This document shows positions 1 through 64,000 of a stretch of DNA of 64,000 bases, one piece after another. Numbering within the stretch: the stretch's first letter is position 1; every line of letters starts with the position of its first letter. The DNA is from an uncultured Clostridia bacterium. Its GTDB lineage: Bacteria > Bacillota > Clostridia > Oscillospirales > Acutalibacteraceae. The translations under genes and the position numbers were made by a program. The notes below the pieces were generated by a model, which saw only the letters and a list, made by a program, of their open reading frames with translations, had not been told where the DNA came from and searched no databases. The DNA lies in assembly GCA_944380765.1 (NCBI GenBank), contig CALWIO010000002.1, positions 62,001-126,000 on the forward strand, in the 5' to 3' direction.

Positions 1-1194
1 TATATATGGATACTGTATATATTAAATACTTCTCTTTTTGGCAGTATGCTGGTCAATTCCGAAATTCTGATTGTGCTTTATATATTCAGCTCCTTGCTGC
101 GTATAATTGTTTATATATTTCTCAGTCTCGGCTTAGCGTCTGTGCAGAAAAATGCCGGTAAGCCCGCAAATTTTCTCAGAACAGCGTGTTTGCCCGTTTG
201 CTATGCTGTTATTTCTGCTTATGGACTTTTGCAGCTTAGCGGCTTCATAATTCCCGGTATATTGCTTATCATGTATATTTTGATTTTTTGGGGAATGTAT
301 AAAACCGTGAAAAATCTGAATATAACCGGATATTCAATAAAAACGGCAGTCATCAAGGTAAGCGACGGCTTTATAGCGATAATTCTTTCATTGGTATTGA
401 TTTTCGGCGGCGCGTGCGGTTATTTGTTTTGCGGCGGGTACCCCATGGATTGGTCGCCGGTCAATGCTGATGAAGATGCCGAGGTGGAAACAATAAAAAG
501 TCAGCTCGCAAAGCTCGGATTTCCCGAGTATGTTTTAAATGACCTTACCCCGGAGGATATATCCGCTTGCGAGGGAGCGCTGCAAGTTGTGTCTGATGTT
601 ATTTATGAGAGTATCGGAAGCGGCCTGCTGGAAACAGGTGAGGATGATGAGCTCATGCTCACAGGAGTGGGCGTGCAGGTGCCCGGAGAAAATATGAGTT
701 GGATTGTATTTCATCATTTTCTTTGGACAACCGACCCTCAGTTTTACGGAACTGAATCAATTCAGCTTTGGCCGCCTTATGATTCAAGTTCGGATGTCTG
801 GAGTCCGGCAGGTGAAGTGACGGGGCGCGTTTTGTTTGACAGGGGGGCGGATACCTTTGCGGCCAATTATTACTCGCTCGGACCTCAGATATATACTTCT
901 GACAACGCTGTTTTCGGAGAACAGACTGCTATGGATATTTTTGCGGAATTTTCATTGCCGAAAAACGGGGAAAATTGCAGGGGATATGTTGCCTATCCGG
1001 TTTATCAGACAATCAGCAATTCTATTTTAAGCAGCTGGGCAAATTATACTCATCAGAAAAGCTGGGCTCAGTATCCCGTAATGTCCGCAACACAAAGAAG
1101 AATTACTGAATTTTCTAATTCTGACGCAGCGTTCACAACTGTACAGAGCGCTTTACAGTTTGACGCTAAAAAGGAAGCGGAACTTTTGCGGTAG
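1..1194 (+). CDS. Membrane protein of unknown function, 5' end cut by window edge
   Basis: The reading frame is open from base 1 with no stop before the first ATG at 46 and no Shine-Dalgarno site in front of that ATG, so the gene very probably begins outside the window. From the ATG there are 382 codons. The first ~140 residues hold about four hydrophobic membrane segments (roughly 5-30, 45-65, 68-90, 108-130). They are followed by a soluble, probably exported domain of ~240 residues that begins with an acidic stretch and contains the segment LGFPEYVLNDL. No enzymatic motif is visible and I do not recognise the family with certainty. It ends at a strong terminator shared with the converging serCA unit. 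What lies upstream cannot be judged. Confidence 0.7.
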   Translation, partial: YIWILYILNTSLFGSMLVNSEILIVLYIFSSLLRIIVYIFLSLGLASVQKNAGKPANFLRTACLPVCYAVISAYGLLQLSGFIIPGILLIMYILIFWGMYKTVKNLNITGYSIKTAVIKVSDGFIAIILSLVLIFGGACGYLFCGGYPMDWSPVNADEDAEVETIKSQLAKLGFPEYVLNDLTPEDISACEGALQVVSDVIYESIGSGLLETGEDDELMLTGVGVQVPGENMSWIVFHHFLWTTDPQFYGTESIQLWPPYDSSSDVWSPAGEVTGRVLFDRGADTFAANYYSLGPQIYTSDNAVFGEQTAMDIFAEFSLPKNGENCRGYVAYPVYQTISNSILSSWANYTHQKSWAQYPVMSATQRRITEFSNSDAAFTTVQSALQFDAKKEAELLR

Positions 1195-1235
1195 TTTCAG
1201 AAAACATAGATTATTAAGCGGATATTTTAACATAA

Positions 1236-1267
1236 AAAAGCGGTATGACTTTTGTCATACCGCTTTT
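1236..1267. terminator. Bidirectional intrinsic terminator between the membrane protein and serA
   Basis: This is a perfect 14-base-pair stem (1236-1249 with 1254-1267) closed by a TTTT loop. The left arm starts with A residues and the right arm ends with T residues, so it can work in both directions. It lies between two converging genes, as expected for a shared terminator. Confidence 0.85.
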
Positions 1268-1310
1268 CTGTATAATGTTCTGTTGAGTTAAAGTAAAGAG
1301 TTTATGACAC

Positions 1311-2468
1311 TTACTTTATAACTCTTACGCGGATTATGGATTCAAGTCCGCACACAGCGCTAATCGCTTCTTCCGAAACATCTGTATCTGTATCAATCAT
1401 GGTGTAAGCGTATTCGCCTCTTGATTTGTTCACCATGTTGTCGATGTTTACATTCTCCGAAGCGAGAGTCGATGTAATGCTGCTGACGATTCCGGCAACA
1501 TTTCTGTGAATGATTGTCATTCTGTGTTTGCCGTTTCTGTCAACCGAAACCGCAGGAAGATTAACAGAATTGGTAATGTTTCCGTTTTCAAGATAGTCGG
1601 AAACCTCGTTTACAGCCATAACTGCGCAGTTGTCCTCGGATTCGGGAGTGGAAGCGCCCAGATGAGGTACGGCTATAACTCCGGCGGCGCCGATAAGCGA
1701 CTCGTTCGGGAAGTCGGTTATATACGAAGCGACTTTTCCGTTTTCAAGAGCGGCAATCATATCGGCTGTGTCAACAAGCTCGCCGCGGGCAAAGTTAAGA
1801 ATTCTGACATTGTCCTTCATAACGGCTATGCTGTCTTTGCAGATAATGGCTCTTGTGTCGTCGGTAAGCGGCACATGAAGGGTGATGTAGTCTGATTTTT
1901 CAAATATTTCATTTACCTGGGCGGTTACCGCAACGGCAGGGCTGAGAGCCGCCTTGCTTTTTTCAGAAAGGAAGGGGTCATACCCGATTACATTCATACC
2001 GAGCGCGCAGGCTGCGTTGGCAACAAGTACGCCGATTGCGCCGAGACCTATAACGCCGAGAGTTTTGCCGAGAATTTCGGGACCTGCAAACGCGCTCTTG
2101 CCTTTTTCAACATCTTTTGCTACGGTGTCGCCGGTAAGGGTTTTTGCCCATTCAACGCCGGCAATAATTTTTCTTGAAGTAAGCAAAAGACCTGCGATTA
2201 CAAGTTCCTTAACCGCGTTTGCGTTCGCGCCGGGAGTGTTGAAAACTACAATTCCCTCTTCGCTGCAGCGGTCAATCGGAATGTTGTTTACGCCGGCGCC
2301 CGCTCTCGCGATTGCGAGAGTGTTTTTGTCAAACTGCATGTCGTGCATTGCGGCTGAACGGACAAGTATTGCGTCGGGAGCCTCAACCTCGGTTGAGCAT
2401 TTATAATCGGCGCTGAAACGGGATAAACCCGTTTCAGAAATTTTGTTAAGTGTAAGAATGTTATACAT
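1311..2468 (-). CDS. serA: D-3-phosphoglycerate dehydrogenase
   Basis: The enzyme oxidises 3-phosphoglycerate to 3-phosphohydroxypyruvate with NAD, the first step of serine synthesis. The 385-residue protein has an N-terminal substrate half, a Rossmann nucleotide-binding motif GLGAIG at 141-146, and the catalytic set of this dehydrogenase family: R228 in FARGE, an acidic residue near 256, and H269 in PHLGAS. An ACT regulatory domain occupies about 316-385. It belongs to the short form with one C-terminal ACT domain and no intervening domain, common in Clostridia; feedback by serine through the ACT domain is an inference. It is the second gene of a serC-serA unit. Its Shine-Dalgarno sequence AAGGAG overlaps the serC stop codon, which suggests coupled translation. 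Confidence 0.95.
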   Translation of the reverse strand: MYNILTLNKISETGLSRFSADYKCSTEVEAPDAILVRSAAMHDMQFDKNTLAIARAGAGVNNIPIDRCSEEGIVVFNTPGANANAVKELVIAGLLLTSRKIIAGVEWAKTLTGDTVAKDVEKGKSAFAGPEILGKTLGVIGLGAIGVLVANAACALGMNVIGYDPFLSEKSKAALSPAVAVTAQVNEIFEKSDYITLHVPLTDDTRAIICKDSIAVMKDNVRILNFARGELVDTADMIAALENGKVASYITDFPNESLIGAAGVIAVPHLGASTPESEDNCAVMAVNEVSDYLENGNITNSVNLPAVSVDRNGKHRMTIIHRNVAGIVSSITSTLASENVNIDNMVNKSRGEYAYTMIDTDTDVSEEAISAVCGLESIIRVRVIK

Positions 2469-2479
2469 TGCTTTTCTCC

Positions 2480-3562
2480 TTATGAATTTGCTTCTTCAAA
2501 ATCTTTCATGAAAGCTACCAGCTTTTCAACGCCCTCAACGGGCATTGCGTTGTAAATGGAAGCTCTCATACCGCCGACAGTTCTGTGGCCTTTAAGGTTA
2601 ACAAAGCCGGCTTCGGTTGCCTCTTTAATAAACTTAGCGTTGAGTTCTTCACTGTCGGTTACGAAAGGAACATTCATAAGCGAACGGTCCTCTTTAACAA
2701 CAGTGCCTCTGAACATCTTGCTGTTATCAAGGAAATCATAAAGGATTTTTGCTTTCTTCTCGTTTCTTTCCTTCATAGCTTCCAGTCCGCCGAGGTCTTT
2801 GAGCCATTCAAGAACAAGCTTGCAGATGTAAATTGTGTAGCAGGGGGGAGTGTTATAAAGAGAATCATTGTCCGCGTGAATTTTGTAGTCGAGCATTGTC
2901 GGAGTAATATCGCGCGCGTTCCCGAGCATATCCTCGCGGATTATGCAGATGGTAAGACCTGCGGGAGCAACATTTTTCTGCGCTCCGCCGTAAACCATGG
3001 CGAATTTTGATACATCAAGCGGCTCCGAAAGGAAGCAGGAGGAAATATCCGCAATCAGGGGAATATCGCCTGTGTCGGGAATTTCATGATAAACAGTGCC
3101 GTAAATTGTATTGTTCATGCAGATGTAAACATAGTCGGCGTCAGGAGTAAACTCCTCTTTGCTTACCTTGGGGATATAGCTGAAAGTTTTGTCGGCTGAT
3201 GAGGCAACGGCTCTGGCTTCACCGTATTTCTGAGCCTCGGCAAAGGCTTTTTTCGCCCACTGTCCGGTAATTATGTAGTCGGCTTTATTATTCTTGTTCA
3301 TAAAGTTGAGCGGAATTGCCGCAAACTGTGTTGACGCGCCGCCTTGCAGGAAGAGAACCTTGTAATTATCCGGAATGTTCATAAGCTCGCGAAGAAGAGC
3401 TTCGGCGTCTTTAATTATTTTGTCATATACCTTTGAGCGGTGGCTCATTTCCATTACGGACTGACCGCTTCCCTCATAATCAAGCATTTCCGCCGCGGCT
3501 TTTTTCAGTACTTCCTCGGGAAGCATTGAAGGGCCGGCTGAAAAATTGTAAACTCTTGCCAT
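2480..3562 (-). CDS. serC: Phosphoserine aminotransferase
   Basis: This PLP enzyme transfers the amino group of glutamate to 3-phosphohydroxypyruvate, the second step of serine synthesis. The family opening YNFSAGPSMLP lies right at the N-terminus, and the PLP-binding lysine is K196 in GGAQKN. The length of 360 residues is normal. The start was set at 3562, not at the longer in-frame ATG at 3583, because GGAGGTAA lies just upstream (3568-3575) and the family begins with this short N-terminus. It is the first gene of the serC-serA operon; no serB phosphatase is nearby. Confidence 0.96.
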   Translation of the reverse strand: MARVYNFSAGPSMLPEEVLKKAAAEMLDYEGSGQSVMEMSHRSKVYDKIIKDAEALLRELMNIPDNYKVLFLQGGASTQFAAIPLNFMNKNNKADYIITGQWAKKAFAEAQKYGEARAVASSADKTFSYIPKVSKEEFTPDADYVYICMNNTIYGTVYHEIPDTGDIPLIADISSCFLSEPLDVSKFAMVYGGAQKNVAPAGLTICIIREDMLGNARDITPTMLDYKIHADNDSLYNTPPCYTIYICKLVLEWLKDLGGLEAMKERNEKKAKILYDFLDNSKMFRGTVVKEDRSLMNVPFVTDSEELNAKFIKEATEAGFVNLKGHRTVGGMRASIYNAMPVEGVEKLVAFMKDFEEANS

Positions 3563-3618
3563 GTGAATTACCTCCAAAAACAATAAATGTTATATATGTG
3601 CTGTTGCGCATTGTCGTT

Positions 3619-3648
3619 ATTATATCAAATCCCTTATATAAAAGTCAA
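3619..3648 (-). promoter_or_regulatory. Promoter of serC-serA
   Basis: On the minus strand TTGACT (3643-3648) is followed after 18 bases by a perfect TATAAT (3619-3624). A TG one base before it makes an extended -10. It leaves a leader of about 50 bases before the serC start, with no room for a large riboswitch. Confidence 0.75.
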
Positions 3649-3768
3649 CAAATTGACAAATATTTAACAAACTTTTCGGTATTTTCCCCGAAATAAACAA
3701 TAATCCTGTGCAACTTCTTAACAAAGTCGGGGTTATATACAAAAAAATCAAAATTTTTCCCCTTATTA

Positions 3769-3797
3769 TTGCAGTAATCGCAGTTTTATTATATAAT
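3769..3797 (+). promoter_or_regulatory. Promoter of lon
   Basis: TTGCAG (3769-3774) and TATAAT (3792-3797) are separated by 17 bases, directly upstream of lon. I saw no heat-shock operator of the CIRCE type in the leader. The lon Shine-Dalgarno AGGAG (3808-3812) sits 15 bases from the ATG, which is unusually far. Confidence 0.7.
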
Positions 3798-3827
3798 GTT
3801 TTGTAATAGGAGTGATTTTTTTAAACA

Positions 3828-6179
3828 ATGGAAAACAATAAAAGCTTATTTAACGAATTTAATGAAAAATCCTTTTCAATGCCGATGGTGGCGCTGAGAG
3901 GGCTTGTAATATTTCCCGAAATGACTCTCCATTTTGATGTGGGCAGGGTAAAATCCGTGCGCGCCGTAAAAGCGGCTATGGAGCAGAAAAGCAACATTTT
4001 TCTTGCCGCGCAGATGGATATGGAGTGCGACGACCCCAGATATGACGATATTTTTCAGGCGGGCGTTGTCTGCGAGATAAAGCAGGTAGTAAAACTTCCC
4101 GGTACCGACACTTTAAGAGTGGTGGTTTACGGTCTTTACCGTGCCCGGCTTGTGCATATCACATCGGCCAATCCGTACCTTTCGGCTATTGTAAACAGAA
4201 TTGAAACCGAGAGCGTTGCTCCCGTCAAAAAGATGTATGAAGAGGCGCTTGTCAGGCGGCTTGTGGAAATATTTGAGGAGTACGCTTCATATATCCCCAA
4301 ACTTCCGCCAGATGTAATTATCGGGGTTTCCGTTCGCCGTGAGTCAGCCGAGATAACTGATTACATTTTATCAAATATCGCGCTTGACTACACCGTCAAG
4401 CAGTCGCTTCTCGAAGAACTCGACCCGCTTAAAAGGGCCGAGCGGCTGTGCGTTATACTCACAAAGGAAATCGAGCTGCTTTCAATCGAGGACGAGATAA
4501 ACAGCAAAGTTCAGGAGCAGATGGACGAAAATCAAAAAGAATACTATCTGCGCGAACAGATTAAGGCTATTTCCGAGGAGTTAAACGAGGGCGAAAGCTC
4601 AATAGGCGAGGCTGAGGAGTACCGCGAAAAAATCAGGGCAATCGGTTTTGGAGAGGATATTGAGAAAAAGCTTTTAAAAGAGTGCGACCGTATGATGAAA
4701 ATGCAGTCGTCAAGTCCCGAGTCAGCCGTAATCAGGAACTATCTTGATAAAATTGTCGGACTGCCGTGGAATGTGTTTACAGAGGACAACCTTGATATTG
4801 ACAGTGCCCGCGGGATTCTTGACGAGGACCACTACGGACTGACAGATGTTAAGGAAAGAATAATCGAATACCTTGCGGTCAGAAAAATAAATTCCGGTGT
4901 AAAAGGTCAGATAATCTGCCTTGCAGGCCCTCCCGGAGTCGGCAAAACCTCAATCGCAAAATCCCTTGCCCGCGCTATGGGCAGGAGCTATGCCAGAATA
5001 TCCCTCGGCGGAGTCCGTGACGAGGCGGATATAAGAGGACACAGAAAGACATATATCGGCTCCATGCCGGGCAGAATAATAGAGGCGCTCGAAGCCGCTA
5101 AAACTTCAAATCCACTTATTTTGCTTGACGAGGTTGACAAGCTCGGCAGCGACCACAGAGGCGACCCGTCAGCTGCGCTTCTGGAAGTGCTTGATTCCGA
5201 GCAGAACAGCGCTTTCTGCGACCATTATCTTGAAATTCCCTACGATTTAAGCAAAGTACTGTTTATAACCACCGCAAACGATAAAAGCCGTATTCCCGCG
5301 CCTTTGCTTGACAGAATGGAAATTATTGATTTGCCGGGATATACCTATGAGGAAAAATTCAATATAGCAAAAAGGCACTTGGTTCCCAAACAGTTAAAGG
5401 AAAACGGACTTAAAAAGTCAAATGTAAAAATAACCGACAAAGCTCTTCGTTCAATAATCAGCGGATATACTAAGGAAGCGGGCGTGCGCGTGCTGGAACG
5501 CACGATAGCTTCCGCGTTCAGAAAAACCGCCGTGCGCTACGCTCAGGGATTTGACGGTAAAATTACAATTAAGGACAGCGATTTAAAAGAATATCTAGGC
5601 CCTGTTAAATTCAAGCCCGACGATTTATCAAAAACGAATAAAGTTGGCGTTGTAAACGGCCTTGCATATACTTCCGTCGGCGGCACTATGCTCACCGTAG
5701 AAGCCGTTGTTATGGACGGTACGGGCAGGCTTGAGCTTACCGGCTCACTGGGCGATGTAATCAAGGAGTCTGCAAAAGCCGCTCTTAGCTTTATCAGGGC
5801 AAACGCCGATAAATACCGTATCGACAAGAATTTTTATGCCGATAAGGATATACATATTCATTTCCCGGAGGGCGCTGTTCCGAAAGACGGCCCTTCCGCC
5901 GGCGTGACAGTCTTTACCGCTCTTGTTTCGGCTCTTTCGGGCTGTAAAGTCCGCGCCGATGTCGCCATGACGGGTGAGATTACTGTCACCGGAAGGGTGC
6001 TTCCTATCGGCGGACTTCGTGAAAAAACGATGGCGGCATATATTGAGGGAATAAAAACCGTAATCGTTCCTGAGGCAAACCGCAGCGACCTTGAAAAAAT
6101 TGACGATAAGGTTAAAGAAAACATTAAGTTTGTATTTGCCTCATGCGGCGATGATGTTCTTAAAACCGCTTTGGTTTAA
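3828..6179 (+). CDS. lon: ATP-dependent Lon protease
   Basis: Lon is a cytosolic AAA+ protease that degrades misfolded and regulatory proteins. The 783-residue protein has the expected order: an N-terminal substrate-binding domain (about 17-210), a coiled region, an AAA+ module with Walker A GPPGVGKT at 367-374 and Walker B LLDEVD near 430-437, and a C-terminal protease domain with the Ser-Lys dyad S690 (in PKDGPSAG) and K733 (in GGLREK). The spacing of 43 residues between the two is the family norm. It starts at ATG 3828 because an in-frame stop lies just upstream. engB follows 9 bases downstream, the same lon-engB order as in Bacillus. Confidence 0.97.
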   Translation: MENNKSLFNEFNEKSFSMPMVALRGLVIFPEMTLHFDVGRVKSVRAVKAAMEQKSNIFLAAQMDMECDDPRYDDIFQAGVVCEIKQVVKLPGTDTLRVVVYGLYRARLVHITSANPYLSAIVNRIETESVAPVKKMYEEALVRRLVEIFEEYASYIPKLPPDVIIGVSVRRESAEITDYILSNIALDYTVKQSLLEELDPLKRAERLCVILTKEIELLSIEDEINSKVQEQMDENQKEYYLREQIKAISEELNEGESSIGEAEEYREKIRAIGFGEDIEKKLLKECDRMMKMQSSSPESAVIRNYLDKIVGLPWNVFTEDNLDIDSARGILDEDHYGLTDVKERIIEYLAVRKINSGVKGQIICLAGPPGVGKTSIAKSLARAMGRSYARISLGGVRDEADIRGHRKTYIGSMPGRIIEALEAAKTSNPLILLDEVDKLGSDHRGDPSAALLEVLDSEQNSAFCDHYLEIPYDLSKVLFITTANDKSRIPAPLLDRMEIIDLPGYTYEEKFNIAKRHLVPKQLKENGLKKSNVKITDKALRSIISGYTKEAGVRVLERTIASAFRKTAVRYAQGFDGKITIKDSDLKEYLGPVKFKPDDLSKTNKVGVVNGLAYTSVGGTMLTVEAVVMDGTGRLELTGSLGDVIKESAKAALSFIRANADKYRIDKNFYADKDIHIHFPEGAVPKDGPSAGVTVFTALVSALSGCKVRADVAMTGEITVTGRVLPIGGLREKTMAAYIEGIKTVIVPEANRSDLEKIDDKVKENIKFVFASCGDDVLKTALV

Positions 6180-6188
6180 CGGAGGATT

Positions 6189-6776
6189 ATGAGATACGAT
6201 AAAGCCGAATTTAAAAGCGCTTACGGCACCTTTTCACAGCTTCCGCCCTCTGACGCGCCCGAGATTGCCTTTGCCGGCAGGTCGAATGTGGGCAAAAGCT
6301 CACTGCTTAACAGGCTGTTTATGCGCAAATCACTCGCGCGGGTCAGCTCCGTGCCCGGCAAAACCGTGACAATCAACTTCTATGATGTTGACTCGGTGTA
6401 TTTTGTGGATTTGCCCGGATACGGTTACGCTAAGGTGGCAAAGTCCGAAAAAGAACGCTGGGCGCACATGATGGAGGGGTATTTCAACTCCGGCAGAAAC
6501 ATAAAGCTTGTCGTGCAGCTTATCGATATGCGGCATCCGCCTACAAACGACGATTTAATGATGATGCGTTTTCTTTCGGAAAGTGGCTACGCTTTCATTG
6601 TTGTTATGACCAAAAGCGACAAGCTTAAAAAGAAAAAGGACTATGTAAACCGCCTTGAAAATTCAAAGCTTGAACTCAGCTTTGTTCCCGAAGAAAGGAT
6701 TATTCCCTTTTCAGCGGAAACCGGCGAGGGGCTTGACACAGTAAAAAAATACATTGAGCAATATATCGGAGGATAA
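6189..6776 (+). CDS. engB: Ribosome biogenesis GTPase EngB (YsxC/YihA)
   Basis: This GTPase is needed for assembly of the 50S ribosomal subunit. The 195-residue protein carries G1 GRSNVGKS (30-37), a G3 motif DLPGYG (74-79) and G4 TKSD; the length is typical. It is preceded by GGAGG and lies 9 bases after lon, so the two are probably one transcript. lysA begins 2 bases after its stop codon, with lysA's Shine-Dalgarno site inside the engB end. Confidence 0.95.
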   Translation: MRYDKAEFKSAYGTFSQLPPSDAPEIAFAGRSNVGKSSLLNRLFMRKSLARVSSVPGKTVTINFYDVDSVYFVDLPGYGYAKVAKSEKERWAHMMEGYFNSGRNIKLVVQLIDMRHPPTNDDLMMMRFLSESGYAFIVVMTKSDKLKKKKDYVNRLENSKLELSFVPEERIIPFSAETGEGLDTVKKYIEQYIGG

Positions 6777-6778
6777 AA

Positions 6779-8050
6779 ATGATTAAAAAACCTTTTACAA
6801 CAAAAGAAAAGCTTGAGGAAATCGCGGCAGTTTATCCCACGCCTTTCCATATTTATGATGAAGAGGGTATAAGAAAGAACGCCGAGAATTTATATAAGGC
6901 GTTTTCATGGAATAAGGGATTTAAAGAATATTTTGCCGTTAAGGCAACGCCTAATCCCTTTATTATCAATATTTTAAGAGAATACGGCTGCGGCTGCGAC
7001 TGCTCCTCGGTAACCGAGCTTATGCTTTCAAAAGCGATAGGAGCAGTAGGCGATGATGTTATGTTCTCCTCAAACGATACTCCCGCAGACGAGTTTAAAT
7101 ATGCCGCCGATATGGGCGCAATTATAAACCTTGACGACATTTCACATATAGCCATAGTTGAAAAAACTCTCGGCAAGCTTCCCGAAAAAATGTCCTGCCG
7201 CTATAATCCCGGCGGTTATTTTACAATTTCCAATAATATAATGGACAATCCCGGCGACGCTAAATACGGTATGACCACCGAGCAGCTTTTTGAGGCGTTC
7301 AGGATTCTCAGATCTAAGGGCGTAAAGGAGTTCGGAATACACGCTTTTCTTGCCAGCAACACGGTTACCAACGAGTATTACCCGACTCTCGCGAAAACTC
7401 TTTTTGAAGTGGCAGTAAAACTGCGTGACGAAACGGGAGCTGATATTAAATTTATCAACCTTTCCGGCGGAATCGGCATTCCTTACCGTCCCGAACAGGA
7501 GCCTAACGATATTTTTGAGATTTCAAAAGGCGTTCAGAAGGTTTATAACGATGTGCTCGCGAAAGCGGGTATGGGCGATGTCGCCATTTATACGGAGCTC
7601 GGCAGATTTATGCTCGCTCCCTACGGCGCTCTTGTCACCAGAGCGATAAATGAAAAGCATACGCACAAGGAGTATATAGGCGTTGACGCCTGCGCGGTAA
7701 ATCTTATGCGTCCGGCTATGTACGGCGCCTATCATCATATCACCGTTATGGGCAAAGAAGACGCCGCCTGCGACCATAAATATGATGTAACCGGCTCGCT
7801 TTGCGAAAATAACGACAAATTCGCCATTGACAGAATGCTTCCGAAAATAGAAATGGGCGACCTTATATATATACACGATACCGGAGCGCACGGCTTCGCT
7901 ATGGGTTATAATTATAACGGAAAGCTGAAGTCGGCCGAGATTCTTTTAAAGTCGGATAAGAGCTTTGAGCTTATCAGACGCGCGGAAACACCCGCCGACT
8001 ATTTCAGAACCTTTGACTGCTTTGATTTTTATAAAAAAGTAACCGAGTAA
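6779..8050 (+). CDS. lysA: Diaminopimelate decarboxylase
   Basis: This PLP-dependent fold-III decarboxylase turns meso-diaminopimelate into lysine. Visible signatures in the 423-residue protein are the PLP lysine K55 in FAVKAT, the glycine-rich phosphate-binding loop GGIG (230-233), the Y-T-E-L-G-R segment (271-276) and the active-site cysteine C342 in TGSLCEN. The close relatives that share this fold decarboxylate carboxynorspermidine or arginine; the SLCEN form fits the diaminopimelate enzyme. It is translated from GGAGG inside the end of engB and is probably part of the lon-engB transcript. dnaE follows 13 bases later. Confidence 0.9.
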   Translation: MIKKPFTTKEKLEEIAAVYPTPFHIYDEEGIRKNAENLYKAFSWNKGFKEYFAVKATPNPFIINILREYGCGCDCSSVTELMLSKAIGAVGDDVMFSSNDTPADEFKYAADMGAIINLDDISHIAIVEKTLGKLPEKMSCRYNPGGYFTISNNIMDNPGDAKYGMTTEQLFEAFRILRSKGVKEFGIHAFLASNTVTNEYYPTLAKTLFEVAVKLRDETGADIKFINLSGGIGIPYRPEQEPNDIFEISKGVQKVYNDVLAKAGMGDVAIYTELGRFMLAPYGALVTRAINEKHTHKEYIGVDACAVNLMRPAMYGAYHHITVMGKEDAACDHKYDVTGSLCENNDKFAIDRMLPKIEMGDLIYIHDTGAHGFAMGYNYNGKLKSAEILLKSDKSFELIRRAETPADYFRTFDCFDFYKKVTE

Positions 8051-8063
8051 CCGAGGTAATTCA

Positions 8064-11000
8064 ATGTCGTTTGTTCATCTTCATGTGCATACGGAATACA
8101 GCCTGCTGGACGGCGCATGCCGTCTGGACAGGCTTTGTCAGTCTGCGGCAAAAATGGGACAGACGGCGCTCGCAATAACCGACCACGGAAACCTTTTCGG
8201 AGCGGTTGACTTTTACAAAACCGCGAAAAAATATAATATCAAGCCTATAATCGGCTGCGAGGTTTATGTTGCCGCCCGCAGCCGCTTTGACAAGGTGCAC
8301 GGCATTGACTCGGAAAGGCATCACCTTGTACTGCTTTGCAAAAACGAAACAGGTTATAAAAACCTAATAAAAATGGTTTCTTCCGCCTGGGTTGAAGGCT
8401 TTTACACAAAGCCGAGAATCGACCGCGAGCTTCTTGAAAAACACCATGAGGGGCTCATAGCCATGTCGGCGTGTCTCGCCGGTGAAATTCCCAAGCACTT
8501 GGCGGCAGGGGACTATCAGGGCGCAAAGTCGGCAGCTTTGCGGTATTATAATCTTTTCGGCAAGGGCAATTTTTATCTGGAACTTCAAAACCACGATATT
8601 CCCGAACAGTCAAGAGTAAACGAGGGCCTGCGCAGAATTTCCTCAGAAACCGGAATACCTCTTGTTGCTACAAACGATGTGCACTATGTGGAGCAGAAAG
8701 ACGCCAATGTTCAGAAAATTTTAATCTGCATAGCGACAAACCACACGGTTGACGAGGAAAACTCCCTTGAATTTCAGAGCGACAATTTTTATCTTAAATC
8801 CGAAAGCGAAATGCGCGGGCTTTTCGCTGATTTTGACGGCGCAGTTGAAAATACCCAAAAAATTGCCGATAGCTGTAATTTTGACTTTGAGTTCGGAAAA
8901 ACAAAACTGCCTCACTTTGATGTGCCGGACAACATCAGTCATTTTGACTATCTTCGCAAAAAAAGCTATGAGGGACTTTTTGCCCGTTACGGCAGTACGC
9001 CGGATAAAGCCTGCACAGACAGGCTTGAATACGAGCTCGGCGTTATCAACAGTATGGGCTATGTCGATTACTTTTTAATTGTTGCCGACTTTATTGACTA
9101 CGCAAAGCGCAACAAAATACCGGTAGGCCCAGGCAGAGGATCGGGAGCCGGCAGTATATGCGCCTATTGTATGGGAATCACCAGTATTGACCCGATTAAA
9201 TATAACCTCATTTTTGAGCGCTTTTTAAATCCTGAAAGAGTCAGTATGCCCGATATTGATGTGGATTTCTGCTATGAGCGCAGGGGAGAGGTTATTGACT
9301 ATGTTATAAATAAATACGGCGCTGACCATGTGGCGCAGATTGTGACTTTCGGAACAATGGCCGCTCGCGCTGCTCTTCGTGATGTAGGCAGAGCCATGGG
9401 ACTTTCCTACGCTTTTGTGGATTCGGTCGCTAAAAAAATACCGCGTTCAATAGGTATTACCATTGAAAAAGCGCTTGCGGAAAGCGGTGAGCTTCTTGAA
9501 GAATATAACGCCGATGAAAAGGTAAAGGAACTCATTGACACCGCAAGGAGCGTTGAGGGTATGCCCCGTCACGCTTCAACGCACGCGGCGGGTATTGTAA
9601 TAACTGATAAGCCCGTAAGCGACTATGTGCCGCTCGCAAGGAACGACGAGGCGGTTGTAACCCAGTTTACAATGACCGCAATCGAGGAACTCGGGCTTTT
9701 AAAAATGGACTTTTTAGGGCTCAGAACGCTAACGGTAATTGATGACTGCGTAAAAGCCGTAAACCGTTATGAGCCGGATTTTGATATTGAAAAAATTCCC
9801 CTTGATGATAAAAAAGTTTTCGCTCTTTTTTCATCAGGTCAGACCGACGGCGTTTTTCAGTGCGAGTCAAGCGGTATGCGCAGCGTATTTATGCGGCTTA
9901 AACCCACGGGACTTGAAGATATAATAGCCGTAATTTCTCTTTACAGACCGGGCCCTATGGACTCAATCGACGCATATATTGAAAACAGGCATAATCCGGA
10001 AAAAATAAGATACAAAACCGAACTCTTGAAGGGTATTCTTGATGTTACCTACGGCTGTATGGTGTATCAGGAACAGGTTATGCAGATTTTCAGAACTCTC
10101 GCGGGTTATTCTCTCGGCAGAGCTGATATTGTACGCAGAGCCATGTCCAAAAAGAAACATTCGGTTATGGAGGAAGAGCGCGCGCATTTCTGCAAAGGCG
10201 CGGCGTTAAACGGAATTGACGAAAAAACCGCTGACGAGATTTTTGACGAAATGTCGTCTTTTGCCTCTTACGCATTCAATAAATCCCACGCGGCGGCTTA
10301 TGCCGTAGTCGCGTACAGAACGGCATATCTTAAATGTTATTATCCCTGCGAGTTCTGCGCGGCTTTGTTAACCAGCGTGCTCGATAACGCCGATAAGGTC
10401 GCGGCGTATATTGAGGACTGCAAAAAGAACGGCATAAAAACTTTACCGCCGAGCGTTAACGGCAGCTTTAAAAACTTTACGGCGGACCGTGAGAACAGGT
10501 CAATAGTTTTCGGACTTCTGGCAATAAAGAATTTAGGGCATGATTTTATTGATACAATTATTTCTGAAAGGGAGCGAAACGGAGCGTACACCTCTTTTTA
10601 TTCATTTTGTCAGAGAGTGTACGGCAAAGGCTTTAACAAAAGGGCGGTTGAAAGCTTGATTAAAAGCGGAGCGCTTGACTCGCTCGGAAGCAACCGCAGG
10701 GAAATGCTTATAAATCTGCCGCTCATAGTTGATGAACTTGACGCAGCAAAACGCCGTAATCTGGAAGGGCAGATAGGCTTTTTCGATTCGCAGTCGGTCA
10801 GTGTATCCCCCTATTCAATGAAAAAGGCCGACGAGTTCAGCGAGGCGGAGCTTTTGTCATTGGAAAAGGAAACCATAGGTCTTTATATCACATCTCACCC
10901 TATGGAACAATATAAGGAGCTTGCCGCTAAATTAAAATGCGACAGAATCAGCGATATTGTCAACAGCGAAAATGATTCTGATTCCCGTTATGTCGATTCC

Positions 11001-11492
11001 TCGGCTGTAAAAGTCCTCGGAATTGTCAGCTCGGTTACAAAAAAGCGTACAAAAAACGGCGAAATGATGGCGTTCGCTACGCTTGAAGATGTAAACGGCT
11101 CTGTTGAGATAATTGTTTTCCCCAAAAAGCTTGAACAATATTTTTCGCTTGTAAGCGCAGGTACCGCTGTATTCGTTTCGGGCAGACTGTCGGTAAGAGA
11201 GGACGAAAGCCCCAAAATTATACTCGAAAACGCGCAGACGGCAGAAAGCGCTAAGGCAAACGGTGAGAAACGCAAAGGCCTTTTTATAAGGGTAAACAAT
11301 AATTCCTGTCCGGAATACTTAAAGTGTTCGGAAATTATTTCGCAATTTTCCGAAAACGGTGAAATTCCCGTGTATTTTTATTTCAGGGATACGGCAAAAT
11401 ATTTTCCGGTGAGAAAAGTTCAAAACAGTCCGGATTTAATAATAAAGCTTAAATCAACAGCAGGCGAGGAAAATGTTGTTTTGCAAATTTAG
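8064..11492 (+). CDS. dnaE: DNA polymerase III alpha subunit (DnaE type)
   Basis: This is a replicative DNA polymerase subunit of the C family. The 1142-residue protein opens with a PHP domain (HLHVHTEYS at about 4-12). Further signatures are the PGRGSGAG segment, the catalytic acidic pair D397 and D399 (PDIDVDF), the helix-hairpin-helix region near 800-860 and an OB-fold nucleic-acid domain near 980-1050. There is no exonuclease insertion, so it is DnaE and not PolC. In Firmicutes DnaE usually works beside PolC, often in lagging-strand synthesis; whether that holds here cannot be seen. The Shine-Dalgarno site is GAGGT. It is followed by the pfkA promoter. Confidence 0.97.
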   Translation: MSFVHLHVHTEYSLLDGACRLDRLCQSAAKMGQTALAITDHGNLFGAVDFYKTAKKYNIKPIIGCEVYVAARSRFDKVHGIDSERHHLVLLCKNETGYKNLIKMVSSAWVEGFYTKPRIDRELLEKHHEGLIAMSACLAGEIPKHLAAGDYQGAKSAALRYYNLFGKGNFYLELQNHDIPEQSRVNEGLRRISSETGIPLVATNDVHYVEQKDANVQKILICIATNHTVDEENSLEFQSDNFYLKSESEMRGLFADFDGAVENTQKIADSCNFDFEFGKTKLPHFDVPDNISHFDYLRKKSYEGLFARYGSTPDKACTDRLEYELGVINSMGYVDYFLIVADFIDYAKRNKIPVGPGRGSGAGSICAYCMGITSIDPIKYNLIFERFLNPERVSMPDIDVDFCYERRGEVIDYVINKYGADHVAQIVTFGTMAARAALRDVGRAMGLSYAFVDSVAKKIPRSIGITIEKALAESGELLEEYNADEKVKELIDTARSVEGMPRHASTHAAGIVITDKPVSDYVPLARNDEAVVTQFTMTAIEELGLLKMDFLGLRTLTVIDDCVKAVNRYEPDFDIEKIPLDDKKVFALFSSGQTDGVFQCESSGMRSVFMRLKPTGLEDIIAVISLYRPGPMDSIDAYIENRHNPEKIRYKTELLKGILDVTYGCMVYQEQVMQIFRTLAGYSLGRADIVRRAMSKKKHSVMEEERAHFCKGAALNGIDEKTADEIFDEMSSFASYAFNKSHAAAYAVVAYRTAYLKCYYPCEFCAALLTSVLDNADKVAAYIEDCKKNGIKTLPPSVNGSFKNFTADRENRSIVFGLLAIKNLGHDFIDTIISERERNGAYTSFYSFCQRVYGKGFNKRAVESLIKSGALDSLGSNRREMLINLPLIVDELDAAKRRNLEGQIGFFDSQSVSVSPYSMKKADEFSEAELLSLEKETIGLYITSHPMEQYKELAAKLKCDRISDIVNSENDSDSRYVDSSAVKVLGIVSSVTKKRTKNGEMMAFATLEDVNGSVEIIVFPKKLEQYFSLVSAGTAVFVSGRLSVREDESPKIILENAQTAESAKANGEKRKGLFIRVNNNSCPEYLKCSEIISQFSENGEIPVYFYFRDTAKYFPVRKVQNSPDLIIKLKSTAGEENVVLQI

Positions 11493-11501
11493 GTTTTTGC
11501 C

Positions 11502-11530
11502 TTGCTTTTTTATATGATATGTGTTATTAT
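11502..11530 (+). promoter_or_regulatory. Promoter of pfkA
   Basis: TTGCTT (11502-11507) and TATTAT (11525-11530) are 17 bases apart, with TG one base before the -10 element (extended -10). It lies in the 79-base gap between dnaE and pfkA. Confidence 0.65.
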
Positions 11531-11571
11531 ATAGGCTCGATGTGGAAAAAAGTAGTAAAAAGGGTGATATA

Positions 11572-12534
11572 ATGAAAACAATCGGTGTCTTAACAAGCGG
11601 CGGCGACGCGCCGGGCATGAACGCGGTTATCCGCGCCGTAGTCAGATCGGGCTGCGAGAACGGTATGCGCGTTATGGGCATAAGAAGAGGCTATAACGGA
11701 CTTATGCAGGGCGATATGTATGAAATGAATCTCCGCAGCGTGTCCAATATTATCAACAGAGGCGGCACCGTTCTTTATTCTGCGAGAAGCCCCGAGTTCA
11801 AAACCGAAGAAGGACTTCAGAAAGCTATTGCCGTGGCAAAAGATGTAGGAATGGAAGGTATTGTCGTAATAGGAGGCGACGGCTCTTTCAGAGGCGCCAG
11901 AGACCTGTCTTTGCGCGGACTTCCCTGCGTAGGCGTACCCGGAACAATAGACAATGATATTTCCTGCTGCGATTATACAATAGGCTATGATACAGCTATG
12001 AATACGGTGCTTCAGATGGTTGACAGACTCCGTGATACCACAGAGTCTCATGACCGCTGCTCGGTTGTTGAGGTAATGGGCAGAAAAGCCGGATATATCG
12101 CTCTTAACGCCGGAATTGCCTGCGGCGCCACAACAATTCTTATTCCCGAGGTTGAGTACGATTTTCAGCGTGATGTCATTGACAGAATGAAGAGAACCCA
12201 GAAAACCGGCAAAAAGCATTTTATAATCATTGTCGCCGAAGGAATCGGCGGCGTTGAGGAAATGGCTAAACGCATTCAGAACGAAACGGGAGTTGAGTCA
12301 AGAGCCACAATTCTCGGCCATGTTCAGCGCGGAGGCACGCCGACTGTCCGTGACAGGGTAAACGGCAGCCTTATGGGTTATCATGCGGTTGAGCTTTTAA
12401 AACAGGGCATAGGCAACCGCGTTGTAGCAATGCAGAAGGACGCCATTGTTGATTTTGACATCTTTGAAGCGTTGAATATGAAAAAATCTCTTGACCTTAA
12501 TCTTTATAAGATTGCTCACGAAATCTCAATCTGA
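11572..12534 (+). CDS. pfkA: 6-phosphofructokinase
   Basis: This enzyme makes fructose 1,6-bisphosphate from fructose 6-phosphate and ATP, the committed step of glycolysis. The 320-residue length matches bacterial ATP-dependent PfkA. Motifs: the GVLTSGGDAPGMN nucleotide loop at the N-terminus, GGDGS (101-105) and the catalytic TIDND (125-129, with D127). G105 after the GGD motif fits use of ATP and not pyrophosphate. The start is ATG 11572, preceded by AGGGTGAT; a longer frame from 11521 lacks a ribosome site and would add a non-conserved tail. Confidence 0.96.
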   Translation: MKTIGVLTSGGDAPGMNAVIRAVVRSGCENGMRVMGIRRGYNGLMQGDMYEMNLRSVSNIINRGGTVLYSARSPEFKTEEGLQKAIAVAKDVGMEGIVVIGGDGSFRGARDLSLRGLPCVGVPGTIDNDISCCDYTIGYDTAMNTVLQMVDRLRDTTESHDRCSVVEVMGRKAGYIALNAGIACGATTILIPEVEYDFQRDVIDRMKRTQKTGKKHFIIIVAEGIGGVEEMAKRIQNETGVESRATILGHVQRGGTPTVRDRVNGSLMGYHAVELLKQGIGNRVVAMQKDAIVDFDIFEALNMKKSLDLNLYKIAHEISI

Positions 12535-12540
12535 TTTATT

Positions 12541-13032
12541 ATGGCGAACATAATTTTAATCGGAATGCCCGGCAGCGGCAAAAGCACAGTCGGGGTTTTG
12601 CTTGCCAAAACTCTCGGAATCGGCTTTACCGATACAGACCTGCTTATTCAGCAGCGTGAAAAACGGCTTTTACAGGATATAATCGACCGTGACGGGATTG
12701 AGTATTTTCTTGACTGCGAGGCGAACGCGGTTTTGTCGCTTGACTGTGATAATACCGTGATAGCGACGGGCGGCAGCGTTATTTTTCGTGAAAAAGCAAT
12801 GAGCCACCTTAAAAAACTCGGCAGAATTATTTATCTTGATGTTGAGGTTGACGAGCTTAAAAGACGGCTGTCAAATATCAAAACGCGAGGAATTGCCGCA
12901 AAACGGGGTGAAACCGTTGAGGAAATATATTCTGAGCGCGCCGGTCTTTATTCGCGGTACGCCGATTGTACATTAAGTATCTCAGGCGGTACGGCAGAAG
13001 ACGCGGTATTGGAAATTTGCAAAATTTTATAA
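12541..13032 (+). CDS. Shikimate-kinase-like P-loop kinase, substrate doubtful
   Basis: The 163-residue protein has the shikimate kinase fold: Walker A GSGKST (11-16), the acidic pair D31 and D33, a lid region and an ER...Y motif (R133). Three substrate-side positions differ from classical AroK. The arginine expected in the FR..E motif, which holds the shikimate carboxylate, is L57 (YFLDCE). GGG is GGS (77-79). The RPL motif is RGI (116-118). It may still be a shikimate kinase of a clostridial subgroup, or may phosphorylate something else. No other aromatic-pathway gene is near. It starts 6 bases after pfkA with no clear Shine-Dalgarno site, so coupling to pfkA translation is likely. Confidence 0.75.
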   Translation: MANIILIGMPGSGKSTVGVLLAKTLGIGFTDTDLLIQQREKRLLQDIIDRDGIEYFLDCEANAVLSLDCDNTVIATGGSVIFREKAMSHLKKLGRIIYLDVEVDELKRRLSNIKTRGIAAKRGETVEEIYSERAGLYSRYADCTLSISGGTAEDAVLEICKIL

Positions 13033-13039
13033 TAATTTG

Positions 13040-13095
13040 AACGCTTTACGGTTTTTTCTTTGAATGAGAAAATTAGCCGCAGAGCGTTTATTTTT
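13040..13095 (+). terminator. Possible long imperfect terminator hairpin
   Basis: AACGCT (13040-13045) pairs with AGCGTT (13083-13088). Inside this, CGG pairs with CCG and TTTTCT pairs with AGAAAA. TATTTTT follows. The stem has several bulges, so it is only a candidate end for the pfkA transcript before spoIVB. Confidence 0.4.
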
Positions 13096-13161
13096 CCGCA
13101 AATAAAAGCATTTCACCGTGGCAAATTATAAGTGCGGTTTTAAACCGCGCGGAGGTGAGAA

Positions 13162-14409
13162 ATGCGAGTCTTTTTTAAAATCATATCAATAATCGGACTT
13201 TTTATCTGCTCATTGATTTTTTCTTTAATTTATTTCGGCGACAGGATAATACCCGATAATATCACTATTGTAGAAAACAGCGGATATGATGCTCCCGAAG
13301 TTTTCGGAATGAGCATATATACCGCGAAAAGCGAAACTGAATCAGATGTCGTGTCGGGGACTGCCCGCGCTTCATCAGACGAAGCCCGGATCAGTATTTT
13401 AAATGTTATTCCGGTAAAAAATTCAACCGTTGTAAACTCAAAAAGAAAATATGTTTATTTAGGCGGAGGAATTTTCGGAATAAAGCTTTATACAAAAGGC
13501 GTTATTATTGTCGGAACAGATGTGATTGATACCGACGGCGGTGTTGTCAGTCCTGCCGAAAAAGCCGGATTAAAGATAGGCGATATTATTTTATCCGTAA
13601 ACGGTCAGAAAATCGAATCCGTACAGAGTCTGACAGAAATTATACAGGCAAGCTCCGGCAGGGAACTGGAATTTTCAGTTTCATCTGACGGTGAGAACAA
13701 GCAGGTGGTTTTTGCAACGGTAAAAGAATCTTCTTCGGGCAAATACCGGGCAGGGCTCTGGGTGCGTGACAGTACCGCGGGAATAGGCACGGTAACGTTC
13801 TATAATCCCGAAAACGGTTCTTTCGGCGGATTAGGGCACGCGATTTACGATACCGATACGCAGGAAATAATGCCTATGCTAAACGGAGAAATGGCAGAAG
13901 CCTATATCAGCGGATTTTATAAGAGCAGCAACGGCAGCGTAGGCGAGCTGTGCGGAGTATTTACCGGCAAAAGCCTGGGTACTCTGTGCATTAACGGCGA
14001 AACCGGCATTTACGGTTTTACGGACAGCTGCGAACAGGAAAAACTGATACCCGTTGCGGTAAGGCAGGAAGCTAAAACAGGCAAAGCGCAGATTTACTGT
14101 ACCATTGATAAAAACGGACCTCAGTATTATGATGTTGAAATAATAAAAATCTATTCCAATTCGTCTTCTGTCAATAAGGATATGGTAATTGAGATAACCG
14201 ATGAGGATTTGCTCGCTGAAACCGGCGGTATTTTGCAGGGTATGAGCGGTTCGCCGATAATTCAGAACGGAATGCTTGTGGGCGCTGTAACTCATGTCTT
14301 TGTAAACAATACCAAACAGGGATACGCCATTTTTTCAGAAAGAATGCTTGAAACCTCCGTAAGTCAGGAAATGCAGAAATATGAGCAGATATTGAAAAAA
14401 GCCTCCTGA
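13162..14409 (+). CDS. spoIVB: SpoIVB peptidase (sporulation signalling serine protease, family S55)
   Basis: In endospore formers SpoIVB is secreted from the forespore into the intermembrane space, where it triggers processing of pro-sigma-K. The 415-residue protein shows an N-terminal membrane anchor (about 4-24), a PDZ domain (about 115-190, with SVNGQKIES) and the S55 protease domain with H226 (GLGHAIYD) and S364 (GMSGSP), the expected catalytic pair. GGAGGTGA precedes the start. Together with spoIIID, gerW and spoVM it marks the organism as a spore former. In Bacillus it neighbours spo0A; here it stands between an unrelated kinase gene and a terminator. I could not find a convincing sigma-F or sigma-G promoter. 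Confidence 0.95.
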   Translation: MRVFFKIISIIGLFICSLIFSLIYFGDRIIPDNITIVENSGYDAPEVFGMSIYTAKSETESDVVSGTARASSDEARISILNVIPVKNSTVVNSKRKYVYLGGGIFGIKLYTKGVIIVGTDVIDTDGGVVSPAEKAGLKIGDIILSVNGQKIESVQSLTEIIQASSGRELEFSVSSDGENKQVVFATVKESSSGKYRAGLWVRDSTAGIGTVTFYNPENGSFGGLGHAIYDTDTQEIMPMLNGEMAEAYISGFYKSSNGSVGELCGVFTGKSLGTLCINGETGIYGFTDSCEQEKLIPVAVRQEAKTGKAQIYCTIDKNGPQYYDVEIIKIYSNSSSVNKDMVIEITDEDLLAETGGILQGMSGSPIIQNGMLVGAVTHVFVNNTKQGYAIFSERMLETSVSQEMQKYEQILKKAS

Positions 14410-14412
14410 CTG

Positions 14413-14447
14413 AAAAAAGGGTGGGGATTTTCCCCACCCGATTTTTT
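14413..14447. terminator. Bidirectional terminator between spoIVB and the PFL-family gene
   Basis: A perfect GC-rich stem (14419-14427 with 14431-14439, loop TTT) has an A run on its left and a T run on its right. It serves the two converging genes. Confidence 0.9.
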
Positions 14448-14458
14448 ATAAGTTTTTA

Positions 14459-15814
14459 TCAGTTTTTAAGACTTTGAAGCGGAGCCGGTATTCTGCCGCC
14501 GCGGCTTATAAATTTAGCCGGTGAAGCTGTGTTCAGCTTCATAACAGGTCCGTAGCCGAGCAGACCTCCGAAATTAAGAGTGTCGCCGATGTTTTTACCT
14601 ATGGCGGGAATCAGCCTTACTGCGGTTGTTTTTGAGTTAACCATACCTATTGCCGCCTCATCGGCAATAACTCCCGAAAGGACTTCCGCAGGCGTGTCGC
14701 CGGGTACTATAATCATATCAAGTCCCACCGAGCATACGGCTGTCATGGCTTCAAGCTTTTCAATGGACAAAGTTCCGTTTGCCGCGGCGTCAATCATACC
14801 TCTGTCCTCGGAAACGGGTATAAACGCTCCCGAAAGTCCGCCCACATGCGAGGAGGCCATTACGCCGCCTTTCTTTACAGCGTCATTTAAGAGCGCCAGA
14901 CACGCGGTAGTGCCGTGCGCTCCGCATTGTTCAAGTCCCATCTCTTCAAGTATGTGCGCTACCGAGTCGCCGACTGCGGGCGTAGGAGCAAGCGACAAGT
15001 CAACAATGCCGAAAGGCACATCAAGCCTTTTTGAGGCTTCCTTAGCGACAAGCTGACCCATTCTTGTAATTTTAAAAGCGGTTCTTTTTACCATATCCGC
15101 AACATCGGTAATATCTCCGTCGGGAATTTTAGCTATTGCCGCGCGCACCACTCCCGGGCCTGAAACGCCAACATTTATAACGCAGTCCGGCTCGCCGGCG
15201 CCGTGGAAAGCTCCTGCCATAAAGGGGTTATCCTCGGGAGCGTTACAGAATACCACAAGCTTTGCAGGGCCTATACAGCCTTTGTCTGCCGTAACCTCGG
15301 CGGACTGCTTTATAATTTCGCCCATAAGTTTTACGGCGTCCATATTTATTCCTGTTTTTGTAGAACCGATATTTACCGATGAGCACAGCCTGTCGGTAAC
15401 GCTGAGCGCTTCGGGAATACTTCTTATAAGCTGCTCGTCGCCGGCTGAAAATCCCTTGTGAACAAGCGCAGAGTATCCGCCTATAAAGTTAACGCCGACT
15501 GTATTAGCGGCTTTTTCAAGCGTTTTGGCGTAATATACGGGATTTCCTCCGCCCGAGGCGAGTATCATAGCTATGGGAGTTACGGAAATTCTTTTGTTGA
15601 TGATAGGAATACCGTATTCCTTTTCAATATCTTCTCCGACTTTTATAAGATGTTCGGCTTTGCGGGCAATTTTTTCATAAATTCTGCCGCAGGTTGATAC
15701 TGCGTCACCGGTACAGCAGTCAAGAAGCGAAATACCCATAGTTATGGTGCGTATGTCAAGATTTTCATCCTGAATCATATTTATAGTTTCAAGTATATCG
15801 TGGGTGTTAATCAT
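14459..15814 (-). CDS. PFL family protein (UPF0210/DUF711)
   Basis: The 451-residue protein matches the UPF0210 family, which is distantly related to pyruvate formate-lyase-like folds but has no established activity. Conserved stretches visible are the N-terminal [15 protein letters not shown], glycine-rich SGGGNP and the C-terminal [12 protein letters not shown]. No radical-glycine motif or activating partner is present, so a true lyase activity should not be assumed. It follows the small ACT-domain gene by 17 bases. The two are paired in many Firmicutes and Archaea, which suggests the ACT protein regulates or binds it (inference). Confidence 0.9.
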
Positions 15815-15831
15815 ATCGCAGTTTACCTCTG

Positions 15832-16101
15832 TTAAATTCTGTGCATGGAGTTGAAAATTTCCTCGTGCATTACATGGATTGAAAGAGGCATTTCTTCGCC
15901 AATTTTCGTAACCTTATCGGAAAATTCAGTAAAGTCAACCGAGCATTTTTCACAGTCAACAAGCATTATCATGCAAAACATATCCTGAAGTATTGACTGC
16001 GTAACCTCGATTACATTGACATTGCTTTCGGCGCAGACGCAGGAAACCTTTGCCAGAATACCTACCATATCCTTACCTACTACCGTTATAATCGCTCTCA
16101 T
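15832..16101 (-). CDS. ACT domain-containing protein (UPF0237)
   Basis: This is an 89-residue protein made almost wholly of one ACT domain ([20 protein letters not shown]). It has the usual beta-alpha-beta pattern and the glycine-rich ligand loop KDMVGI. ACT domains bind small molecules such as amino acids; the ligand here is unknown. The start is ATG 16101 because GGAGGTCG lies at 16107-16114; a longer frame from 16140 would run through the ribosome site. It is the first gene of the unit with the PFL-family protein. Confidence 0.9.
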
Positions 16102-16130
16102 TAAATCGACCTCCGTGAAAATATACCGGT

Positions 16131-16159
16131 ATTTTAACACAAAAAAATATAAATGTGAA
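16131..16159 (-). promoter_or_regulatory. Promoter of the ACT/PFL-family operon
   Basis: On the minus strand TTCACA (16154-16159) is followed after 17 bases by TAAAAT (16131-16136), with an upstream TG that gives an extended -10. Confidence 0.65.
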
Positions 16160-16198
16160 TATATTTATAAAATAACTTAAAAAAAGTTTTAATTTCGG

Positions 16199-16227
16199 TT
16201 GAAAGAAAAGCCGTAATGTAGTAGAAT
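16199..16227 (+). promoter_or_regulatory. Promoter of the PHP phosphatase-ispE-MBOAT-DHHW unit
   Basis: TTGAAA (16199-16204) and TAGAAT (16222-16227) are 17 bases apart, with a leader of about 20 bases before the start at 16253. It diverges from the promoter of the ACT-domain gene. Confidence 0.7.
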
Positions 16228-16252
16228 TTAAGGGTATAGCGGAGGTAATGAA

Positions 16253-17077
16253 ATGTATAAAAATATTGTTGATTTACATGTGCATACTGACAATTCGTTT
16301 GACGGAAATCATTCCGCGACTTTTATCTGCGAAAAGGCGGAATTTCTTGACCTCAGAGCGGTCGCGTTTACCGACCATTGCGAAATTGACCAGTTCAAAA
16401 CAGACAAGGGTTATCCCAAAAGAGTGCTTCAGGGATTTTTTGAGATTTCAAAAGTCCGCTCCGCCTTCAGAGGAAAACTCATTGTTTTAAACGGCATTGA
16501 GTTAGGGCAGCCGGCATACGATACCGCAACGGCTGACGATATAATCTCACACTTTGATTTTGACCAGATTTTAGGCTCGGTTCATAATCTGCGCGGCAGG
16601 GAAGATTTTTATTTTATGGAAAATTTTAACGAGGAAGAAGCTCTTGCCGACCTTAAAGAATATTTTGACGAAATAATCGAAATGCTTAAATGGGGACATT
16701 TTGATGTTGTGGCTCATCTTACATATCCGCTCAGATATTTTTATTCAAAGGCAAATATTACCGTTGATTTGAATAATTTTAAAAATCAGATTGATGAAAT
16801 TCTTAAACTTACGGCTAAGTCAGACAAGGCGCTTGAAATAAATACGGCGGCTTTAAGGCAGCCGCTTAGCAAACTCCAGCCCGAAATTGATGTTATCAGG
16901 CGTTTTAAGGAACTCGGCGGTAAATACATTACCGTCGGCTCTGACGCGCACTACGCGGAGCATTTGGCCGCCGGCATTGATAAGGCTTATGACGCCGCGT
17001 ATAAGGCGGGATTTGAAAATATCGCGTTTTTCCAGAAACGCACGCCAATGCTTATGAAAATAGAAGACGAGGGTTAA
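16253..17077 (+). CDS. hisK: PHP-domain phosphatase, histidinol-phosphatase (HisJ/HisK) type
   Basis: Enzymes of this type hydrolyse L-histidinol phosphate in histidine synthesis. The 274-residue protein starts with the PHP metal motif DLHVHTD (about 6-12), continues with FTDHCE and ends with GSDAHYA, giving the histidines and acids of a trinuclear metal site; the length fits the Bacillus HisJ type. GGAGGTAA precedes the start. No other histidine gene is nearby, so a different phosphomonoester substrate cannot be excluded. It leads an operon with ispE. Confidence 0.8.
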   Translation: MYKNIVDLHVHTDNSFDGNHSATFICEKAEFLDLRAVAFTDHCEIDQFKTDKGYPKRVLQGFFEISKVRSAFRGKLIVLNGIELGQPAYDTATADDIISHFDFDQILGSVHNLRGREDFYFMENFNEEEALADLKEYFDEIIEMLKWGHFDVVAHLTYPLRYFYSKANITVDLNNFKNQIDEILKLTAKSDKALEINTAALRQPLSKLQPEIDVIRRFKELGGKYITVGSDAHYAEHLAAGIDKAYDAAYKAGFENIAFFQKRTPMLMKIEDEG

Positions 17078-17080
17078 AAA

Positions 17081-17956
17081 ATGAAGGTTAAGGCTGCCGC
17101 CAAAATAAACTTGATGCTTGATATTCTGAAAAAACTTGATAACGGCTATCACAGCCTTTTTATGATTATGCAGTCGGTTGATTTGTACGATGAAGTCAGC
17201 GTCGAAAAAAGCGAGTCAGGCGGCATAAAAATTTTTTGCGATAACAGGAATGTACCCTGTGACAGCAGGAATATAGCTTATAAGTGCGCAGAAGCGTTTT
17301 TTAAAGAGCTCGAAATCAAGGAATACTCTGTCGAAATCACAATTAAAAAGAATATACCCCTTGCCGCCGGAATAGCGGGAGGAAGCGCTGACGGCGCCGC
17401 TGTTCTCTATTGCCTTAACAAGATTTACGGCGTTAATCTGACTGATTTTGAGCTCTCAAAAATCGGCGAAAGGGTCGGCGCGGATATTCCTTTCAGCCTG
17501 ACGGGCGGAACGGCGGTGGCTCTCGGCACGGGCAACGTTATAGCGAGGGTAAATACGCTCGGCGGCTGCCGTATAGTGCTCGCAAAACCGCAGCAGGAGG
17601 TTTCAACACCTGAGGCTTACGCTATGTTTGACAGTCTGACAAGGGTAAGGCATCTTGACAGGGTTTCAATGATTGACGCGGTTTCCACGGGGAATTATGA
17701 AAAAATCTGTTCGCTCTGCGCCAATGTTTTTGAACAGGCGGTAGAAGTGCCCAAAAGACCGCATATAAAGGGTATAATGCGCAAATTCGGGGCGGACGCT
17801 GTATGTATGAGCGGCAGCGGACCTACGGTTTTCGGCCTGTTTTCGGACGACGAAAAAGCTCAGAAATGCTATTTGAAATTAAAAGAAAAATATGATGAGG
17901 TTTATATCTGTAACCCCATTGACAGCGGTATTTTGGAGTTAGTTGAGGAGATTTAA
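17081..17956 (+). CDS. ispE: 4-diphosphocytidyl-2-C-methyl-D-erythritol kinase
   Basis: IspE phosphorylates CDP-methylerythritol, the fourth step of the MEP isoprenoid pathway. This 291-residue GHMP kinase has the substrate-side K8-I-N10 motif, the ATP loop PLAAGIAGGSADG (93-105) and the C-terminal SGSGPTVFG motif. It lies 3 bases after the PHP phosphatase and 3 bases before the MBOAT gene. ispD and ispF are about 15 kb downstream, so three MEP genes lie in this window in two separate operons. Confidence 0.95.
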   Translation: MKVKAAAKINLMLDILKKLDNGYHSLFMIMQSVDLYDEVSVEKSESGGIKIFCDNRNVPCDSRNIAYKCAEAFFKELEIKEYSVEITIKKNIPLAAGIAGGSADGAAVLYCLNKIYGVNLTDFELSKIGERVGADIPFSLTGGTAVALGTGNVIARVNTLGGCRIVLAKPQQEVSTPEAYAMFDSLTRVRHLDRVSMIDAVSTGNYEKICSLCANVFEQAVEVPKRPHIKGIMRKFGADAVCMSGSGPTVFGLFSDDEKAQKCYLKLKEKYDEVYICNPIDSGILELVEEI

Positions 17957-17959
17957 GAA

Positions 17960-19408
17960 ATGGTATTTGTAAGCCTGCCGTTTTTGTTGCTGTTTTTCCC
18001 GCTTTGTATGTTCTTTTACTTTTTGGCGGGAGATATAAAATCGAAAAATATTGTACTGCTGGTTTTCTCCCTAATATTTTACGCATGGGGCGAACCGGTA
18101 CATATACTGTTGCTTTTGTTTATGGCGTTTGCCGACTGGGTTTTCGCCCTGCTGATTGAAAGAATATCTCGGTTAAAAAAGCTGCTTTTGGTGCTTGCCT
18201 GCGTGGTGAATCTCGGGCTTATAGGAATTTTCAAATACGGTACTTTTGCGCTTACCAATATAAACAGCATTTTCGGCTTTCCCGAAAATGTTCCGCAGAT
18301 TGCGCTGCCGATAGGTATTTCGTTCTTCACCTTCCAGCTTTTATCTTATGTAATCGATGTTTACCGCGGCGATGTGCGCGCGCAGAAAAAGTTTTATATT
18401 GTCCTTTTGTATGCGAGTCTTTTTCACCAGTGCATAGCCGGCCCCATTGTGCGCTATAAAGATGTTGAGGAGCGCCTGCTTGCCCGCAAGCCGAGCATTT
18501 ATGATATAAATAAGGGAATTAACCGTTTCTGCATAGGTCTTGCGAAAAAAGCGGTGCTCGCGAATACCTGCGGCAAGCTTTTTGAACAGCTTGTAGCCGC
18601 GGATTCAGTTGTTAATACAAGCGAAGCGGTCGCCTTTGTCGCTTCAAAGTCCGCCGTTTCGCTGTGGCTTGGCATGCTTTTGTTCTCCCTTCAGATTTAT
18701 CTTGATTTTTCAGCCTATTCCGATATGGCAATAGGTATGGGCAGAATGATAGGAATTTATTATAAAGAAAACTTCGATTATCCCTATATGTCAAAAAGCG
18801 TGTCTGAATTCTGGCGCAGATGGCATATTTCCTTAGGCTCGTTTTTCAGGGATTATGTCTATATTCCCCTCGGCGGCAACAGAAAAGGGGAGTTAAGGAC
18901 TTATTTTAATCTGTTTGTAGTCTGGGGACTTACGGGACTGTGGCACGGAGCGAGCTGGAACTATGTTTTGTGGGGACTTTATTTCTTTGTGTTTATAGCT
19001 TTTGAAAAAGCGTTTTTGGGAAAGAAACTGAAAAAGCTCAAGGTAATCCCCAATCTGTATCTTCTTTTGGTTGTATATTTCGGCTGGGTTCTCTTTAAAT
19101 TTGAAAATACCGGTGTTATGGCGGCAGTGCTCAAAGGAATGTTCTGCTTAAACGGTAACTCATTCGCTTCTTTTGAGGCATCAACGCTGTTTAAAAACAA
19201 CTGTTTCTTTATAATAGCCGCGGTTATAGCTTCGCTTCCGGTTATAAAAATTCTCGGGGCAATTACAGAAAAGCTGTCGCTTAAAAGCAAAGCTGTCTGT
19301 GCGGTTAGTACCGCAGTTACGGCGGCGGCGCCTGCTGCGCTGATTTTTGTTTCATTGATAAGCATTGTAGGCAACAGCTACAATCCATTCCTGTACTTCC
19401 AGTTCTGA
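17960..19408 (+). CDS. MBOAT family O-acyltransferase (AlgI/DltB-like)
   Basis: This is a polytopic membrane protein of 482 residues with about ten hydrophobic segments. It carries the MBOAT hallmarks RDYVYIPLGGN and the catalytic histidine H329 in GLWHGASWN. Such proteins move acyl groups, usually acetyl, across the membrane onto polysaccharides. GAGGAG precedes the start, and the DHHW protein begins right after it. The pairing resembles AlgI with AlgX/AlgJ in alginate O-acetylation, so acetylation of a surface glycan is the likely job; the acceptor is unknown. No dlt genes are here, so it is not part of D-alanylation. Confidence 0.9.
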   Translation: MVFVSLPFLLLFFPLCMFFYFLAGDIKSKNIVLLVFSLIFYAWGEPVHILLLLFMAFADWVFALLIERISRLKKLLLVLACVVNLGLIGIFKYGTFALTNINSIFGFPENVPQIALPIGISFFTFQLLSYVIDVYRGDVRAQKKFYIVLLYASLFHQCIAGPIVRYKDVEERLLARKPSIYDINKGINRFCIGLAKKAVLANTCGKLFEQLVAADSVVNTSEAVAFVASKSAVSLWLGMLLFSLQIYLDFSAYSDMAIGMGRMIGIYYKENFDYPYMSKSVSEFWRRWHISLGSFFRDYVYIPLGGNRKGELRTYFNLFVVWGLTGLWHGASWNYVLWGLYFFVFIAFEKAFLGKKLKKLKVIPNLYLLLVVYFGWVLFKFENTGVMAAVLKGMFCLNGNSFASFEASTLFKNNCFFIIAAVIASLPVIKILGAITEKLSLKSKAVCAVSTAVTAAAPAALIFVSLISIVGNSYNPFLYFQF

Positions 19409-19420
19409 CGGGTGAAAAAT

Positions 19421-20737
19421 ATGAAAAAGACAACTTTTAAAAAGATTAAAATTAAAGGATATCTGGCTCAGCTTCTGGTTTTTACTCTGACGATTGTAAC
19501 GCTTGCGGTGACAGGACTGATAATTCCTCTCAGACCGGATTATTCCGAATCGGAAAAAAGAAACCTTGCCGAGTTCCCAGCGTTCTCCTTTGAGAGCTTT
19601 TTCAGCGGTAACTATTTTCATGAGTTGGGAAATTGGTATTCGGACACATATCCCGGAAGAGAGAGTCTCGTAGGCTTAAATTCTAAATTTAAAAGTATGT
19701 TCGGAATAAATGACGCCGAAATTCACGGCGAGGTGGTAGCCGGTGACGACATTCCCGACGAATATGTACCACCTGAGGAAACCGAGCCGCAAAGCGAGGA
19801 GGAAAGCGAGCCGCCCACCGAGGAATATATAGTTGAAGATGTTGATACTCAAAGTCTCGGCGCCGTTTTCGTAATGGGTGATATAGGCTATGAATATTAC
19901 AATTTCAGCAAAGACCAGGCTGACAGGTATATTACTAACATTAACAAACTTTCGTCCTCATTAAAGGACTCTGCAAATCTTTATGTAATGGTTGTTCCGA
20001 CAAGTATAGGAATCACCCTGCCGGATAACTTTAAAAACACCATTAACAGTTCCGACCAGGAAAAAGCCATAAATTATATGTACAGCGGTATAAGCGACGA
20101 TGTAGGTAAGGTAAATATATATAACACGCTTATGAGCCACCGTAGGGAATATATTTATTACAATACCGACCATCACTGGACAGCTCTCGGAGCATATTAC
20201 GCCTACACTCAGTACGCGAAAGCCAGCGGCATCACTGCCGTTTCGCTTGATAAATACACAAAGGTTGATTATCCGGGATTTTTGGGCAGCTTTTATAACG
20301 ATACCGGTAAGCTGCCCGTGCTTGAATCAAATCCTGATACTCTGACGGCGTATAAGCCTAATAAGAACGCTACTATGGTTTACACAACTGTTAAGGGTGA
20401 AAAGATTAACTGGCCGATTGTAAATGATGTGTCAGCATATCCGGCTTCAATAAAATACAGCGCCTTTATCGGCGGCGACAACCCGTTTACGGAAATTACC
20501 AACCCGGATATAACCGACGGTTCCTCAATAGCAGTGGTCAAAGAATCCTTCGGAAACGCTTTTGTGCCTTTCCTTGTTGAGAATTACAGCAAGATTTATG
20601 TTATTGATTACAGATACTATACGGGCAGCGTATCAAAATTCGTAAAAGACAATAATGTAAAAGATGTGCTTTATATCAACAATATTTCCGCAACCAGAAA
20701 CAAGTCGCTGATAAATAAAATTCAGAATACCCTTTAA
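19421..20737 (+). CDS. DHHW family protein, partner of the MBOAT acyltransferase
   Basis: The 438-residue protein has an N-terminal membrane anchor (about 11-33), then an acidic low-complexity linker rich in Glu, Pro and Ser (roughly 100-140). The extracellular domain carries the D250-H251-H252-W253 motif of AlgJ/AlgX-like esterase/transferase proteins and a late serine segment VKESFGNAF. By family it probably takes the acetyl group handed over by the MBOAT protein and places it on a glycan outside the membrane. The start was set at ATG 19421 because GGGTGA (19410-19415) fits it; the GTG at 19412 lies inside that site. It is the last gene before a strong terminator. Confidence 0.88.
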   Translation: MKKTTFKKIKIKGYLAQLLVFTLTIVTLAVTGLIIPLRPDYSESEKRNLAEFPAFSFESFFSGNYFHELGNWYSDTYPGRESLVGLNSKFKSMFGINDAEIHGEVVAGDDIPDEYVPPEETEPQSEEESEPPTEEYIVEDVDTQSLGAVFVMGDIGYEYYNFSKDQADRYITNINKLSSSLKDSANLYVMVVPTSIGITLPDNFKNTINSSDQEKAINYMYSGISDDVGKVNIYNTLMSHRREYIYYNTDHHWTALGAYYAYTQYAKASGITAVSLDKYTKVDYPGFLGSFYNDTGKLPVLESNPDTLTAYKPNKNATMVYTTVKGEKINWPIVNDVSAYPASIKYSAFIGGDNPFTEITNPDITDGSSIAVVKESFGNAFVPFLVENYSKIYVIDYRYYTGSVSKFVKDNNVKDVLYINNISATRNKSLINKIQNTL

Positions 20738-20740
20738 GAA

Positions 20741-20766
20741 AAAGCAGGCTTTGCGCCTGCTTTTTT
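20741..20766 (+). terminator. Terminator of the PHP phosphatase-ispE-MBOAT-DHHW operon
   Basis: AAAGCAGGC (20741-20749) pairs with GCCTGCTTT (20755-20763), loop TTTGC, followed by a T run. It lies 4 bases after the DHHW stop codon. Confidence 0.88.
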
Positions 20767-20768
20767 AT

Positions 20769-20797
20769 GTATAAACCCTTTTTATCAGTCATATATT
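20769..20797 (+). promoter_or_regulatory. Candidate sigma-E promoter of spoIIID
   Basis: GTATAAA (20769-20775) and CATATATT (20790-20797) are 14 bases apart. The Bacillus sigma-E consensus is KMATATT, 14-15 bases, CATACAMT. Spacing is exact and six of eight -10 bases agree. No sigma-A promoter of similar quality is in this gap. spoIIID is a classical sigma-E target, which supports the reading. Confidence 0.65.
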
Positions 20798-20823
20798 TAA
20801 GTAACTGACAAGGAGGGTTTATT

Positions 20824-21075
20824 TTGAATTATCTTGTGAAAGAACGGGCGTCAATGCTCGGAGAATACATAGTAGAGAATAACGCGACAGTTCGCGCGAC
20901 CGCAAAAGTTTTCGGCATAAGCAAAAGTACGGTGCACATGGATGTTTCGCAGAGGCTTCAAAAAGTTGACCCGTCACTTTACGGGCAGGTGCGAAAGGTG
21001 CTTGAAATCAATAAAGCTCAGCGTCATATAAGAGGCGGCCTTGCCACAAAGAAAAAATATATGAGTCAAAAGTAA
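20824..21075 (+). CDS. spoIIID: Sporulation transcriptional regulator SpoIIID
   Basis: SpoIIID is a small DNA-binding protein that controls many mother-cell genes in mid-sporulation. The 83-residue protein matches the family over its length: KERASMLGEYIVEN at the start, a helix-turn-helix (ATVRATAKVFGISKSTVH) at about 20-38, and the basic RHIRGGLATKKKY tail. The start codon is TTG at 20824, fixed by AGGAGG at 20811-20816 seven bases upstream. It stands alone between a terminator and the ileS promoter. Confidence 0.96.
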   Translation: MNYLVKERASMLGEYIVENNATVRATAKVFGISKSTVHMDVSQRLQKVDPSLYGQVRKVLEINKAQRHIRGGLATKKKYMSQK

Positions 21076-21113
21076 TTTACAGCGGTGTAAGCCTATTATT
21101 TTGCCCAAATCAC

Positions 21114-21141
21114 TTGAAATTTTACTTGTTTAGTGTATAAT
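21114..21141 (+). promoter_or_regulatory. Promoter of ileS
   Basis: TTGAAA (21114-21119) and TATAAT (21136-21141) are 16 bases apart. The leader is only about 45 bases, too short for the T-box riboswitch that often controls ileS in Firmicutes. Confidence 0.7.
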
Positions 21142-21191
21142 ATATATCTGTTGTATTTTAGGTATATTTCACTTGAAAGGTGGACAATAAA

Positions 21192-24100
21192 GTGGCAGAA
21201 GAGAAAAATCTCTTTGTTGACCTTGAGCATCAGGTAATGGAGCTTTGGGAAAAAGAGAAATACTATGACAAGCTGGTTGCCAAAAATAAGGGCAATAAAA
21301 TGTTCCGTTTCCTTGACGGACCTATTACCGCCAATAACCCCATGGGTATTCACCACGCATGGGGCAGAAGTATTAAGGACATTTTTATTCGCTATAAATC
21401 AATGCGCGGCTATGACTGCCGCCGTCAGAACGGCTTTGACTCGCAGGGACTCTGGGTTGAGGTCGAGGTCGAAAAACAGCTCGGATTTAAAACTAAAAAG
21501 GATATTGAAGAATACGGAATGGACAAGTTTACACAGGCCTGTAAAGACCGTGTAAAGCATTTTTCGGGAATTATTACCGAACAGTCAAAGCGTCTCGGTC
21601 AATGGATGGACTGGGAAAATTCCTATTACACCAATACCGATGAAAATATAGGCGGTATCTGGTATTTCCTTAAAAAGTGCGATGAAAACGGCTGGATTCA
21701 GCGCGAGTATAAGCCTATGCCCTGGTGTCCTCGGTGCGGAACATCTCTTTCTGAGCATGAGATGACCGGTTCTTATAAGCTGATGACTCACAATTCGGTG
21801 TATTTTAAACTGCCCGTTAAGGAACTTAATTCAAAAATTCTTGTCTGGACAACTACGCCCTGGACTCTTTCTTCCAATGTTGCTCTGGCTGTAAACCCCG
21901 AGATTGATTATGTTGAGGTGAAAGTCAGGAGCGACGAGCAGACTATAATCCTTGCTAAAAACGCAATAGGACATTTGGGCGACGACAAGCTTGAAGTTTT
22001 AAGAGCCTTTAAAGGCGACGAGCTTGTAGGGCTTCATTACGAAACCTGCTTTAACACAATTCCCGCTCAGAAGGATATTGACCACAAAATCGTAGCGTGG
22101 GAAGATGTTGCCGCCGATGAGGGTACAGGCGTTGTTCATATTGCTCCCGGCTGCGGTATTGAGGACTTTGAACTGGGTGAAAGACTGGGGCTTCCCAAAG
22201 TAATGCCCATTGACGATATTGGTATTTACCTTGACGGATTTGACTGGATGAGCGGCAAGGACAGCCACACTATTGCCGACGAGGTTTTTGAACATCTTAA
22301 AGCCGATAACAAACTTTACAAAGTTGAACCCCATGAGCACAGCTATCCTGTTTGCTGGCGCTGCAAGTCTGAGGTTGTATTCAGACTTGTGCCCGCGTGG
22401 TATATCAGAACCGAGGAGCTTAAACCCCGCCTTATGAAGGCTGCCGACTCCGTAAAATGGGAGCCTGCCTCAAACGGAAAGCGCATGCATGGCTGGCTTA
22501 CCAATATGGGCGACTGGAACATTTCAAGAAAGCGTTACTACGGTATGCCGCTTCCTTTCTATCCCTGCGACTGCGGCCATGTAACCGTTGTCGGTTCACG
22601 CAAGGAGCTTCATGACCTTGCCGTTGACCCGGCGAAGGTTGACGCTCTGCCTGAACTTCACAGACCTTGGGTTGACGAAATTCAGATTAAGTGCCCCAAG
22701 TGCGGCAAACCCGTATCGCGCGTTACCGAAATCGGCGATGTTTGGCTTGACGCCGGCATTGTGCCTTTCTCAACCTTCGGATATTTTTCCGATAAAGAGC
22801 AGTGGAAAAAGAATTTCCCTGCCGAGTGGGTTACCGAAATGCACGAGCAGGTCCGCCTGTGGTTCTATTCAATGCTCTTTATGAGCGTTGTGCTTGAAGA
22901 CAGAGCGCCTTATGAGCGGGTCCTCACAAACAGTACGGTTGTTGCCGAGGACGGCACAAAGTTCTCAAAAACCGGATTTATGATTAAATTTGACGAAGCG
23001 GCTGAAAAAATCGGTGCGGATACAGTCCGTTATCTGTATGCGGGCGCTCCGAACTCAAACGATGTGCGCTTCGGTTACAATCTGGGCGATGAGGCCAGAA
23101 GAAAAATGCTTTCCTACTGGAATATATATACTTTCTTCGACACCTACGCTCAGCTTGACAAGCCTGATTTTTCAAACTATAAGCCCGACCCGGAGCTTAT
23201 GAGTCCTACCGATAAATGGCTGATTGTCAGAACCAACGAGTTCATTAAAAAAGCCACCGAGAGTATGGACGATTATAAGGTCTATGTGCTTGTTAAGGAC
23301 TTTGAGGTGTTTGCCGACGATATTTCCAACTGGTATATCAGAACAAACCGCCGCCGTTTCTGGAAAACTGACGATGAGCAGGACAAGATGGTGGCTTACT
23401 GGACTTTGTTTACCGCTCTTAAAGCCTGCACTCAGATAATGGCTCCCGTAATTCCATTTATGACTGAGTACATCTGGCAGAATCTTATAAAAAAAGTTCT
23501 TCCCGGCGCTCCCGAGTCAGTACATCTCAGCGACTGGCCGGCTGTTACCGAGGGCTTTGAAGATAACTCGATTATTGAGAAAACCGCACTTGCCCGTGAA
23601 GTAATCGCGGTAGCTATGCGCCTTCGCAACGAGCAGCAGATTAAGGTGCGTCAGCCTCTTAATAAGCTTTTTGTTTGCTGTGATGGTGATACTGCGGATA
23701 AAATCAGGACTTTTGAGAAAAATATTCTCGATGAGCTTAACATCAAGTCTATTGAATATCTCAGCGATGTGAACGAGCTTGAGGACAAATACCTTGCCGT
23801 TAACTTCAAAGTTGCCGGAGCTGTTCTTAAACAGAATGTCAACAAGATGAAGCAGACTCTTGAAGAACTTGACGATGAGCAGATGAAAGCTCTTGCCTGC
23901 GCGGCTGAGCAGGGAGCGAAAGTAACTGTACCCGGCTGGGAAGGCGAGTTTGAGCCGTCAATATTCACGGTTATGAACAAGACCAAAAAAGGTATTGTGT
24001 CGGCTGAGTTTTCCGCAGGCGCGGTAGCCGTTGATGTAGTTCTTACCGAAACCCTTTTAAAAGAAGGCGTTGTGCGCGATGTAATCCGTCAGTGCCAGCT

Positions 24101-24320
24101 TATAAGAAAAGAAGCCGGTTATCAGGTTGAACAGCGCGTCAGGGTTTCCGTAAGCGTTGAGGACGAATTTATTCTCTCCGCTTTAACCGAGAAAAAGGAC
24201 TATATTATGAGCGAACTTCTTGCGGACTCGCTTGTGTTCAACAGCGCTATTGAAGCAGACCTTACCAAAGAGTTTGCGGTTAATGACAAAAAACTGGAAG
24301 TTTCAGTTTCAAAGGAGTAA
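21192..24320 (+). CDS. ileS: Isoleucine--tRNA ligase, divergent class I type
   Basis: This 1042-residue class I aminoacyl-tRNA synthetase has the IleRS layout: a catalytic N-terminal part, a large editing insertion (WTTTPWTLSSN at its start), zinc-ribbon cysteines (CPRCG, CWRC, CDCG, CPKCG), WNISRKRYYG, and an anticodon-binding C-terminal half. The two class I signatures are altered. The HIGH region reads HHAWG (54-58) and KMSKS reads KFSKT (590-594). It resembles the eukaryote-like IleS2 branch, which is often resistant to mupirocin. The start is GTG 21192, placed 8 bases after GGTGG; the earlier GTG at 21180 lies inside that ribosome site. Assignment to isoleucine is by overall likeness. 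Confidence 0.82.
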   Translation: MAEEKNLFVDLEHQVMELWEKEKYYDKLVAKNKGNKMFRFLDGPITANNPMGIHHAWGRSIKDIFIRYKSMRGYDCRRQNGFDSQGLWVEVEVEKQLGFKTKKDIEEYGMDKFTQACKDRVKHFSGIITEQSKRLGQWMDWENSYYTNTDENIGGIWYFLKKCDENGWIQREYKPMPWCPRCGTSLSEHEMTGSYKLMTHNSVYFKLPVKELNSKILVWTTTPWTLSSNVALAVNPEIDYVEVKVRSDEQTIILAKNAIGHLGDDKLEVLRAFKGDELVGLHYETCFNTIPAQKDIDHKIVAWEDVAADEGTGVVHIAPGCGIEDFELGERLGLPKVMPIDDIGIYLDGFDWMSGKDSHTIADEVFEHLKADNKLYKVEPHEHSYPVCWRCKSEVVFRLVPAWYIRTEELKPRLMKAADSVKWEPASNGKRMHGWLTNMGDWNISRKRYYGMPLPFYPCDCGHVTVVGSRKELHDLAVDPAKVDALPELHRPWVDEIQIKCPKCGKPVSRVTEIGDVWLDAGIVPFSTFGYFSDKEQWKKNFPAEWVTEMHEQVRLWFYSMLFMSVVLEDRAPYERVLTNSTVVAEDGTKFSKTGFMIKFDEAAEKIGADTVRYLYAGAPNSNDVRFGYNLGDEARRKMLSYWNIYTFFDTYAQLDKPDFSNYKPDPELMSPTDKWLIVRTNEFIKKATESMDDYKVYVLVKDFEVFADDISNWYIRTNRRRFWKTDDEQDKMVAYWTLFTALKACTQIMAPVIPFMTEYIWQNLIKKVLPGAPESVHLSDWPAVTEGFEDNSIIEKTALAREVIAVAMRLRNEQQIKVRQPLNKLFVCCDGDTADKIRTFEKNILDELNIKSIEYLSDVNELEDKYLAVNFKVAGAVLKQNVNKMKQTLEELDDEQMKALACAAEQGAKVTVPGWEGEFEPSIFTVMNKTKKGIVSAEFSAGAVAVDVVLTETLLKEGVVRDVIRQCQLIRKEAGYQVEQRVRVSVSVEDEFILSALTEKKDYIMSELLADSLVFNSAIEADLTKEFAVNDKKLEVSVSKE

Positions 24321-24324
24321 TAAT

Positions 24325-24537
24325 ATGTTTACTGTAACAAAAGATATGAATATAGGAGAAATCCTTGACAACGCGAGAGAAACTATTCCGTTCTTTTTAA
24401 ATCTCGGAATGCACTGCCTCGGCTGTCCTTCGGCAAGAGGCGAAACCGTTGAGCAGGCGTGCCTTGTCCACGGCGTTGACCCCGACGAGTTTGTTGCCGG
24501 ATTAAATGAGTTTATCGCGTCAAACACAGAAAAATAA
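24325..24537 (+). CDS. DUF1858 domain protein (redox-disulfide domain)
   Basis: This 70-residue protein consists of a single DUF1858 domain with the CxxC pair CLGC at about 32-35. The family is linked with hybrid-cluster proteins and other anaerobic redox enzymes; its exact role is not known. AAAGGAG lies over the ileS stop codon, so it is cotranscribed with ileS. The longer frame from 24220 overlaps ileS and lacks a ribosome site. A hairpin with a short T run follows immediately. Confidence 0.88.
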   Translation: MFTVTKDMNIGEILDNARETIPFFLNLGMHCLGCPSARGETVEQACLVHGVDPDEFVAGLNEFIASNTEK

Positions 24538-24541
24538 TTTT

Positions 24542-24567
24542 AATCCCCCTTTTTAAGGGGGATTTTG
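24542..24567 (+). terminator. Hairpin terminator after the DUF1858 gene
   Basis: AATCCCCCTT (24542-24551) pairs with AAGGGGGATT (24555-24564), loop TTT. The T run is short (TTTT), so readthrough into trmK 17 bases later is likely. Confidence 0.75.
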
Positions 24568-24580
24568 TTAAGGTGTTCAG

Positions 24581-25255
24581 ATGAAGCTTGATAACAGACT
24601 TTCGGCAGTAGCTTCGCTTGTCAATAAATGCGATTGTATAGCCGATATAGGTACAGACCACGCTTATCTGCCGGTGTATCTTATCGGGAATAATAAGGCT
24701 CGCAGAGCGGTTGCCGCCGATGTAAGAAAAGGCCCGCTTGACAATGCTCGCAAAACTGTTTCACAGTACGGACTTGAAGATAAAATTGAGCTTAGGCTTT
24801 CGGACGGGCTTAACTCCTTTAAAGAGGGGGAAGTGCGTGAAATTGCGGTCTGCGGTATGGGCGGACTTTTAATAGCTGATTTTATAAGGCGTACCGCATG
24901 GCTTAAAAGTCCTGAAACTCATCTTGTGCTGCAACCGATGACTCATGCCGAGGATTTGAGAAAAACGCTGTTTGACAACAGATTTTACATAGACCGCGAG
25001 GTTGCCGCCGCCGACGGGGATAAACTGTATATTGCGCTCAGCGCTTATTATTCGGGCAGGGTCATAGAATACAGTAAAGCTGACTGCGTTTTAGGCTCGC
25101 TTGTAAATAATTCCGACGAGTTAAGCCGCAGATATATTCTAAAAACAGCGGCAGCATATGAAAAAAAGCTTGCCGCGCTGAAAGCGGCTTCAAAGAATAC
25201 CGTTGAACTGGAAAAACTCGTTCTTGAAATTCATAGGTATATTGATAAGGCGTAA
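24581..25255 (+). CDS. trmK: tRNA (adenine22-N1)-methyltransferase TrmK
   Basis: TrmK methylates N1 of adenine 22 in tRNA. This 224-residue protein is an S-adenosylmethionine-dependent Rossmann methyltransferase with the family opening RL..VASLV, the SAM loop DIGTDHAYLP (about 22-31) and the catalytic-region motif CGMGG. A helical C-terminal tail follows, as in the family. AAGGTG precedes the start. It is directly followed by a Nif3-like gene, a pairing conserved in Firmicutes. Confidence 0.93.
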   Translation: MKLDNRLSAVASLVNKCDCIADIGTDHAYLPVYLIGNNKARRAVAADVRKGPLDNARKTVSQYGLEDKIELRLSDGLNSFKEGEVREIAVCGMGGLLIADFIRRTAWLKSPETHLVLQPMTHAEDLRKTLFDNRFYIDREVAAADGDKLYIALSAYYSGRVIEYSKADCVLGSLVNNSDELSRRYILKTAAAYEKKLAALKAASKNTVELEKLVLEIHRYIDKA

Positions 25256-25267
25256 GGAGATGGATAT

Positions 25268-26014
25268 ATGCCGACAGTAAAAGATGTATATAATTTAATT
25301 GACTCTTTCGTTCCCTTTGATACCGCTGAGGAATGGGATAATCCGGGACTTCTTGCAGGTAATCCCGGGCAGAAAGTGACAAAGGCCGTTTTTGCGCTTG
25401 ACGCAACTTCGCAGATAATTGAATCAGCGGCTGAATCAGGCGCTCAGCTTATAGTTACACATCACCCTGTGATTTTTAAGCCTGTTTCAAGCGTGTTAAA
25501 AGACAGCTTGGTGTATTCTTTGATTGAAAACGGCCTGTCGGTAATCTGCGCCCATACAAATTTTGATTTTGCCAATGGCGGTGTCAACGATACACTTTGC
25601 GAAAAGCTGGGCCTTTCAGGATTTTACAGACAGCACGGCTCTCTTTTTAATATCGCAGAGTTTAAAGAGGGAATTACACCGGTGGAATTTGTTAAAGGAA
25701 TTAAGAAATCCCTCGGCGCCGATGTAAGATATAATAAAAACGGCAAAACCATTTACAAAGCTGCGGTTTTGTGCGGAGGCGGAGCCGGTTATCTTGAAGA
25801 AGCGCATAATCTCGGCTGTGACGCTCTTGTTACGGGTGACGCGGGACATCACCATTTTCTTGACGCCGATGTTTACGGTATGACTCTTGCAGCGGCAGGT
25901 CATTTTGAAACAGAGTTTCCCGCTGTGGAAATTCTCGCTTCGCTTGTGGAAAAAAACTTTGAAGATATAGAATGCATAAGGGCCGACCAAAAATCGCCCG
26001 TTTGCTTAATGTAA
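25268..26014 (+). CDS. Nif3-like dinuclear metal hexameric protein (YqfO family)
   Basis: The 248-residue protein has the Nif3 metal-binding signatures: AEEWDNPGL near the N-terminus, THHP (about 65-68), CAHTNFDFA, and GDAGHHHFLDA in the second half. It lacks the extra internal domain of the longer Bacillus YqfO. The family is often labelled GTP cyclohydrolase type 2, but that activity is not firmly established for most members. It sits 12 bases after trmK behind AAGGAGAT, and rqcH begins 7 bases after its stop. Confidence 0.9.
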   Translation: MPTVKDVYNLIDSFVPFDTAEEWDNPGLLAGNPGQKVTKAVFALDATSQIIESAAESGAQLIVTHHPVIFKPVSSVLKDSLVYSLIENGLSVICAHTNFDFANGGVNDTLCEKLGLSGFYRQHGSLFNIAEFKEGITPVEFVKGIKKSLGADVRYNKNGKTIYKAAVLCGGGAGYLEEAHNLGCDALVTGDAGHHHFLDADVYGMTLAAAGHFETEFPAVEILASLVEKNFEDIECIRADQKSPVCLM

Positions 26015-26021
26015 ATATACT

Positions 26022-27773
26022 ATGGCTTTAGACGGAATTACTTTAATGCTCGTAAACAACGAGCTGAAAAAATATATAACCGGCGCGAAAATTGAAAAAA
26101 TACATCAGCCCTCGAAAAATGAACTGGTGATAATTTTCCGTACAAGAACAGGCGCGTACAGGCTTTATTTGTCCTGCGACGGGCAGAGTCCCCGCATTCA
26201 TCTCACAAGATACGCTCAGGAAAACCCAAAAGTACCGCCTATGATTTGCATGCTTATAAGGAAGCTGCTGGTCGGAGCGGTTTTGGAAGATATACGCCAG
26301 ATAAGAAAAGACAGAATATTGGTGTTTGACTTTTCGGGTACTACCGAAATAGGCGACAGAACAAAATACCATCTTATCTGCGAAATTTTAGGGCCTAAAA
26401 GCAATATTATTCTCTGTAACAACGAATATGTGATTATTGACGCGCTCAGGCGCGTTGAGGAAAGCTCTGCAAATTCGCGCGAAATTCTGCCCGGGCTTAA
26501 ATATGAAGAGCCTTTCTCAAAAGAAAAATCTGACATATTGGAAACGGACGGCGATTTAATAGTTTCAAGCGTAGTTTCGAAGAACGCGCTTTTATCAAAG
26601 GCGGTTCTTGACAGCGTTGACGGCATTTCTCCAATAGTCGCAAGGGAGATTGCTTACAGAACTGTTTTCGGTGACAAAGAGGCTGACAAGCTTTTGCCTA
26701 TCGAGCGTGAAAGACTCGCTTCTGAGCTTGGCTTATTAAAAGAACAGATAATGACAACGCCCCGTCCTCAAATGCTTTTAAAGGACAAAAGCACGCCCTT
26801 TGATTTTTCCTTTACCGATATAAGACAGTACGGAAAAACGCTGATAAAGCGGAATTATCAGACATTCTGCGAGCTTCTTGACGACTTTTATTTTGAGCGT
26901 GACCGTCAGTTAAGAATTAAGCGTAAAGCCGGAGATTTGTTTAAAATTCTCGGCAGCGCGGTTGAGCGCACTTCAAGAAAAATAAACAACCGTAAGCTTG
27001 AACTTGAAAAAAGCGAAAACCGTGAACAGCTCAGGATATATGCGGAACTTATTACGGCTAATCAGTACCGGCTGACCGAGAAATCCTCCGTTTATGAGGT
27101 TGAAAACTATTACGAAAACAACAGCGTTATAAAAATACCGGCAAACCCGGCGCTTACCGCTCAGCAGAACGCCCAGAAATATTATAAGGAATATAAAAAA
27201 GCCGCGAATGCCGAAAAGCTTTTGCACTCGCTTATTGAACAGGGCGAGCAGGAGCTAATTTACCTTGACTCGGTGCTTGACGCCCTTTCACGGGCGGAAA
27301 CCGAAAGCGAAATTGCGGCAATACGCGCCGAGCTTGAAAAAGAGGGCTATTTAAAGCAGAAAAAGACAAAAAATTCCAAAAAGGAAAAACAGCTTCCTCC
27401 TCTGAATTTTGTATCAGAAGACGGTTTTAAGATTTTGGTCGGCAGAAATAATGTCCAGAACGATTATCTCACTTTAAAAACAGCGAAAAACCACGATATC
27501 TGGCTTCATGTTCAAAAACAGCCCGGCTCTCATGTGATAATTGTTTCGGAAAACAGCCGTCCCGTGTCCGAAATAGCCGTATTTCAGGCGGCTGTGCTTG
27601 CGGCTTATTACAGCAAGGCGCAGAAATCCTCTTCTGTTGCTGTTGATTATACGGAAGTTAAAAATGTAAAAAAGCCTAACGGCGCGCTTCCGGGAAAGGT
27701 GATTTATACAACTTACAAAACCGTATTTGTCACTCCCGATGAAGATATCGTTAAGGAACTTACAGTAAAATAA
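26022..27773 (+). CDS. rqcH: RqcH/NFACT ribosome quality-control protein
   Basis: RqcH (older name fibronectin-binding protein FbpA) binds the stalled 50S subunit and directs addition of alanine tails to unfinished chains. The 583-residue protein shows an NFACT-N domain (from ALDGITLMLVNNEL), a helix-hairpin-helix middle part, a long coiled coil (about 300-430) and the C-terminal NFACT-R domain with HDIWLHVQKQPGSHVI. The full length fits a bacterial RqcH. No Shine-Dalgarno site is visible before ATG 26022; the 7-base distance from the Nif3 stop suggests coupling. A strong terminator follows. Confidence 0.94.
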   Translation: MALDGITLMLVNNELKKYITGAKIEKIHQPSKNELVIIFRTRTGAYRLYLSCDGQSPRIHLTRYAQENPKVPPMICMLIRKLLVGAVLEDIRQIRKDRILVFDFSGTTEIGDRTKYHLICEILGPKSNIILCNNEYVIIDALRRVEESSANSREILPGLKYEEPFSKEKSDILETDGDLIVSSVVSKNALLSKAVLDSVDGISPIVAREIAYRTVFGDKEADKLLPIERERLASELGLLKEQIMTTPRPQMLLKDKSTPFDFSFTDIRQYGKTLIKRNYQTFCELLDDFYFERDRQLRIKRKAGDLFKILGSAVERTSRKINNRKLELEKSENREQLRIYAELITANQYRLTEKSSVYEVENYYENNSVIKIPANPALTAQQNAQKYYKEYKKAANAEKLLHSLIEQGEQELIYLDSVLDALSRAETESEIAAIRAELEKEGYLKQKKTKNSKKEKQLPPLNFVSEDGFKILVGRNNVQNDYLTLKTAKNHDIWLHVQKQPGSHVIIVSENSRPVSEIAVFQAAVLAAYYSKAQKSSSVAVDYTEVKNVKKPNGALPGKVIYTTYKTVFVTPDEDIVKELTVK

Positions 27774-27801
27774 AAGCGGAAAGAACGCTCTTTCCGCTTT
27801 T
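27772..27801. terminator. Bidirectional terminator between rqcH and the DUF378 gene
   Basis: A perfect 13-base-pair stem (27772-27784 with 27789-27801), loop ACGC, starts with A residues and ends with T residues. It begins inside the rqcH stop region and faces the converging DUF378 gene. Confidence 0.9.
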
Positions 27802-27818
27802 ACTTTTTATTTATTGCT

Positions 27819-28031
27819 TTATTCACTGTCGGACGATAAAACTTCATTTTCTCTGAATAACAGCGACAAGCACCAAATTCCCGCAAGTGCTACAACCGTG
27901 TAAATTATACGGCTTATAATTGCGCTCTGTCCGCCGAATATCCACGCAACAAGGTCAAACTGAAAAAGTCCTATTGCGCCCCAGTTCAAAGCACCGATTA
28001 CAACGAGAATCAATGAAATTCTGTCAAGCAT
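27819..28031 (-). CDS. DUF378 small membrane protein (YuzA-like)
   Basis: The 70-residue protein has two hydrophobic helices (about 5-25 and 38-58) around the typical motif GALNWGAIGLFQFDLV. The family is widespread in bacteria and without known function. It is preceded by AAGGAG at a normal distance. It is transcribed alone or by readthrough from metK, which ends 125 bases upstream on the same strand; no hairpin was seen between them. Confidence 0.88.
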   Translation of the reverse strand: MLDRISLILVVIGALNWGAIGLFQFDLVAWIFGGQSAIISRIIYTVVALAGIWCLSLLFRENEVLSSDSE

Positions 28032-28155
28032 TCCTTTTCACTCCTTAATAATAGCATCAGTAAAGATATGTCCGATTGAGGCTTTATCTTTCCGCAAGAT
28101 TATTATGAGTATTTTAAAATGCATTATACTTTTAAGGTTTTGAAAAAATTTTCTT

Positions 28156-29340
28156 TTATTTCAAGAAATTTTTTAATTCTTCGGCTTTATCGGTTTTTTC
28201 CCACTTAACATCAAGGTCTGTTCTGCCCACATGACCGTAAGCGGAAAGGGGAGCGTATATGGGTTCTCTTAAATCAAGGGTATCAATAATCGCGGCAGGA
28301 CGAAGGTCAAACACCTCTGATACAATCCCGGCAAGCTCAGAATCTTTTATAACGCCCGTATTGAATGTGTCAACCATAACTGAAACGGGTTTTGCTACTC
28401 CTATTGCGTAGGCAAGCTGTATTTCGCATCTCTTTGCAAGACCTGACGCTACAATGTTTTTAGCGACATATCTTGCCGCGTAAGCCGCTGAGCGGTCAAC
28501 CTTAGTCGGGTCTTTGCCGGAAAAAGCTCCGCCTCCGTGGCGCGAGTATCCGCCGTATGTATCAACTATTATTTTTCTTCCCGTGAGTCCGCTGTCGCCG
28601 GCAGGACCGCCTATTACAAAACGACCGGTGGGGTTTATAAAATATTTCGTGTTTTCGTCAACAAGGTTTTGAGGAATAACAGCGTCAATCACATATTTTC
28701 TGATGTCTTCGCGGATTTTTGAAAGCTCGGTGTCGGCGCTGTGCTGTGAGGAAACAACAACCGCTTCTATTCTTAACGGGGTTCTGTTTTCGTCATATTC
28801 AACAGTAACCTGAGTCTTGCCGTCCGGACGAAGATAGGGGAGCGTGCCGTCTTTTCTTACTTTTGTAAGCTGAACAGCGAGCCTGTTTGCCAAAGAAATC
28901 GGCATCGGCATAAGTTCGGGGGTTTCATCGCAGGCGTAGCCGAACATCATTCCCTGGTCGCCGGCGCCGTTAAGGTTATACTCGTCGTCTTCACCGCTTT
29001 TTACTTCAAGTGATTTGTCAACGCCCAGCGCTATGTCGGCCGACTGCTTGTCCAAAGCAACAAGCACGGCGCAGGTGTTGCCGTCAAAACCTTTTTCGCT
29101 GCTGTCATATCCTATGTCGCAGATAACCTTTCTTACGATTTCCGGAATATTAACATTCGCTTTTGAGGTTATCTCACCCATAACAAGAACCTGTCCGGTT
29201 GTGCAGGTTGTTTCACACGCAACTCTTGACTGGGGGTCCTCTTTAATCATCGCGTCAAGAATCGAGTCTGAAATACGGTCGCATATTTTATCGGGATGTC
29301 CCTCGGTTACCGATTCAGATGTAAAAAGATATTTTGCCAT
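28156..29340 (-). CDS. metK: S-adenosylmethionine synthetase
   Basis: MetK makes S-adenosylmethionine from methionine and ATP. The 394-residue protein has the family motifs [13 protein letters not shown] at the N-terminus, [12 protein letters not shown] and [14 protein letters not shown], and normal length. The start was set at ATG 29340, preceded by GGAGGCGAAA; the longer frame up to 29481 simply reads through the SAM riboswitch. The riboswitch and its terminator directly upstream place the gene under feedback by its own product. Confidence 0.97.
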
Positions 29341-29350
29341 AAATTTCGCC

Positions 29351-29380
29351 TCCAAAAAAATAAGCACCCGAAAGGGTGCT
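29351..29380 (-). terminator. Riboswitch-controlled terminator before metK
   Basis: AGCACCC (29374-29380 on the minus strand) pairs with GGGTGCT (29363-29369) around a TTTC loop. A run of seven U residues follows and then the metK Shine-Dalgarno site. It is the expression platform of the SAM riboswitch: the stop hairpin should form when SAM is bound. Confidence 0.9.
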
Positions 29381-29390
29381 GTAAAAACAA

Positions 29391-29485
29391 CCTTATCTCT
29401 CGGAAAATCCGCAGGAATTAGCACCTTGCTATAAAGCAGGTTGCCGGGCTTCAAAGGGCCGGTCCCTCCACCACTCTGCATAAGG
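29391..29485 (-). promoter_or_regulatory. SAM-I riboswitch (S-box leader)
   Basis: Read on the minus strand, the leader shows the conserved S-box elements in order: the P1 arm CTTAT, GAG-GG-GGAGGGAC, GGCCC-TTGAAGCCCGGCAACC (kink-turn and core), a P3 hairpin, GGTGCTAATTCC, and the closing arm GATAAGG. It ends just before the terminator in front of metK. S-adenosylmethionine binding should shut off metK transcription. Family identification from the conserved core is very strong. Confidence 0.96.
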
Positions 29486-29505
29486 AAATTATTTAATTCT
29501 TATAT

Positions 29506-29533
29506 ATTTTATCACAATAATGATTAAAGTCAA
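29506..29533 (-). promoter_or_regulatory. Promoter of the metK riboswitch transcript
   Basis: On the minus strand TTGACT (29528-29533) precedes TAAAAT (29506-29511) by 16 bases, with TG one base before the -10. The -35 element abuts the ribU stop codon. Confidence 0.7.
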
Positions 29534-30124
29534 CTATATGCTGTATTTTTTTACAATTTTTTCAACGCTTAAATATACCGGATAAAACGGAAGTAAATTA
29601 AACGCGGCTTTTACTGTGTTGAGCGCGGTCGAACCCCATACTCCGGCAAGATAAGTCGCTTTGACGAGCGGTATTCCCATCAGCTTGTAAAATACGGGTG
29701 TAAAAATAAGGTTCGCAAGCCAGCCGAGCGCAATGGTAATGACTATTGTAATAAGGCAGGAGAGCAGATAAGTCTTTGCCGAAAACTTTTTCTCTTTGAA
29801 AACTTTTGAAAAAAGCTTTAAAAAGAGCGACATTGAAAGGACAAGCCCGCCGCCTACGATTACATTCATTATCTCGCCGATACCCATGGTGGTTGTTTTT
29901 GAAAGGTGTATGATATTTTTAACTACCTCCACAAGTATTCCCTGAACAGGCCCGAATACTATTCCCGTTAAAACTGCGGGAAAATCGGAAAAGTCAATTT
30001 TCATATAGCTGACTCCGGGAATAATGTTGATTTCCGGAAAAACCATATAAATAACTGTCGCTATGGCTGTCATGGCCGCGGTAACGGTTACCGAAAAAAT
30101 CTTTTTGTTTCGTTTGTTTGACAT
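29534..30124 (-). CDS. ribU: Riboflavin ECF transporter substrate-binding subunit RibU
   Basis: RibU is the membrane S component that captures riboflavin and works with a shared energy-coupling module encoded elsewhere. The 196-residue protein has about five to six hydrophobic helices and the RibU features of a conserved KIDFSDFP loop and EVVKNIIH. The FMN riboswitch upstream supports riboflavin as the substrate. The start at 30124 fits AAGGA ten bases upstream; the ATG at 30133 is too close to that site. Confidence 0.93.
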   Translation of the reverse strand: MSNKRNKKIFSVTVTAAMTAIATVIYMVFPEINIIPGVSYMKIDFSDFPAVLTGIVFGPVQGILVEVVKNIIHLSKTTTMGIGEIMNVIVGGGLVLSMSLFLKLFSKVFKEKKFSAKTYLLSCLITIVITIALGWLANLIFTPVFYKLMGIPLVKATYLAGVWGSTALNTVKAAFNLLPFYPVYLSVEKIVKKYSI

Positions 30125-30162
30125 AAATATCATTTCCTTTCAGAATTTATTAGCTGTCAAAC

Positions 30163-30190
30163 AGAAAAAGCCCTGCTAAAAAAGCAGGGC
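30163..30190 (-). terminator. Riboswitch-controlled terminator before ribU
   Basis: On the minus strand GCCCTGC (30184-30190) pairs with GCAGGGC (30170-30176), followed by five U residues. It lies between the FMN aptamer and ribU. The aptamer's 5' side also contains GGGCGG, so alternative pairing is possible. Confidence 0.88.
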
Positions 30191-30212
30191 GGAAAAACAG
30201 CGCAGCAACTGC

Positions 30213-30319
30213 GTCTTCTTTCATCCGGACTATACCGTCGGTACGGGAATTACACCCGTTCGGCCGAAAGGCTCGTGGACTTTTACCACCGGTGGAGAAT
30301 TTCACTCCGCCCTGAAGAC
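30213..30319 (-). promoter_or_regulatory. FMN riboswitch (RFN element)
   Basis: The minus strand carries the conserved RFN blocks in order: GTCTTC and AGGGCGGAGTGAAATTC, the GGTGGTAAAAGTCCACGAGC region, CGAACGGGTGTAATTCCCGTACC, GACGGTATAGTCCGGATG and the closing GAAGAC. Binding of flavin mononucleotide should favour the terminator and stop ribU expression. Confidence 0.97.
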
Positions 30320-30345
30320 AACTAATTATTATATTGTACGAAAAA

Positions 30346-30373
30346 ATTATAACACTGTTAAAGAAATTGTCAA
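30346..30373 (-). promoter_or_regulatory. Promoter of the ribU riboswitch transcript
   Basis: The minus strand shows TTGACA (30368-30373), 16 bases, then TATAAT (30346-30351), with TG one base before the -10. This near-consensus promoter lies just downstream of manA. Confidence 0.8.
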
Positions 30374-30381
30374 TACCGTTT

Positions 30382-31329
30382 TTAAACTCTTGTCAAAATT
30401 AGGTCAAGCCTGCCTTTTACGGTAAATTCTCCGTATCCGGCGGGGATAAACAGACTGTCGCCTTTTTTCACAGTCTCGCCGTCAACAGTTCCTGCACCGC
30501 CGATAACAAGCACGGAGACAAAAGATTCGCCGGCGCAAAGCCCTTTGTATGCGTCGGTTATCTTTACGCTTTCAACTTTAAAAAGCTCGCATTCGATCAA
30601 AAGACGGGCGCTGTAACCTTCAAAAACTTTTTCTTCTCCTATGGGGTCTGTACCGTATTTCGGAGGCTCGCATTTTGTAACATCAACCGCTTTGTCAACA
30701 TGAAGCTGACGGGGCTTGCCGTCAGCGCCCAGCCTGCCGTAGTCATATACCCGGTAGGTGGTATTTGAATTTTGCTGAATTTCGGCAAGGAGTATTCCTT
30801 TGCCGATAGCGTGCAGAGTGCCCGCTTCTATAAAAAACAAATCGCCTTTTTTGACTTTTACTTTGTTGACTGTTTCAAGAAAAGTATTGTCCGCAATTCT
30901 CTTTTTGAATTCATCACTGCCGATTTTCCTGTTAAAGCCGTAAATAAGCTCGGCGTTTTCATCACAGTCGAGTATGTACCAGCACTCGGTTTTTCCGTAT
31001 TCATGCTCAACTCTCATGGCGTAGTCGTTGTCAGGGTGAACCTGTACCGACAAATCGTTTTTAGCGTCTATCAGCTTTATAAGAATAGGAAAATACTCAA
31101 ATTTTTTGCCGTTTTCGCCGAGAAAATCTCTGTTCAGATTAAGTACCTCGCTTAATGTTTTGCCTTTGTATTTCCCGTTTAAAATTTCGTTTTCGCCGTC
31201 TTTGTGGCATGAGAGCATCCAGCCCTCGGCAAGCTTTTCAAGAGGGGAGTCAAAGCCAAAATCGGTTTTAAGCCTTGTGCCGCCCCAGATATAATCTTTA
31301 AAAACAGGCTTTAATTTGAGAATTTCCAT
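30382..31329 (-). CDS. manA: Mannose-6-phosphate isomerase, class I
   Basis: ManA interconverts mannose 6-phosphate and fructose 6-phosphate. The 315-residue protein is a cupin enzyme with the metal ligands Q96 and H98 (QVHPDN), E115 (GKTECW) and H173 (GTLHAIG). It is the short Firmicutes form, made mainly of the cupin core. GGGAG precedes the start. It has its own promoter and no partner on the same transcript. Confidence 0.94.
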   Translation of the reverse strand: MEILKLKPVFKDYIWGGTRLKTDFGFDSPLEKLAEGWMLSCHKDGENEILNGKYKGKTLSEVLNLNRDFLGENGKKFEYFPILIKLIDAKNDLSVQVHPDNDYAMRVEHEYGKTECWYILDCDENAELIYGFNRKIGSDEFKKRIADNTFLETVNKVKVKKGDLFFIEAGTLHAIGKGILLAEIQQNSNTTYRVYDYGRLGADGKPRQLHVDKAVDVTKCEPPKYGTDPIGEEKVFEGYSARLLIECELFKVESVKITDAYKGLCAGESFVSVLVIGGAGTVDGETVKKGDSLFIPAGYGEFTVKGRLDLILTRV

Positions 31330-31362
31330 ATTTTAACATCTCCCGAAAAAAATTCTATAATT

Positions 31363-31391
31363 ATAATAACACATATTTATTTTCTTTTCAA
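31363..31391 (-). promoter_or_regulatory. Promoter of manA
   Basis: The minus strand shows TTGAAA (31386-31391) and TATTAT (31363-31368) 17 bases apart, with TG one base before the -10. Confidence 0.68.
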
Positions 31392-31507
31392 TCGCGTTGT
31401 TTTGTGTGTAATTCTGTGAATGTTGGCTAATTTATTACAAAATTATTCATTTTAGCCTGTTGTTTCGCAAACAAAGCTACAAATTTTGCAGTTTAAATTT
31501 TTTTAAC

Positions 31508-31536
31508 TTGCATTTTTGGCTTTTATGTTATAGAAT
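31508..31536 (+). promoter_or_regulatory. Promoter of the aminotransferase-ispD-ispF unit
   Basis: TTGCAT (31508-31513) and TAGAAT (31531-31536) are 17 bases apart. The rest of the 238-base divergent gap to manA is AT-rich and I see nothing else in it. Confidence 0.62.
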
Positions 31537-31567
31537 ATAGTGCAGTACGGATTTAGGAGGAATTTGC

Positions 31568-32836
31568 GTGAATTATGCAAATATGAGCGAAAACGAGCTC
31601 AAAAATCTGAAAGCTGAGCTTTTAAAGGAATATGAAGAATATAAGGCTCTATCACTTAAACTTGATATGTCAAGGGGCAAACCCGGCGCCGAGCAGCTTA
31701 ATCTGTCCGCGGATATGCTCAAATGTGTTTTAACGCCTGAAGAATGCTGTTCCGAAAACGGCGTTGACTGCCGCAATTACGGAGTGCTTGACGGCATACC
31801 GGAGTGCAAGCGGCTTTTTGCCGATGTGCTTGAAGTCAGTCCCGCAAATATAATTGTCGGCGGCGCTTCCAGTCTTAATCTTATGTATGATTATCTTAAT
31901 CAGTGTATGTTTTTGGGAGTCGGCGGCTGCGAGCCGTGGAGCAAACAGGGAAAAGTTAAATTCATTTGCAATGTTCCCGGTTATGACCGCCATTTTGCCA
32001 TTACCGAATTTTTCGGTGTTGAAATGATTTCTGTCGAAATGCAGAAAGACGGACCTGATGTTGAAAAAATTGCGGAGCTTGTCCGTGACCCGATGGTTAA
32101 GGGCATGTTCTGCGTGCCTAAGTACTCAAATCCCGACGGCGTCACTTACAGCGACGAAAAGGTCAGAGCTCTTGCGGCCCTTAAACCGGCAGCGAAAGAT
32201 TTCAGGGTTATCTGGGATAACGCTTATGTTATTCACGATTTGACCGACGACCCCGATAAGCTTCTCAATATTTTTGAAGCCTGCCGTGAATACGGTACTG
32301 AGGATTATTTCGTTGAGTTTACTTCAACTTCAAAAATTACTTTCCCCGGCGCAGGCGTTTCCGCAATAGCGGCTTCCGACAAAAACATAGCCGAAATCAA
32401 AAAGCGCCTTAATTTCCAGACTATAAGCTATGATAAGCTCAATCAGCTTCGTCACGCTAAATATCTTAAAAATATTGACGGGCTGCGCGCTCACATGAAA
32501 AAACACGCCGCCGTAATTGCACCAAAATTCAAGATTGTTCTTGATACGCTTGAGCGTGAGATTGCGCCTGCCTCAATAGGCGAGTGGGGAAAAGCCAAGG
32601 GCGGATACTTTATCAGTTACAACACAACTGTCGGCAGCGCGAAAAGAGTCGGAGAACTCTGTAAAGAAGCGGGACTTGTGCTTACTACTGTCGGGGCGAC
32701 ATATCCTTACGGCAAAGACCCGGACGACAAAAACATTCGTATCGCGCCTACTTATCCTTCTGATTCCGAGCTTTCAAAGGCTATGGAGTTATTCTGCCTT
32801 TGCGCGAAACTTGCCGCTGTGGAGGCGCTTTTATAA
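31568..32836 (+). CDS. PLP-dependent aminotransferase, aspartate aminotransferase-like
   Basis: The 422-residue fold-I aminotransferase fits the family of unusual aspartate aminotransferases (PF12897). Visible are LDMSRGKPG near the N-terminus, GGASSLNLMYD (cofactor loop), NVPGYDRHF, the VPKYSNPDG segment, and the PLP lysine K256 in STSKITFPGAG. The exact amino donor is not certain from sequence. The start codon is GTG 31568 behind AGGAGG (31555-31560). ispD follows after 9 bases. Confidence 0.87.
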   Translation: MNYANMSENELKNLKAELLKEYEEYKALSLKLDMSRGKPGAEQLNLSADMLKCVLTPEECCSENGVDCRNYGVLDGIPECKRLFADVLEVSPANIIVGGASSLNLMYDYLNQCMFLGVGGCEPWSKQGKVKFICNVPGYDRHFAITEFFGVEMISVEMQKDGPDVEKIAELVRDPMVKGMFCVPKYSNPDGVTYSDEKVRALAALKPAAKDFRVIWDNAYVIHDLTDDPDKLLNIFEACREYGTEDYFVEFTSTSKITFPGAGVSAIAASDKNIAEIKKRLNFQTISYDKLNQLRHAKYLKNIDGLRAHMKKHAAVIAPKFKIVLDTLEREIAPASIGEWGKAKGGYFISYNTTVGSAKRVGELCKEAGLVLTTVGATYPYGKDPDDKNIRIAPTYPSDSELSKAMELFCLCAKLAAVEALL

Positions 32837-32845
32837 GGTGATTTT

Positions 32846-33565
32846 ATGAACGGACGCAGTAACGAGAAAGAATGCCGCGCGAAAGTCTGCGCGGTAATTG
32901 TGGCTGCCGGTAATTCAACCCGTATGGGGGGAATTAACAAGCAGTTTTTGGTTCTTGATAATATGCCTGTCATTGCCCGCTGTATATCGTCTTTTCAGAA
33001 CAACGCTCAAATTGATTATATAGTTGCGGTCGCAAGGCAGGAAGATATTGAAAAGATTACCGAAATAAAAAATCAGTACGGCTTTTCCAAACTTTGCGCT
33101 GTTGTGCCCGGCGGAACAAACAGGGGCGAAAGCGTTTTAAACGGAGTTAAAGCCTGCCCTGAGGACTGCACATATATCGCCGTGCAGGACGGAGCGCGTC
33201 CGCTCGTTACCGATAAAATTATAACCGAAACCATCAATGCCGCTTTTGAATACGGCGCTGCGGCTCCCGCAGTAGCCGTAAAAGATACGGTCAAACTCGT
33301 TGACGACAACGGCTTTGTTGTCAAAACCGTTGACAGAGGTTCTCTTCGCTTTGTTCAGACACCGCAGGTTTTTCAAAAATCGCTTTATCTTGAAGCTGCG
33401 GGGAAATACCTTAATGACCGCGTAACCGACGATTGTATGATAGCCGAAGCCGCGGGAGTCAAAGTGTTTTTAACCGAGGGCGACTACGAAAATATTAAAA
33501 TTACCACTAAACAGGATATAGAATTGGCTTCGCTGTATCTTAAAGGGAGGCGCGGCAATGATTAG
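32846..33565 (+). CDS. ispD: 2-C-methyl-D-erythritol 4-phosphate cytidylyltransferase
   Basis: IspD couples methylerythritol phosphate with CTP, the third step of the MEP pathway. The 239-residue protein has the nucleotidyltransferase loop VAAGNSTRMGG at about 18-28, the substrate motif QDGARPL and the AVKDTVK stretch. About 12 basic N-terminal residues precede the usual start. It overlaps ispF by 8 bases, the standard ispD-ispF arrangement. Confidence 0.96.
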   Translation: MNGRSNEKECRAKVCAVIVAAGNSTRMGGINKQFLVLDNMPVIARCISSFQNNAQIDYIVAVARQEDIEKITEIKNQYGFSKLCAVVPGGTNRGESVLNGVKACPEDCTYIAVQDGARPLVTDKIITETINAAFEYGAAAPAVAVKDTVKLVDDNGFVVKTVDRGSLRFVQTPQVFQKSLYLEAAGKYLNDRVTDDCMIAEAAGVKVFLTEGDYENIKITTKQDIELASLYLKGRRGND

Positions 33566-34055
33566 AATAGGTCACGGATATGATGTTCACCGCCTGACAA
33601 AGGGCAGAAAGCTGATACTCGGCGGTGTTGAAATCGAAAACGGCGGAACGGGTCTTTTAGGCCATTCCGACGCCGATGTTTTGCTTCACGCCGTATGCGA
33701 TTCTCTTCTCGGCGCCTGCGCTATGGGCGACATAGGCAAGCATTTCCCCGATAATGACGACAGGTTTAAGGACGCCGACAGTATGCTTCTTTTAAAAGAA
33801 GTGGTAAAACTGATTAAATCAAAGGGCTTTTCCGTAAACAATATTGACGCGACCGTAATAGCGCAGTCGCCTAAACTTGCGCCTTACATTGACCTTATGC
33901 GAAAAAATATTGCCGGAGTTATCGGAATTGAGTTAAGCGCCGTAAGCGTCAAGGCTACCACCGAAGAGCGGTTGGGCTTTACCGGCGCTTTGGAAGGTAT
34001 TGCCGCGCACTGCGTTTGCATTACCGAGCAGAAAGATAAAATAAAGTTTATTTAA
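33558..34055 (+). CDS. ispF: 2-C-methyl-D-erythritol 2,4-cyclodiphosphate synthase
   Basis: IspF forms the cyclic diphosphate, the fifth step of the MEP pathway. The 165-residue protein has the metal motif GHGYDVHR (5-12, D9 and H11), HSDADVLLHA and the C-terminal TTEERLGFTG. It overlaps the end of ispD and is followed by a terminator. Confidence 0.97.
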   Translation: MIRIGHGYDVHRLTKGRKLILGGVEIENGGTGLLGHSDADVLLHAVCDSLLGACAMGDIGKHFPDNDDRFKDADSMLLLKEVVKLIKSKGFSVNNIDATVIAQSPKLAPYIDLMRKNIAGVIGIELSAVSVKATTEERLGFTGALEGIAAHCVCITEQKDKIKFI

Positions 34056-34063
34056 AAATTTTT

Positions 34064-34087
34064 AAGCGGCGTTTGCCGCTTTTTTTA
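34064..34087 (+). terminator. Terminator of the ispD-ispF operon
   Basis: AAGCGGC (34064-34070) pairs with GCCGCTT (34075-34081), loop GTTT, followed by a T run. Confidence 0.88.
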
Positions 34088-34135
34088 TATGTCATTATAA
34101 GCAGCCGGACATATTATGTATCGGGTGGTGTTTTA

Positions 34136-34354
34136 ATGAATAAAATGATTTTTAAATTTTCCTCTGTAACCTACGCTATGCGGGCGAAAGAGGTTGCCGA
34201 AAATCTCGGCGCAAGGGCGGAAGTTAAAAAAAATCCCCGCCCGGCAAAAAATGAGGGCTGCGGCTACCGGCTTACCGTTACTGGTAATCCTGACAGAATA
34301 GTAACAGCCTTTGACCTGAACAGAATACGCTATATAAGTTATGAGATGGTTTAA
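34136..34354 (+). CDS. DUF3343 protein (putative Se/S carrier-like)
   Basis: This 72-residue protein of the DUF3343 family begins MNKMIFKFSSVTYAMRAKEV and ends in a beta strand. The family has been proposed to carry reduced sulfur or selenium; that is not proven. Only one cysteine (GCGY, about 42) is present. The start at 34136 is fixed by GGGTGGTG; an upstream frame from 34073 lies in the ispF terminator. Its stop codon abuts the ATG of the cysteine desulfurase, so the two are translated together, which supports a sulfur or selenium role. Confidence 0.85.
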   Translation: MNKMIFKFSSVTYAMRAKEVAENLGARAEVKKNPRPAKNEGCGYRLTVTGNPDRIVTAFDLNRIRYISYEMV

Positions 34355-35494
34355 ATGATATATCTTGATAACAGCGCTACAACTTATCCCAAACCCAAAA
34401 GCGTTGCTGAGGCGGCTATGACGGCTTTTACAGCCTGCGGCGGCAACGCGGGAAGAGGCGATTATGAAATGGCGATTCGCACAACCGAAAGTATTTATAA
34501 CTGCCGTAAAAAGGCAGCCCTTTTTTTCAACTCGCCATATTGTGAAAATGTGATTTTTACTCAGAACTGCACAGCCGCGCTAAACACGGCGGTAAAAGGT
34601 TTAGCAAGAAACGGCTCTCATTTTGTTATCTCAGACCTTGAGCACAACGCTGTTTTAAGGCCGCTATATAAGCTGAAAGAAATGGGTATGTGTGACTTTT
34701 CGGTGGCGGAAGTAGCTTCTGACGAACGGGCAACAGTCAATAATTTTAAAAAGTGTATAAGAAAAAATACTGTCGCGTTCATCTGTACGGGCGCGTCCAA
34801 TGTTTTCGGTATTATTCCCCCTTACAGAGCATTGTCAGAAGCGGCGCACGAAAATAATCTGCTGTTTATTATGGACGCTGCTCAGCTTGCCGGCGTGCGG
34901 GAAATAGATATACAGAATGACGGTATAGATATTTTGTGCTGCGCGGCTCATAAAGGCCTTTACGCTCCGGCTGGAACCGGCTTTATGGTGCTGGGAGAAA
35001 ATGTGCGTCTGAATACGCTCTTAGAGGGCGGTACGGGCAGCAATTCCGCTTCACCTCGGCAGCCGGAAGTTCTGCCTGACCGTTTTGAGAGCGGCACGCC
35101 GAATGTTCCGGGAATTTTAGGACTTTCGGCAGGCTTTGACTTTGTCAATAAAAAGGGCGTTGAAAATATATTCCGGCATGAGACAAGGCTTATGCGCTAT
35201 TTGCAGAAAAATATTGAAAGTAACGGCAAGGTAATAATTTATACCGATTTTTTTGACGGTATAAGAAGAGCGCCCATACTCTCTTTTAATATTAAGGGAT
35301 TGCACAGCGAGGAAACAGCTCAGCAGCTCTCAAAAGATGGAATAGCGGTAAGAGCCGGCCTGCACTGCGCTCCGCTGGCTCACAAAAAGATGAAAACCGA
35401 AGACACCGGCGCTGTCAGAATTTCACCCTCGGCTTTTACCGATAAAAACGATATAGATTTTTTAATAAATTCTGTTCAAAAAATTGCAAAATAA
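34355..35494 (+). CDS. Cysteine desulfurase family aminotransferase (class V)
   Basis: The 379-residue PLP enzyme frees sulfur from cysteine, and some relatives free selenium from selenocysteine. Seen are YLDNSATT at the N-terminus, the SDLEHNAV segment, the PLP lysine K200 in AAHKGLYAPAG and the persulfide-forming C338 in RAGLHCAP. It is of the NifS/CsdA-like group often found next to DUF3343 proteins, not the housekeeping IscS-IscU pair, since no iscU or iscR is close. It starts directly after the DUF3343 stop. Confidence 0.9.
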   Translation: MIYLDNSATTYPKPKSVAEAAMTAFTACGGNAGRGDYEMAIRTTESIYNCRKKAALFFNSPYCENVIFTQNCTAALNTAVKGLARNGSHFVISDLEHNAVLRPLYKLKEMGMCDFSVAEVASDERATVNNFKKCIRKNTVAFICTGASNVFGIIPPYRALSEAAHENNLLFIMDAAQLAGVREIDIQNDGIDILCCAAHKGLYAPAGTGFMVLGENVRLNTLLEGGTGSNSASPRQPEVLPDRFESGTPNVPGILGLSAGFDFVNKKGVENIFRHETRLMRYLQKNIESNGKVIIYTDFFDGIRRAPILSFNIKGLHSEETAQQLSKDGIAVRAGLHCAPLAHKKMKTEDTGAVRISPSAFTDKNDIDFLINSVQKIAK

Positions 35495-35512
35495 ATTAAG
35501 TTGTGATACAAT
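35484..35512 (+). promoter_or_regulatory. Promoter of cdaA and the long downstream gene run
   Basis: TTGCAA (35484-35489) and TACAAT (35507-35512) are 17 bases apart, with TG one base before the -10 (extended -10). The -35 element is inside the end of the cysteine desulfurase gene. Confidence 0.7.
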
Positions 35513-35573
35513 ATATTGTGATTATATATATGCTGTTCAGGCGGCGTATTTCGCAATATATTGTATTTTTTTT
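35507..35573. repeat. Pair of identical palindromes around the cdaA start region
   Basis: The 10-base palindrome CAATATATTG occurs at 35509-35518 and again at 35554-35563. With flanking bases, TACAATATATTG and CAATATATTGTA form a 12-base inverted repeat followed by eight T residues. The first copy covers the -10 element. It could be a pair of repressor sites 45 bases apart, or an AT-rich terminator for the preceding desulfurase gene. Confidence 0.6.
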
Positions 35574-35590
35574 ATGAAAAGAGTGGGAAA

Positions 35591-36481
35591 ATGTTTTTAG
35601 CTTCGCTGACAGAGGGCTTTGAGGAATTTAAAAGAGCCGTATTTTCATTTGACAGAATTAGCGACTTGCTTGATGTATTGCTTGTTGCGTTTGTAATTTA
35701 CAGCATTATTAAACTGATAAGGGAAACGAGAGCCATTCAGCTTGCGAAAGGCGTTTTGCTGCTCGCAGTTCTCTATGTAATAGTTTCTCTGCTTGATATG
35801 CAGGCGAGCGAGTATATAATGAGCTTTGTTTTCGGAAATCTGCTTTTGATTTTAATTGTAATATTTTCTCCCGAAATACGGCACGCCCTTGAAAGTATGG
35901 GCAGAAGCTCGGTGTCTAATATAAACATTTTTAATTTCAGGAACAGAAGTGACGATTTACTTGAAGAAAATGTAAGAAACGCGGTAAACTGCGTTTGCAG
36001 AGCCTGCGCGGATATGAGCGACAAAAAAATCGGCGCGCTGATTGTTTTTGAAAAAGACACCATGCTCGGCGAGATTATTAAAACCGGCACAGCGGTTGAC
36101 GCGGTTGTAACCACTGAGCTTATAGGCAATATCTTTTTCCCGAAAGCGCCCATGCATGACGGAGCCGCGATTATCAAAGACGGCAGGGTAGCCGCGGCAG
36201 GCTGCATACTTCCTCTTACCGACAACAACGAACTCAGCAGTGAGCTGGGCACAAGGCACCGTGCCGCAATAGGCCTCAGCGAGAGCAGCGACGCGGTAGT
36301 AGCCGTTGTTTCCGAGGAAACCGGCGCCATATCCGTTGCCGAAAAGGGCGTTCTCAAAAGAGGAATTTCCGACGGAGATTTAAGAGAAATTCTTATGAAG
36401 AATTTTGTAAAGGACTATAAGAAAACCGATAAAAAAATAAAGAGAATTTTCAGAGGTAGAAAAAATGGAAAAGAAGACTGA
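35591..36481 (+). CDS. cdaA: Diadenylate cyclase CdaA (DacA)
   Basis: CdaA makes the second messenger c-di-AMP from two ATP and controls potassium and osmotic balance and cell-wall integrity. The 296-residue protein has three N-terminal membrane helices (about 23-43, 50-68, 78-94) and a DAC domain with D190-G-A (HDGAA) and R222-H-R (GTRHRAA), the two diagnostic motifs. The start is ATG 35591, preceded by GAGTGG; a longer frame from 35561 runs into the palindrome. cdaR follows with a 17-base overlap, as in other Firmicutes, but glmM is absent. Confidence 0.96.
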   Translation: MFLASLTEGFEEFKRAVFSFDRISDLLDVLLVAFVIYSIIKLIRETRAIQLAKGVLLLAVLYVIVSLLDMQASEYIMSFVFGNLLLILIVIFSPEIRHALESMGRSSVSNINIFNFRNRSDDLLEENVRNAVNCVCRACADMSDKKIGALIVFEKDTMLGEIIKTGTAVDAVVTTELIGNIFFPKAPMHDGAAIIKDGRVAAAGCILPLTDNNELSSELGTRHRAAIGLSESSDAVVAVVSEETGAISVAEKGVLKRGISDGDLREILMKNFVKDYKKTDKKIKRIFRGRKNGKED

Positions 36482-37766
36482 CAAAAAGCGTTTGAAATTT
36501 TCTTTAAACGATATATTGGAAAACAACAGGATTTTGCTTGCGATTTCCGTAATTATAGCCTTTGCTATCTGGCTTTGGGTCGCTATTGAGAAGAGCCCGG
36601 AGGTGCAGCAGGTTATTTCAAATGTACCCGTAAAAATCAACCTTGAAAACACCATTCCCCAGCAGCTGGGGCTTCAGATTTTCGGGGAGACTTCTTTTAC
36701 GGTTGATGTGACCGTATCCGGCAAAAAATATATAATCTCAACTCTTACCGCCGACGATATTACCGTTGAGGCAAACACTAATTATGTTGACAGTCCCGGA
36801 ACCAAAACACTGCAGTTAAAACTGAGCGCGACAGATAATTCAGATGATTTTACCATTGTAAGCGCTTCCTCAAATTACATTGAGGTTTATTTTGATACTT
36901 ATAAGGAAATTGAACTGCCGCTTAAAGGCGTGATTGATACCGACCTCGAAACCATTGTGCCGGACGGCTGTATTCTGGGTGATCTGGTATGCTCGGTAAC
37001 ATCTGTCAATGTGTCCGGTCCCGCTACGGAGATTAACCGAATTGTAGAAGTTACCGCTACGGCGGCCGTTGACTCTGTTCTTGAAAAGACTACCACTTTT
37101 GACCCGTCGGTTACTCTTGTAACCAATGACGGTTCACAGCTTGAATACTCAAAAATTAACGCTTCCGACAGTATTACAATGACCGCGCCTGTGCTTAAAG
37201 TCGTTACATTGCCCACAACCGTTGAGTTCAGAAACGCGCCGTCATACTACATAAATAATCCTTTGTCTTTCTCAGTTTCTCCATCTTCTCTCAGAGTCGC
37301 AATACCGGTTGAAACAGTTGAAACAACAAAAGCCGTTGTTGTTGACACCATTGATTTTGCCGATATACTGAACAGCTATAATACCTTTAATGTTGACGCT
37401 TCAACAATAACATCTTTTAAGATAATGAACGACTCTGTAAGGAATTTCAGAGTTACCGTCAACGCTTCCGGTTTGTCGCTCAGAACATTTTCAGTTCCCG
37501 CTTCGTCAATTACGCTGTCAAACAACCGTGACGATTTTGATGTTTCCCTTAATCAGACCAGAACTATTACCGTAACGGTAATCGGCCGCGAGGAAGACCT
37601 CGAAGATCTGTCTGTTGACGATATTAAGATTTCCGTTGATACTGCGGACAAGACGATTTCCGAAAGCACCACCGCTGTTCAGGGTACTGTCACAATAGGC
37701 GACGGCAGCCTTTGTTGGGCTTTCGGAAAATACGATATACAGGTTACGGTGTCCGCCGTGGAATAA
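36465..37766 (+). CDS. cdaR: CdaR family regulator of CdaA (YbbR domains)
   Basis: CdaR is membrane-anchored with its domains outside and modulates CdaA. The 433-residue protein has one N-terminal membrane helix (about 24-42) and then three to four YbbR-type beta domains, visible as repeated VPVKI / LPLKG / VTVSG / TVTVIG strands. Its gene overlaps the end of cdaA by 17 bases, so the two are made together. Confidence 0.92.
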   Translation: MEKKTDKKRLKFSLNDILENNRILLAISVIIAFAIWLWVAIEKSPEVQQVISNVPVKINLENTIPQQLGLQIFGETSFTVDVTVSGKKYIISTLTADDITVEANTNYVDSPGTKTLQLKLSATDNSDDFTIVSASSNYIEVYFDTYKEIELPLKGVIDTDLETIVPDGCILGDLVCSVTSVNVSGPATEINRIVEVTATAAVDSVLEKTTTFDPSVTLVTNDGSQLEYSKINASDSITMTAPVLKVVTLPTTVEFRNAPSYYINNPLSFSVSPSSLRVAIPVETVETTKAVVVDTIDFADILNSYNTFNVDASTITSFKIMNDSVRNFRVTVNASGLSLRTFSVPASSITLSNNRDDFDVSLNQTRTITVTVIGREEDLEDLSVDDIKISVDTADKTISESTTAVQGTVTIGDGSLCWAFGKYDIQVTVSAVE

Positions 37767-37786
37767 GTCCTTAGTAGGTGTTGCGA

Positions 37787-39166
37787 ATGATTAAAAGAAT
37801 TGCGGCGGTAGCGCTTGCGCTGGTGTTGTGCCTGTCTCTTTCCGGCTGTGAAATGAGCTTTTCCTCTGTTGACAGTTTAATGCGTCCGCCTAAGCTAAGC
37901 GGTGAAAACAGCCTTCTTCAAAAGGCCTTTGAACAGTCGCTTGACAACGGCGAGAGCGTTGTTATGAAAACGCCGCTCAGCGGAGTTAACCGCTCGTCTT
38001 ATCTGCTTTTTGATATTGACAATGACGAAACAGACGAGGCTCTGGTGTTTTATTCGGACCCGTCGGTTGATGAATACGCCTGCGCAAGCGTGTTTAAATT
38101 TGACGGTGAATGGAAACTTGTTTCAAATATAAAAGGTCAGGGAGATGAAATATACTCCGTAACATTCGCCGACATTAACGGTGACGGCACGCTTGAAATT
38201 ATCCTGTGCTGGACTTATGTTGCCGACGCCGCTTTGGCGGGTTCTTCGGCAGTTTACAGCGGCGGCAATAACCGTATAATGACAATTTACAGCTACAATA
38301 AAACATCAACCGCTCTCATAAAATCCGAGCTCTTTTCAAATATTTTCGTAGCGGATTTCAACAACGACCGCAGTGATGAAATATTGCTTGTAAATGTTGA
38401 CCTGTCAAAATCTTCCAATACTACTATCGGAAAATTTATAGGGTTTGACAGCGATTATTCTGTCAAAATTACAAAGGAATTTTCCATGACAAGAATGATT
38501 GAAATTTTAAATATAGTCACCGACACGGTAATAGACGGTAATTCAAATTACACAAGAGTTTATATTGACGGAGCAATAAACGATTCCGCCGTTATTACCG
38601 ATGTTATAAAAATTAAGCATGATGATTTTTCAATCAGCTTTCCTTTTACGGAGGAGATTTTTGCCGACGAGTCTAAAATGCTCCGTGATGTAAGAACATA
38701 TTGCAGCGATATTGACAGCGACGGCATCATTGAAATTCCCTCTCTTGAACAGCTGAAATCGTCAACAATCGTTTCCGATGACGCGCAAAATTCTGCTCCG
38801 CTTAATTTGACCGTTTGGAGCGAACTTGACGGCGACAGCGTAAGCGTTGATTTTAAATGCGTTTTAAACAGTTCATACGGATATCTTTTTAAATTTCCGG
38901 ATGAATGGGAGACGAAAGTAACAGCGGTTTATAACCGCGAAAATTACACGCTTCGCTTTTGGGCCCTTGACGAAAATATGACTGTGACAAATGAGTTGTT
39001 CTCAATCAGGGCTGTAACCGATGTTGACTGGGACGACAACCATTACGGCTATACAAAATTCAGCGCTTCCGGCGCGACCGTGTTCGGATATTCAATTACA
39101 TCTTACGGCGAAAGCTTCGGGGTAACGCCTGAATTTATTGAAAATCACTTTTCGCTGTATAATTAG
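37787..39166 (+). CDS. Lipoprotein with FG-GAP/VCBS-like repeats
   Basis: The 459-residue protein has a clear lipoprotein signal: positively charged start, hydrophobic core and lipobox LSGC at about 18-21. The exported part contains short calcium-loop-like segments (DIDNDETDE, DINGDGTLE, DFNNDRSDE, DIDSDGIIE) as in FG-GAP/VCBS propeller repeats. No enzyme motif is seen. The start is ATG 37787, with TAGGTG upstream; the GTG at 37778 is inside that site. It lies 10 bases ahead of the two-component genes, so an extracellular sensor or accessory role for that system is possible (inference). Confidence 0.8.
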   Translation: MIKRIAAVALALVLCLSLSGCEMSFSSVDSLMRPPKLSGENSLLQKAFEQSLDNGESVVMKTPLSGVNRSSYLLFDIDNDETDEALVFYSDPSVDEYACASVFKFDGEWKLVSNIKGQGDEIYSVTFADINGDGTLEIILCWTYVADAALAGSSAVYSGGNNRIMTIYSYNKTSTALIKSELFSNIFVADFNNDRSDEILLVNVDLSKSSNTTIGKFIGFDSDYSVKITKEFSMTRMIEILNIVTDTVIDGNSNYTRVYIDGAINDSAVITDVIKIKHDDFSISFPFTEEIFADESKMLRDVRTYCSDIDSDGIIEIPSLEQLKSSTIVSDDAQNSAPLNLTVWSELDGDSVSVDFKCVLNSSYGYLFKFPDEWETKVTAVYNRENYTLRFWALDENMTVTNELFSIRAVTDVDWDDNHYGYTKFSASGATVFGYSITSYGESFGVTPEFIENHFSLYN

Positions 39167-39176
39167 GAGATAAGCT

Positions 39177-39881
39177 ATGAAATGTGTATTGATTGCGGAA
39201 GATGAAGCCTCCATCAGAGATTTTGTTGTTATAAACCTGCACAGGAGCGGTTATGAGGTTATTGAAGCCGCTAACGGTGAGGAAGCTATACAGAAATTTG
39301 ACGAAAACTCCGAGGAAATCGATGTCGCAATACTCGATATAATGATGCCGGTTATCGACGGGCTTGAAGTCTGCAAATATATACGCTCCAAGAGCAAGCG
39401 GGTAGGCATTATAATGCTTACGGCAAGAACGCAGGAAATGGATAAGGTAACCGGGCTTATGGTAGGCGCGGACGATTATGTTACAAAGCCGTTTTCACCG
39501 TCGGAGCTTATGGCTCGGATTGACGCGGTTTACAGGAGGGTATCTCTTACTTTTGATTCTCCCGCCGAGGCTAAGCCCGAAAATATAATTGCTTTAAATG
39601 AGTTTGTGCTGGATTTAAGAAGCCATACTCTCACTAAAAACGGCGAGCCGATAGAGCTTACGCAGGTTGAATTTCAGATAATGGAATACTTTTTCTCAAA
39701 TCCCAATGTCGCGCTTGACAGAAGCGATATTTTAAAGTTTGTCTGGGGCGACCAGTATTACGGCGATGAAAAAGTTGTTGATGTCAATATTCACAGACTC
39801 AGAAATAAAATTGAGGATGTGCCCTCACAGCCAAAGCGGCTGACTACTGTCTGGGGTATGGGTTACAAATGGATGGCTTGA
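39177..39881 (+). CDS. OmpR/PhoB-family response regulator
   Basis: The 234-residue protein has a receiver domain with the acidic pocket (E9, D10), phosphoacceptor D54 (LDIMMP), T82 region (LTART) and K104 (TKPFSPSE). A winged-helix DNA-binding domain of the OmpR type follows (about 130-234). It partners with the histidine kinase 18 bases downstream. The signal it answers is not evident from sequence. Confidence 0.94.
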   Translation: MKCVLIAEDEASIRDFVVINLHRSGYEVIEAANGEEAIQKFDENSEEIDVAILDIMMPVIDGLEVCKYIRSKSKRVGIIMLTARTQEMDKVTGLMVGADDYVTKPFSPSELMARIDAVYRRVSLTFDSPAEAKPENIIALNEFVLDLRSHTLTKNGEPIELTQVEFQIMEYFFSNPNVALDRSDILKFVWGDQYYGDEKVVDVNIHRLRNKIEDVPSQPKRLTTVWGMGYKWMA

Positions 39882-39899
39882 TTTTCGGGCGGTGATTCA

Positions 39900-41324
39900 A
39901 TGATAAAAAACAGCATAGTCAAGCGCTGGGCGTTTTCCGTACTTTCGGTTATCATTATTTCAATTATTGCAATCGGCGTTTTTATAGGTTATTTCTTCCG
40001 CTCGCAGTATTACGATTCCGTAAGAATGACGCTTAATTCTCGCGCTACATCAATGGTGCTCTACAATTTCACTTCCTCCGCGCCTATGACAGATGAAAAT
40101 TTTAACCGTCTCGCGAGAAGATTTATAGACAACTTTTCCGATAAAAATATTATGGAAGTCTGGGTAATAGACCGAAACGGAAATGTAGTCGCCTCATCGA
40201 CCGGCTTTTCCGTTGAAGGCGAAACTTATCCGGACTATTCTTACGCAAAAGCAGGGGAAACAGGCAAAGGCGAGTGGATAGGCGAAATGCAGAGCGGAGA
40301 AAGGGTTATGGCTCTGTCATATCTTCTGCCATCGGCGGACAATTCCGAAGCGGGAGCGGTAAGGTATATAATCTCCCTTGAAGATATTGACAAACAGCTT
40401 TACTCAATCTGGGGATTTATTTTACTTTTGGAAATAATCCTTATAGGCTTTGCTGTAACCTCAGGCGCGTTTTTTATCCGCTCAATTATTTCACCCGTAA
40501 GAAAAATCAACGAAACCGCTTCAAAAATCGCGAAAGGCGACTACAACGCCTTTATTGACAAGCACAAATACAACGATGAAATCGGAAAGCTTTGCGATAC
40601 AATTAACGATATGGTAAGGGAAATCGGAGAAACCGAAAAGATGAAAAACGAATTTATCTCTACCGTTTCCCATGAATTGAGGACTCCTCTTACAGCTATC
40701 AAAGGCTGGGGCGAAACCATAAGAACCGCGCCTAAAAGCGATGAGGAACTTATAAACAAAGGCTTGACCGTAATTGTCAACGAGTCGGAAAGACTTGAAG
40801 AACTTGTTGAGGATTTGCTTGACTTTTCCCGTATGGAAAGCGGAAAAATGTCGCTTAAAATTGCGTCAGCCGATATTACGAAAGAAATAGGCGAGGTATT
40901 AGAGGTATTCAGGGCTCGTTCTGACAGGGAACATATTGAACTGATTACCGATATACCAAAGTCCCAAATAAAACTTAACTGCGATAAAAACAGGCTTAAA
41001 CAGGCTTTTGTCAATATAATTGATAACAGCTTCAAGTATAATAAAAGCGGAGGATTTGTCAAAGTTTCTCTGGAAAACCTTAGCGATTGCGTGAAAATAA
41101 TTATTTCCGACAACGGCTGCGGAATATCTAAAAACGACCTTCCGCGCGTAAAGGAAAAATTTTATAAGGCTAATAAAAGCGTGCGCGGGAGCGGAATAGG
41201 TCTTGCCGTAACCGATGAAATTGTCAGGCTTCACGGCGGAGAAATGATTATTTCCAGCGAAATAGGCAAAGGAACGCAGACTGTAATAGTTTTACCTAAA
41301 AATAACAAAGCAAGGAGAAAATAA
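39900..41324 (+). CDS. Sensor histidine kinase
   Basis: The 474-residue kinase has two membrane helices (about 10-33 and 168-190) enclosing an extracellular domain. A HAMP linker (about 190-245), a HisKA domain with phosphoacceptor H258 (SHELRTPL) and a HATPase domain with N box (NIIDNSFKYN), G1 DNGCGIS and G2 GSGIGL follow. The layout is like PhoR/ResE/WalK-class kinases, but no PAS domain is obvious. It pairs with the upstream response regulator. Confidence 0.94.
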   Translation: MIKNSIVKRWAFSVLSVIIISIIAIGVFIGYFFRSQYYDSVRMTLNSRATSMVLYNFTSSAPMTDENFNRLARRFIDNFSDKNIMEVWVIDRNGNVVASSTGFSVEGETYPDYSYAKAGETGKGEWIGEMQSGERVMALSYLLPSADNSEAGAVRYIISLEDIDKQLYSIWGFILLLEIILIGFAVTSGAFFIRSIISPVRKINETASKIAKGDYNAFIDKHKYNDEIGKLCDTINDMVREIGETEKMKNEFISTVSHELRTPLTAIKGWGETIRTAPKSDEELINKGLTVIVNESERLEELVEDLLDFSRMESGKMSLKIASADITKEIGEVLEVFRARSDREHIELITDIPKSQIKLNCDKNRLKQAFVNIIDNSFKYNKSGGFVKVSLENLSDCVKIIISDNGCGISKNDLPRVKEKFYKANKSVRGSGIGLAVTDEIVRLHGGEMIISSEIGKGTQTVIVLPKNNKARRK

Positions 41325-41325
41325 A

Positions 41326-42300
41326 TTGAAACCTAAGCACAAAACATCAATAGGCGGACAGGCGCTGATTGAAGGAATAATGATGCGCGGCCCTAAGGGA
41401 AACGCCATGTCCGTAAGGCTGCCTGGCGGCGAAATAGAAACAGAACTTGAAAGTTACCGCCCGTTAAAGGAAAAATATAAAATTCTCGGCGTGCCGATAA
41501 TAAGGGGAATTGCGGCATTTATTGAATCACTTGCAACAGGTTACAAGTACTTGATGAAATCCGCTGACAAAACTCTGACAGAGGACGAAAAAGAAGCCGA
41601 TATGTCAAAACTTGATAAATGGATAAATGACCATTTAGGCGAAAAAATGATGGCGGCGGTAGGAGTTGTTTCTGCTGTGCTCGGCGTGCTGATTGCTTTT
41701 GTTGTGTTTATGTATCTGCCCACTCTCGGAGTTGACTTGTTTGACGATTATATTCTCAGAAACACAGATATTCAAAAGTTTCACCCGCTGTTTGAGGGTA
41801 TATTGAGAATAATTATTTTTGTGCTGTATATGTATATAGTTTCAAAAATGTCAATGATAAAAAGGGTATTTATGTATCACGGCGCTGAGCATAAAACAAT
41901 CTTTTGCTACGAGCACGGCCTCGAACTGACAGTAGATAATGTCCGCAAAATGTCACGCTTTCACCCTCGCTGCGGCACAAGCTTTATGTTTGTAATGATA
42001 ATTTTAAGCGTATTCATTTCTTCCGTACTTGTTCTTGTTTTTCCGGTTCTCGCTACCGTCAACAGGCTTTTGTGGATGCTGATAAAGATTGCCGTTCTGC
42101 CGCTGGTTATGGGTATCGGATATGAATTTATAAAATACGCTGGCAGGCATGACAACTTTCTTGTCAAGGCTCTTTCCGAGCCGGGACTTTTAATGCAGAG
42201 GATAACTACAAGCGAGCCAACCGACGATATTATGGAGGTCGCCATTGAAGCTATCAAGGCGGTAATAACGGACAATCCGGAGGATGACCGCATAAAATGA
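41326..42300 (+). CDS. DUF1385 membrane protein (YqhQ-like)
   Basis: The 324-residue protein matches DUF1385 from its opening IGGQALIEGIMMRGP, the motif YHGAEHKTIFCYEHG, and FHPRCGTSFM. Four to five hydrophobic helices span about 115-275. The conserved His and Cys residues suggest metal binding, but no function is established. The start codon is TTG 41326, one base after the kinase stop, supported by AAGGAG at 41312-41317. It overlaps prmC by 4 bases; the pairing with prmC is common in Firmicutes. Confidence 0.88.
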   Translation: MKPKHKTSIGGQALIEGIMMRGPKGNAMSVRLPGGEIETELESYRPLKEKYKILGVPIIRGIAAFIESLATGYKYLMKSADKTLTEDEKEADMSKLDKWINDHLGEKMMAAVGVVSAVLGVLIAFVVFMYLPTLGVDLFDDYILRNTDIQKFHPLFEGILRIIIFVLYMYIVSKMSMIKRVFMYHGAEHKTIFCYEHGLELTVDNVRKMSRFHPRCGTSFMFVMIILSVFISSVLVLVFPVLATVNRLLWMLIKIAVLPLVMGIGYEFIKYAGRHDNFLVKALSEPGLLMQRITTSEPTDDIMEVAIEAIKAVITDNPEDDRIK

Positions 42301-43127
42301 CGCTTAACGAATTTTACCGGCGCTGCTGCAAGGAACTTGACTTTTCCGGCGACGGCAGCTTTGAGGCTCTGTGTCTTTTTGAGGATTTGCTTAATATTTC
42401 TAAAAGCGACATAGTTAAGAATGAATTAACGCTGACGCAGGAAATGAAAAATACAATTTCAAAAGCGGTTGACGAGCGGAAAAACGGCAGACCTCTTCAA
42501 TACATTTTGGGGAAATGGGGTTTTTATGACAGAACCTTTTTCGTCGGAGACGGCGTGCTGATACCCCGTCCGGAAACCGAAACGCTTGTGTCCTGCGCGC
42601 TTGATTTTTTAAAGAGCAAAAAATCACCGGTTGTATATGATTTGTGCGCCGGCAGCGGTTGTATAGGTATTACGCTTGCAGCCCTTAGACCCGACGCCGA
42701 AGTGTATCTGTTTGAGAAAGAAGAAGCTGCTTTCTATTATCTTTTGAAAAATATTGAGTATCATCGGGCGGATAACGCCCATGCGGTAAAATGTGATATT
42801 TCTGATTTTGACGCCTCTCGTCTGCCTGAGGCAGATATTATTCTTTCAAACCCGCCCTATATTCCGTCAGGCGAAATCTGTTCCCTGCAAAAAGAGGTAA
42901 TAAACGAGCCGCATACCGCGCTTGACGGCGGTGTTGACGGACTGGACTTTTACAGAATTATCTGTGAAAAATGGGTTTCCAAAATCAAAAACGGTGGTAT
43001 GCTGGCTTTTGAATGCGGAGAAAACCAAAGTGAATCTATTTGCGATATTTTTAATGGCAGGATAAGCGATAAAAAAATAATATATGACTTTAATAATATT
43101 GACAGAACTGTGCTTCTTAGAATATAA
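42297..43127 (+). CDS. prmC: Release factor glutamine methyltransferase
   Basis: PrmC methylates the glutamine of the GGQ motif in peptide release factors. The 276-residue protein has an N-terminal helical domain, the conserved QYILGKWGFY and PRPETE segments, the SAM loop DLCAGSGCIGI and the catalytic NPPY (SNPPYIPSGE). It overlaps the DUF1385 gene (ATGA). In many Firmicutes prmC follows prfA, but no release factor gene is here. Confidence 0.95.
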   Translation: MTLNEFYRRCCKELDFSGDGSFEALCLFEDLLNISKSDIVKNELTLTQEMKNTISKAVDERKNGRPLQYILGKWGFYDRTFFVGDGVLIPRPETETLVSCALDFLKSKKSPVVYDLCAGSGCIGITLAALRPDAEVYLFEKEEAAFYYLLKNIEYHRADNAHAVKCDISDFDASRLPEADIILSNPPYIPSGEICSLQKEVINEPHTALDGGVDGLDFYRIICEKWVSKIKNGGMLAFECGENQSESICDIFNGRISDKKIIYDFNNIDRTVLLRI

Positions 43128-43155
43128 TATTTGAATATACCGAAAGGAGAACCAC

Positions 43156-43863
43156 ATGCTTTTCAGCCTTTTCCGTAACGGATTTGATCCTCTTGAACTT
43201 ATTATTGATTTATTTGTTGTGGCGTTTGTTGTGTTTTGCACCATGCCCGTGCATGAGTACGCCCACGCTCTTATTGCCACAAAACTCGGCGATCAGACTC
43301 CGCGCCTGTCAGGCCGTCTTACTTTGAACCCTATGGCGCATATTTCGCCCCTCGGCGCTTTAATGATACTTCTATGCGGCTTCGGCTACGCAAAACCCGT
43401 TAGCGTTAACCCGAGAAATTTCAAAAATCCTCGCAAGGGCATGGCTGTCACCGCGTTAGCCGGGCCTGTTTCCAATCTGCTGATGGGCTTTTTATTTATT
43501 CTTGCGGCTCAGATAGTCGATTTAATAGCAAACGGTACGGTTTTTTATTTTCAGATTGACGGTCTTGTGTATAATCCCGATAACATAAATGTTTCATTTG
43601 CCGTGTGTCTGTTTTTATTCCTTGCCGGTCAGATAAATGTTAATCTCGCCGTGTTTAATCTGCTTCCCATACCGCCTCTTGACGGTTCAAGGCTGTTGCA
43701 GATGTTTGTGCCGTCAAAATATTACTATAAAGTCCTTATGTATGAGAGATACATTGTTCTTGTGGTGTTTATTCTGCTGTTTACCGGCGCGCTTTCGCTG
43801 CCTATTTCATGGATTTCCGGCAAACTTATAGGTTTGTTTATATTTTTCAACGAGTTTATTTAA
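43156..43863 (+). CDS. Site-2-type zinc metalloprotease (peptidase M50 family)
   Basis: The 235-residue membrane protein has H33-E34-Y-A-H37 in its first helix (HExxH), the later metal ligand in PLDGSRLLQM, and about five to six hydrophobic helices. It lacks PDZ and CBS domains, so it resembles the minimal YwhC type and not RseP or SpoIVFB. Intramembrane proteolysis is the expected activity; the substrate is unknown. AAGGAGA precedes the start, and scpA follows after 8 bases, an arrangement seen in other Clostridia. Confidence 0.9.
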   Translation: MLFSLFRNGFDPLELIIDLFVVAFVVFCTMPVHEYAHALIATKLGDQTPRLSGRLTLNPMAHISPLGALMILLCGFGYAKPVSVNPRNFKNPRKGMAVTALAGPVSNLLMGFLFILAAQIVDLIANGTVFYFQIDGLVYNPDNINVSFAVCLFLFLAGQINVNLAVFNLLPIPPLDGSRLLQMFVPSKYYYKVLMYERYIVLVVFILLFTGALSLPISWISGKLIGLFIFFNEFI

Positions 43864-43871
43864 GGTGCGTA

Positions 43872-44609
43872 ATGGACAAGATTTCATATAAGTTAGATGT
43901 TTTTGAAGGTCCTATGGACTTGCTGCTGCATCTGATTTCAAAACACAAACTGAATATATATGATATTCCCATTATAACCTTGGTTGAGCAGTACACCGAC
44001 TATGTGCGGCGTATGCAGGAAGAGGATATGTATGTAGCTTCCGACTTTCTTGAAATGGCGGCAAGGCTTGTCTATTTAAAATCCGTTTCCCTTTTGCCGG
44101 TCTATGAGGAGGCCGAGCAGCTTAAAGAGGAACTTCAAGGCGAACTTATTGAATACCGTGATATGAAACTGTTGGCGCAGGAACTTTCCGAAAAAACAGA
44201 CGGTTTTAATTCATTTATAAGAAAACCGGAAAAAATAGAAGCCGACAATACATATACACGGCTTCACGAGCCGCAGGAACTGCTCTCGGCTTATCTTACC
44301 GCTGCGGGGAAGAAAATGCGTTTTCTTCCTCCCCCCATTGAGGCTTTTAAGGAAATAGTTGTAAAAAAGGTTGTTTCCGTAAGCTCTAAAATTTCCAAAA
44401 TATTTTCAAAGTTTTCAAAAAAGGGAGCAAAAAGAGCGTTGAGCTCCTTGTATGATGACGCGGAATCCCGGTCGGATTTGGTTGCGACTTTTTTGGCTCT
44501 TCTGGAACTTACGAAATCAAAAAAACTTAAAGTGTCGGGCAGCGGTGAAAACAGTGAGGTTGAGCTGCTGGATTCCGATTTTACACATATCAGCGAGGAA
44601 TGGAATTGA
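43872..44609 (+). CDS. scpA: Segregation and condensation protein A
   Basis: ScpA is the kleisin that joins the heads of the SMC dimer in the chromosome-condensing complex. The 245-residue protein has the N-terminal YKLDVFEGPMDLLLHLI stretch that binds SMC and a C-terminal winged-helix part. The start at 43872 follows AAGGTG; the longer frame from 43809 overlaps the protease gene. It shares bases with scpB (TGATG). Confidence 0.95.
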   Translation: MDKISYKLDVFEGPMDLLLHLISKHKLNIYDIPIITLVEQYTDYVRRMQEEDMYVASDFLEMAARLVYLKSVSLLPVYEEAEQLKEELQGELIEYRDMKLLAQELSEKTDGFNSFIRKPEKIEADNTYTRLHEPQELLSAYLTAAGKKMRFLPPPIEAFKEIVVKKVVSVSSKISKIFSKFSKKGAKRALSSLYDDAESRSDLVATFLALLELTKSKKLKVSGSGENSEVELLDSDFTHISEEWN

Positions 44610-45184
44610 TGAAAGCGAGTAAATTATCCGCCGCGGCTGAGGCGATTCTTTTTGCCGCCGGCGAGCCCCTTGAAATTGAAAGAATAGCGGCGGCGCTGGA
44701 AATTGAAAACGAAATCTGCGAGCAGGTGCTGTATAATCTCGGCGCTGAACTTGACGAGCAAAACAGCGGAATCGCGCTTTTAAAGCTTGGCGATAAATAT
44801 CAGCTCGCTTCCAGAAGCGAATATGCCGAGGTTATCAGAAACGCTCTTGAAATGAGAAAAAATACTCCTCTTTCTCAGGCGGCCTTTGAGGTTCTTGCGG
44901 TTATTGCCTATAACCAGCCTGTAACAAAATCTTTTGTCGAACAGGTCAGGGGAGTTGACTGCTCCGGCGTAATCGCTACTTTGTGTCAGAAAAACCTTAT
45001 TGAGGAAAAAGGCAGGCTTGATTTACCAGGAAGACCTTTGATTTACGGTACAACAGCCGATTTTCTGCGCTGTTTTTCCCTGTCTTCGCTTGAAGAATTG
45101 CCGCCTTTACCCGAAAAAGAACCGGTTGAAGAAAATAACGGCGGTGAATCTGATGAGACGCCGCAAAACACTCAGCAGGAATAA
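44609..45184 (+). CDS. scpB: Segregation and condensation protein B
   Basis: ScpB is the winged-helix partner of ScpA in the SMC complex. The 191-residue protein has tandem winged helices with AAEAILFAAGEP at the start and the conserved RGVDCSGVI and PGRPLIYGTT motifs; the end is an acidic tail. ATG 44609 overlaps the scpA stop and has AGGA nine bases upstream; ATG 44600 in the same frame is possible but too near that site. Confidence 0.94.
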   Translation: MKASKLSAAAEAILFAAGEPLEIERIAAALEIENEICEQVLYNLGAELDEQNSGIALLKLGDKYQLASRSEYAEVIRNALEMRKNTPLSQAAFEVLAVIAYNQPVTKSFVEQVRGVDCSGVIATLCQKNLIEEKGRLDLPGRPLIYGTTADFLRCFSLSSLEELPPLPEKEPVEENNGGESDETPQNTQQE

Positions 45185-45217
45185 GTAAATTATTTAAACT
45201 TAAAGGGAGGTGTGAAA

Positions 45218-45913
45218 ATGATTGCTCTTTACATAATCTGCGCCGTAATTTTAATAATTATCGGAGTATTAAGCATTAAAATCAAGTTAAAGGGCGAGTA
45301 CTATGGCGAGTTTAATTTATCCGCGTCATGGCTGTTTCTGAATTTTCACATTTATCCCGCTTTAAAAAGCAAGTCTCCGAAAAAGAATAAGGATAACGAA
45401 AAAGAAAATAAACCTGAACCCGATTCGCAGAATACAGAAAACTCTGCGGGCGGAGAGAATATTTTTAAAAAGTTTTATAAAAATCAGGGATTTAACGGCG
45501 TTGTAGAGTTAATAAACGAAGCCGCGTATTCCGTTTCAAAAATGCTTAAATCTTTAAGAAAGCATATTGTTATACAAAAGCTTTTTATCTATATGACAGT
45601 AAGTTCTGACTGTGACGCGGCTGAAACTGCCGTGGAATACGGAAGAATGTGCAGAAAGATTTTTCCGGCTCTGGCGTTTATCTGTTCTCAGCTTACAGTA
45701 AGAAAATACAACGCCGAAATTGAGCCTGACTTTCTGGGTAAAAGCAACCGTGCGGAATATGAGTTTGAGATTTCGGTCAGACCGCTTTTTTTACTAAACG
45801 CGGCGATTGTTTTAGCCGTCAGGCTGTTATTTAATGTTGTTATAAAATTTCTTTTAGGAATTAAAGATAAATCCGCGAAAGAAGATAAAATAGAAAAAGG
45901 TGGTGCTTTATGA
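45218..45913 (+). CDS. DUF2953 domain protein
   Basis: The 231-residue protein has an N-terminal membrane helix (about 2-20), a charged Lys/Glu/Asn-rich linker (about 45-80), and a DUF2953-like C-terminal half with another hydrophobic segment near 190-215. Function is unknown. GGGAGG precedes ATG 45218 at the right distance; the GTG at 45212 lies too close. It is directly followed by gerW, as in Bacillus ytfI-ytfJ, which suggests a sporulation link (inference). Confidence 0.82.
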   Translation: MIALYIICAVILIIIGVLSIKIKLKGEYYGEFNLSASWLFLNFHIYPALKSKSPKKNKDNEKENKPEPDSQNTENSAGGENIFKKFYKNQGFNGVVELINEAAYSVSKMLKSLRKHIVIQKLFIYMTVSSDCDAAETAVEYGRMCRKIFPALAFICSQLTVRKYNAEIEPDFLGKSNRAEYEFEISVRPLFLLNAAIVLAVRLLFNVVIKFLLGIKDKSAKEDKIEKGGAL

Positions 45914-46350
45914 TGAAAGAAAAATCATCGGCAGCAGGCATTCTTGAGAGTACTATTGAAAAAGTAAAGGAACTTGTGAATGTCAGCACAATTATCGGCG
46001 AGCCTATAAAGGTTGAGGGGTCTGTAACCGTTATACCCGTTTCAAAGGTTACTTACGGCTTTGCTTCCGGCGGCTCTGATTTTCCCTCACGCTCAAATCA
46101 GGATATTTTCGGCGGCGGAGGCGGAGCCGGCGTTACTATTACTCCGGTTGCTTTCCTTATAATCGACGCTTACGGAAATGTTGACATCAAACATATTACA
46201 GCGTTTGACAACGCCGCTGAACGCGTTGTAAGCCTTGTGCCCGAGATGTTTGATAAAGTTTCGGGCGTAATAAACAAGACGAAAATGGACAAGATTTACA
46301 ATAAAGCTGTCGCTGAAAAAGCTGAGGCTGACGCGCAGTCAGAGGAATAA
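45910..46350 (+). CDS. gerW: GerW family sporulation protein (YtfJ)
   Basis: GerW (YtfJ) is a spore protein needed for normal germination in Bacillus. The 146-residue protein shows the family pattern: GEPIKVEGSVTVIPVSKV, a glycine-rich GGGGGAG loop and TITPVAFLII. It overlaps the DUF2953 gene by 4 bases and has AAAGGTGG upstream; either of two adjacent ATG codons could be used. It supports the spore-forming nature of the organism. Confidence 0.93.
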   Translation: MMKEKSSAAGILESTIEKVKELVNVSTIIGEPIKVEGSVTVIPVSKVTYGFASGGSDFPSRSNQDIFGGGGGAGVTITPVAFLIIDAYGNVDIKHITAFDNAAERVVSLVPEMFDKVSGVINKTKMDKIYNKAVAEKAEADAQSEE

Positions 46351-46405
46351 TTTAATTGAGTCTTAACAGCCGCCGAACTGCATATTTATAGTTTGGTGAT
46401 TGTTA

Positions 46406-47554
46406 ATGAAAAAGCTGTTTTTAAGTATAGGTTCGTTGTTTTTCTCTTGCCTGTTTTTGCTGATTTCGGCATTTCCCGTCAGCGCGGCAGGAATAAGCGT
46501 TTCTGCAAAGGCGGCAGTCGTAATATGCGCTGAGTCCGGCGAAGTTGTCTATTCAAAAAATATGGATACGAAGCTTTCCATGGCAAGTACAACAAAAATT
46601 ATGACAGCTCTGCTTGCTTTGGAATACGGCGCGAGTGACGAAATGATAACCGTTACCGATGAAATGGTGGCCGTAGAAGGTACTTCTATGGGGCTTATAG
46701 GCGGCGACAGCGTTTCTCTTAAAACGCTCGTGAAAGGAATGCTTCTTGAATCGGGTAATGACGCAGCAAACGCGGCGGCGTATATTATAGGCGGCAGTAT
46801 TGAAAATTTTGTTCAGATGATGAATCAAAAGGCTCAGGAAATAGGCATGAAATCCACATCCTTTGAAACGCCCTCCGGGCTTGACGGCGAAAATCATTAT
46901 TCTACCGCTTACGATATGGCGCTGCTTACGGCTTATGCTTTAAAAAATCCCGAATTCAGGCAAATTTGCTCGGCTGAGGAAATGGTTGTATATTACGGCT
47001 CTCCGCCTTACCGGCGGGTGCTTTCAAATCATAATAAACTCCTTGATATGTATGAGGGCGCCTACGGAGTAAAAACAGGTTTTACCAAAAAAAGCGGCAG
47101 ATGTCTTGTCTCGGCTGCTGAGCGTGACGGCAAAAATCTTATTGCCGTGACTTTGAACGCGCCCGACGACTGGAACGACCATATCAAAATGTTTGACTAT
47201 TGCTTTGAAAGAGTAACCGCGTGCGAATTGAACGCAGACCTTTCAACTGTTTTTCTGAAAGTTACCGGCGGCACTTCGGACGGCATAGGCGTTGAAATGT
47301 CGGAAGAATTGAGTTATACTGTTTTTAACGGCATAAATATAAGGCCCAAAATATACATAAAGCCTTTCGAGTACGCTCCTGTTTATAAAGGCGAGGTAGT
47401 CGGCTGGATAGAGTTTTATGACGAATCCGACACACTTTTAGGCAGAACTTCCCTTGTCGCGGGTGAGTCCGTTCAGACAGCCGTTATAAAGAACAGCATC
47501 GGCAATAGCGAAGAAAAAAATTTATTGGAGAAAATTAAGGATTTTTTCAGGTGA
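46406..47554 (+). CDS. dacF: D-alanyl-D-alanine carboxypeptidase (DacF/PBP5 family)
   Basis: This exported enzyme trims the terminal D-alanine of peptidoglycan side chains. The 382-residue protein has a signal peptide (about 1-28), the S61-T-T-K64 active site, S116-G-N and K223-T-G motifs, and a C-terminal beta domain of the PBP5 type. The place next to gerW and rluB suggests the sporulation paralogue DacF/DacB, but this is inference. ATG 46406 was preferred to the TTG at 46400; the ribosome site (GGTGA) is weak. Confidence 0.92.
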   Translation: MKKLFLSIGSLFFSCLFLLISAFPVSAAGISVSAKAAVVICAESGEVVYSKNMDTKLSMASTTKIMTALLALEYGASDEMITVTDEMVAVEGTSMGLIGGDSVSLKTLVKGMLLESGNDAANAAAYIIGGSIENFVQMMNQKAQEIGMKSTSFETPSGLDGENHYSTAYDMALLTAYALKNPEFRQICSAEEMVVYYGSPPYRRVLSNHNKLLDMYEGAYGVKTGFTKKSGRCLVSAAERDGKNLIAVTLNAPDDWNDHIKMFDYCFERVTACELNADLSTVFLKVTGGTSDGIGVEMSEELSYTVFNGINIRPKIYIKPFEYAPVYKGEVVGWIEFYDESDTLLGRTSLVAGESVQTAVIKNSIGNSEEKNLLEKIKDFFR

Positions 47555-47558
47555 ACAT

Positions 47559-48302
47559 ATGGCGGAAAATAAAATTCGGTTGCAAAAATATCTTTCCGAA
47601 TGCGGAATAGCTTCAAGGCGCAAAGCGGAGGAGCTCATTTTAGCGGGCAAAGTCAAGGTTAACGGCAGACCGGCTCAAATCGGTGATAAAATTGACCCGA
47701 AAAAAGATACGGTTGCCGTTTCGGGGAAAAAGGTTGTTAAGAAAAAAGGCAACACCTATATTATGCTTCACAAGCCGAGAGGATATATTACCACGCTCAG
47801 CGACGAGCTTAACCGTAAATGTATAGCGCAGCTAATTGAAGATGTCGGCACGCGGGTTTATCCTGTCGGCCGGCTTGACCGCGATTCAGAGGGACTTTTA
47901 CTTTTGACCGATGACGGTGAATTTGCCAACGCGATGACTCACCCTACCAAGCATGTTCCCAAAACATACCGCGTAACCATACGCCCGACAATAACAGACG
48001 AGCAGATAACAGCTTTGATGACCGGAATTGAGATAGACGGGAAGATGACTATGCCTTCCGAAGTGCATGTACTGCATAGGGAAGAGGGCAGGGTAGTTAT
48101 TGAAATAATAATATATGAGGGCAGAAACAGGCAGATAAGAAAGATGTGTGACGCTCTCGGCCTTGAAGTCGCAAGACTCAAAAGGACGCAGATAGGCTCG
48201 GTAAAATTAGGCATGCTCAAACAGGGAGACTGGCGCAACCTTACCGACGAAGAGGTTCACAAACTTATGACTGCCGCTTCAATGGACAGGAAGAAAAAAT
48301 AA
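47559..48302 (+). CDS. rluB: Pseudouridine synthase, RsuA/RluB family
   Basis: RluB converts a uridine in 23S rRNA helix 90 to pseudouridine. The 247-residue protein has an N-terminal S4 RNA-binding domain (RLQKYLSECGIASRRKAE) and the catalytic GRLDRDSEGLLLLT motif with its aspartate (D in RLD), then GRNRQIRKM. The RluB form is favoured over RsuA by the gene neighbourhood. Its stop codon shares one base with the next start. Confidence 0.92.
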   Translation: MAENKIRLQKYLSECGIASRRKAEELILAGKVKVNGRPAQIGDKIDPKKDTVAVSGKKVVKKKGNTYIMLHKPRGYITTLSDELNRKCIAQLIEDVGTRVYPVGRLDRDSEGLLLLTDDGEFANAMTHPTKHVPKTYRVTIRPTITDEQITALMTGIEIDGKMTMPSEVHVLHREEGRVVIEIIIYEGRNRQIRKMCDALGLEVARLKRTQIGSVKLGMLKQGDWRNLTDEEVHKLMTAASMDRKKK

Positions 48303-48673
48303 TGGTATATTTTAAACCTATTACTGATAATGGCGCTCTTGCCGAAAGGTTCGGTTTTGAGCCTGAACCGAATACCGTTTACGGCGGCTATATAGGCTAT
48401 GAATCAGACGGCGAAAAGGTTGGCTCATGCCTTTTGAAAGTCAATAAATATAACTGCGCAATTTTGAGAATTGACTGTGACATGTCGGACAAGCTCCTTA
48501 CAGAGGGCTTTATAAGAGCCGCGCTTAATTTCGCGGCCAACAGAAACGCTTATTTGGCGTTCTGTGAAATCGGCGAAGCAAACGATGTTTTGCTTTCGCT
48601 CGGATTTGAAAATAATAACGGCGTTTACAGCGGAGATATTCCCACATTGTTAAAGGGAAGCTGCTGTAAATAA
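48302..48673 (+). CDS. Small GNAT-like protein
   Basis: The 123-residue protein has a pattern that looks like the core of a GNAT acetyltransferase: strands GGYIGYES and KVGSCLLKV, a helix LTEGFIRAALNFAANR, and a closing LGFE. The acetyl-CoA loop is not a clear match, so activity is doubtful. It ends in CCK. It begins at the last base of rluB and lies 14 bases before yicC, so it is part of the run. Confidence 0.6.
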   Translation: MVYFKPITDNGALAERFGFEPEPNTVYGGYIGYESDGEKVGSCLLKVNKYNCAILRIDCDMSDKLLTEGFIRAALNFAANRNAYLAFCEIGEANDVLLSLGFENNNGVYSGDIPTLLKGSCCK

Positions 48674-48687
48674 AACGGAGTGTTTTT

Positions 48688-49572
48688 ATGGTAAAGAGTA
48701 TGACCGGCTACGGCCGTGCGCAAAAAAATTCTGATTTATTCAATATTACCGCCGAGGTCAAAAGCGTAAATCACAGATATTTTGAGTTCAGTTCAAGAGT
48801 GCCGAGAAGCTACGCTTTTCTTGACGAAAAACTGAAAAGTCTTGCGAATTCCTATATTTCACGCGGTAAAGTTGAATTCAGCCTGCAAATTGAGAATGTG
48901 GCTTCAAGCGATACTGAGGTTTCCGTCAACAAACCTCTCGCGCAGTCATATATCAAGGCCTTCGGTGAACTTTCAGAGATTGCGGGAAAAAATATTTCAG
49001 GCGAGCTTCTGCTTTCCTCTCTCATTAACTGCCGGGATATTTTTGAATATACAAAGCAGGAATTTGATGAGGACAGCGTCTGGAACGAGGTGTTGCCCGT
49101 CGCCTCTGAGGCGCTTGAAAAATTTGTAAAAATGCGTGAAGCCGAGGGTGAAAAACTAAAAAACGATGTTCTTTCAAGAGCTAAATTTATACTTGAAAAG
49201 GTCGAAAAAGTTGAAGAACGCTCTCCGCAGACCGTAAAGGAATACAATGACAAGCTTCTTTCAAGAATAAGCGAATTTCTTTCGGGAATTCAGGTGGACG
49301 AACAGCGTATTGCCACCGAGTGCGCAATTTTTGCCGACAAAGTCGCGGTAGCTGAGGAAACCGTGCGGCTTCGCAGCCATATTGACCAGCTCAATCAGTT
49401 TTTAAACAGCGATGAACCAATCGGAAGAAAAACAGATTTTCTTGTTCAGGAGATGAACAGAGAGGCGAATACGATAGGTTCAAAAGCTCAGGATGTTGAA
49501 ATCGCGCGCGGTGTTCTGGATATTAAGTCGGAAATTGAAAAAATCCGCGAACAGATTCAGAATATTGAATGA
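48688..49572 (+). CDS. yicC: YicC family endoribonuclease
   Basis: The family includes endoribonucleases that act on small RNAs. The 294-residue protein matches from the opening KSMTGYGRA and VKSVNHRYFE to the end, where ETDFL-like KTDFLVQEMNREANTIGSKA is the conserved C-terminal motif. It leads the yicC-remA-gmk-rpoZ block conserved in Firmicutes. Confidence 0.92.
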   Translation: MVKSMTGYGRAQKNSDLFNITAEVKSVNHRYFEFSSRVPRSYAFLDEKLKSLANSYISRGKVEFSLQIENVASSDTEVSVNKPLAQSYIKAFGELSEIAGKNISGELLLSSLINCRDIFEYTKQEFDEDSVWNEVLPVASEALEKFVKMREAEGEKLKNDVLSRAKFILEKVEKVEERSPQTVKEYNDKLLSRISEFLSGIQVDEQRIATECAIFADKVAVAEETVRLRSHIDQLNQFLNSDEPIGRKTDFLVQEMNREANTIGSKAQDVEIARGVLDIKSEIEKIREQIQNIE

Positions 49573-49580
49573 GGTAGTTT

Positions 49581-49847
49581 ATGAAATTGATAAATGTTGG
49601 GTTCGGCAACGCAGTTAACGCCGACAGGGTAATCGCGGTAGTTTCCACCGATTCCGCTCCCGTGAAAAGAATAATAGCTAACGCCAAGGAAAAGCAAATG
49701 CTGATTGACGCAACTCAGGGCAGAAAAACCCACGCTGTTCTGATTATGGACAGCGACCATGTGGTATCTTCTTATTTAAAGGCGGAAACAATCCTCAGCA
49801 GAACCGAAAACAGTGATGAAACGGAGGATACCGTTTATGGCGAATAG
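49581..49847 (+). CDS. remA: RemA family DNA-binding regulator (DUF370)
   Basis: RemA is a small DNA-binding protein that in Bacillus turns on matrix and osmoprotection genes. The 88-residue protein begins MKLINVGFGNAVNADRVIAV and has the ATQGRKTHAV loop typical of the family. It lies 8 bases after yicC and overlaps gmk by 11 bases. Confidence 0.93.
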   Translation: MKLINVGFGNAVNADRVIAVVSTDSAPVKRIIANAKEKQMLIDATQGRKTHAVLIMDSDHVVSSYLKAETILSRTENSDETEDTVYGE

Positions 49848-50451
49848 CAGGGGAATGCTGATACTTTTTTCAGGTCCCTCGGGTGTGGGAAAGGATACCG
49901 TGCTTGATGTTGTATTGAAAAAGGAGAAATCCTTGCAGAAATCCGTTTCTATCACAACACGGAACAAGCGTGAAAATGAAGTAGACGGCAAAGATTACTA
50001 TTTTATATCAATTCCTGAATTTGAGCGTATGATAAATAACGGAGAAGTGCTGGAATTTGCAAGATACGGCAGAAACCTTTACGGCACGCCGAAAGCTCCC
50101 GTTGACAGATGGTTAGCCGAGGGCAAAACCGTGATATTGAAGATTGAAGTCAAGGGAGCGGCAAAAATCAAGAAAAAATATCCTGACGCAGTCGCCATAT
50201 TCCTTATGCCGCCTTCAATGGACGAGCTTGAAAGCCGTCTCAGATTCAGAGGCACCGAAAGCGAGGAGGACATCAGAAGGCGTCTTGAAATAGCGAGAAA
50301 CGAAGTCAAAAAGAGCGCCGACTACGATTATGTTGTGGTAAATGACAGCATTGACTGCGCTTCCGACAATGTACTTACCATTATTAAATCTCTTGATTTT
50401 ACATATAAGAGAATGAATAATTTTATAAGCGAGGTATTAGATAATGTTTAA
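49837..50451 (+). CDS. gmk: Guanylate kinase
   Basis: This enzyme phosphorylates GMP to GDP. The 204-residue protein has the P-loop FSGPSGVGKDT, the GMP-binding SITTRNKRENEVDGKDYYF segment and the lid RRRLEIARNE. The start at 49837 is fixed by GGAGG at 49823-49827; an earlier ATG at 49813 would lie upstream of that site. It overlaps the end of remA and the start of rpoZ. Confidence 0.95.
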   Translation: MANSRGMLILFSGPSGVGKDTVLDVVLKKEKSLQKSVSITTRNKRENEVDGKDYYFISIPEFERMINNGEVLEFARYGRNLYGTPKAPVDRWLAEGKTVILKIEVKGAAKIKKKYPDAVAIFLMPPSMDELESRLRFRGTESEEDIRRRLEIARNEVKKSADYDYVVVNDSIDCASDNVLTIIKSLDFTYKRMNNFISEVLDNV

Positions 50452-50653
50452 TCCCGATTTAAGAAATGTTTTAAAAGGTCATGTCAGCCGCTATTCGCTG
50501 GTAACAGCCGTAGCGAAAAGAGCGCGCGAGATTGCCGCTGACGCTGAGGAAAATGGCGAAATTCTTGACGATAAGCCCGTAAGTATAGCGCTTGACGAGA
50601 TAATTACCGGCAAATATACGGTAGAAGAGCCTGACGAAATAAAGAACATCTGA
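50444..50653 (+). CDS. rpoZ: DNA-directed RNA polymerase omega subunit
   Basis: This 69-residue protein is the small omega subunit that aids assembly of RNA polymerase. The motif SRYSLVTAVAKRAREI and the KPVSIALDEIITGK stretch are diagnostic. It overlaps gmk by 8 bases. In Bacillus coaBC follows; here priA follows directly. Confidence 0.94.
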   Translation: MFNPDLRNVLKGHVSRYSLVTAVAKRAREIAADAEENGEILDDKPVSIALDEIITGKYTVEEPDEIKNI

Positions 50654-50686
50654 ATACTACAAATTTCATAAAAGGGGGTGCGGATT

Positions 50687-53128
50687 GTGAAAAAAGCAGT
50701 TGTTGCGAGGGTGGCCGTCGAAAAAACGGCGTATTCCTTTGATATGCTTTTTGACTATTCCGTGCCTTCTGCTTTATCTGAGGAAGTTCTGCCGGGAAAG
50801 CGCGTACTTGTACCGTTCGGCAATTCCTCGCAGAAACGAGCCGGAATGGTTTTCGCGGTATATCCCGAAAACAGTACCGGCAAAAAACTGAAAAGCGTTA
50901 TCAGCGTGCTCGACAGCGAGCCTATGCTGACAAGAGAAATGCTCTTAACGGCAAATTATATCAGGGAAAATACCTTTTGCACCTATTTTGACGCCTGCAA
51001 GCTGTTTTTGCCGCTCGGTATGTCGGTGAATATTAAAGTGGAATATGCTTTTAACGCAGAATTTTCCGGTACTCTTGAAGCGGACGAAGCCCGGGTTGCA
51101 GATTATCTTAAACTCAAAAATAAATTTTGTGACGGACAGGCTTTGTCGGCGGAATTAAAAGTCAGCGCGGATTTTCTTGATAAAATGTATGCAAAGGGTA
51201 TTTTAGAGCGCAGTATTGACGCTCAGCGCAGAACAGGAGATTCCACCGTAAAGATGGTGCGGCTTCTGTGCGGCTCAGACGAAGCTGAAAAAATCGGTGT
51301 TACAAAAAAACAGCGGGAAATTGTTAATGTCCTTGCCGATGTGAATACGGCGTCAATACGGGAACTCTGCTATTTTACCGGACTCTCCGCTGCTGTTGTT
51401 ACGGCTTTACAGTCAAAAGGAATTGCAGAAATTTATGACGCCGAATTTTACCGCGCGGTAAATGAAACGGCAGGCGAGGGCGAAAAAAGTGAAATTTGCT
51501 TATCCGAGGAGCAAAACAAAGCCTTTGATGGATTACTTAAACTGTATAAAAGCGAAAAGGCTCAGGGCGCTCTCCTCTACGGTGTGACCGGCTCCGGTAA
51601 AACTCAGGTTTATTTAAAACTGATTGACGTAGCCGTTGCCTCAGGCAGGGGAGTCATTGTTATGATTCCCGAAATATCGCTTACTCCGCAGCTTCTTTCC
51701 ATTTTTTATAAAAGATACGGCGATGAAATCGCTGTTTTTCACAGCGCGCTGTCTTTGGGACAAAGGCTTGACGAGTGGAAACGAATAAAACGCGGTGAAG
51801 CGAAAATAGCGGTCGGAACGCGCTCGGCGGTTTTTGCTCCGTTTAGCGATATCGGTCTTATTATTATGGACGAGGAGCAGGAACATACCTATAAGTCTGA
51901 GATGACGCCTCGGTATCACGCCCGTGAAGCGGCGGCGTTCAGAGTCGGAAGGCACGGTGGGCTGCTTGTACTTGCGTCCGCTACGCCCTCGGTTGAAACT
52001 TATACAAAGGCTCTCAACGGCACTTATTCATACTTTGAGCTTTCAAACAGATACGGCGAAGCTGTTTTACCGCAGGTCGAGGTTGTTGACACTATATATC
52101 AGAGCGATATGGTTATTGAAAATGTCAGCAAGCGCCTGGCGCAGGAGCTTAAATCAAACTTTGAAAACAGGGAGCAGTCTATAATTCTTCTTAACAGAAG
52201 AGGGTACAACACATTTGCTTCATGTACAGAATGCGGCATGGTAAGAACCTGCCCTAATTGCAGTATATCGCTTACTTATCACAGAAAAAACAACCGACTA
52301 ATGTGTCATTACTGCGGATATTCGGAACCTTTTTCAGAGGTTTGCCCCTCCTGCAAAAATATAGCGGTTAAATTTACCGGTACGGGTACTCAAAAGCTGG
52401 AGGAAGAACTCAGCGAAATTGTGCCGGAAGCAAAAATATTGAGAATGGATACCGATACCACCGCTTCAAGGCTTTCTTACGAACAGAAATTCCGAAGCTT
52501 CGCTGAGGGCGAATATGATATAATGGTCGGTACGCAAATGGTCGCCAAGGGTCTTGATTTTCCCAATGTAACTCTTGTCGGGGTACTCAGCGTTGACCTT
52601 ATGCTTTTCAATGATGACTACAAAAGCGCGGAGCGCGCTTTTGACCTTATAACTCAGGTAGTCGGGCGAAGCGGCAGAGGCTCAAAGCCCGGAAAAGCAA
52701 TTATTCAGACTTCTTTTCCCGAAAGTGAAATTGTTTCTTTGGCAAAGCAGCAGGATTATAAATCTTTTTATAATATTGAGCTGCCGATGAGAAAACAGAT
52801 GATTTATCCGCCTTTCTGCGATTTATGCGCTGTCGGTTTCACTTCGCTCAATGAAGCTTTAACCGCTTCGGCTGCCAACGATTTTTTAAACGCCCTTAAA
52901 CGCTTGCAGACTGCCGTTTATAAAGATTTGAATATAATAGTGCTCGGACCTGTCGCTCCGAGAATTTCAAAAATAGGCGGAAAGTTCCGCAGCAGGATAA
53001 TCATAAAATGCAAAAATTCTAAAAATTTAAGAGATATGATTTCACAGCTTATAAAGGATTTTTCTAAGAATACAAAATATAAAAATGTAAGTATATATGC
53101 GGATATAAATCCCGAAAATCTTATGTGA
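50687..53128 (+). CDS. priA: Primosomal protein N' (replication restart helicase)
   Basis: PriA is a superfamily 2 helicase that reloads the replisome at broken forks. The 813-residue protein has an N-terminal DNA-binding part, Walker A GVTGSGKTQ, a DEEQEH Walker B, eight zinc cysteines in four pairs (CTEC, CPNC, CHYC, CPSC), and GTQMVAKGLDFPNV. The start is GTG 50687, seven bases after GGGGGTG; the earlier GTG at 50678 lies within that site. Confidence 0.96.
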   Translation: MKKAVVARVAVEKTAYSFDMLFDYSVPSALSEEVLPGKRVLVPFGNSSQKRAGMVFAVYPENSTGKKLKSVISVLDSEPMLTREMLLTANYIRENTFCTYFDACKLFLPLGMSVNIKVEYAFNAEFSGTLEADEARVADYLKLKNKFCDGQALSAELKVSADFLDKMYAKGILERSIDAQRRTGDSTVKMVRLLCGSDEAEKIGVTKKQREIVNVLADVNTASIRELCYFTGLSAAVVTALQSKGIAEIYDAEFYRAVNETAGEGEKSEICLSEEQNKAFDGLLKLYKSEKAQGALLYGVTGSGKTQVYLKLIDVAVASGRGVIVMIPEISLTPQLLSIFYKRYGDEIAVFHSALSLGQRLDEWKRIKRGEAKIAVGTRSAVFAPFSDIGLIIMDEEQEHTYKSEMTPRYHAREAAAFRVGRHGGLLVLASATPSVETYTKALNGTYSYFELSNRYGEAVLPQVEVVDTIYQSDMVIENVSKRLAQELKSNFENREQSIILLNRRGYNTFASCTECGMVRTCPNCSISLTYHRKNNRLMCHYCGYSEPFSEVCPSCKNIAVKFTGTGTQKLEEELSEIVPEAKILRMDTDTTASRLSYEQKFRSFAEGEYDIMVGTQMVAKGLDFPNVTLVGVLSVDLMLFNDDYKSAERAFDLITQVVGRSGRGSKPGKAIIQTSFPESEIVSLAKQQDYKSFYNIELPMRKQMIYPPFCDLCAVGFTSLNEALTASAANDFLNALKRLQTAVYKDLNIIVLGPVAPRISKIGGKFRSRIIIKCKNSKNLRDMISQLIKDFSKNTKYKNVSIYADINPENLM

Positions 53129-53138
53129 GGTGTAATAA

Positions 53139-53615
53139 ATGGCAATACGGAAAATCAGAACCGAGGAAGACGCTATTTTAAGAAAAAAAAGCCGCACGGT
53201 AGAAAAATTTGACGAAAGGCTTTTTGAACTTTTGGACGATATGGCAGAAACTATGAAGAGCGCAGACGGAGTCGGACTTGCCGCCGTGCAGGTCGGAGTT
53301 TTAAGAAGAGCGGTAGTAATTGATGTGGGCGACGGACTTATTGAACTTATCAATCCCGAAATTCTTGAAGAAGAGGGCGTTCAGTGCTCATTGGAGGGCT
53401 GTCTTTCTCTTCCCGGCAAGCAAGGCTACACACTCCGCCCGAAAACGGTAAAAGTAAAGGCGCAGAACAGAAACGGCAACTGGTGCGTTTATAAGGGAAG
53501 CGATTTAAAAGCAAAGGCTTTCTGCCATGAAATTGACCACCTTGACGGAATTATTTATACCGATAAACTCGCAAATCAGGAAGAAATTGATAAATACGGC
53601 GAAACGGAAGAGTGA
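53139..53615 (+). CDS. def: Peptide deformylase
   Basis: This metalloenzyme removes the formyl group from new proteins. The 158-residue protein has the three diagnostic motifs GVGLAAVQVG (44-53), EGCLSLP with metal ligand C88, and H130-E131-I-D-H134. In the first motif valine precedes the final G where most have I or P; this is common. It is followed by fmt after 4 bases. Confidence 0.96.
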   Translation: MAIRKIRTEEDAILRKKSRTVEKFDERLFELLDDMAETMKSADGVGLAAVQVGVLRRAVVIDVGDGLIELINPEILEEEGVQCSLEGCLSLPGKQGYTLRPKTVKVKAQNRNGNWCVYKGSDLKAKAFCHEIDHLDGIIYTDKLANQEEIDKYGETEE

Positions 53616-53619
53616 TTAT

Positions 53620-54552
53620 ATGAGAATTATTTTTATGGGAACGCCTGATTTTGCCGTTCCGTGTCTTAAAGCGCTTGTTGAAAGCGGAGAGGAAGTCGCG
53701 GGTGTTTTCACTCAGCCCGACAAGCCGAAAGGCAGAACTATGCAGTTGACTCCTCCGCCCGTAAAAGTTTGCGCTGAAAAATACGGCATTCCGGTATTTC
53801 AGCCGCGTACTATGAAAGACTTAAAGCCGCTGGAAACAATAAATTCTCTTAACGCAGAGCTTATTATAGTTGTGGCTTACGGCAAAATACTGCCGCCTGA
53901 AATTCTTTCAAGCGTAAAATACGGCTGTATTAACATACACGCTTCGCTTTTGCCGAAACTGCGCGGAGCCGCCCCTATTCAGTGGAGCATTATAAACGGT
54001 GAAAAGGTGACCGGCGTTACTTCAATGCAGATGGACGCCGGAATAGATACCGGAGATATGCTTTTGAGCAAGACGGTTGAAATAGATGAGAATATAAACG
54101 CCGGCGAGCTTCATGATATTTTGTCAAAGATGGGCGCGGAAGTTCTTGTTGACACAATTAAAATGCTTAAAGAGGGGAAATTAAAGCCTGAAAAGCAGGA
54201 CGGCGCCCATTCAAGCTACGCGCCGATACTGTCAAAAGAGCTTTCGCCCGTTGACTTTACAAAAAGCGCGTCAGAAGTTCACAATAAAATAAGAGGGCTG
54301 AACCCATGGCCGGTCGCTCTTACTTCAATAAACGGCAAAAATGTCAAAATATATAAATCCAGAATTTTAAAAGAAAAATTTACGGGAAATCCCGGAGAAA
54401 TCGTGGATAATAATAAAAGATTAGCCGTTATGTGCGGCGACGGCGCCGCTGTTGAAATTTTAGAGCTTCAACAGGAGGGCAAAAAAAGAACAGACGCCGC
54501 GAATTACCTTCTCGGACACAAAACTGAAATCGGCCAGAAGCTGGGAGATTGA
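53620..54552 (+). CDS. fmt: Methionyl-tRNA formyltransferase
   Basis: Fmt formylates initiator methionyl-tRNA. The 310-residue protein begins MRIIFMGTPDFAVP and has the catalytic NIHASLLPKLRGAAPIQW segment and a C-terminal OB-like domain. The start at 53620 agrees with the family; a longer frame from 53527 overlaps def. The ribosome site GGAAGAG is weak, so coupling to def is likely. Confidence 0.96.
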   Translation: MRIIFMGTPDFAVPCLKALVESGEEVAGVFTQPDKPKGRTMQLTPPPVKVCAEKYGIPVFQPRTMKDLKPLETINSLNAELIIVVAYGKILPPEILSSVKYGCINIHASLLPKLRGAAPIQWSIINGEKVTGVTSMQMDAGIDTGDMLLSKTVEIDENINAGELHDILSKMGAEVLVDTIKMLKEGKLKPEKQDGAHSSYAPILSKELSPVDFTKSASEVHNKIRGLNPWPVALTSINGKNVKIYKSRILKEKFTGNPGEIVDNNKRLAVMCGDGAAVEILELQQEGKKRTDAANYLLGHKTEIGQKLGD

Positions 54553-54555
54553 TTT

Positions 54556-55260
54556 ATGAGTTATTTTTCTTTTTATTATTTATCGCAGTATTACTATATT
54601 ATCCTTGTTTTACCCATGATAATTTTTTCTCTTGTCGCGTCGGCAAGAGTTAATTCTGCGTTTAAAAAATATTCGTCGGTTTATTCCGCGAGAAGACTCA
54701 CGGGTGCGCAGGCGGCTTTTGAAATATTGCGTTATTACGGGATAACCAATGTGCAAATTGAGCGTGTTTCGGGCAATTTAACCGACCACTATGACCCGCG
54801 GACTAATGTAATCAGGCTTTCCGACAAGGTGCATGACTCAACTTCCGTAGCGGCAATCGGGGTTGCCTGTCACGAGGCGGGACACGCGGCTCAGTACGCA
54901 AACGGCTATATCCCGATAAAAATAAGAAATCTTGTCTTTCCTGTTGCTTCGCTCGGCTCAAAGGCCGGAATACCTTTGGCGCTTATAGGATTTTTTATAA
55001 ATTCCGAATTTCTCGCTGTAATCGGAGTCGTGTTTTTTTCTTTTGCCGTTTTGTTTCAGCTTGTAACATTACCGGTCGAGTTTAACGCGAGTTCAAGGGC
55101 GCTCAGCGTAATATCGGCTACCGATATATTAAGCGATGAGGAGAAAAAAGGCGCTTCTAAGGTGCTGCGAGCCGCCGCTATGACTTATATTGCCGCGCTC
55201 GCTGTCAGTCTTGCGAACCTGTTAAGACTGATTTTAATGATAAACAGGCGCAGGGATTGA
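54556..55260 (+). CDS. yugP: Zinc metallopeptidase YugP
   Basis: The 234-residue membrane protein has an N-terminal helix, the zinc motif H-E-A-G-H in ACHEAGHAAQYA (about 112), and three more hydrophobic segments in its second half. It matches the YugP family, of unknown substrate. In Bacillus fmt is followed by rsmB; the insertion of this gene between them is frequent in Clostridia. GGAG lies at the end of fmt. Confidence 0.92.
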   Translation: MSYFSFYYLSQYYYIILVLPMIIFSLVASARVNSAFKKYSSVYSARRLTGAQAAFEILRYYGITNVQIERVSGNLTDHYDPRTNVIRLSDKVHDSTSVAAIGVACHEAGHAAQYANGYIPIKIRNLVFPVASLGSKAGIPLALIGFFINSEFLAVIGVVFFSFAVLFQLVTLPVEFNASSRALSVISATDILSDEEKKGASKVLRAAAMTYIAALAVSLANLLRLILMINRRRD

Positions 55261-55261
55261 T

Positions 55262-56545
55262 ATGGACGACAGATTTTTAGCCTATAAAATATTAAGCAAA
55301 ATCGAGCACGATAAGGCTTATTCCAATATTGCGCTTGACGCCGTACTGAGCGCAAATAACGCCGATTACGCGCCGTTTGTCAGCGCGGTTGTTTACGGAG
55401 TAATTGAAAGAAAAATTACTCTTGATTACATACTTTCTCAGTATTTAAAACAGCCCTTGAAAAAGCTGAATCCGCAGGTGCTTACTGTTTTGAGAATGGG
55501 CATCTATCAGCTTAAATATATGGACAAAGTTCCAGCCCGCGCGGCTGTCAACGAGAGCGTAATCCTCGTAAAAAAGATAAAATGCGCTTATTCGGCGTCT
55601 CTTGTCAATTCCGTACTCAGAAAAATTTCAGCAGATGATTTTTCTTTTCCAGAAACAGGCGACAGAATTTACGATATGAGCGTCAAATATTCCTGCCCGG
55701 AGGCGCTTGTTAAAAGCTACGCTGACGATTACGGCTTTACAGACGCTGAGGGAATACTTGAAAGCTCGCTTGGCGCGGCGCCTGTCTGCCTGCGGGTCAA
55801 CACCTTAAAAATCTCCGCGGAAGATTTAATAAAACTCCTTGAAAATGAAGGCGTTTGCTGTGATTTGTGCGATATTCCCGACTGCCTTACAGTCATGGGA
55901 GGAAAAGCCGTTCACAAAACGCAGGCTTACGCTCAGGGACTTTTTCATGTACAGGACAAGGCTTCGCAGATATGCGTTCAAAAGCTCTGCCCCAAACCCG
56001 GAGAAACCGTGATTGATATGTGCGCTTCGCCCGGCGGCAAGTCTTTTACCATGGCGCAGTATATGAATAATACCGGAAAAATCATATCGGTTGACCTGTA
56101 TGAACACCGGGTTAATCTTATTAAAAGCGGAGCAGTCCGTCTGGGGATTAGCATAATTGAGGGCATTACCGGCGATTCATCTGTTTTTAATCCCTCTTTT
56201 CCGGCAGCCGATAAAATCCTGTGCGATGTGCCTTGCAGCGGTATGGGCGTTATACGCAGAAAACCTGAGATAAGGTATAAGAATTTGGGATTTATTGACA
56301 AATTGTGCGAATTGCAATATAATATTTTAAAATGTGCAGCCGGTTATTTAAAACCCGGCGGAGCGCTTGTATATTCAACTTGTTCCCTTTGTAAAAAAGA
56401 AAATCAGAGTGTGTGCGACAGATTTTTAAACTCTGAATCCGGTTTTACAAAAGCCGAATTGTCCGGTGATGACGGATATTTGACCCTGATGCCGCATAAA
56501 AACGGTACCGACGGTTTCTTTATTGCAAAGTTTATAAAAGGATAG
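55262..56545 (+). CDS. rsmB: 16S rRNA (cytosine967-C5)-methyltransferase
   Basis: RsmB methylates C967 of 16S rRNA. The 427-residue protein has an N-terminal NusB-like RNA-binding domain (1-135), the SAM motif MCASPGGKSFTMA, the catalytic cysteine in the CDVPCSGMG segment and the second in STCSLCKKEN. It starts one base after yugP and ends 4 bases before rlmN. Confidence 0.95.
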   Translation: MDDRFLAYKILSKIEHDKAYSNIALDAVLSANNADYAPFVSAVVYGVIERKITLDYILSQYLKQPLKKLNPQVLTVLRMGIYQLKYMDKVPARAAVNESVILVKKIKCAYSASLVNSVLRKISADDFSFPETGDRIYDMSVKYSCPEALVKSYADDYGFTDAEGILESSLGAAPVCLRVNTLKISAEDLIKLLENEGVCCDLCDIPDCLTVMGGKAVHKTQAYAQGLFHVQDKASQICVQKLCPKPGETVIDMCASPGGKSFTMAQYMNNTGKIISVDLYEHRVNLIKSGAVRLGISIIEGITGDSSVFNPSFPAADKILCDVPCSGMGVIRRKPEIRYKNLGFIDKLCELQYNILKCAAGYLKPGGALVYSTCSLCKKENQSVCDRFLNSESGFTKAELSGDDGYLTLMPHKNGTDGFFIAKFIKG

Positions 56546-56549
56546 TTAT

Positions 56550-57584
56550 ATGAATTGTGATATTCGCTCATTGAGTTATGAAGAACTCGCGGCTGAAACT
56601 GAGTCGCTTGGTTACCCCCGTTTCAGAGCCGCGCAGATTTTTTCATGGCTTCACAATAAAACCGTTATATCATTTGACGAGATGACTGACCTTTCCAAAC
56701 CGGTAAGGGAACAGTTAAAAGAGAAATACACGCTTCAGAACTGTGAAACAGAAACTAAGCTGGTTTCAAAAATAGACGGTACGGTAAAGTATCTTTTTAA
56801 ACTGCATGACGGAGAGTTTGTTGAAAGCGTAGTAATGAAGTACAAATACGGCTGTTCAATCTGTATTTCCACCCAGGTAGGGTGCAAAATGGGCTGCAAA
56901 TTCTGCGCTTCCGCAATCGGCGGTTTTGTAAGAAATATGACTCCCGGCGAGATGCTGTCCGAGATTTATACGGCTCAACGTGACTTGAATGTAAAAATAA
57001 ATCATATAGTTTTAATGGGGACCGGCGAGCCTCTTGATAATTTCGACAATGTAGTGAAATTTTTGGGACTTATTACCGATGAAAAAGGGCAAAATATCAG
57101 CATGAGGCACGTTTCCCTTTCTACCTGCGGAGTTGTTCCCAAAATTTATGAGCTTGCCGATAAAAAGCTTGGGCTCACTTTGTCGGTTTCCCTTCACGCG
57201 CCGAACAATGTTATCCGTTCTTTGTCAATGCCGATAAATAATAAGTACGATATTGACGAGCTTCTTGACGCTTGTAAATATTATACCGCTAATACCGGCA
57301 GGCGGATTTCTTTTGAATACGCTATGATTAAGGATTTAAACGACAGCGATGAGTGCGCCCGGGAACTGGCGCAGAGGCTGTCAGGTATGCTGTGCCATGT
57401 GAACCTTATACCCGTAAACAGTGTAAGGGAGCGCAGTTATAAAAAGAGCTCGGTTGACCGTCAGAAACGGTTTATTGATATACTTGCCGCAAAAGGAATT
57501 ACGGCTACTGTGCGCCGTACACTCGGCAGCGATATTAACGCGTCCTGCGGTCAATTGCGGGCATCAAAAAGAAACAGTGGGTGA
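56550..57584 (+). CDS. rlmN: Dual-specificity RNA methyltransferase RlmN
   Basis: RlmN is a radical-SAM enzyme that methylates C2 of adenine 2503 in 23S rRNA and A37 in tRNA. The 344-residue protein has the iron-sulfur triad CKMGCKFC (at about 111-118) and the GTGEPLDN motif, with the methyl-carrying cysteine in the C-terminal DINASCGQL. It ends just before the prpC start. Confidence 0.96.
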   Translation: MNCDIRSLSYEELAAETESLGYPRFRAAQIFSWLHNKTVISFDEMTDLSKPVREQLKEKYTLQNCETETKLVSKIDGTVKYLFKLHDGEFVESVVMKYKYGCSICISTQVGCKMGCKFCASAIGGFVRNMTPGEMLSEIYTAQRDLNVKINHIVLMGTGEPLDNFDNVVKFLGLITDEKGQNISMRHVSLSTCGVVPKIYELADKKLGLTLSVSLHAPNNVIRSLSMPINNKYDIDELLDACKYYTANTGRRISFEYAMIKDLNDSDECARELAQRLSGMLCHVNLIPVNSVRERSYKKSSVDRQKRFIDILAAKGITATVRRTLGSDINASCGQLRASKRNSG

Positions 57585-57588
57585 GATT

Positions 57589-58317
57589 TTGAAGATTGTT
57601 GCAAAAACCGACATCGGCTTGCAGAGGGAAAGCAATCAGGATTCCTACGCAGCCGGAGAACTTCCCGGCTCTGTCGCATGGGCAGTCGTTTGCGACGGCA
57701 TGGGCGGAGCTGCCGGCGGGAATTTCGCAAGCACAACTGCGGTCAAAATAATATCCGAAAAAATTTCTTCGTCATACCGTTCGGGTATGAGAATAAGCTC
57801 AATTAAAAATATGCTTATTTCAGCTATTACCGCCGCTAATATCAGCGTCTATGACATCAGCAGGGCTAACCCGGAGCTGAGCGGCATGGGTACCACGGTT
57901 GTGGCCGCGATAGTAGCTGAGTCAAGCGTATGCGTGGCTCACGCCGGCGATTCAAGAGCGTACATTCTCTCCGGCGGAAAGTTAAGGCAAATTACAAAAG
58001 ACCACTCAATAGTTCAGGAGATGGTTGACCACGGCAGGCTGACGCCGGACGAGGCAAAAGACGATCCCCGAAAAAATCTTATTACCAGAGCTTTGGGTGT
58101 AAACGAAAATCTTCGCATTGATTTTTGTGAGGAAACTATCGGTAATGACGATGTTTTGCTCATCTGTACCGACGGACTCACCAATTATGTTGAGGACAAT
58201 GAGATTTGCGATTTAACCTCTGACGGTAAATTTTATGAATATGCCGAAAGACTTGTAAGCCGAGCCAACGAAAACGGCGGCGGCGATAATATAACGGTTG
58301 TAACGGTTTCTTTTTGA
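57589..58317 (+). CDS. prpC: Serine/threonine protein phosphatase PrpC (PP2C family)
   Basis: PrpC removes phosphates placed by PrkC. The 242-residue protein has the PP2C metal motifs CDGMGGAAGG, AHAGDSRAY, CTDGLTNYV and the final GGGDNITVV. The start was placed at TTG 57589, four bases after the rlmN stop, with GGGTGA (57579-57584) as ribosome site; a GTG at 57577 in frame is the alternative. The longer frame up to 57454 only overlaps rlmN. prkC follows after 20 bases. Confidence 0.93.
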   Translation: MKIVAKTDIGLQRESNQDSYAAGELPGSVAWAVVCDGMGGAAGGNFASTTAVKIISEKISSSYRSGMRISSIKNMLISAITAANISVYDISRANPELSGMGTTVVAAIVAESSVCVAHAGDSRAYILSGGKLRQITKDHSIVQEMVDHGRLTPDEAKDDPRKNLITRALGVNENLRIDFCEETIGNDDVLLICTDGLTNYVEDNEICDLTSDGKFYEYAERLVSRANENGGGDNITVVTVSF

Positions 58318-58337
58318 CCGTTTGAAAGGAGTCAGTT

Positions 58338-60494
58338 ATGGATAATTTTTGCGGAAAACGCCTTGACGGCAGATATGAAATAAGAGAAATAATCGGCGTG
58401 GGCGGCATGGCTGTTGTTTATAAGGCCTACGACAATATTGACGACAGAATTGTCGCCATAAAGATTTTAAAGGACGAGTATCTCACAAACGAGGAGTTTA
58501 AACGCCGCTTTAAAAACGAATCCAAAGCGATAGCCGTGCTTTCGCACCCCAATATTGTAAGGGTTTACAATGTCAGCTTTGGCGACAGAATTCAATATAT
58601 TGTTATGGAGTATGTTGACGGCATAACTCTTAAAGAATATATTGAGCAGCAAAAAGTTATTAACTGGAAAGAAGCCGTACATTTTGTAGGACAGATTCTT
58701 GCGGCGTTGCAGCACGCTCACGATAAGGGCATTGTCCATCAGGATATCAAGCCGCAGAACATTATGCTTTTGCAGGACGGCACAATTAAAGTTACCGATT
58801 TCGGTATTGCACGATTCAGCCGTATGGATAACAATACAACTTCCGAAAACGCTATCGGCTCGGTTCACTATATCAGCCCCGAGCAGGCGCGCGGCGAAAT
58901 GACTGACGATAAGGCGGACATATATTCAGTCGGCGTTGTAATGTACGAAATGCTTACAGGCCAGCTACCGTTCCAGTCGGACAGCGCTGTTTCAATAGCC
59001 CTTATGCAGCTTCAACAGGAACCCAGAAGACCGCGCGAGTTAGTCCCGACAATTCCTTTGGGCCTTGAACAGATTACAATGCGCGCAATGCAGAAAAACC
59101 CGAATGACAGGTATCAGTCGGCAGCTGAAATGCTTATGGATATAAATGAATTTAAGCGCAATCCCTCGATTAAGTTCAACTATACCTATTTTGTTGACAA
59201 AGAGCCTACAAAATATGTCAGAAGCGGCGAGCCGATACAGGGCGGACAAAACAGCGCAAGGCGCTCTGAGGAAGCCGAGGCTGAAAGAAAAAAGACTATA
59301 AACAAGTCAACCGCCATTATGATGGGCGCTGTTGCCGGTCTTGTTGTTCTTGTAATCGTAATTGTTTCAATTCTTGCTGCGCTTGGCAACAGAAAAATTG
59401 AAGTGCCTAATTTTATAAATCTCAATTATGCCCAGGATATAGCGAATAATGACGATTACAAAGATTTTGAGTTTAAGCTCGTTTATGATGAGGACGCTGT
59501 TTCCGGCGATAACGAGGGCGATGTAGTTGATCAGGATCCCAAAGCCAGCGAAAAGGTTAAGAAGGGCTCAACTATCACACTTACTATTGCCGGCTCCGGT
59601 GCGGAGACTATTGTAATTGACAGTTCAATTCTCACTATGACTGAACAGCAGGCGAAGGATTATCTTATAGAAAAAGGTCTTGTTCCCAACAAGCCCTTGC
59701 TTGAATATTCAGATTCAGTAACTCCGGGTATGGTTATAAGGACCGACCCGGCTGTGGGATCAAGCGTTCAGATAGGCTCGCTTGTAACGCTGTATATTGC
59801 TACCGATGAGAAAGAAACAACAAAAGTTCCGGACCTTTACGGCTGCGAGCGTTCTCTCGCTGAGCAAATGCTTAAAGCCAGCAATCTTGAAGTCGGCGAG
59901 GTGACCGAGGTTGACAGTGACCTTGAAAAGGGACTTGTTGTTTCGCAAAGCGTTGAAAAGGACACTTCCGTACCGGTCGGCTCAAAAATAGACTTTGAAA
60001 TAAGTTCCGGCGTTCCCAGCGAATCTTCGGTTGATATAACAGTAACTCTCCCGTCAACGCAGAAATCCGGAGTCCTTAAAATATATATCAACAACGAGCT
60101 GTTCCTGACCTCAGGCGAGCTTCTTCTTGACGGAGCTTCCAAGACTTACACCCTCAAAGGCAGCGGTTTCTCAAACACCTATAAGGTTGTTATCGACGAT
60201 TCAACCGTATTGCAGGAGGGCAAGGTTGATTTCACCAAAAAGCCGGCTGTCGTAAGCGATGTTATAAATTATGAGGAAACCGTGCTTTTAATTGATGTCG
60301 TTAACAAGACAAGGGACGAGGCCGTAAGCCAGCTCAAAACCGCGGGATTTACCAATATCGAAGTTGTAGAAGTGTCAAGCAACGATGTTGCGGCAGGCTT
60401 AGTCGTAAGCCAGAATCCTGCCGCTGACGGAGTCAAGCAGGTTTCCAAGAGCACTAAAATTGTTCTTGAAGTAAGTACCGGCCCGGCGGCATAA
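58338..60494 (+). CDS. prkC: PASTA-domain serine/threonine kinase PrkC
   Basis: PrkC is a membrane kinase that senses peptidoglycan fragments and controls cell-wall and spore germination responses. The 718-residue protein has an N-terminal kinase domain (glycine loop GVGGMAVVY at 20-28, K42, DFG 154-156), one membrane helix (about 325-349), three PASTA domains (about 355-563), an extra beta-rich segment (about 565-645) and a further PASTA-like repeat (about 650-716). The catalytic loop is H134-Q135-D136 instead of HRD, so the arginine that usually reads activation-loop phosphorylation is missing. It pairs with prpC. Confidence 0.95.
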   Translation: MDNFCGKRLDGRYEIREIIGVGGMAVVYKAYDNIDDRIVAIKILKDEYLTNEEFKRRFKNESKAIAVLSHPNIVRVYNVSFGDRIQYIVMEYVDGITLKEYIEQQKVINWKEAVHFVGQILAALQHAHDKGIVHQDIKPQNIMLLQDGTIKVTDFGIARFSRMDNNTTSENAIGSVHYISPEQARGEMTDDKADIYSVGVVMYEMLTGQLPFQSDSAVSIALMQLQQEPRRPRELVPTIPLGLEQITMRAMQKNPNDRYQSAAEMLMDINEFKRNPSIKFNYTYFVDKEPTKYVRSGEPIQGGQNSARRSEEAEAERKKTINKSTAIMMGAVAGLVVLVIVIVSILAALGNRKIEVPNFINLNYAQDIANNDDYKDFEFKLVYDEDAVSGDNEGDVVDQDPKASEKVKKGSTITLTIAGSGAETIVIDSSILTMTEQQAKDYLIEKGLVPNKPLLEYSDSVTPGMVIRTDPAVGSSVQIGSLVTLYIATDEKETTKVPDLYGCERSLAEQMLKASNLEVGEVTEVDSDLEKGLVVSQSVEKDTSVPVGSKIDFEISSGVPSESSVDITVTLPSTQKSGVLKIYINNELFLTSGELLLDGASKTYTLKGSGFSNTYKVVIDDSTVLQEGKVDFTKKPAVVSDVINYEETVLLIDVVNKTRDEAVSQLKTAGFTNIEVVEVSSNDVAAGLVVSQNPAADGVKQVSKSTKIVLEVSTGPAA

Positions 60495-60497
60495 GCT

Positions 60498-61373
60498 ATG
60501 AAAATTACTGACGGAATAATTATAAAAGGAATCGGTGGCTTCTATTATGTAGAGGCCGCCGATAAAGTATATGAGTGCAAGGCGAGGGGAGTTTTCCGTA
60601 AAAACAAAATTACCCCTCTTGTCGGCGACAGAGCGGACATAACAATAAACGATAACGCGGAAAACACCATTGACGGAATTTCAGAGCGTAAAAATTCGCT
60701 TAACCGTCCTCCGGTTGCAAATATTGACAATCTGTTGATTGTGGTTTCAACAGTTGAACCTAAGCCGAACTTCCTTGTGATTGACAAATTAACGGCAGTT
60801 GCGGAAAACAAGCGTATCGAGCCGGTTATCATTATTTCTAAAAATGATTTAAAAGACGGAAGCGGCATATCGGATATTTACCGTAAAGCTGGATTTATGG
60901 TTTTCTCATCAAACGACGAATCTGACCTTTTAAAAATCAAGTCGGTTATGAAGGGTAAAATCAACGCTTTAACAGGCAATTCCGGAGTGGGAAAGTCAAC
61001 GCTTATCAACCGCCTTGAACCCTCTGTAAAGCTTTCCACAGGCGAAATAAGCGCAAAACTCGGAAGGGGACGGCACACCACCCGGCAGGCTGAGCTTTTT
61101 AAGATTTGCTCAGGCTATGTTATTGATACGCCCGGCTTTTCGTCCTTTGAGCTTGGCGGTGACGAAGCTATAAAAAAAGACGACCTGCAATACTGTTTCA
61201 GAGAGTTTTTGCCTTTTATAGGAACTTGCAGGTTTTCAACTTGTTCGCATGTGAAAGATAAAGGCTGTAAAATATGTGAAGCGGTTGAAGAAGGCTTAAT
61301 TGAAAAATCAAGGCATGAAAACTATTGCGTCTTGTATGAACAGGCGAAGAACTTAAAGGAGTGGGAGCTGTGA
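60498..61373 (+). CDS. rsgA: Ribosome small subunit-dependent GTPase A
   Basis: RsgA helps late 30S subunit maturation. The 291-residue protein has an N-terminal OB fold, a circularly permuted GTPase with G4 ISKNDL before G1 GNSGVGKST and G3 DTPGFSSF, and a C-terminal zinc motif (Cys in CRFSTCSHVKDKGC). It starts 3 bases after prkC without a strong ribosome site and overlaps the thiN start by 4 bases. In Bacillus rpe lies between rsgA and thiN; here it is absent. Confidence 0.95.
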   Translation: MKITDGIIIKGIGGFYYVEAADKVYECKARGVFRKNKITPLVGDRADITINDNAENTIDGISERKNSLNRPPVANIDNLLIVVSTVEPKPNFLVIDKLTAVAENKRIEPVIIISKNDLKDGSGISDIYRKAGFMVFSSNDESDLLKIKSVMKGKINALTGNSGVGKSTLINRLEPSVKLSTGEISAKLGRGRHTTRQAELFKICSGYVIDTPGFSSFELGGDEAIKKDDLQYCFREFLPFIGTCRFSTCSHVKDKGCKICEAVEEGLIEKSRHENYCVLYEQAKNLKEWEL

Positions 61374-61996
61374 ATAATCGCTGTGTAATAGTCGGCGGCG
61401 GCGATTGCTCCCCGGGATTTTTAAAGTCGGTACTGCGCGGTGACGATTACATTATCTGCGCCGACAGCGGCTATGACAAACTTAAAGAATGTGATTTTTC
61501 GCCCTCGCTTATTGTCGGCGATTTTGATTCTCTTGTTTCCGATTTACCTCGTAACATACCGGTTTTGCGCCTGCCCGTTGAAAAAGATGTAACCGACACC
61601 GAATCGGCGCTGAATGAAGGAATTAAAAAAGGCTTTACTTCTTTTCTTATCCTCGGCGGCACCGGCGGAAGATTTGAGCATACTTACGCTAATATTATTC
61701 TTCTCGCTCAAACATGTATGCGTGGATATCGCTGTGTAATGGCGGATGAAAAACACAATTTTTACTGCATACATAATTCCCGCATTGAACTTGCTCGCCG
61801 TGAAAGCACGCAGATTTCCGTGTTCGCTTTCGGCGAAGAGGCTTTAAATGTCTCCGAAACGGGATTTCATTATGAGCTGAACGGCTATAATTTATCTCCC
61901 TTTGAACTCTTGGGTGTGAGCAACGATATAACCGCCGAAAAAGGCGTTATTTCGGTGGAAAAAGGAACTTTGATTGTGATAGAAACACAGTTGTAA
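61370..61996 (+). CDS. thiN: Thiamine diphosphokinase
   Basis: ThiN makes thiamine diphosphate from thiamine and ATP. The 208-residue protein shows the family motifs CADSGYD, GDFDSL, KDVTDTESAL and GGTGGRFEHT. The start is GTG 61370, overlapping the rsgA stop (GTGA), with AAAGGAG (61356-61362) upstream; the GTG at 61361 lies inside that site. No thi-box riboswitch is seen. Confidence 0.95.
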   Translation: MNNRCVIVGGGDCSPGFLKSVLRGDDYIICADSGYDKLKECDFSPSLIVGDFDSLVSDLPRNIPVLRLPVEKDVTDTESALNEGIKKGFTSFLILGGTGGRFEHTYANIILLAQTCMRGYRCVMADEKHNFYCIHNSRIELARRESTQISVFAFGEEALNVSETGFHYELNGYNLSPFELLGVSNDITAEKGVISVEKGTLIVIETQL

Positions 61997-62018
61997 CACA
62001 AAACAGTCCCCGGCGTAT

Positions 62019-62037
62019 AATGTATTGAAAATACATT
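62019..62037. repeat. Perfect inverted repeat upstream of the small genes
   Basis: AATGTATT (62019-62026) and AATACATT (62030-62037) form an eight-base perfect inverted repeat with a GAA spacer. A TATAAT (62016-62021) overlaps it, with a poor -35 (TTGTAA, 19 bases upstream). It could be an operator over a weak promoter for the two small genes; nothing else shows its role. Confidence 0.4.
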
Positions 62038-62052
62038 TGCGGGGGCGTTTTT

Positions 62053-62199
62053 ATGTGCAGGCAAAGCGATAAAAAGGGGATAATTTTTGTAGCGCTGGGG
62101 CTTGGGCTTATTGTGTCGCTTATTTTCCCAACGAAATACATTATTATTTTTCTCGCTTTGGCGCTTGTTGCCAGCGGAATAGCGCTCTGCAAAGCATAG
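62053..62199 (+). CDS. Small two-helix membrane protein
   Basis: This 48-codon frame has GGGGG (62041-62045) seven bases before its ATG. It encodes a charged start (CRQSDKKG) followed by two hydrophobic segments (about 9-25 and 29-46) separated by PTK. It ends 12 bases before spoVM, and the two genes share the same spacing and wording of ribosome site, GGGGGC then T residues. The place between thiN and spoVM suggests a sporulation role, but I do not recognise the family. Confidence 0.7.
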   Translation: MCRQSDKKGIIFVALGLGLIVSLIFPTKYIIIFLALALVASGIALCKA

Positions 62200-62211
62200 G
62201 GGGCATTTTTT

Positions 62212-62298
62212 ATGAAAGTTGTTGTAGTAAAAAGTCCGAAGATTGTAAGCGGTATTCTCAGAATGTTTTTCGGCATAAAGAAGGAAAATGCCGGCTGA
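62212..62298 (+). CDS. spoVM: Stage V sporulation protein SpoVM
   Basis: SpoVM is a tiny amphipathic peptide that marks the convex forespore membrane and anchors the coat protein SpoIVA. The 28-residue product has the same features as Bacillus SpoVM (26 residues): a short start of K and hydrophobic residues, a proline at position 9 (KSPKIV), then GILRMFFG matching the GIVRAMLG amphipathic helix, and a basic end. AGGGGG (62198-62203) precedes the ATG. The position just after thiN is the same as in Bacillus. Gene callers often miss it because of its size. Confidence 0.92.
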   Translation: MKVVVVKSPKIVSGILRMFFGIKKENAG

Positions 62299-62306
62299 AA
62301 CAAAAA

Positions 62307-62339
62307 GCAAAAAGCCCGGCGCAAAGCCGGGTTTTTTGC
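62307..62339. terminator. Bidirectional terminator between spoVM and rbr
   Basis: A 14-base-pair stem with one G-T pair (62307-62320 with 62326-62339), loop GCAAA, has a GC-rich core and A/T-rich ends. It ends the long plus-strand run and also faces the converging rubrerythrin gene. Confidence 0.92.
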
Positions 62340-62353
62340 AATGCAGTAATATT

Positions 62354-62902
62354 TTATTTTGAGAAGTATCTGTTGAGAAGTCCCTCAAAAGCTTTGCCGT
62401 GACGAGCTTCATCTCTTGCCATTTCGTGAACTGTGTCATGAATGGCGTCAAGATTTTCTTCCTTAGCGCGCTTAGCAAGCTCAAACTTACCGAGAGTAGC
62501 GCCGTTTTCAGCCTCAACTCTCATTTCAAGGTTTTTCTTTGTGCTGTCTGTTACAACCTCACCGAGAAGTTCGGCAAATTTCGCGGCATGCTCAGCCTCT
62601 TCATAAGCCGCTTTTTCCCAGTAAAGGCCGATTTCGGGATAACCTTCTCTGTGGGCGACTCTCGCCATGGCAAGATACATTCCCACTTCCGTGCACTCAC
62701 CTGTGAAGTTAGCGCGGAGACCTTCGAGAATGTCCTCGGGAACGCCTTTCGCAACGCCTACAACATGCTCGGCAGCCCAAGTTTTTGCGCTCTCTTCCAC
62801 AACGCTGAACTTAGAGCCGGGAACGCCGCACTGAGGGCATTTTTCAGGGGGATTTTCTCCTTCGTAAACATATCCGCAAACAGGACAAACAAATTTTTTC
62901 AT
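62354..62902 (-). CDS. Reverse rubrerythrin (N-terminal rubredoxin domain)
   Basis: The 182-residue protein carries the rubredoxin iron site first (C6-x-x-C9 and C22-x-x-C25) and the ferritin-like di-iron domain second, with EC-E motifs [11 protein letters not shown] and DEARHG. This order is opposite to classical rubrerythrin and is the form that in Clostridium acts as a peroxide reductase. It helps strict anaerobes survive air. GGAGGAAA precedes the start. It follows the PerR-like gene by 31 bases on the same strand, so the two are probably one regulated unit. Confidence 0.93.
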
Positions 62903-62933
62903 AGCTTTTTTCCTCCGTTATTATAATTTTTAT

Positions 62934-63320
62934 TTATACGGCTTTGTCACAGCTTTTACATTTTCCGTAAAGGATCAGACTGAAACCGTAAATTTGACTT
63001 ATATTTTCGTCTTCAGTACAAAATTTCAAACTGTCATTTTTAAGTGAGTAAGCGTCATATACTTTACCGCAATGCGTGCATTTAAAGTGCGCGTGCGGCT
63101 GCGTCTGACCGTCAAAACGGTCGAATGTGCCGTCTTTTATTCTCAGAACCATTCCGCTCTCTTCAAGCTGAGCGAGATTGCGGTAAAGCGTGCCCAAACT
63201 TAAATTCGGCACAGTCTCGCGCACAGAAAGATAAAGCTCCATAGCCGTAGGGTGGTCACAGCGCATTTTTAAATTATTAAGTATAGCGTCTCTTTGTCTG
63301 CTTCTTCTCTCAATAGCCAT
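62934..63320 (-). CDS. perR: Fur-family regulator, PerR type
   Basis: The 128-residue protein has an N-terminal winged helix (RRSRQRDAILNNLK... YRNLAQLEESG), the HAHFKC metal motif and a structural zinc site with two CxxC pairs (CTHC near 87-90, CKSC near the end). The pairing with a rubrerythrin and a PerR-box-like site at its own promoter argue for PerR and not Fur or Zur. The start at 63320 was preferred to a GTG at 63332; the ribosome site GAGTG is weak. Confidence 0.88.
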   Translation of the reverse strand: MAIERRSRQRDAILNNLKMRCDHPTAMELYLSVRETVPNLSLGTLYRNLAQLEESGMVLRIKDGTFDRFDGQTQPHAHFKCTHCGKVYDAYSLKNDSLKFCTEDENISQIYGFSLILYGKCKSCDKAV

Positions 63321-63344
63321 AAAGTCACTCACTAAAAGTAATGA

Positions 63345-63359
63345 TTATTGTTATTATAA
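63345..63359. promoter_or_regulatory. PerR-box-like operator over the perR promoter
   Basis: The 15 bases TTATTGTTATTATAA agree with the Bacillus PerR box TTATAATNATTATAA at 12 of 14 fixed positions. They cover the perR -10 element (63353-63358). Self-repression, relieved by peroxide, would be the consequence. Confidence 0.6.
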
Positions 63360-63380
63360 CATAAAAATTACGATTGTCAA
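63353..63380 (-). promoter_or_regulatory. Promoter of perR-rbr
   Basis: On the minus strand TTGACA (63375-63380) and TATAAT (63353-63358) are 16 bases apart, with TG one base before the -10. It is a near-consensus promoter and is overlapped by the candidate PerR box. Confidence 0.78.
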
Positions 63381-63408
63381 TAGATTTCGTTTAAAAAAGG
63401 TGATATTT

Positions 63409-64000
63409 TTGAAAATCAAGATAATAGCGCTGACAATAGCTTTAATGTTACTGTTTACTTCCTGCTCAGCGCAAAAAGAAAGCAGCATAGAATCAGAAAA
63501 GACGGAACATATTATTGCCGCATGGATTAACTACAACGAGATAAAAGACCTGATAAGCGAGGCTGAAAACTACGAGCAGTTTTACAGCGTTATATCAGAT
63601 AAACTGAATATTTTAAAAAAATACGGAGTTAATACCGTGTTTTTGCACGCTCGCGCCTTTGATGATTGCTTTTACAATTCAGCCATTTTCCCGGTAAGCG
63701 ATTATGCAGCGGACACTGACGGCAAACTAAAATTTGATGTATTGAAAGCGTTTACAGAAGCCGCGAACGCGAGCGGCACGGATATTCACGCATGGATAAA
63801 TCCCTATCGGGTGAGAAATGACGGTGATACTGAAAAAATCAAGAAAAACACATTGGCTTTCAATGAATACGAGTCCGGAAATAAAAACCAGGCTCTGATA
63901 ATAGGGGAGAGTTATATTTACTATAATCCCGCATCATTGGAAGCGCAAAAGAGAATTTTAGACTGTGTTAAGGAAATAATCGAAAACTATGATATAAAAG
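63409..64000 (+). CDS. Lipoprotein with glycoside-hydrolase-like (GHL10/DUF187) domain, 3' end cut by window edge
   Basis: The open frame runs off the right edge; 197 codons are visible. It has a lipoprotein signal with lipobox FTSC at about 16-19, followed by a TIM-barrel-like start (AAWINYNE..., KYGVNTVFLHARAF) and the motif AWINPYRV, typical of the GHL10 family thought to cut peptidoglycan or polysaccharides. The start codon is TTG 63409, set by AGGTGA at 63398-63403. It diverges from perR. The catalytic part cannot be judged. Confidence 0.85.
   Translation, partial: MKIKIIALTIALMLLFTSCSAQKESSIESEKTEHIIAAWINYNEIKDLISEAENYEQFYSVISDKLNILKKYGVNTVFLHARAFDDCFYNSAIFPVSDYAADTDGKLKFDVLKAFTEAANASGTDIHAWINPYRVRNDGDTEKIKKNTLAFNEYESGNKNQALIIGESYIYYNPASLEAQKRILDCVKEIIENYDIK

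Follow-up and report, generated by a model that had tools for sequence, protein, structure and literature searches.

Described spoVM loci

In Bacillus subtilis, Ile6 of SpoVM and Gly486 of SpoIVA have been tied to binding (PMC5607322), and Lys2, Ile6 and Ile15 of SpoVM are linked to its cortex and SpoIVA functions. Pro9 has been reported as the only completely conserved residue of SpoVM (PMC5607322), and its replacement in P9A abolishes curvature choice, as reviewed (PMC12004969). The usual neighbour of spoVM is rpmB (PMC5607322). Galperin et al. 2012 found spoVM in all Bacilli and in some but not all clostridia, counted 70 cases, clostridia included, in which the gene had been omitted from annotation, and left open whether the clostridia that seemed to lack it have distant versions (PMC3533761).

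In C. difficile, CD25622 precedes spoVM and is cotranscribed with it; it encodes a 50-aa protein of unknown function, and spoVM expression is sigma-E-dependent (Ribis et al. 2017, PMC5607322). CD25622 has been described as apparently unique to the Peptostreptococcaceae, and its insertion mutants resembled spoVM mutants, with polar effects likely (PMC5607322). The spoVM mutants lose heat resistance only about 3- to 4-fold, and SpoIVA of C. difficile has Asn at the position of Gly486 (PMC5607322). Literature searches returned only this study for CD25622 and, for small membrane proteins encoded before spoVM, no example other than that of C. difficile.

The spoVM gene and its neighbours

The following features were found at the spoVM locus of the window, i.e. 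the whole 64-kb stretch of DNA that was analysed.

60498..61373, forward strand: rsgA, ribosome small subunit-dependent GTPase A (TIGR00157, 213 bits, cut-off 100)
61361..61996, forward strand: thiN, thiamine diphosphokinase, start codon uncertain (TIGR01378, 143.6 bits, cut-off 76.4)
61994..62024, forward strand: promoter-like element TAACA-N15-CGTATAATGTA, with a similar element in most of 31 congeneric upstream regions
62000..62051, forward strand: inverted repeat that can form a hairpin; it overlaps both the -10-like box and the ribosome site of ORF48
62053..62199, forward strand: ORF48, predicted two-helix membrane microprotein of 48 codons, first gene of a putative ORF48-spoVM unit
62198..62203, forward strand: Shine-Dalgarno sequence AGGGGG of spoVM, 8 nt before the ATG and overlapping the end of ORF48
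62212..62298, forward strand: spoVM, 28 codons plus TGA (NCBIfam NF033436 match, dN/dS, genus-wide presence)
62315..62337, forward strand: terminator-like hairpin after spoVM, CCCGGC-GCAAA-GCCGGG followed by TTTTTT (read from the sequence)
62354..62902, reverse strand: rubrerythrin-like gene, convergent and downstream of spoVM (Pfam PF02915 and PF21349 above cut-off)

The ATG to TGA frame at 62212-62298 of the forward strand translates to MKVVVVKSPKIVSGILRMFFGIKKENAG. It scored 50 bits (E 2.2e-13) against NF033436 (SpoVM_broad, an equivalog model with a cut-off of 31 bits) and covers profile positions 1-26 of 26, whereas no Pfam model matched. The only PDB sequence match was 2mvh, SpoVM of B. 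subtilis; in this single-sequence search residues 1-22 aligned without gaps at E 0.51, the query being too short for significance by itself. The ribosome site, proline, GILRMFFG segment and basic residues that the note had read from the sequence are all present, with the proline at residue 9, GILRMFFG at residues 14-21 and basic residues at K2, K7, K10, R17, K23 and K24. A purine-rich site is found at an equal distance before spoVM in the congeners. With 28 aa and Pro9, the protein has the features of short SpoVM proteins (<30 aa with Pro9), and the genome (1.73 Mb in 31 contigs, completeness 99.8%) has a single copy of the gene.

Compared with SpoVM of B. subtilis (2mvh; NF033436), which has 26 residues, the overall identity is 35%. 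In brief, Lys2, Pro9, Ile15 and Arg17 are kept, K7, K10, G14 and G21 are also identical, and of the three residues linked to cortex and SpoIVA functions K2 and I15 are identical while residue 6 is Val, a conservative change from Ile6. The hydrophobic moment of the segment after Pro9 is similar in the two proteins (0.54 in the window copy, 0.49 in 2mvh), and 6% of shuffled sequences reach 0.54.

The rsgA and thiN genes precede spoVM in the window, as they also do in B. subtilis. The earlier note had placed spoVM right after thiN; this does not hold, as thiN stops at 61996 and ORF48 intervenes, its stop lying 12 nt ahead of spoVM. The locus thus differs from that of B. subtilis: a membrane gene of 48 codons separates thiN from spoVM, and a rubrerythrin-like gene rather than rpmB lies downstream; rpmB is not adjacent to spoVM here. 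The stem at 62315..62337 can also be read as a terminator on the reverse strand.

Conservation and selection

The earlier note had named a lack of this frame in close relatives as evidence that would speak against the gene. We found spoVM in 36 of the 39 genomes of the genus. Every one of the 27 genomes of good quality (completeness of 90% or more, contamination of 5% or less) has it, and the genomes lacking a match, three in number, are 68-88% complete. The pooled dN/dS over ten close congener pairs is 0.053, and SpoVM is under strong purifying selection among the congeners. The gene order RsgA-ThiN-ORF48-SpoVM recurs in most of them, and among the SpoVM loci long enough to include the upstream genes almost all retain it.

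With an order-specific alignment built here, 87 of the order's 117 genomes gave a SpoVM match (E up to 1e-3). As in the catalogue of Galperin et al. 2012, which covers Bacilli and most Clostridia, these are short genes that annotation misses. NF033436 captures the window copy, yet misses many relatives: it is narrow at class level, matching 8 of 99 genomes, and a broader SpoVM alignment matched 114 of 291. The gene had been called overlooked, which is fair in so far as spoVM is often left unannotated (PMC3533761) but not for the window copy itself, since NF033436 already recognises it.

Based on the family model, conservation, codon-level selection, gene neighbourhood and the presence of SpoIVA, SipL and Spo0A, the frame is almost certainly a bona fide spoVM and a true orthologue, as the earlier note had proposed. 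It adds one member to a known family and is ordinary in itself.

Natural variation at Pro9

Within the genus, Pro9 is found in 28 of 36 SpoVM proteins, seven have the proline at residue 8 and one has Ser9. The Ser9 protein, KVIVFKSSKLLGGFLR, is encoded in genome G006 (locus L062, at about 1528 of the reverse strand), and ORF48 is still directly upstream. The seven others (L065-L070, L091) are one residue shorter before the proline (LKPKMLGAVLR).

Seven more genomes of the order lack Pro9, namely G062 and G130 (KGSKFW), G142 (KSTGFI), G100 (KGSGFL), G072 (KANGFW), G050 (KPGKIL) and G150 (KPGKFV). These are weaker SpoVM matches (E about 1e-4 to 1e-6), and six of the seven have an ORF48-like neighbour. 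G062, G130, G142 and G100 (L167-L169, L171) belong to sister genera of the same family; their proteins have no Pro near residue 9 and a Gly at residue 8 or 10, and an ORF48-like gene lies beside them. Across family and order, the place of Pro9 is taken by a Gly at residue 8 or 10 or a Pro at residue 8, and some proteins have no helix breaker. The suggestion that helix changes in the window copy may inform curvature sensing applies to these relatives, in which Pro9 is lost or shifted, rather than to the window copy, which is a conservative variant that retains Pro9.

ORF48, a conserved neighbour of spoVM

ORF48 translates to MCRQSDKKGIIFVALGLGLIVSLIFPTKYIIIFLALALVASGIALCKA. No Pfam or NCBIfam model scored above its cut-off against this protein, nor against ten diverse relatives. 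The dN/dS over ten close congener pairs is 0.082. AlphaFold2, run with 17 congeners, predicts helices at residues 6-23 and 28-47 around Pro26 (mean pLDDT 74, pTM 0.44). The gap between ORF48 and spoVM is approximately 10-15 nt in most congeners, and in five of them (G009, G010, G011, G018 and G006) ORF48 adjoins spoVM although thiN is not on the contig that carries the pair. No homologues of ORF48 were found on plasmids. ORF48 is a strongly supported conserved neighbour of spoVM that is in no library searched.

The locus resembles CD25622-spoVM of C. difficile in having a gene of about 50 codons that immediately precedes spoVM in the same orientation, and in the SpoIVA-SipL system. Homology between ORF48 and CD25622, its positional counterpart, is a lead.

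To follow the pairing in the order, we counted upstream ORFs that encode 38-110 aa and have two or more hydrophobic segments. Such an ORF ends within 30, 60 and 250 nt of spoVM in 55, 69 and 76 of the 87 genomes, respectively, against a background of 0.4%, 0.6% and 2.1% at random positions in the same loci. In the alignment, helix 1 contains a Gly in 64 of 76 proteins, a Pro turn is seen in 70 of the 74 that have a residue at that position, and 71 of 76 have a Gly close to the end. The pattern proposed for an ORF48 family has a Gly-rich first helix, a Pro turn and a second helix with Gly near its end. It should be noted that hydrophobic microproteins of this kind align with low information.

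An ORF48 profile made from the order alone was used to search every frame of 62 spoVM loci, all of them from other orders; these cover approximately 2.7-3 kb around each spoVM, so that the search concerns linked copies only. It matched 27 frames from 17 families at E below 1e-4, every one directly upstream of spoVM (27/27), one of them at a distance of 28 nt. The best of approximately 5,900 shuffled control frames reached 1e-3. By the same test, several SpoVM-bearing families have no ORF48-like ORF (most loci of families f32, f51, f37 and f41). Searches of 117 whole genomes (E up to 1e-6) returned six matches, five of which, including that in genome G111, adjoin a SpoVM-like ORF; the match in genome G125 has no such ORF adjoining.

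In genome G111 (L099, about 1640-1754), a divergent SpoVM-like ORF, MRVLVLRTPRFLSRILRLFYAKKAKKEL, which the SpoVM profile had missed, was found because an ORF48 homologue precedes it.

The fresher observation at this locus is thus not spoVM itself but the ORF48-type gene directly before it across much of the Clostridia. We suggest that a family of this kind would have been missed because the genes have only about 50 codons and because the sole described case was thought to be specific to the Peptostreptococcaceae.

Control region upstream of ORF48

The promoter-like element at 61994..62024 has the general form TAACA-N15-CRTATARTG in the congeners. The window holds one exact match, with 0.08 expected at up to two mismatches. 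The element also reads as sigma-A-like (GTAACA-N17-TATAAT, 10 of 12 positions). The region upstream of sipL carries, by eye, a more sigma-E-like sequence, GTCATAA...CATATAAA. An assignment of the ORF48 element to sigma-E was dropped, since it is unlike the sipL upstream sequence and fits sigma-A equally well; judged from its letters, the CATA-type -10 can alternatively be read as that of a mother-cell promoter.

The inverted repeat at 62000..62051 folds with a minimum free energy of -20.4 kcal/mol (z -3.7). Over 31 congeners the mean folding z is -3.3, several of them not being significant, and two-sided compensatory change was seen in 3 of 16 pairs (12 sequences). The repeat occurs in most congeners, and in most genomes it also takes in the ORF48 ribosome site. 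A simple terminator between thiN and ORF48 was set aside as an explanation of the hairpin, since a T-run follows in part of the genus only. The repeat may insulate ORF48-spoVM from thiN read-through; we speculate that read-through RNA would hide the ORF48 ribosome site and that RNA started inside the repeat would not.

Based on the short gaps, the promoter-like element before ORF48 and the terminator-like hairpin after spoVM, we regard ORF48 and spoVM as a putative two-gene unit.

Sporulation partners and proposed mechanism

The genome encodes Spo0A and SpoIVA (717 bits, cut-off 459.9), and SipL domains are encoded just before SpoIVA. SpoIVA has 492 aa, and its residue 486 is Gly, assuming a gapless alignment over the full 492-position profile; this is the residue of B. 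subtilis, whereas C. difficile has Asn. A PDB search with SpoIVA gave no match. The best sigma-E candidate (L084, G000:C4:13797-14474) falls slightly short of its NCBIfam cut-off (321 against 348.6 bits), although the remaining sporulation regulators that were looked for are all encoded. With Spo0A, SpoIVA, SipL and a sigma-E-like factor in the genome, the machinery served by SpoVM is therefore present.

By orthology, we infer that the mother cell would make SpoVM as the bacterium sporulates. The amphipathic helix of the protein (approximately residues 10-23, behind the Pro9 kink) would insert into the convex outer forespore membrane, and SpoVM would then recruit the SpoIVA ATPase to start the basement layer of the coat. 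The gene would be expressed as the second of the ORF48-spoVM unit, which follows rsgA-thiN. ORF48 would form a helix-Pro-helix membrane hairpin that is kept with spoVM. Most likely it is cotranscribed with spoVM, and at the outer forespore membrane it would act either on SpoVM itself or next to it. In our judgement, a joint role of ORF48 and SpoVM has an even chance of being correct.

Alternative explanations

The small genome and an ORF far below usual length limits would fit a spoVM frame that had arisen by chance, or one left to decay after its lineage gave up sporulation. This is very improbable, given the NF033436 score far above cut-off, the dN/dS of 0.05, the universal presence in good-quality congeners and the retention of Spo0A, SpoIVA and SipL, and we rejected a chance ORF or pseudogene on model score, selection and conservation. 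A genuine SpoVM could still be largely dispensable, which is the situation in C. difficile, and coat assembly would then depend on SpoIVA-SipL. We hold this to be quite possible, at somewhat less than even odds. The clostridial pair SipL-SpoIVA is present with adjacent genes, loss of spoVM in C. difficile lowers heat resistance only about 3- to 4-fold (PMC5607322), and Pro9, essential for curvature choice in B. subtilis, has been lost in some relatives. Set against this, the dN/dS of 0.05 indicates strong sequence constraint in the genus, and C. difficile has Asn where the SpoIVA of this genome has Gly486.

The SpoVM reading may also be right with ORF48 being a mere passenger, a membrane protein with a separate role, for instance in the vegetative context of rsgA-thiN. 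The fit of the promoter-like element to sigma-A hexamers agrees with this, as do the SpoVM families without such an ORF and the finding in C. difficile that mutants with an insertion in the upstream gene do not differ in phenotype from those lacking only spoVM (PMC5607322). A passenger is nevertheless unlikely, since the pair stays together off the thiN contig in five congeners, all of the profile matches below 1e-4 from other orders lie directly upstream of spoVM, and five of the six whole-genome matches adjoin a SpoVM-like ORF.

A broader reading takes in both ORF48 and the Pro9 variants, and we assign it a probability of about 0.5. ORF48 would represent an undescribed, class-wide family of two-helix membrane microproteins, an ancestral clostridial companion working with SpoVM at the outer forespore membrane, e.g. 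by helping it to insert, persist or be handed over to SpoIVA, and the natural replacements of Pro9 in the family and order would be ready-made curvature-sensing variants. Counted against the SpoVM mechanism and the ORF48-spoVM unit proposed above are that the upstream element is not clearly a sigma-E site, that the sigma-E candidate is below cut-off, that rpmB does not adjoin spoVM, that SpoVM is largely dispensable in C. difficile and that insertion in the upstream gene adds no effect there.

Implications for clostridial coat assembly

With the natural Pro9 variants, the need for the Pro kink in curvature sensing can be tested directly. If a membrane microprotein is tied to SpoVM across many clostridial families, clostridial coat assembly may have a partner that work on B. 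subtilis has not revealed. Such a partner might help to explain why B. subtilis depends so much on SpoVM and C. difficile so little.
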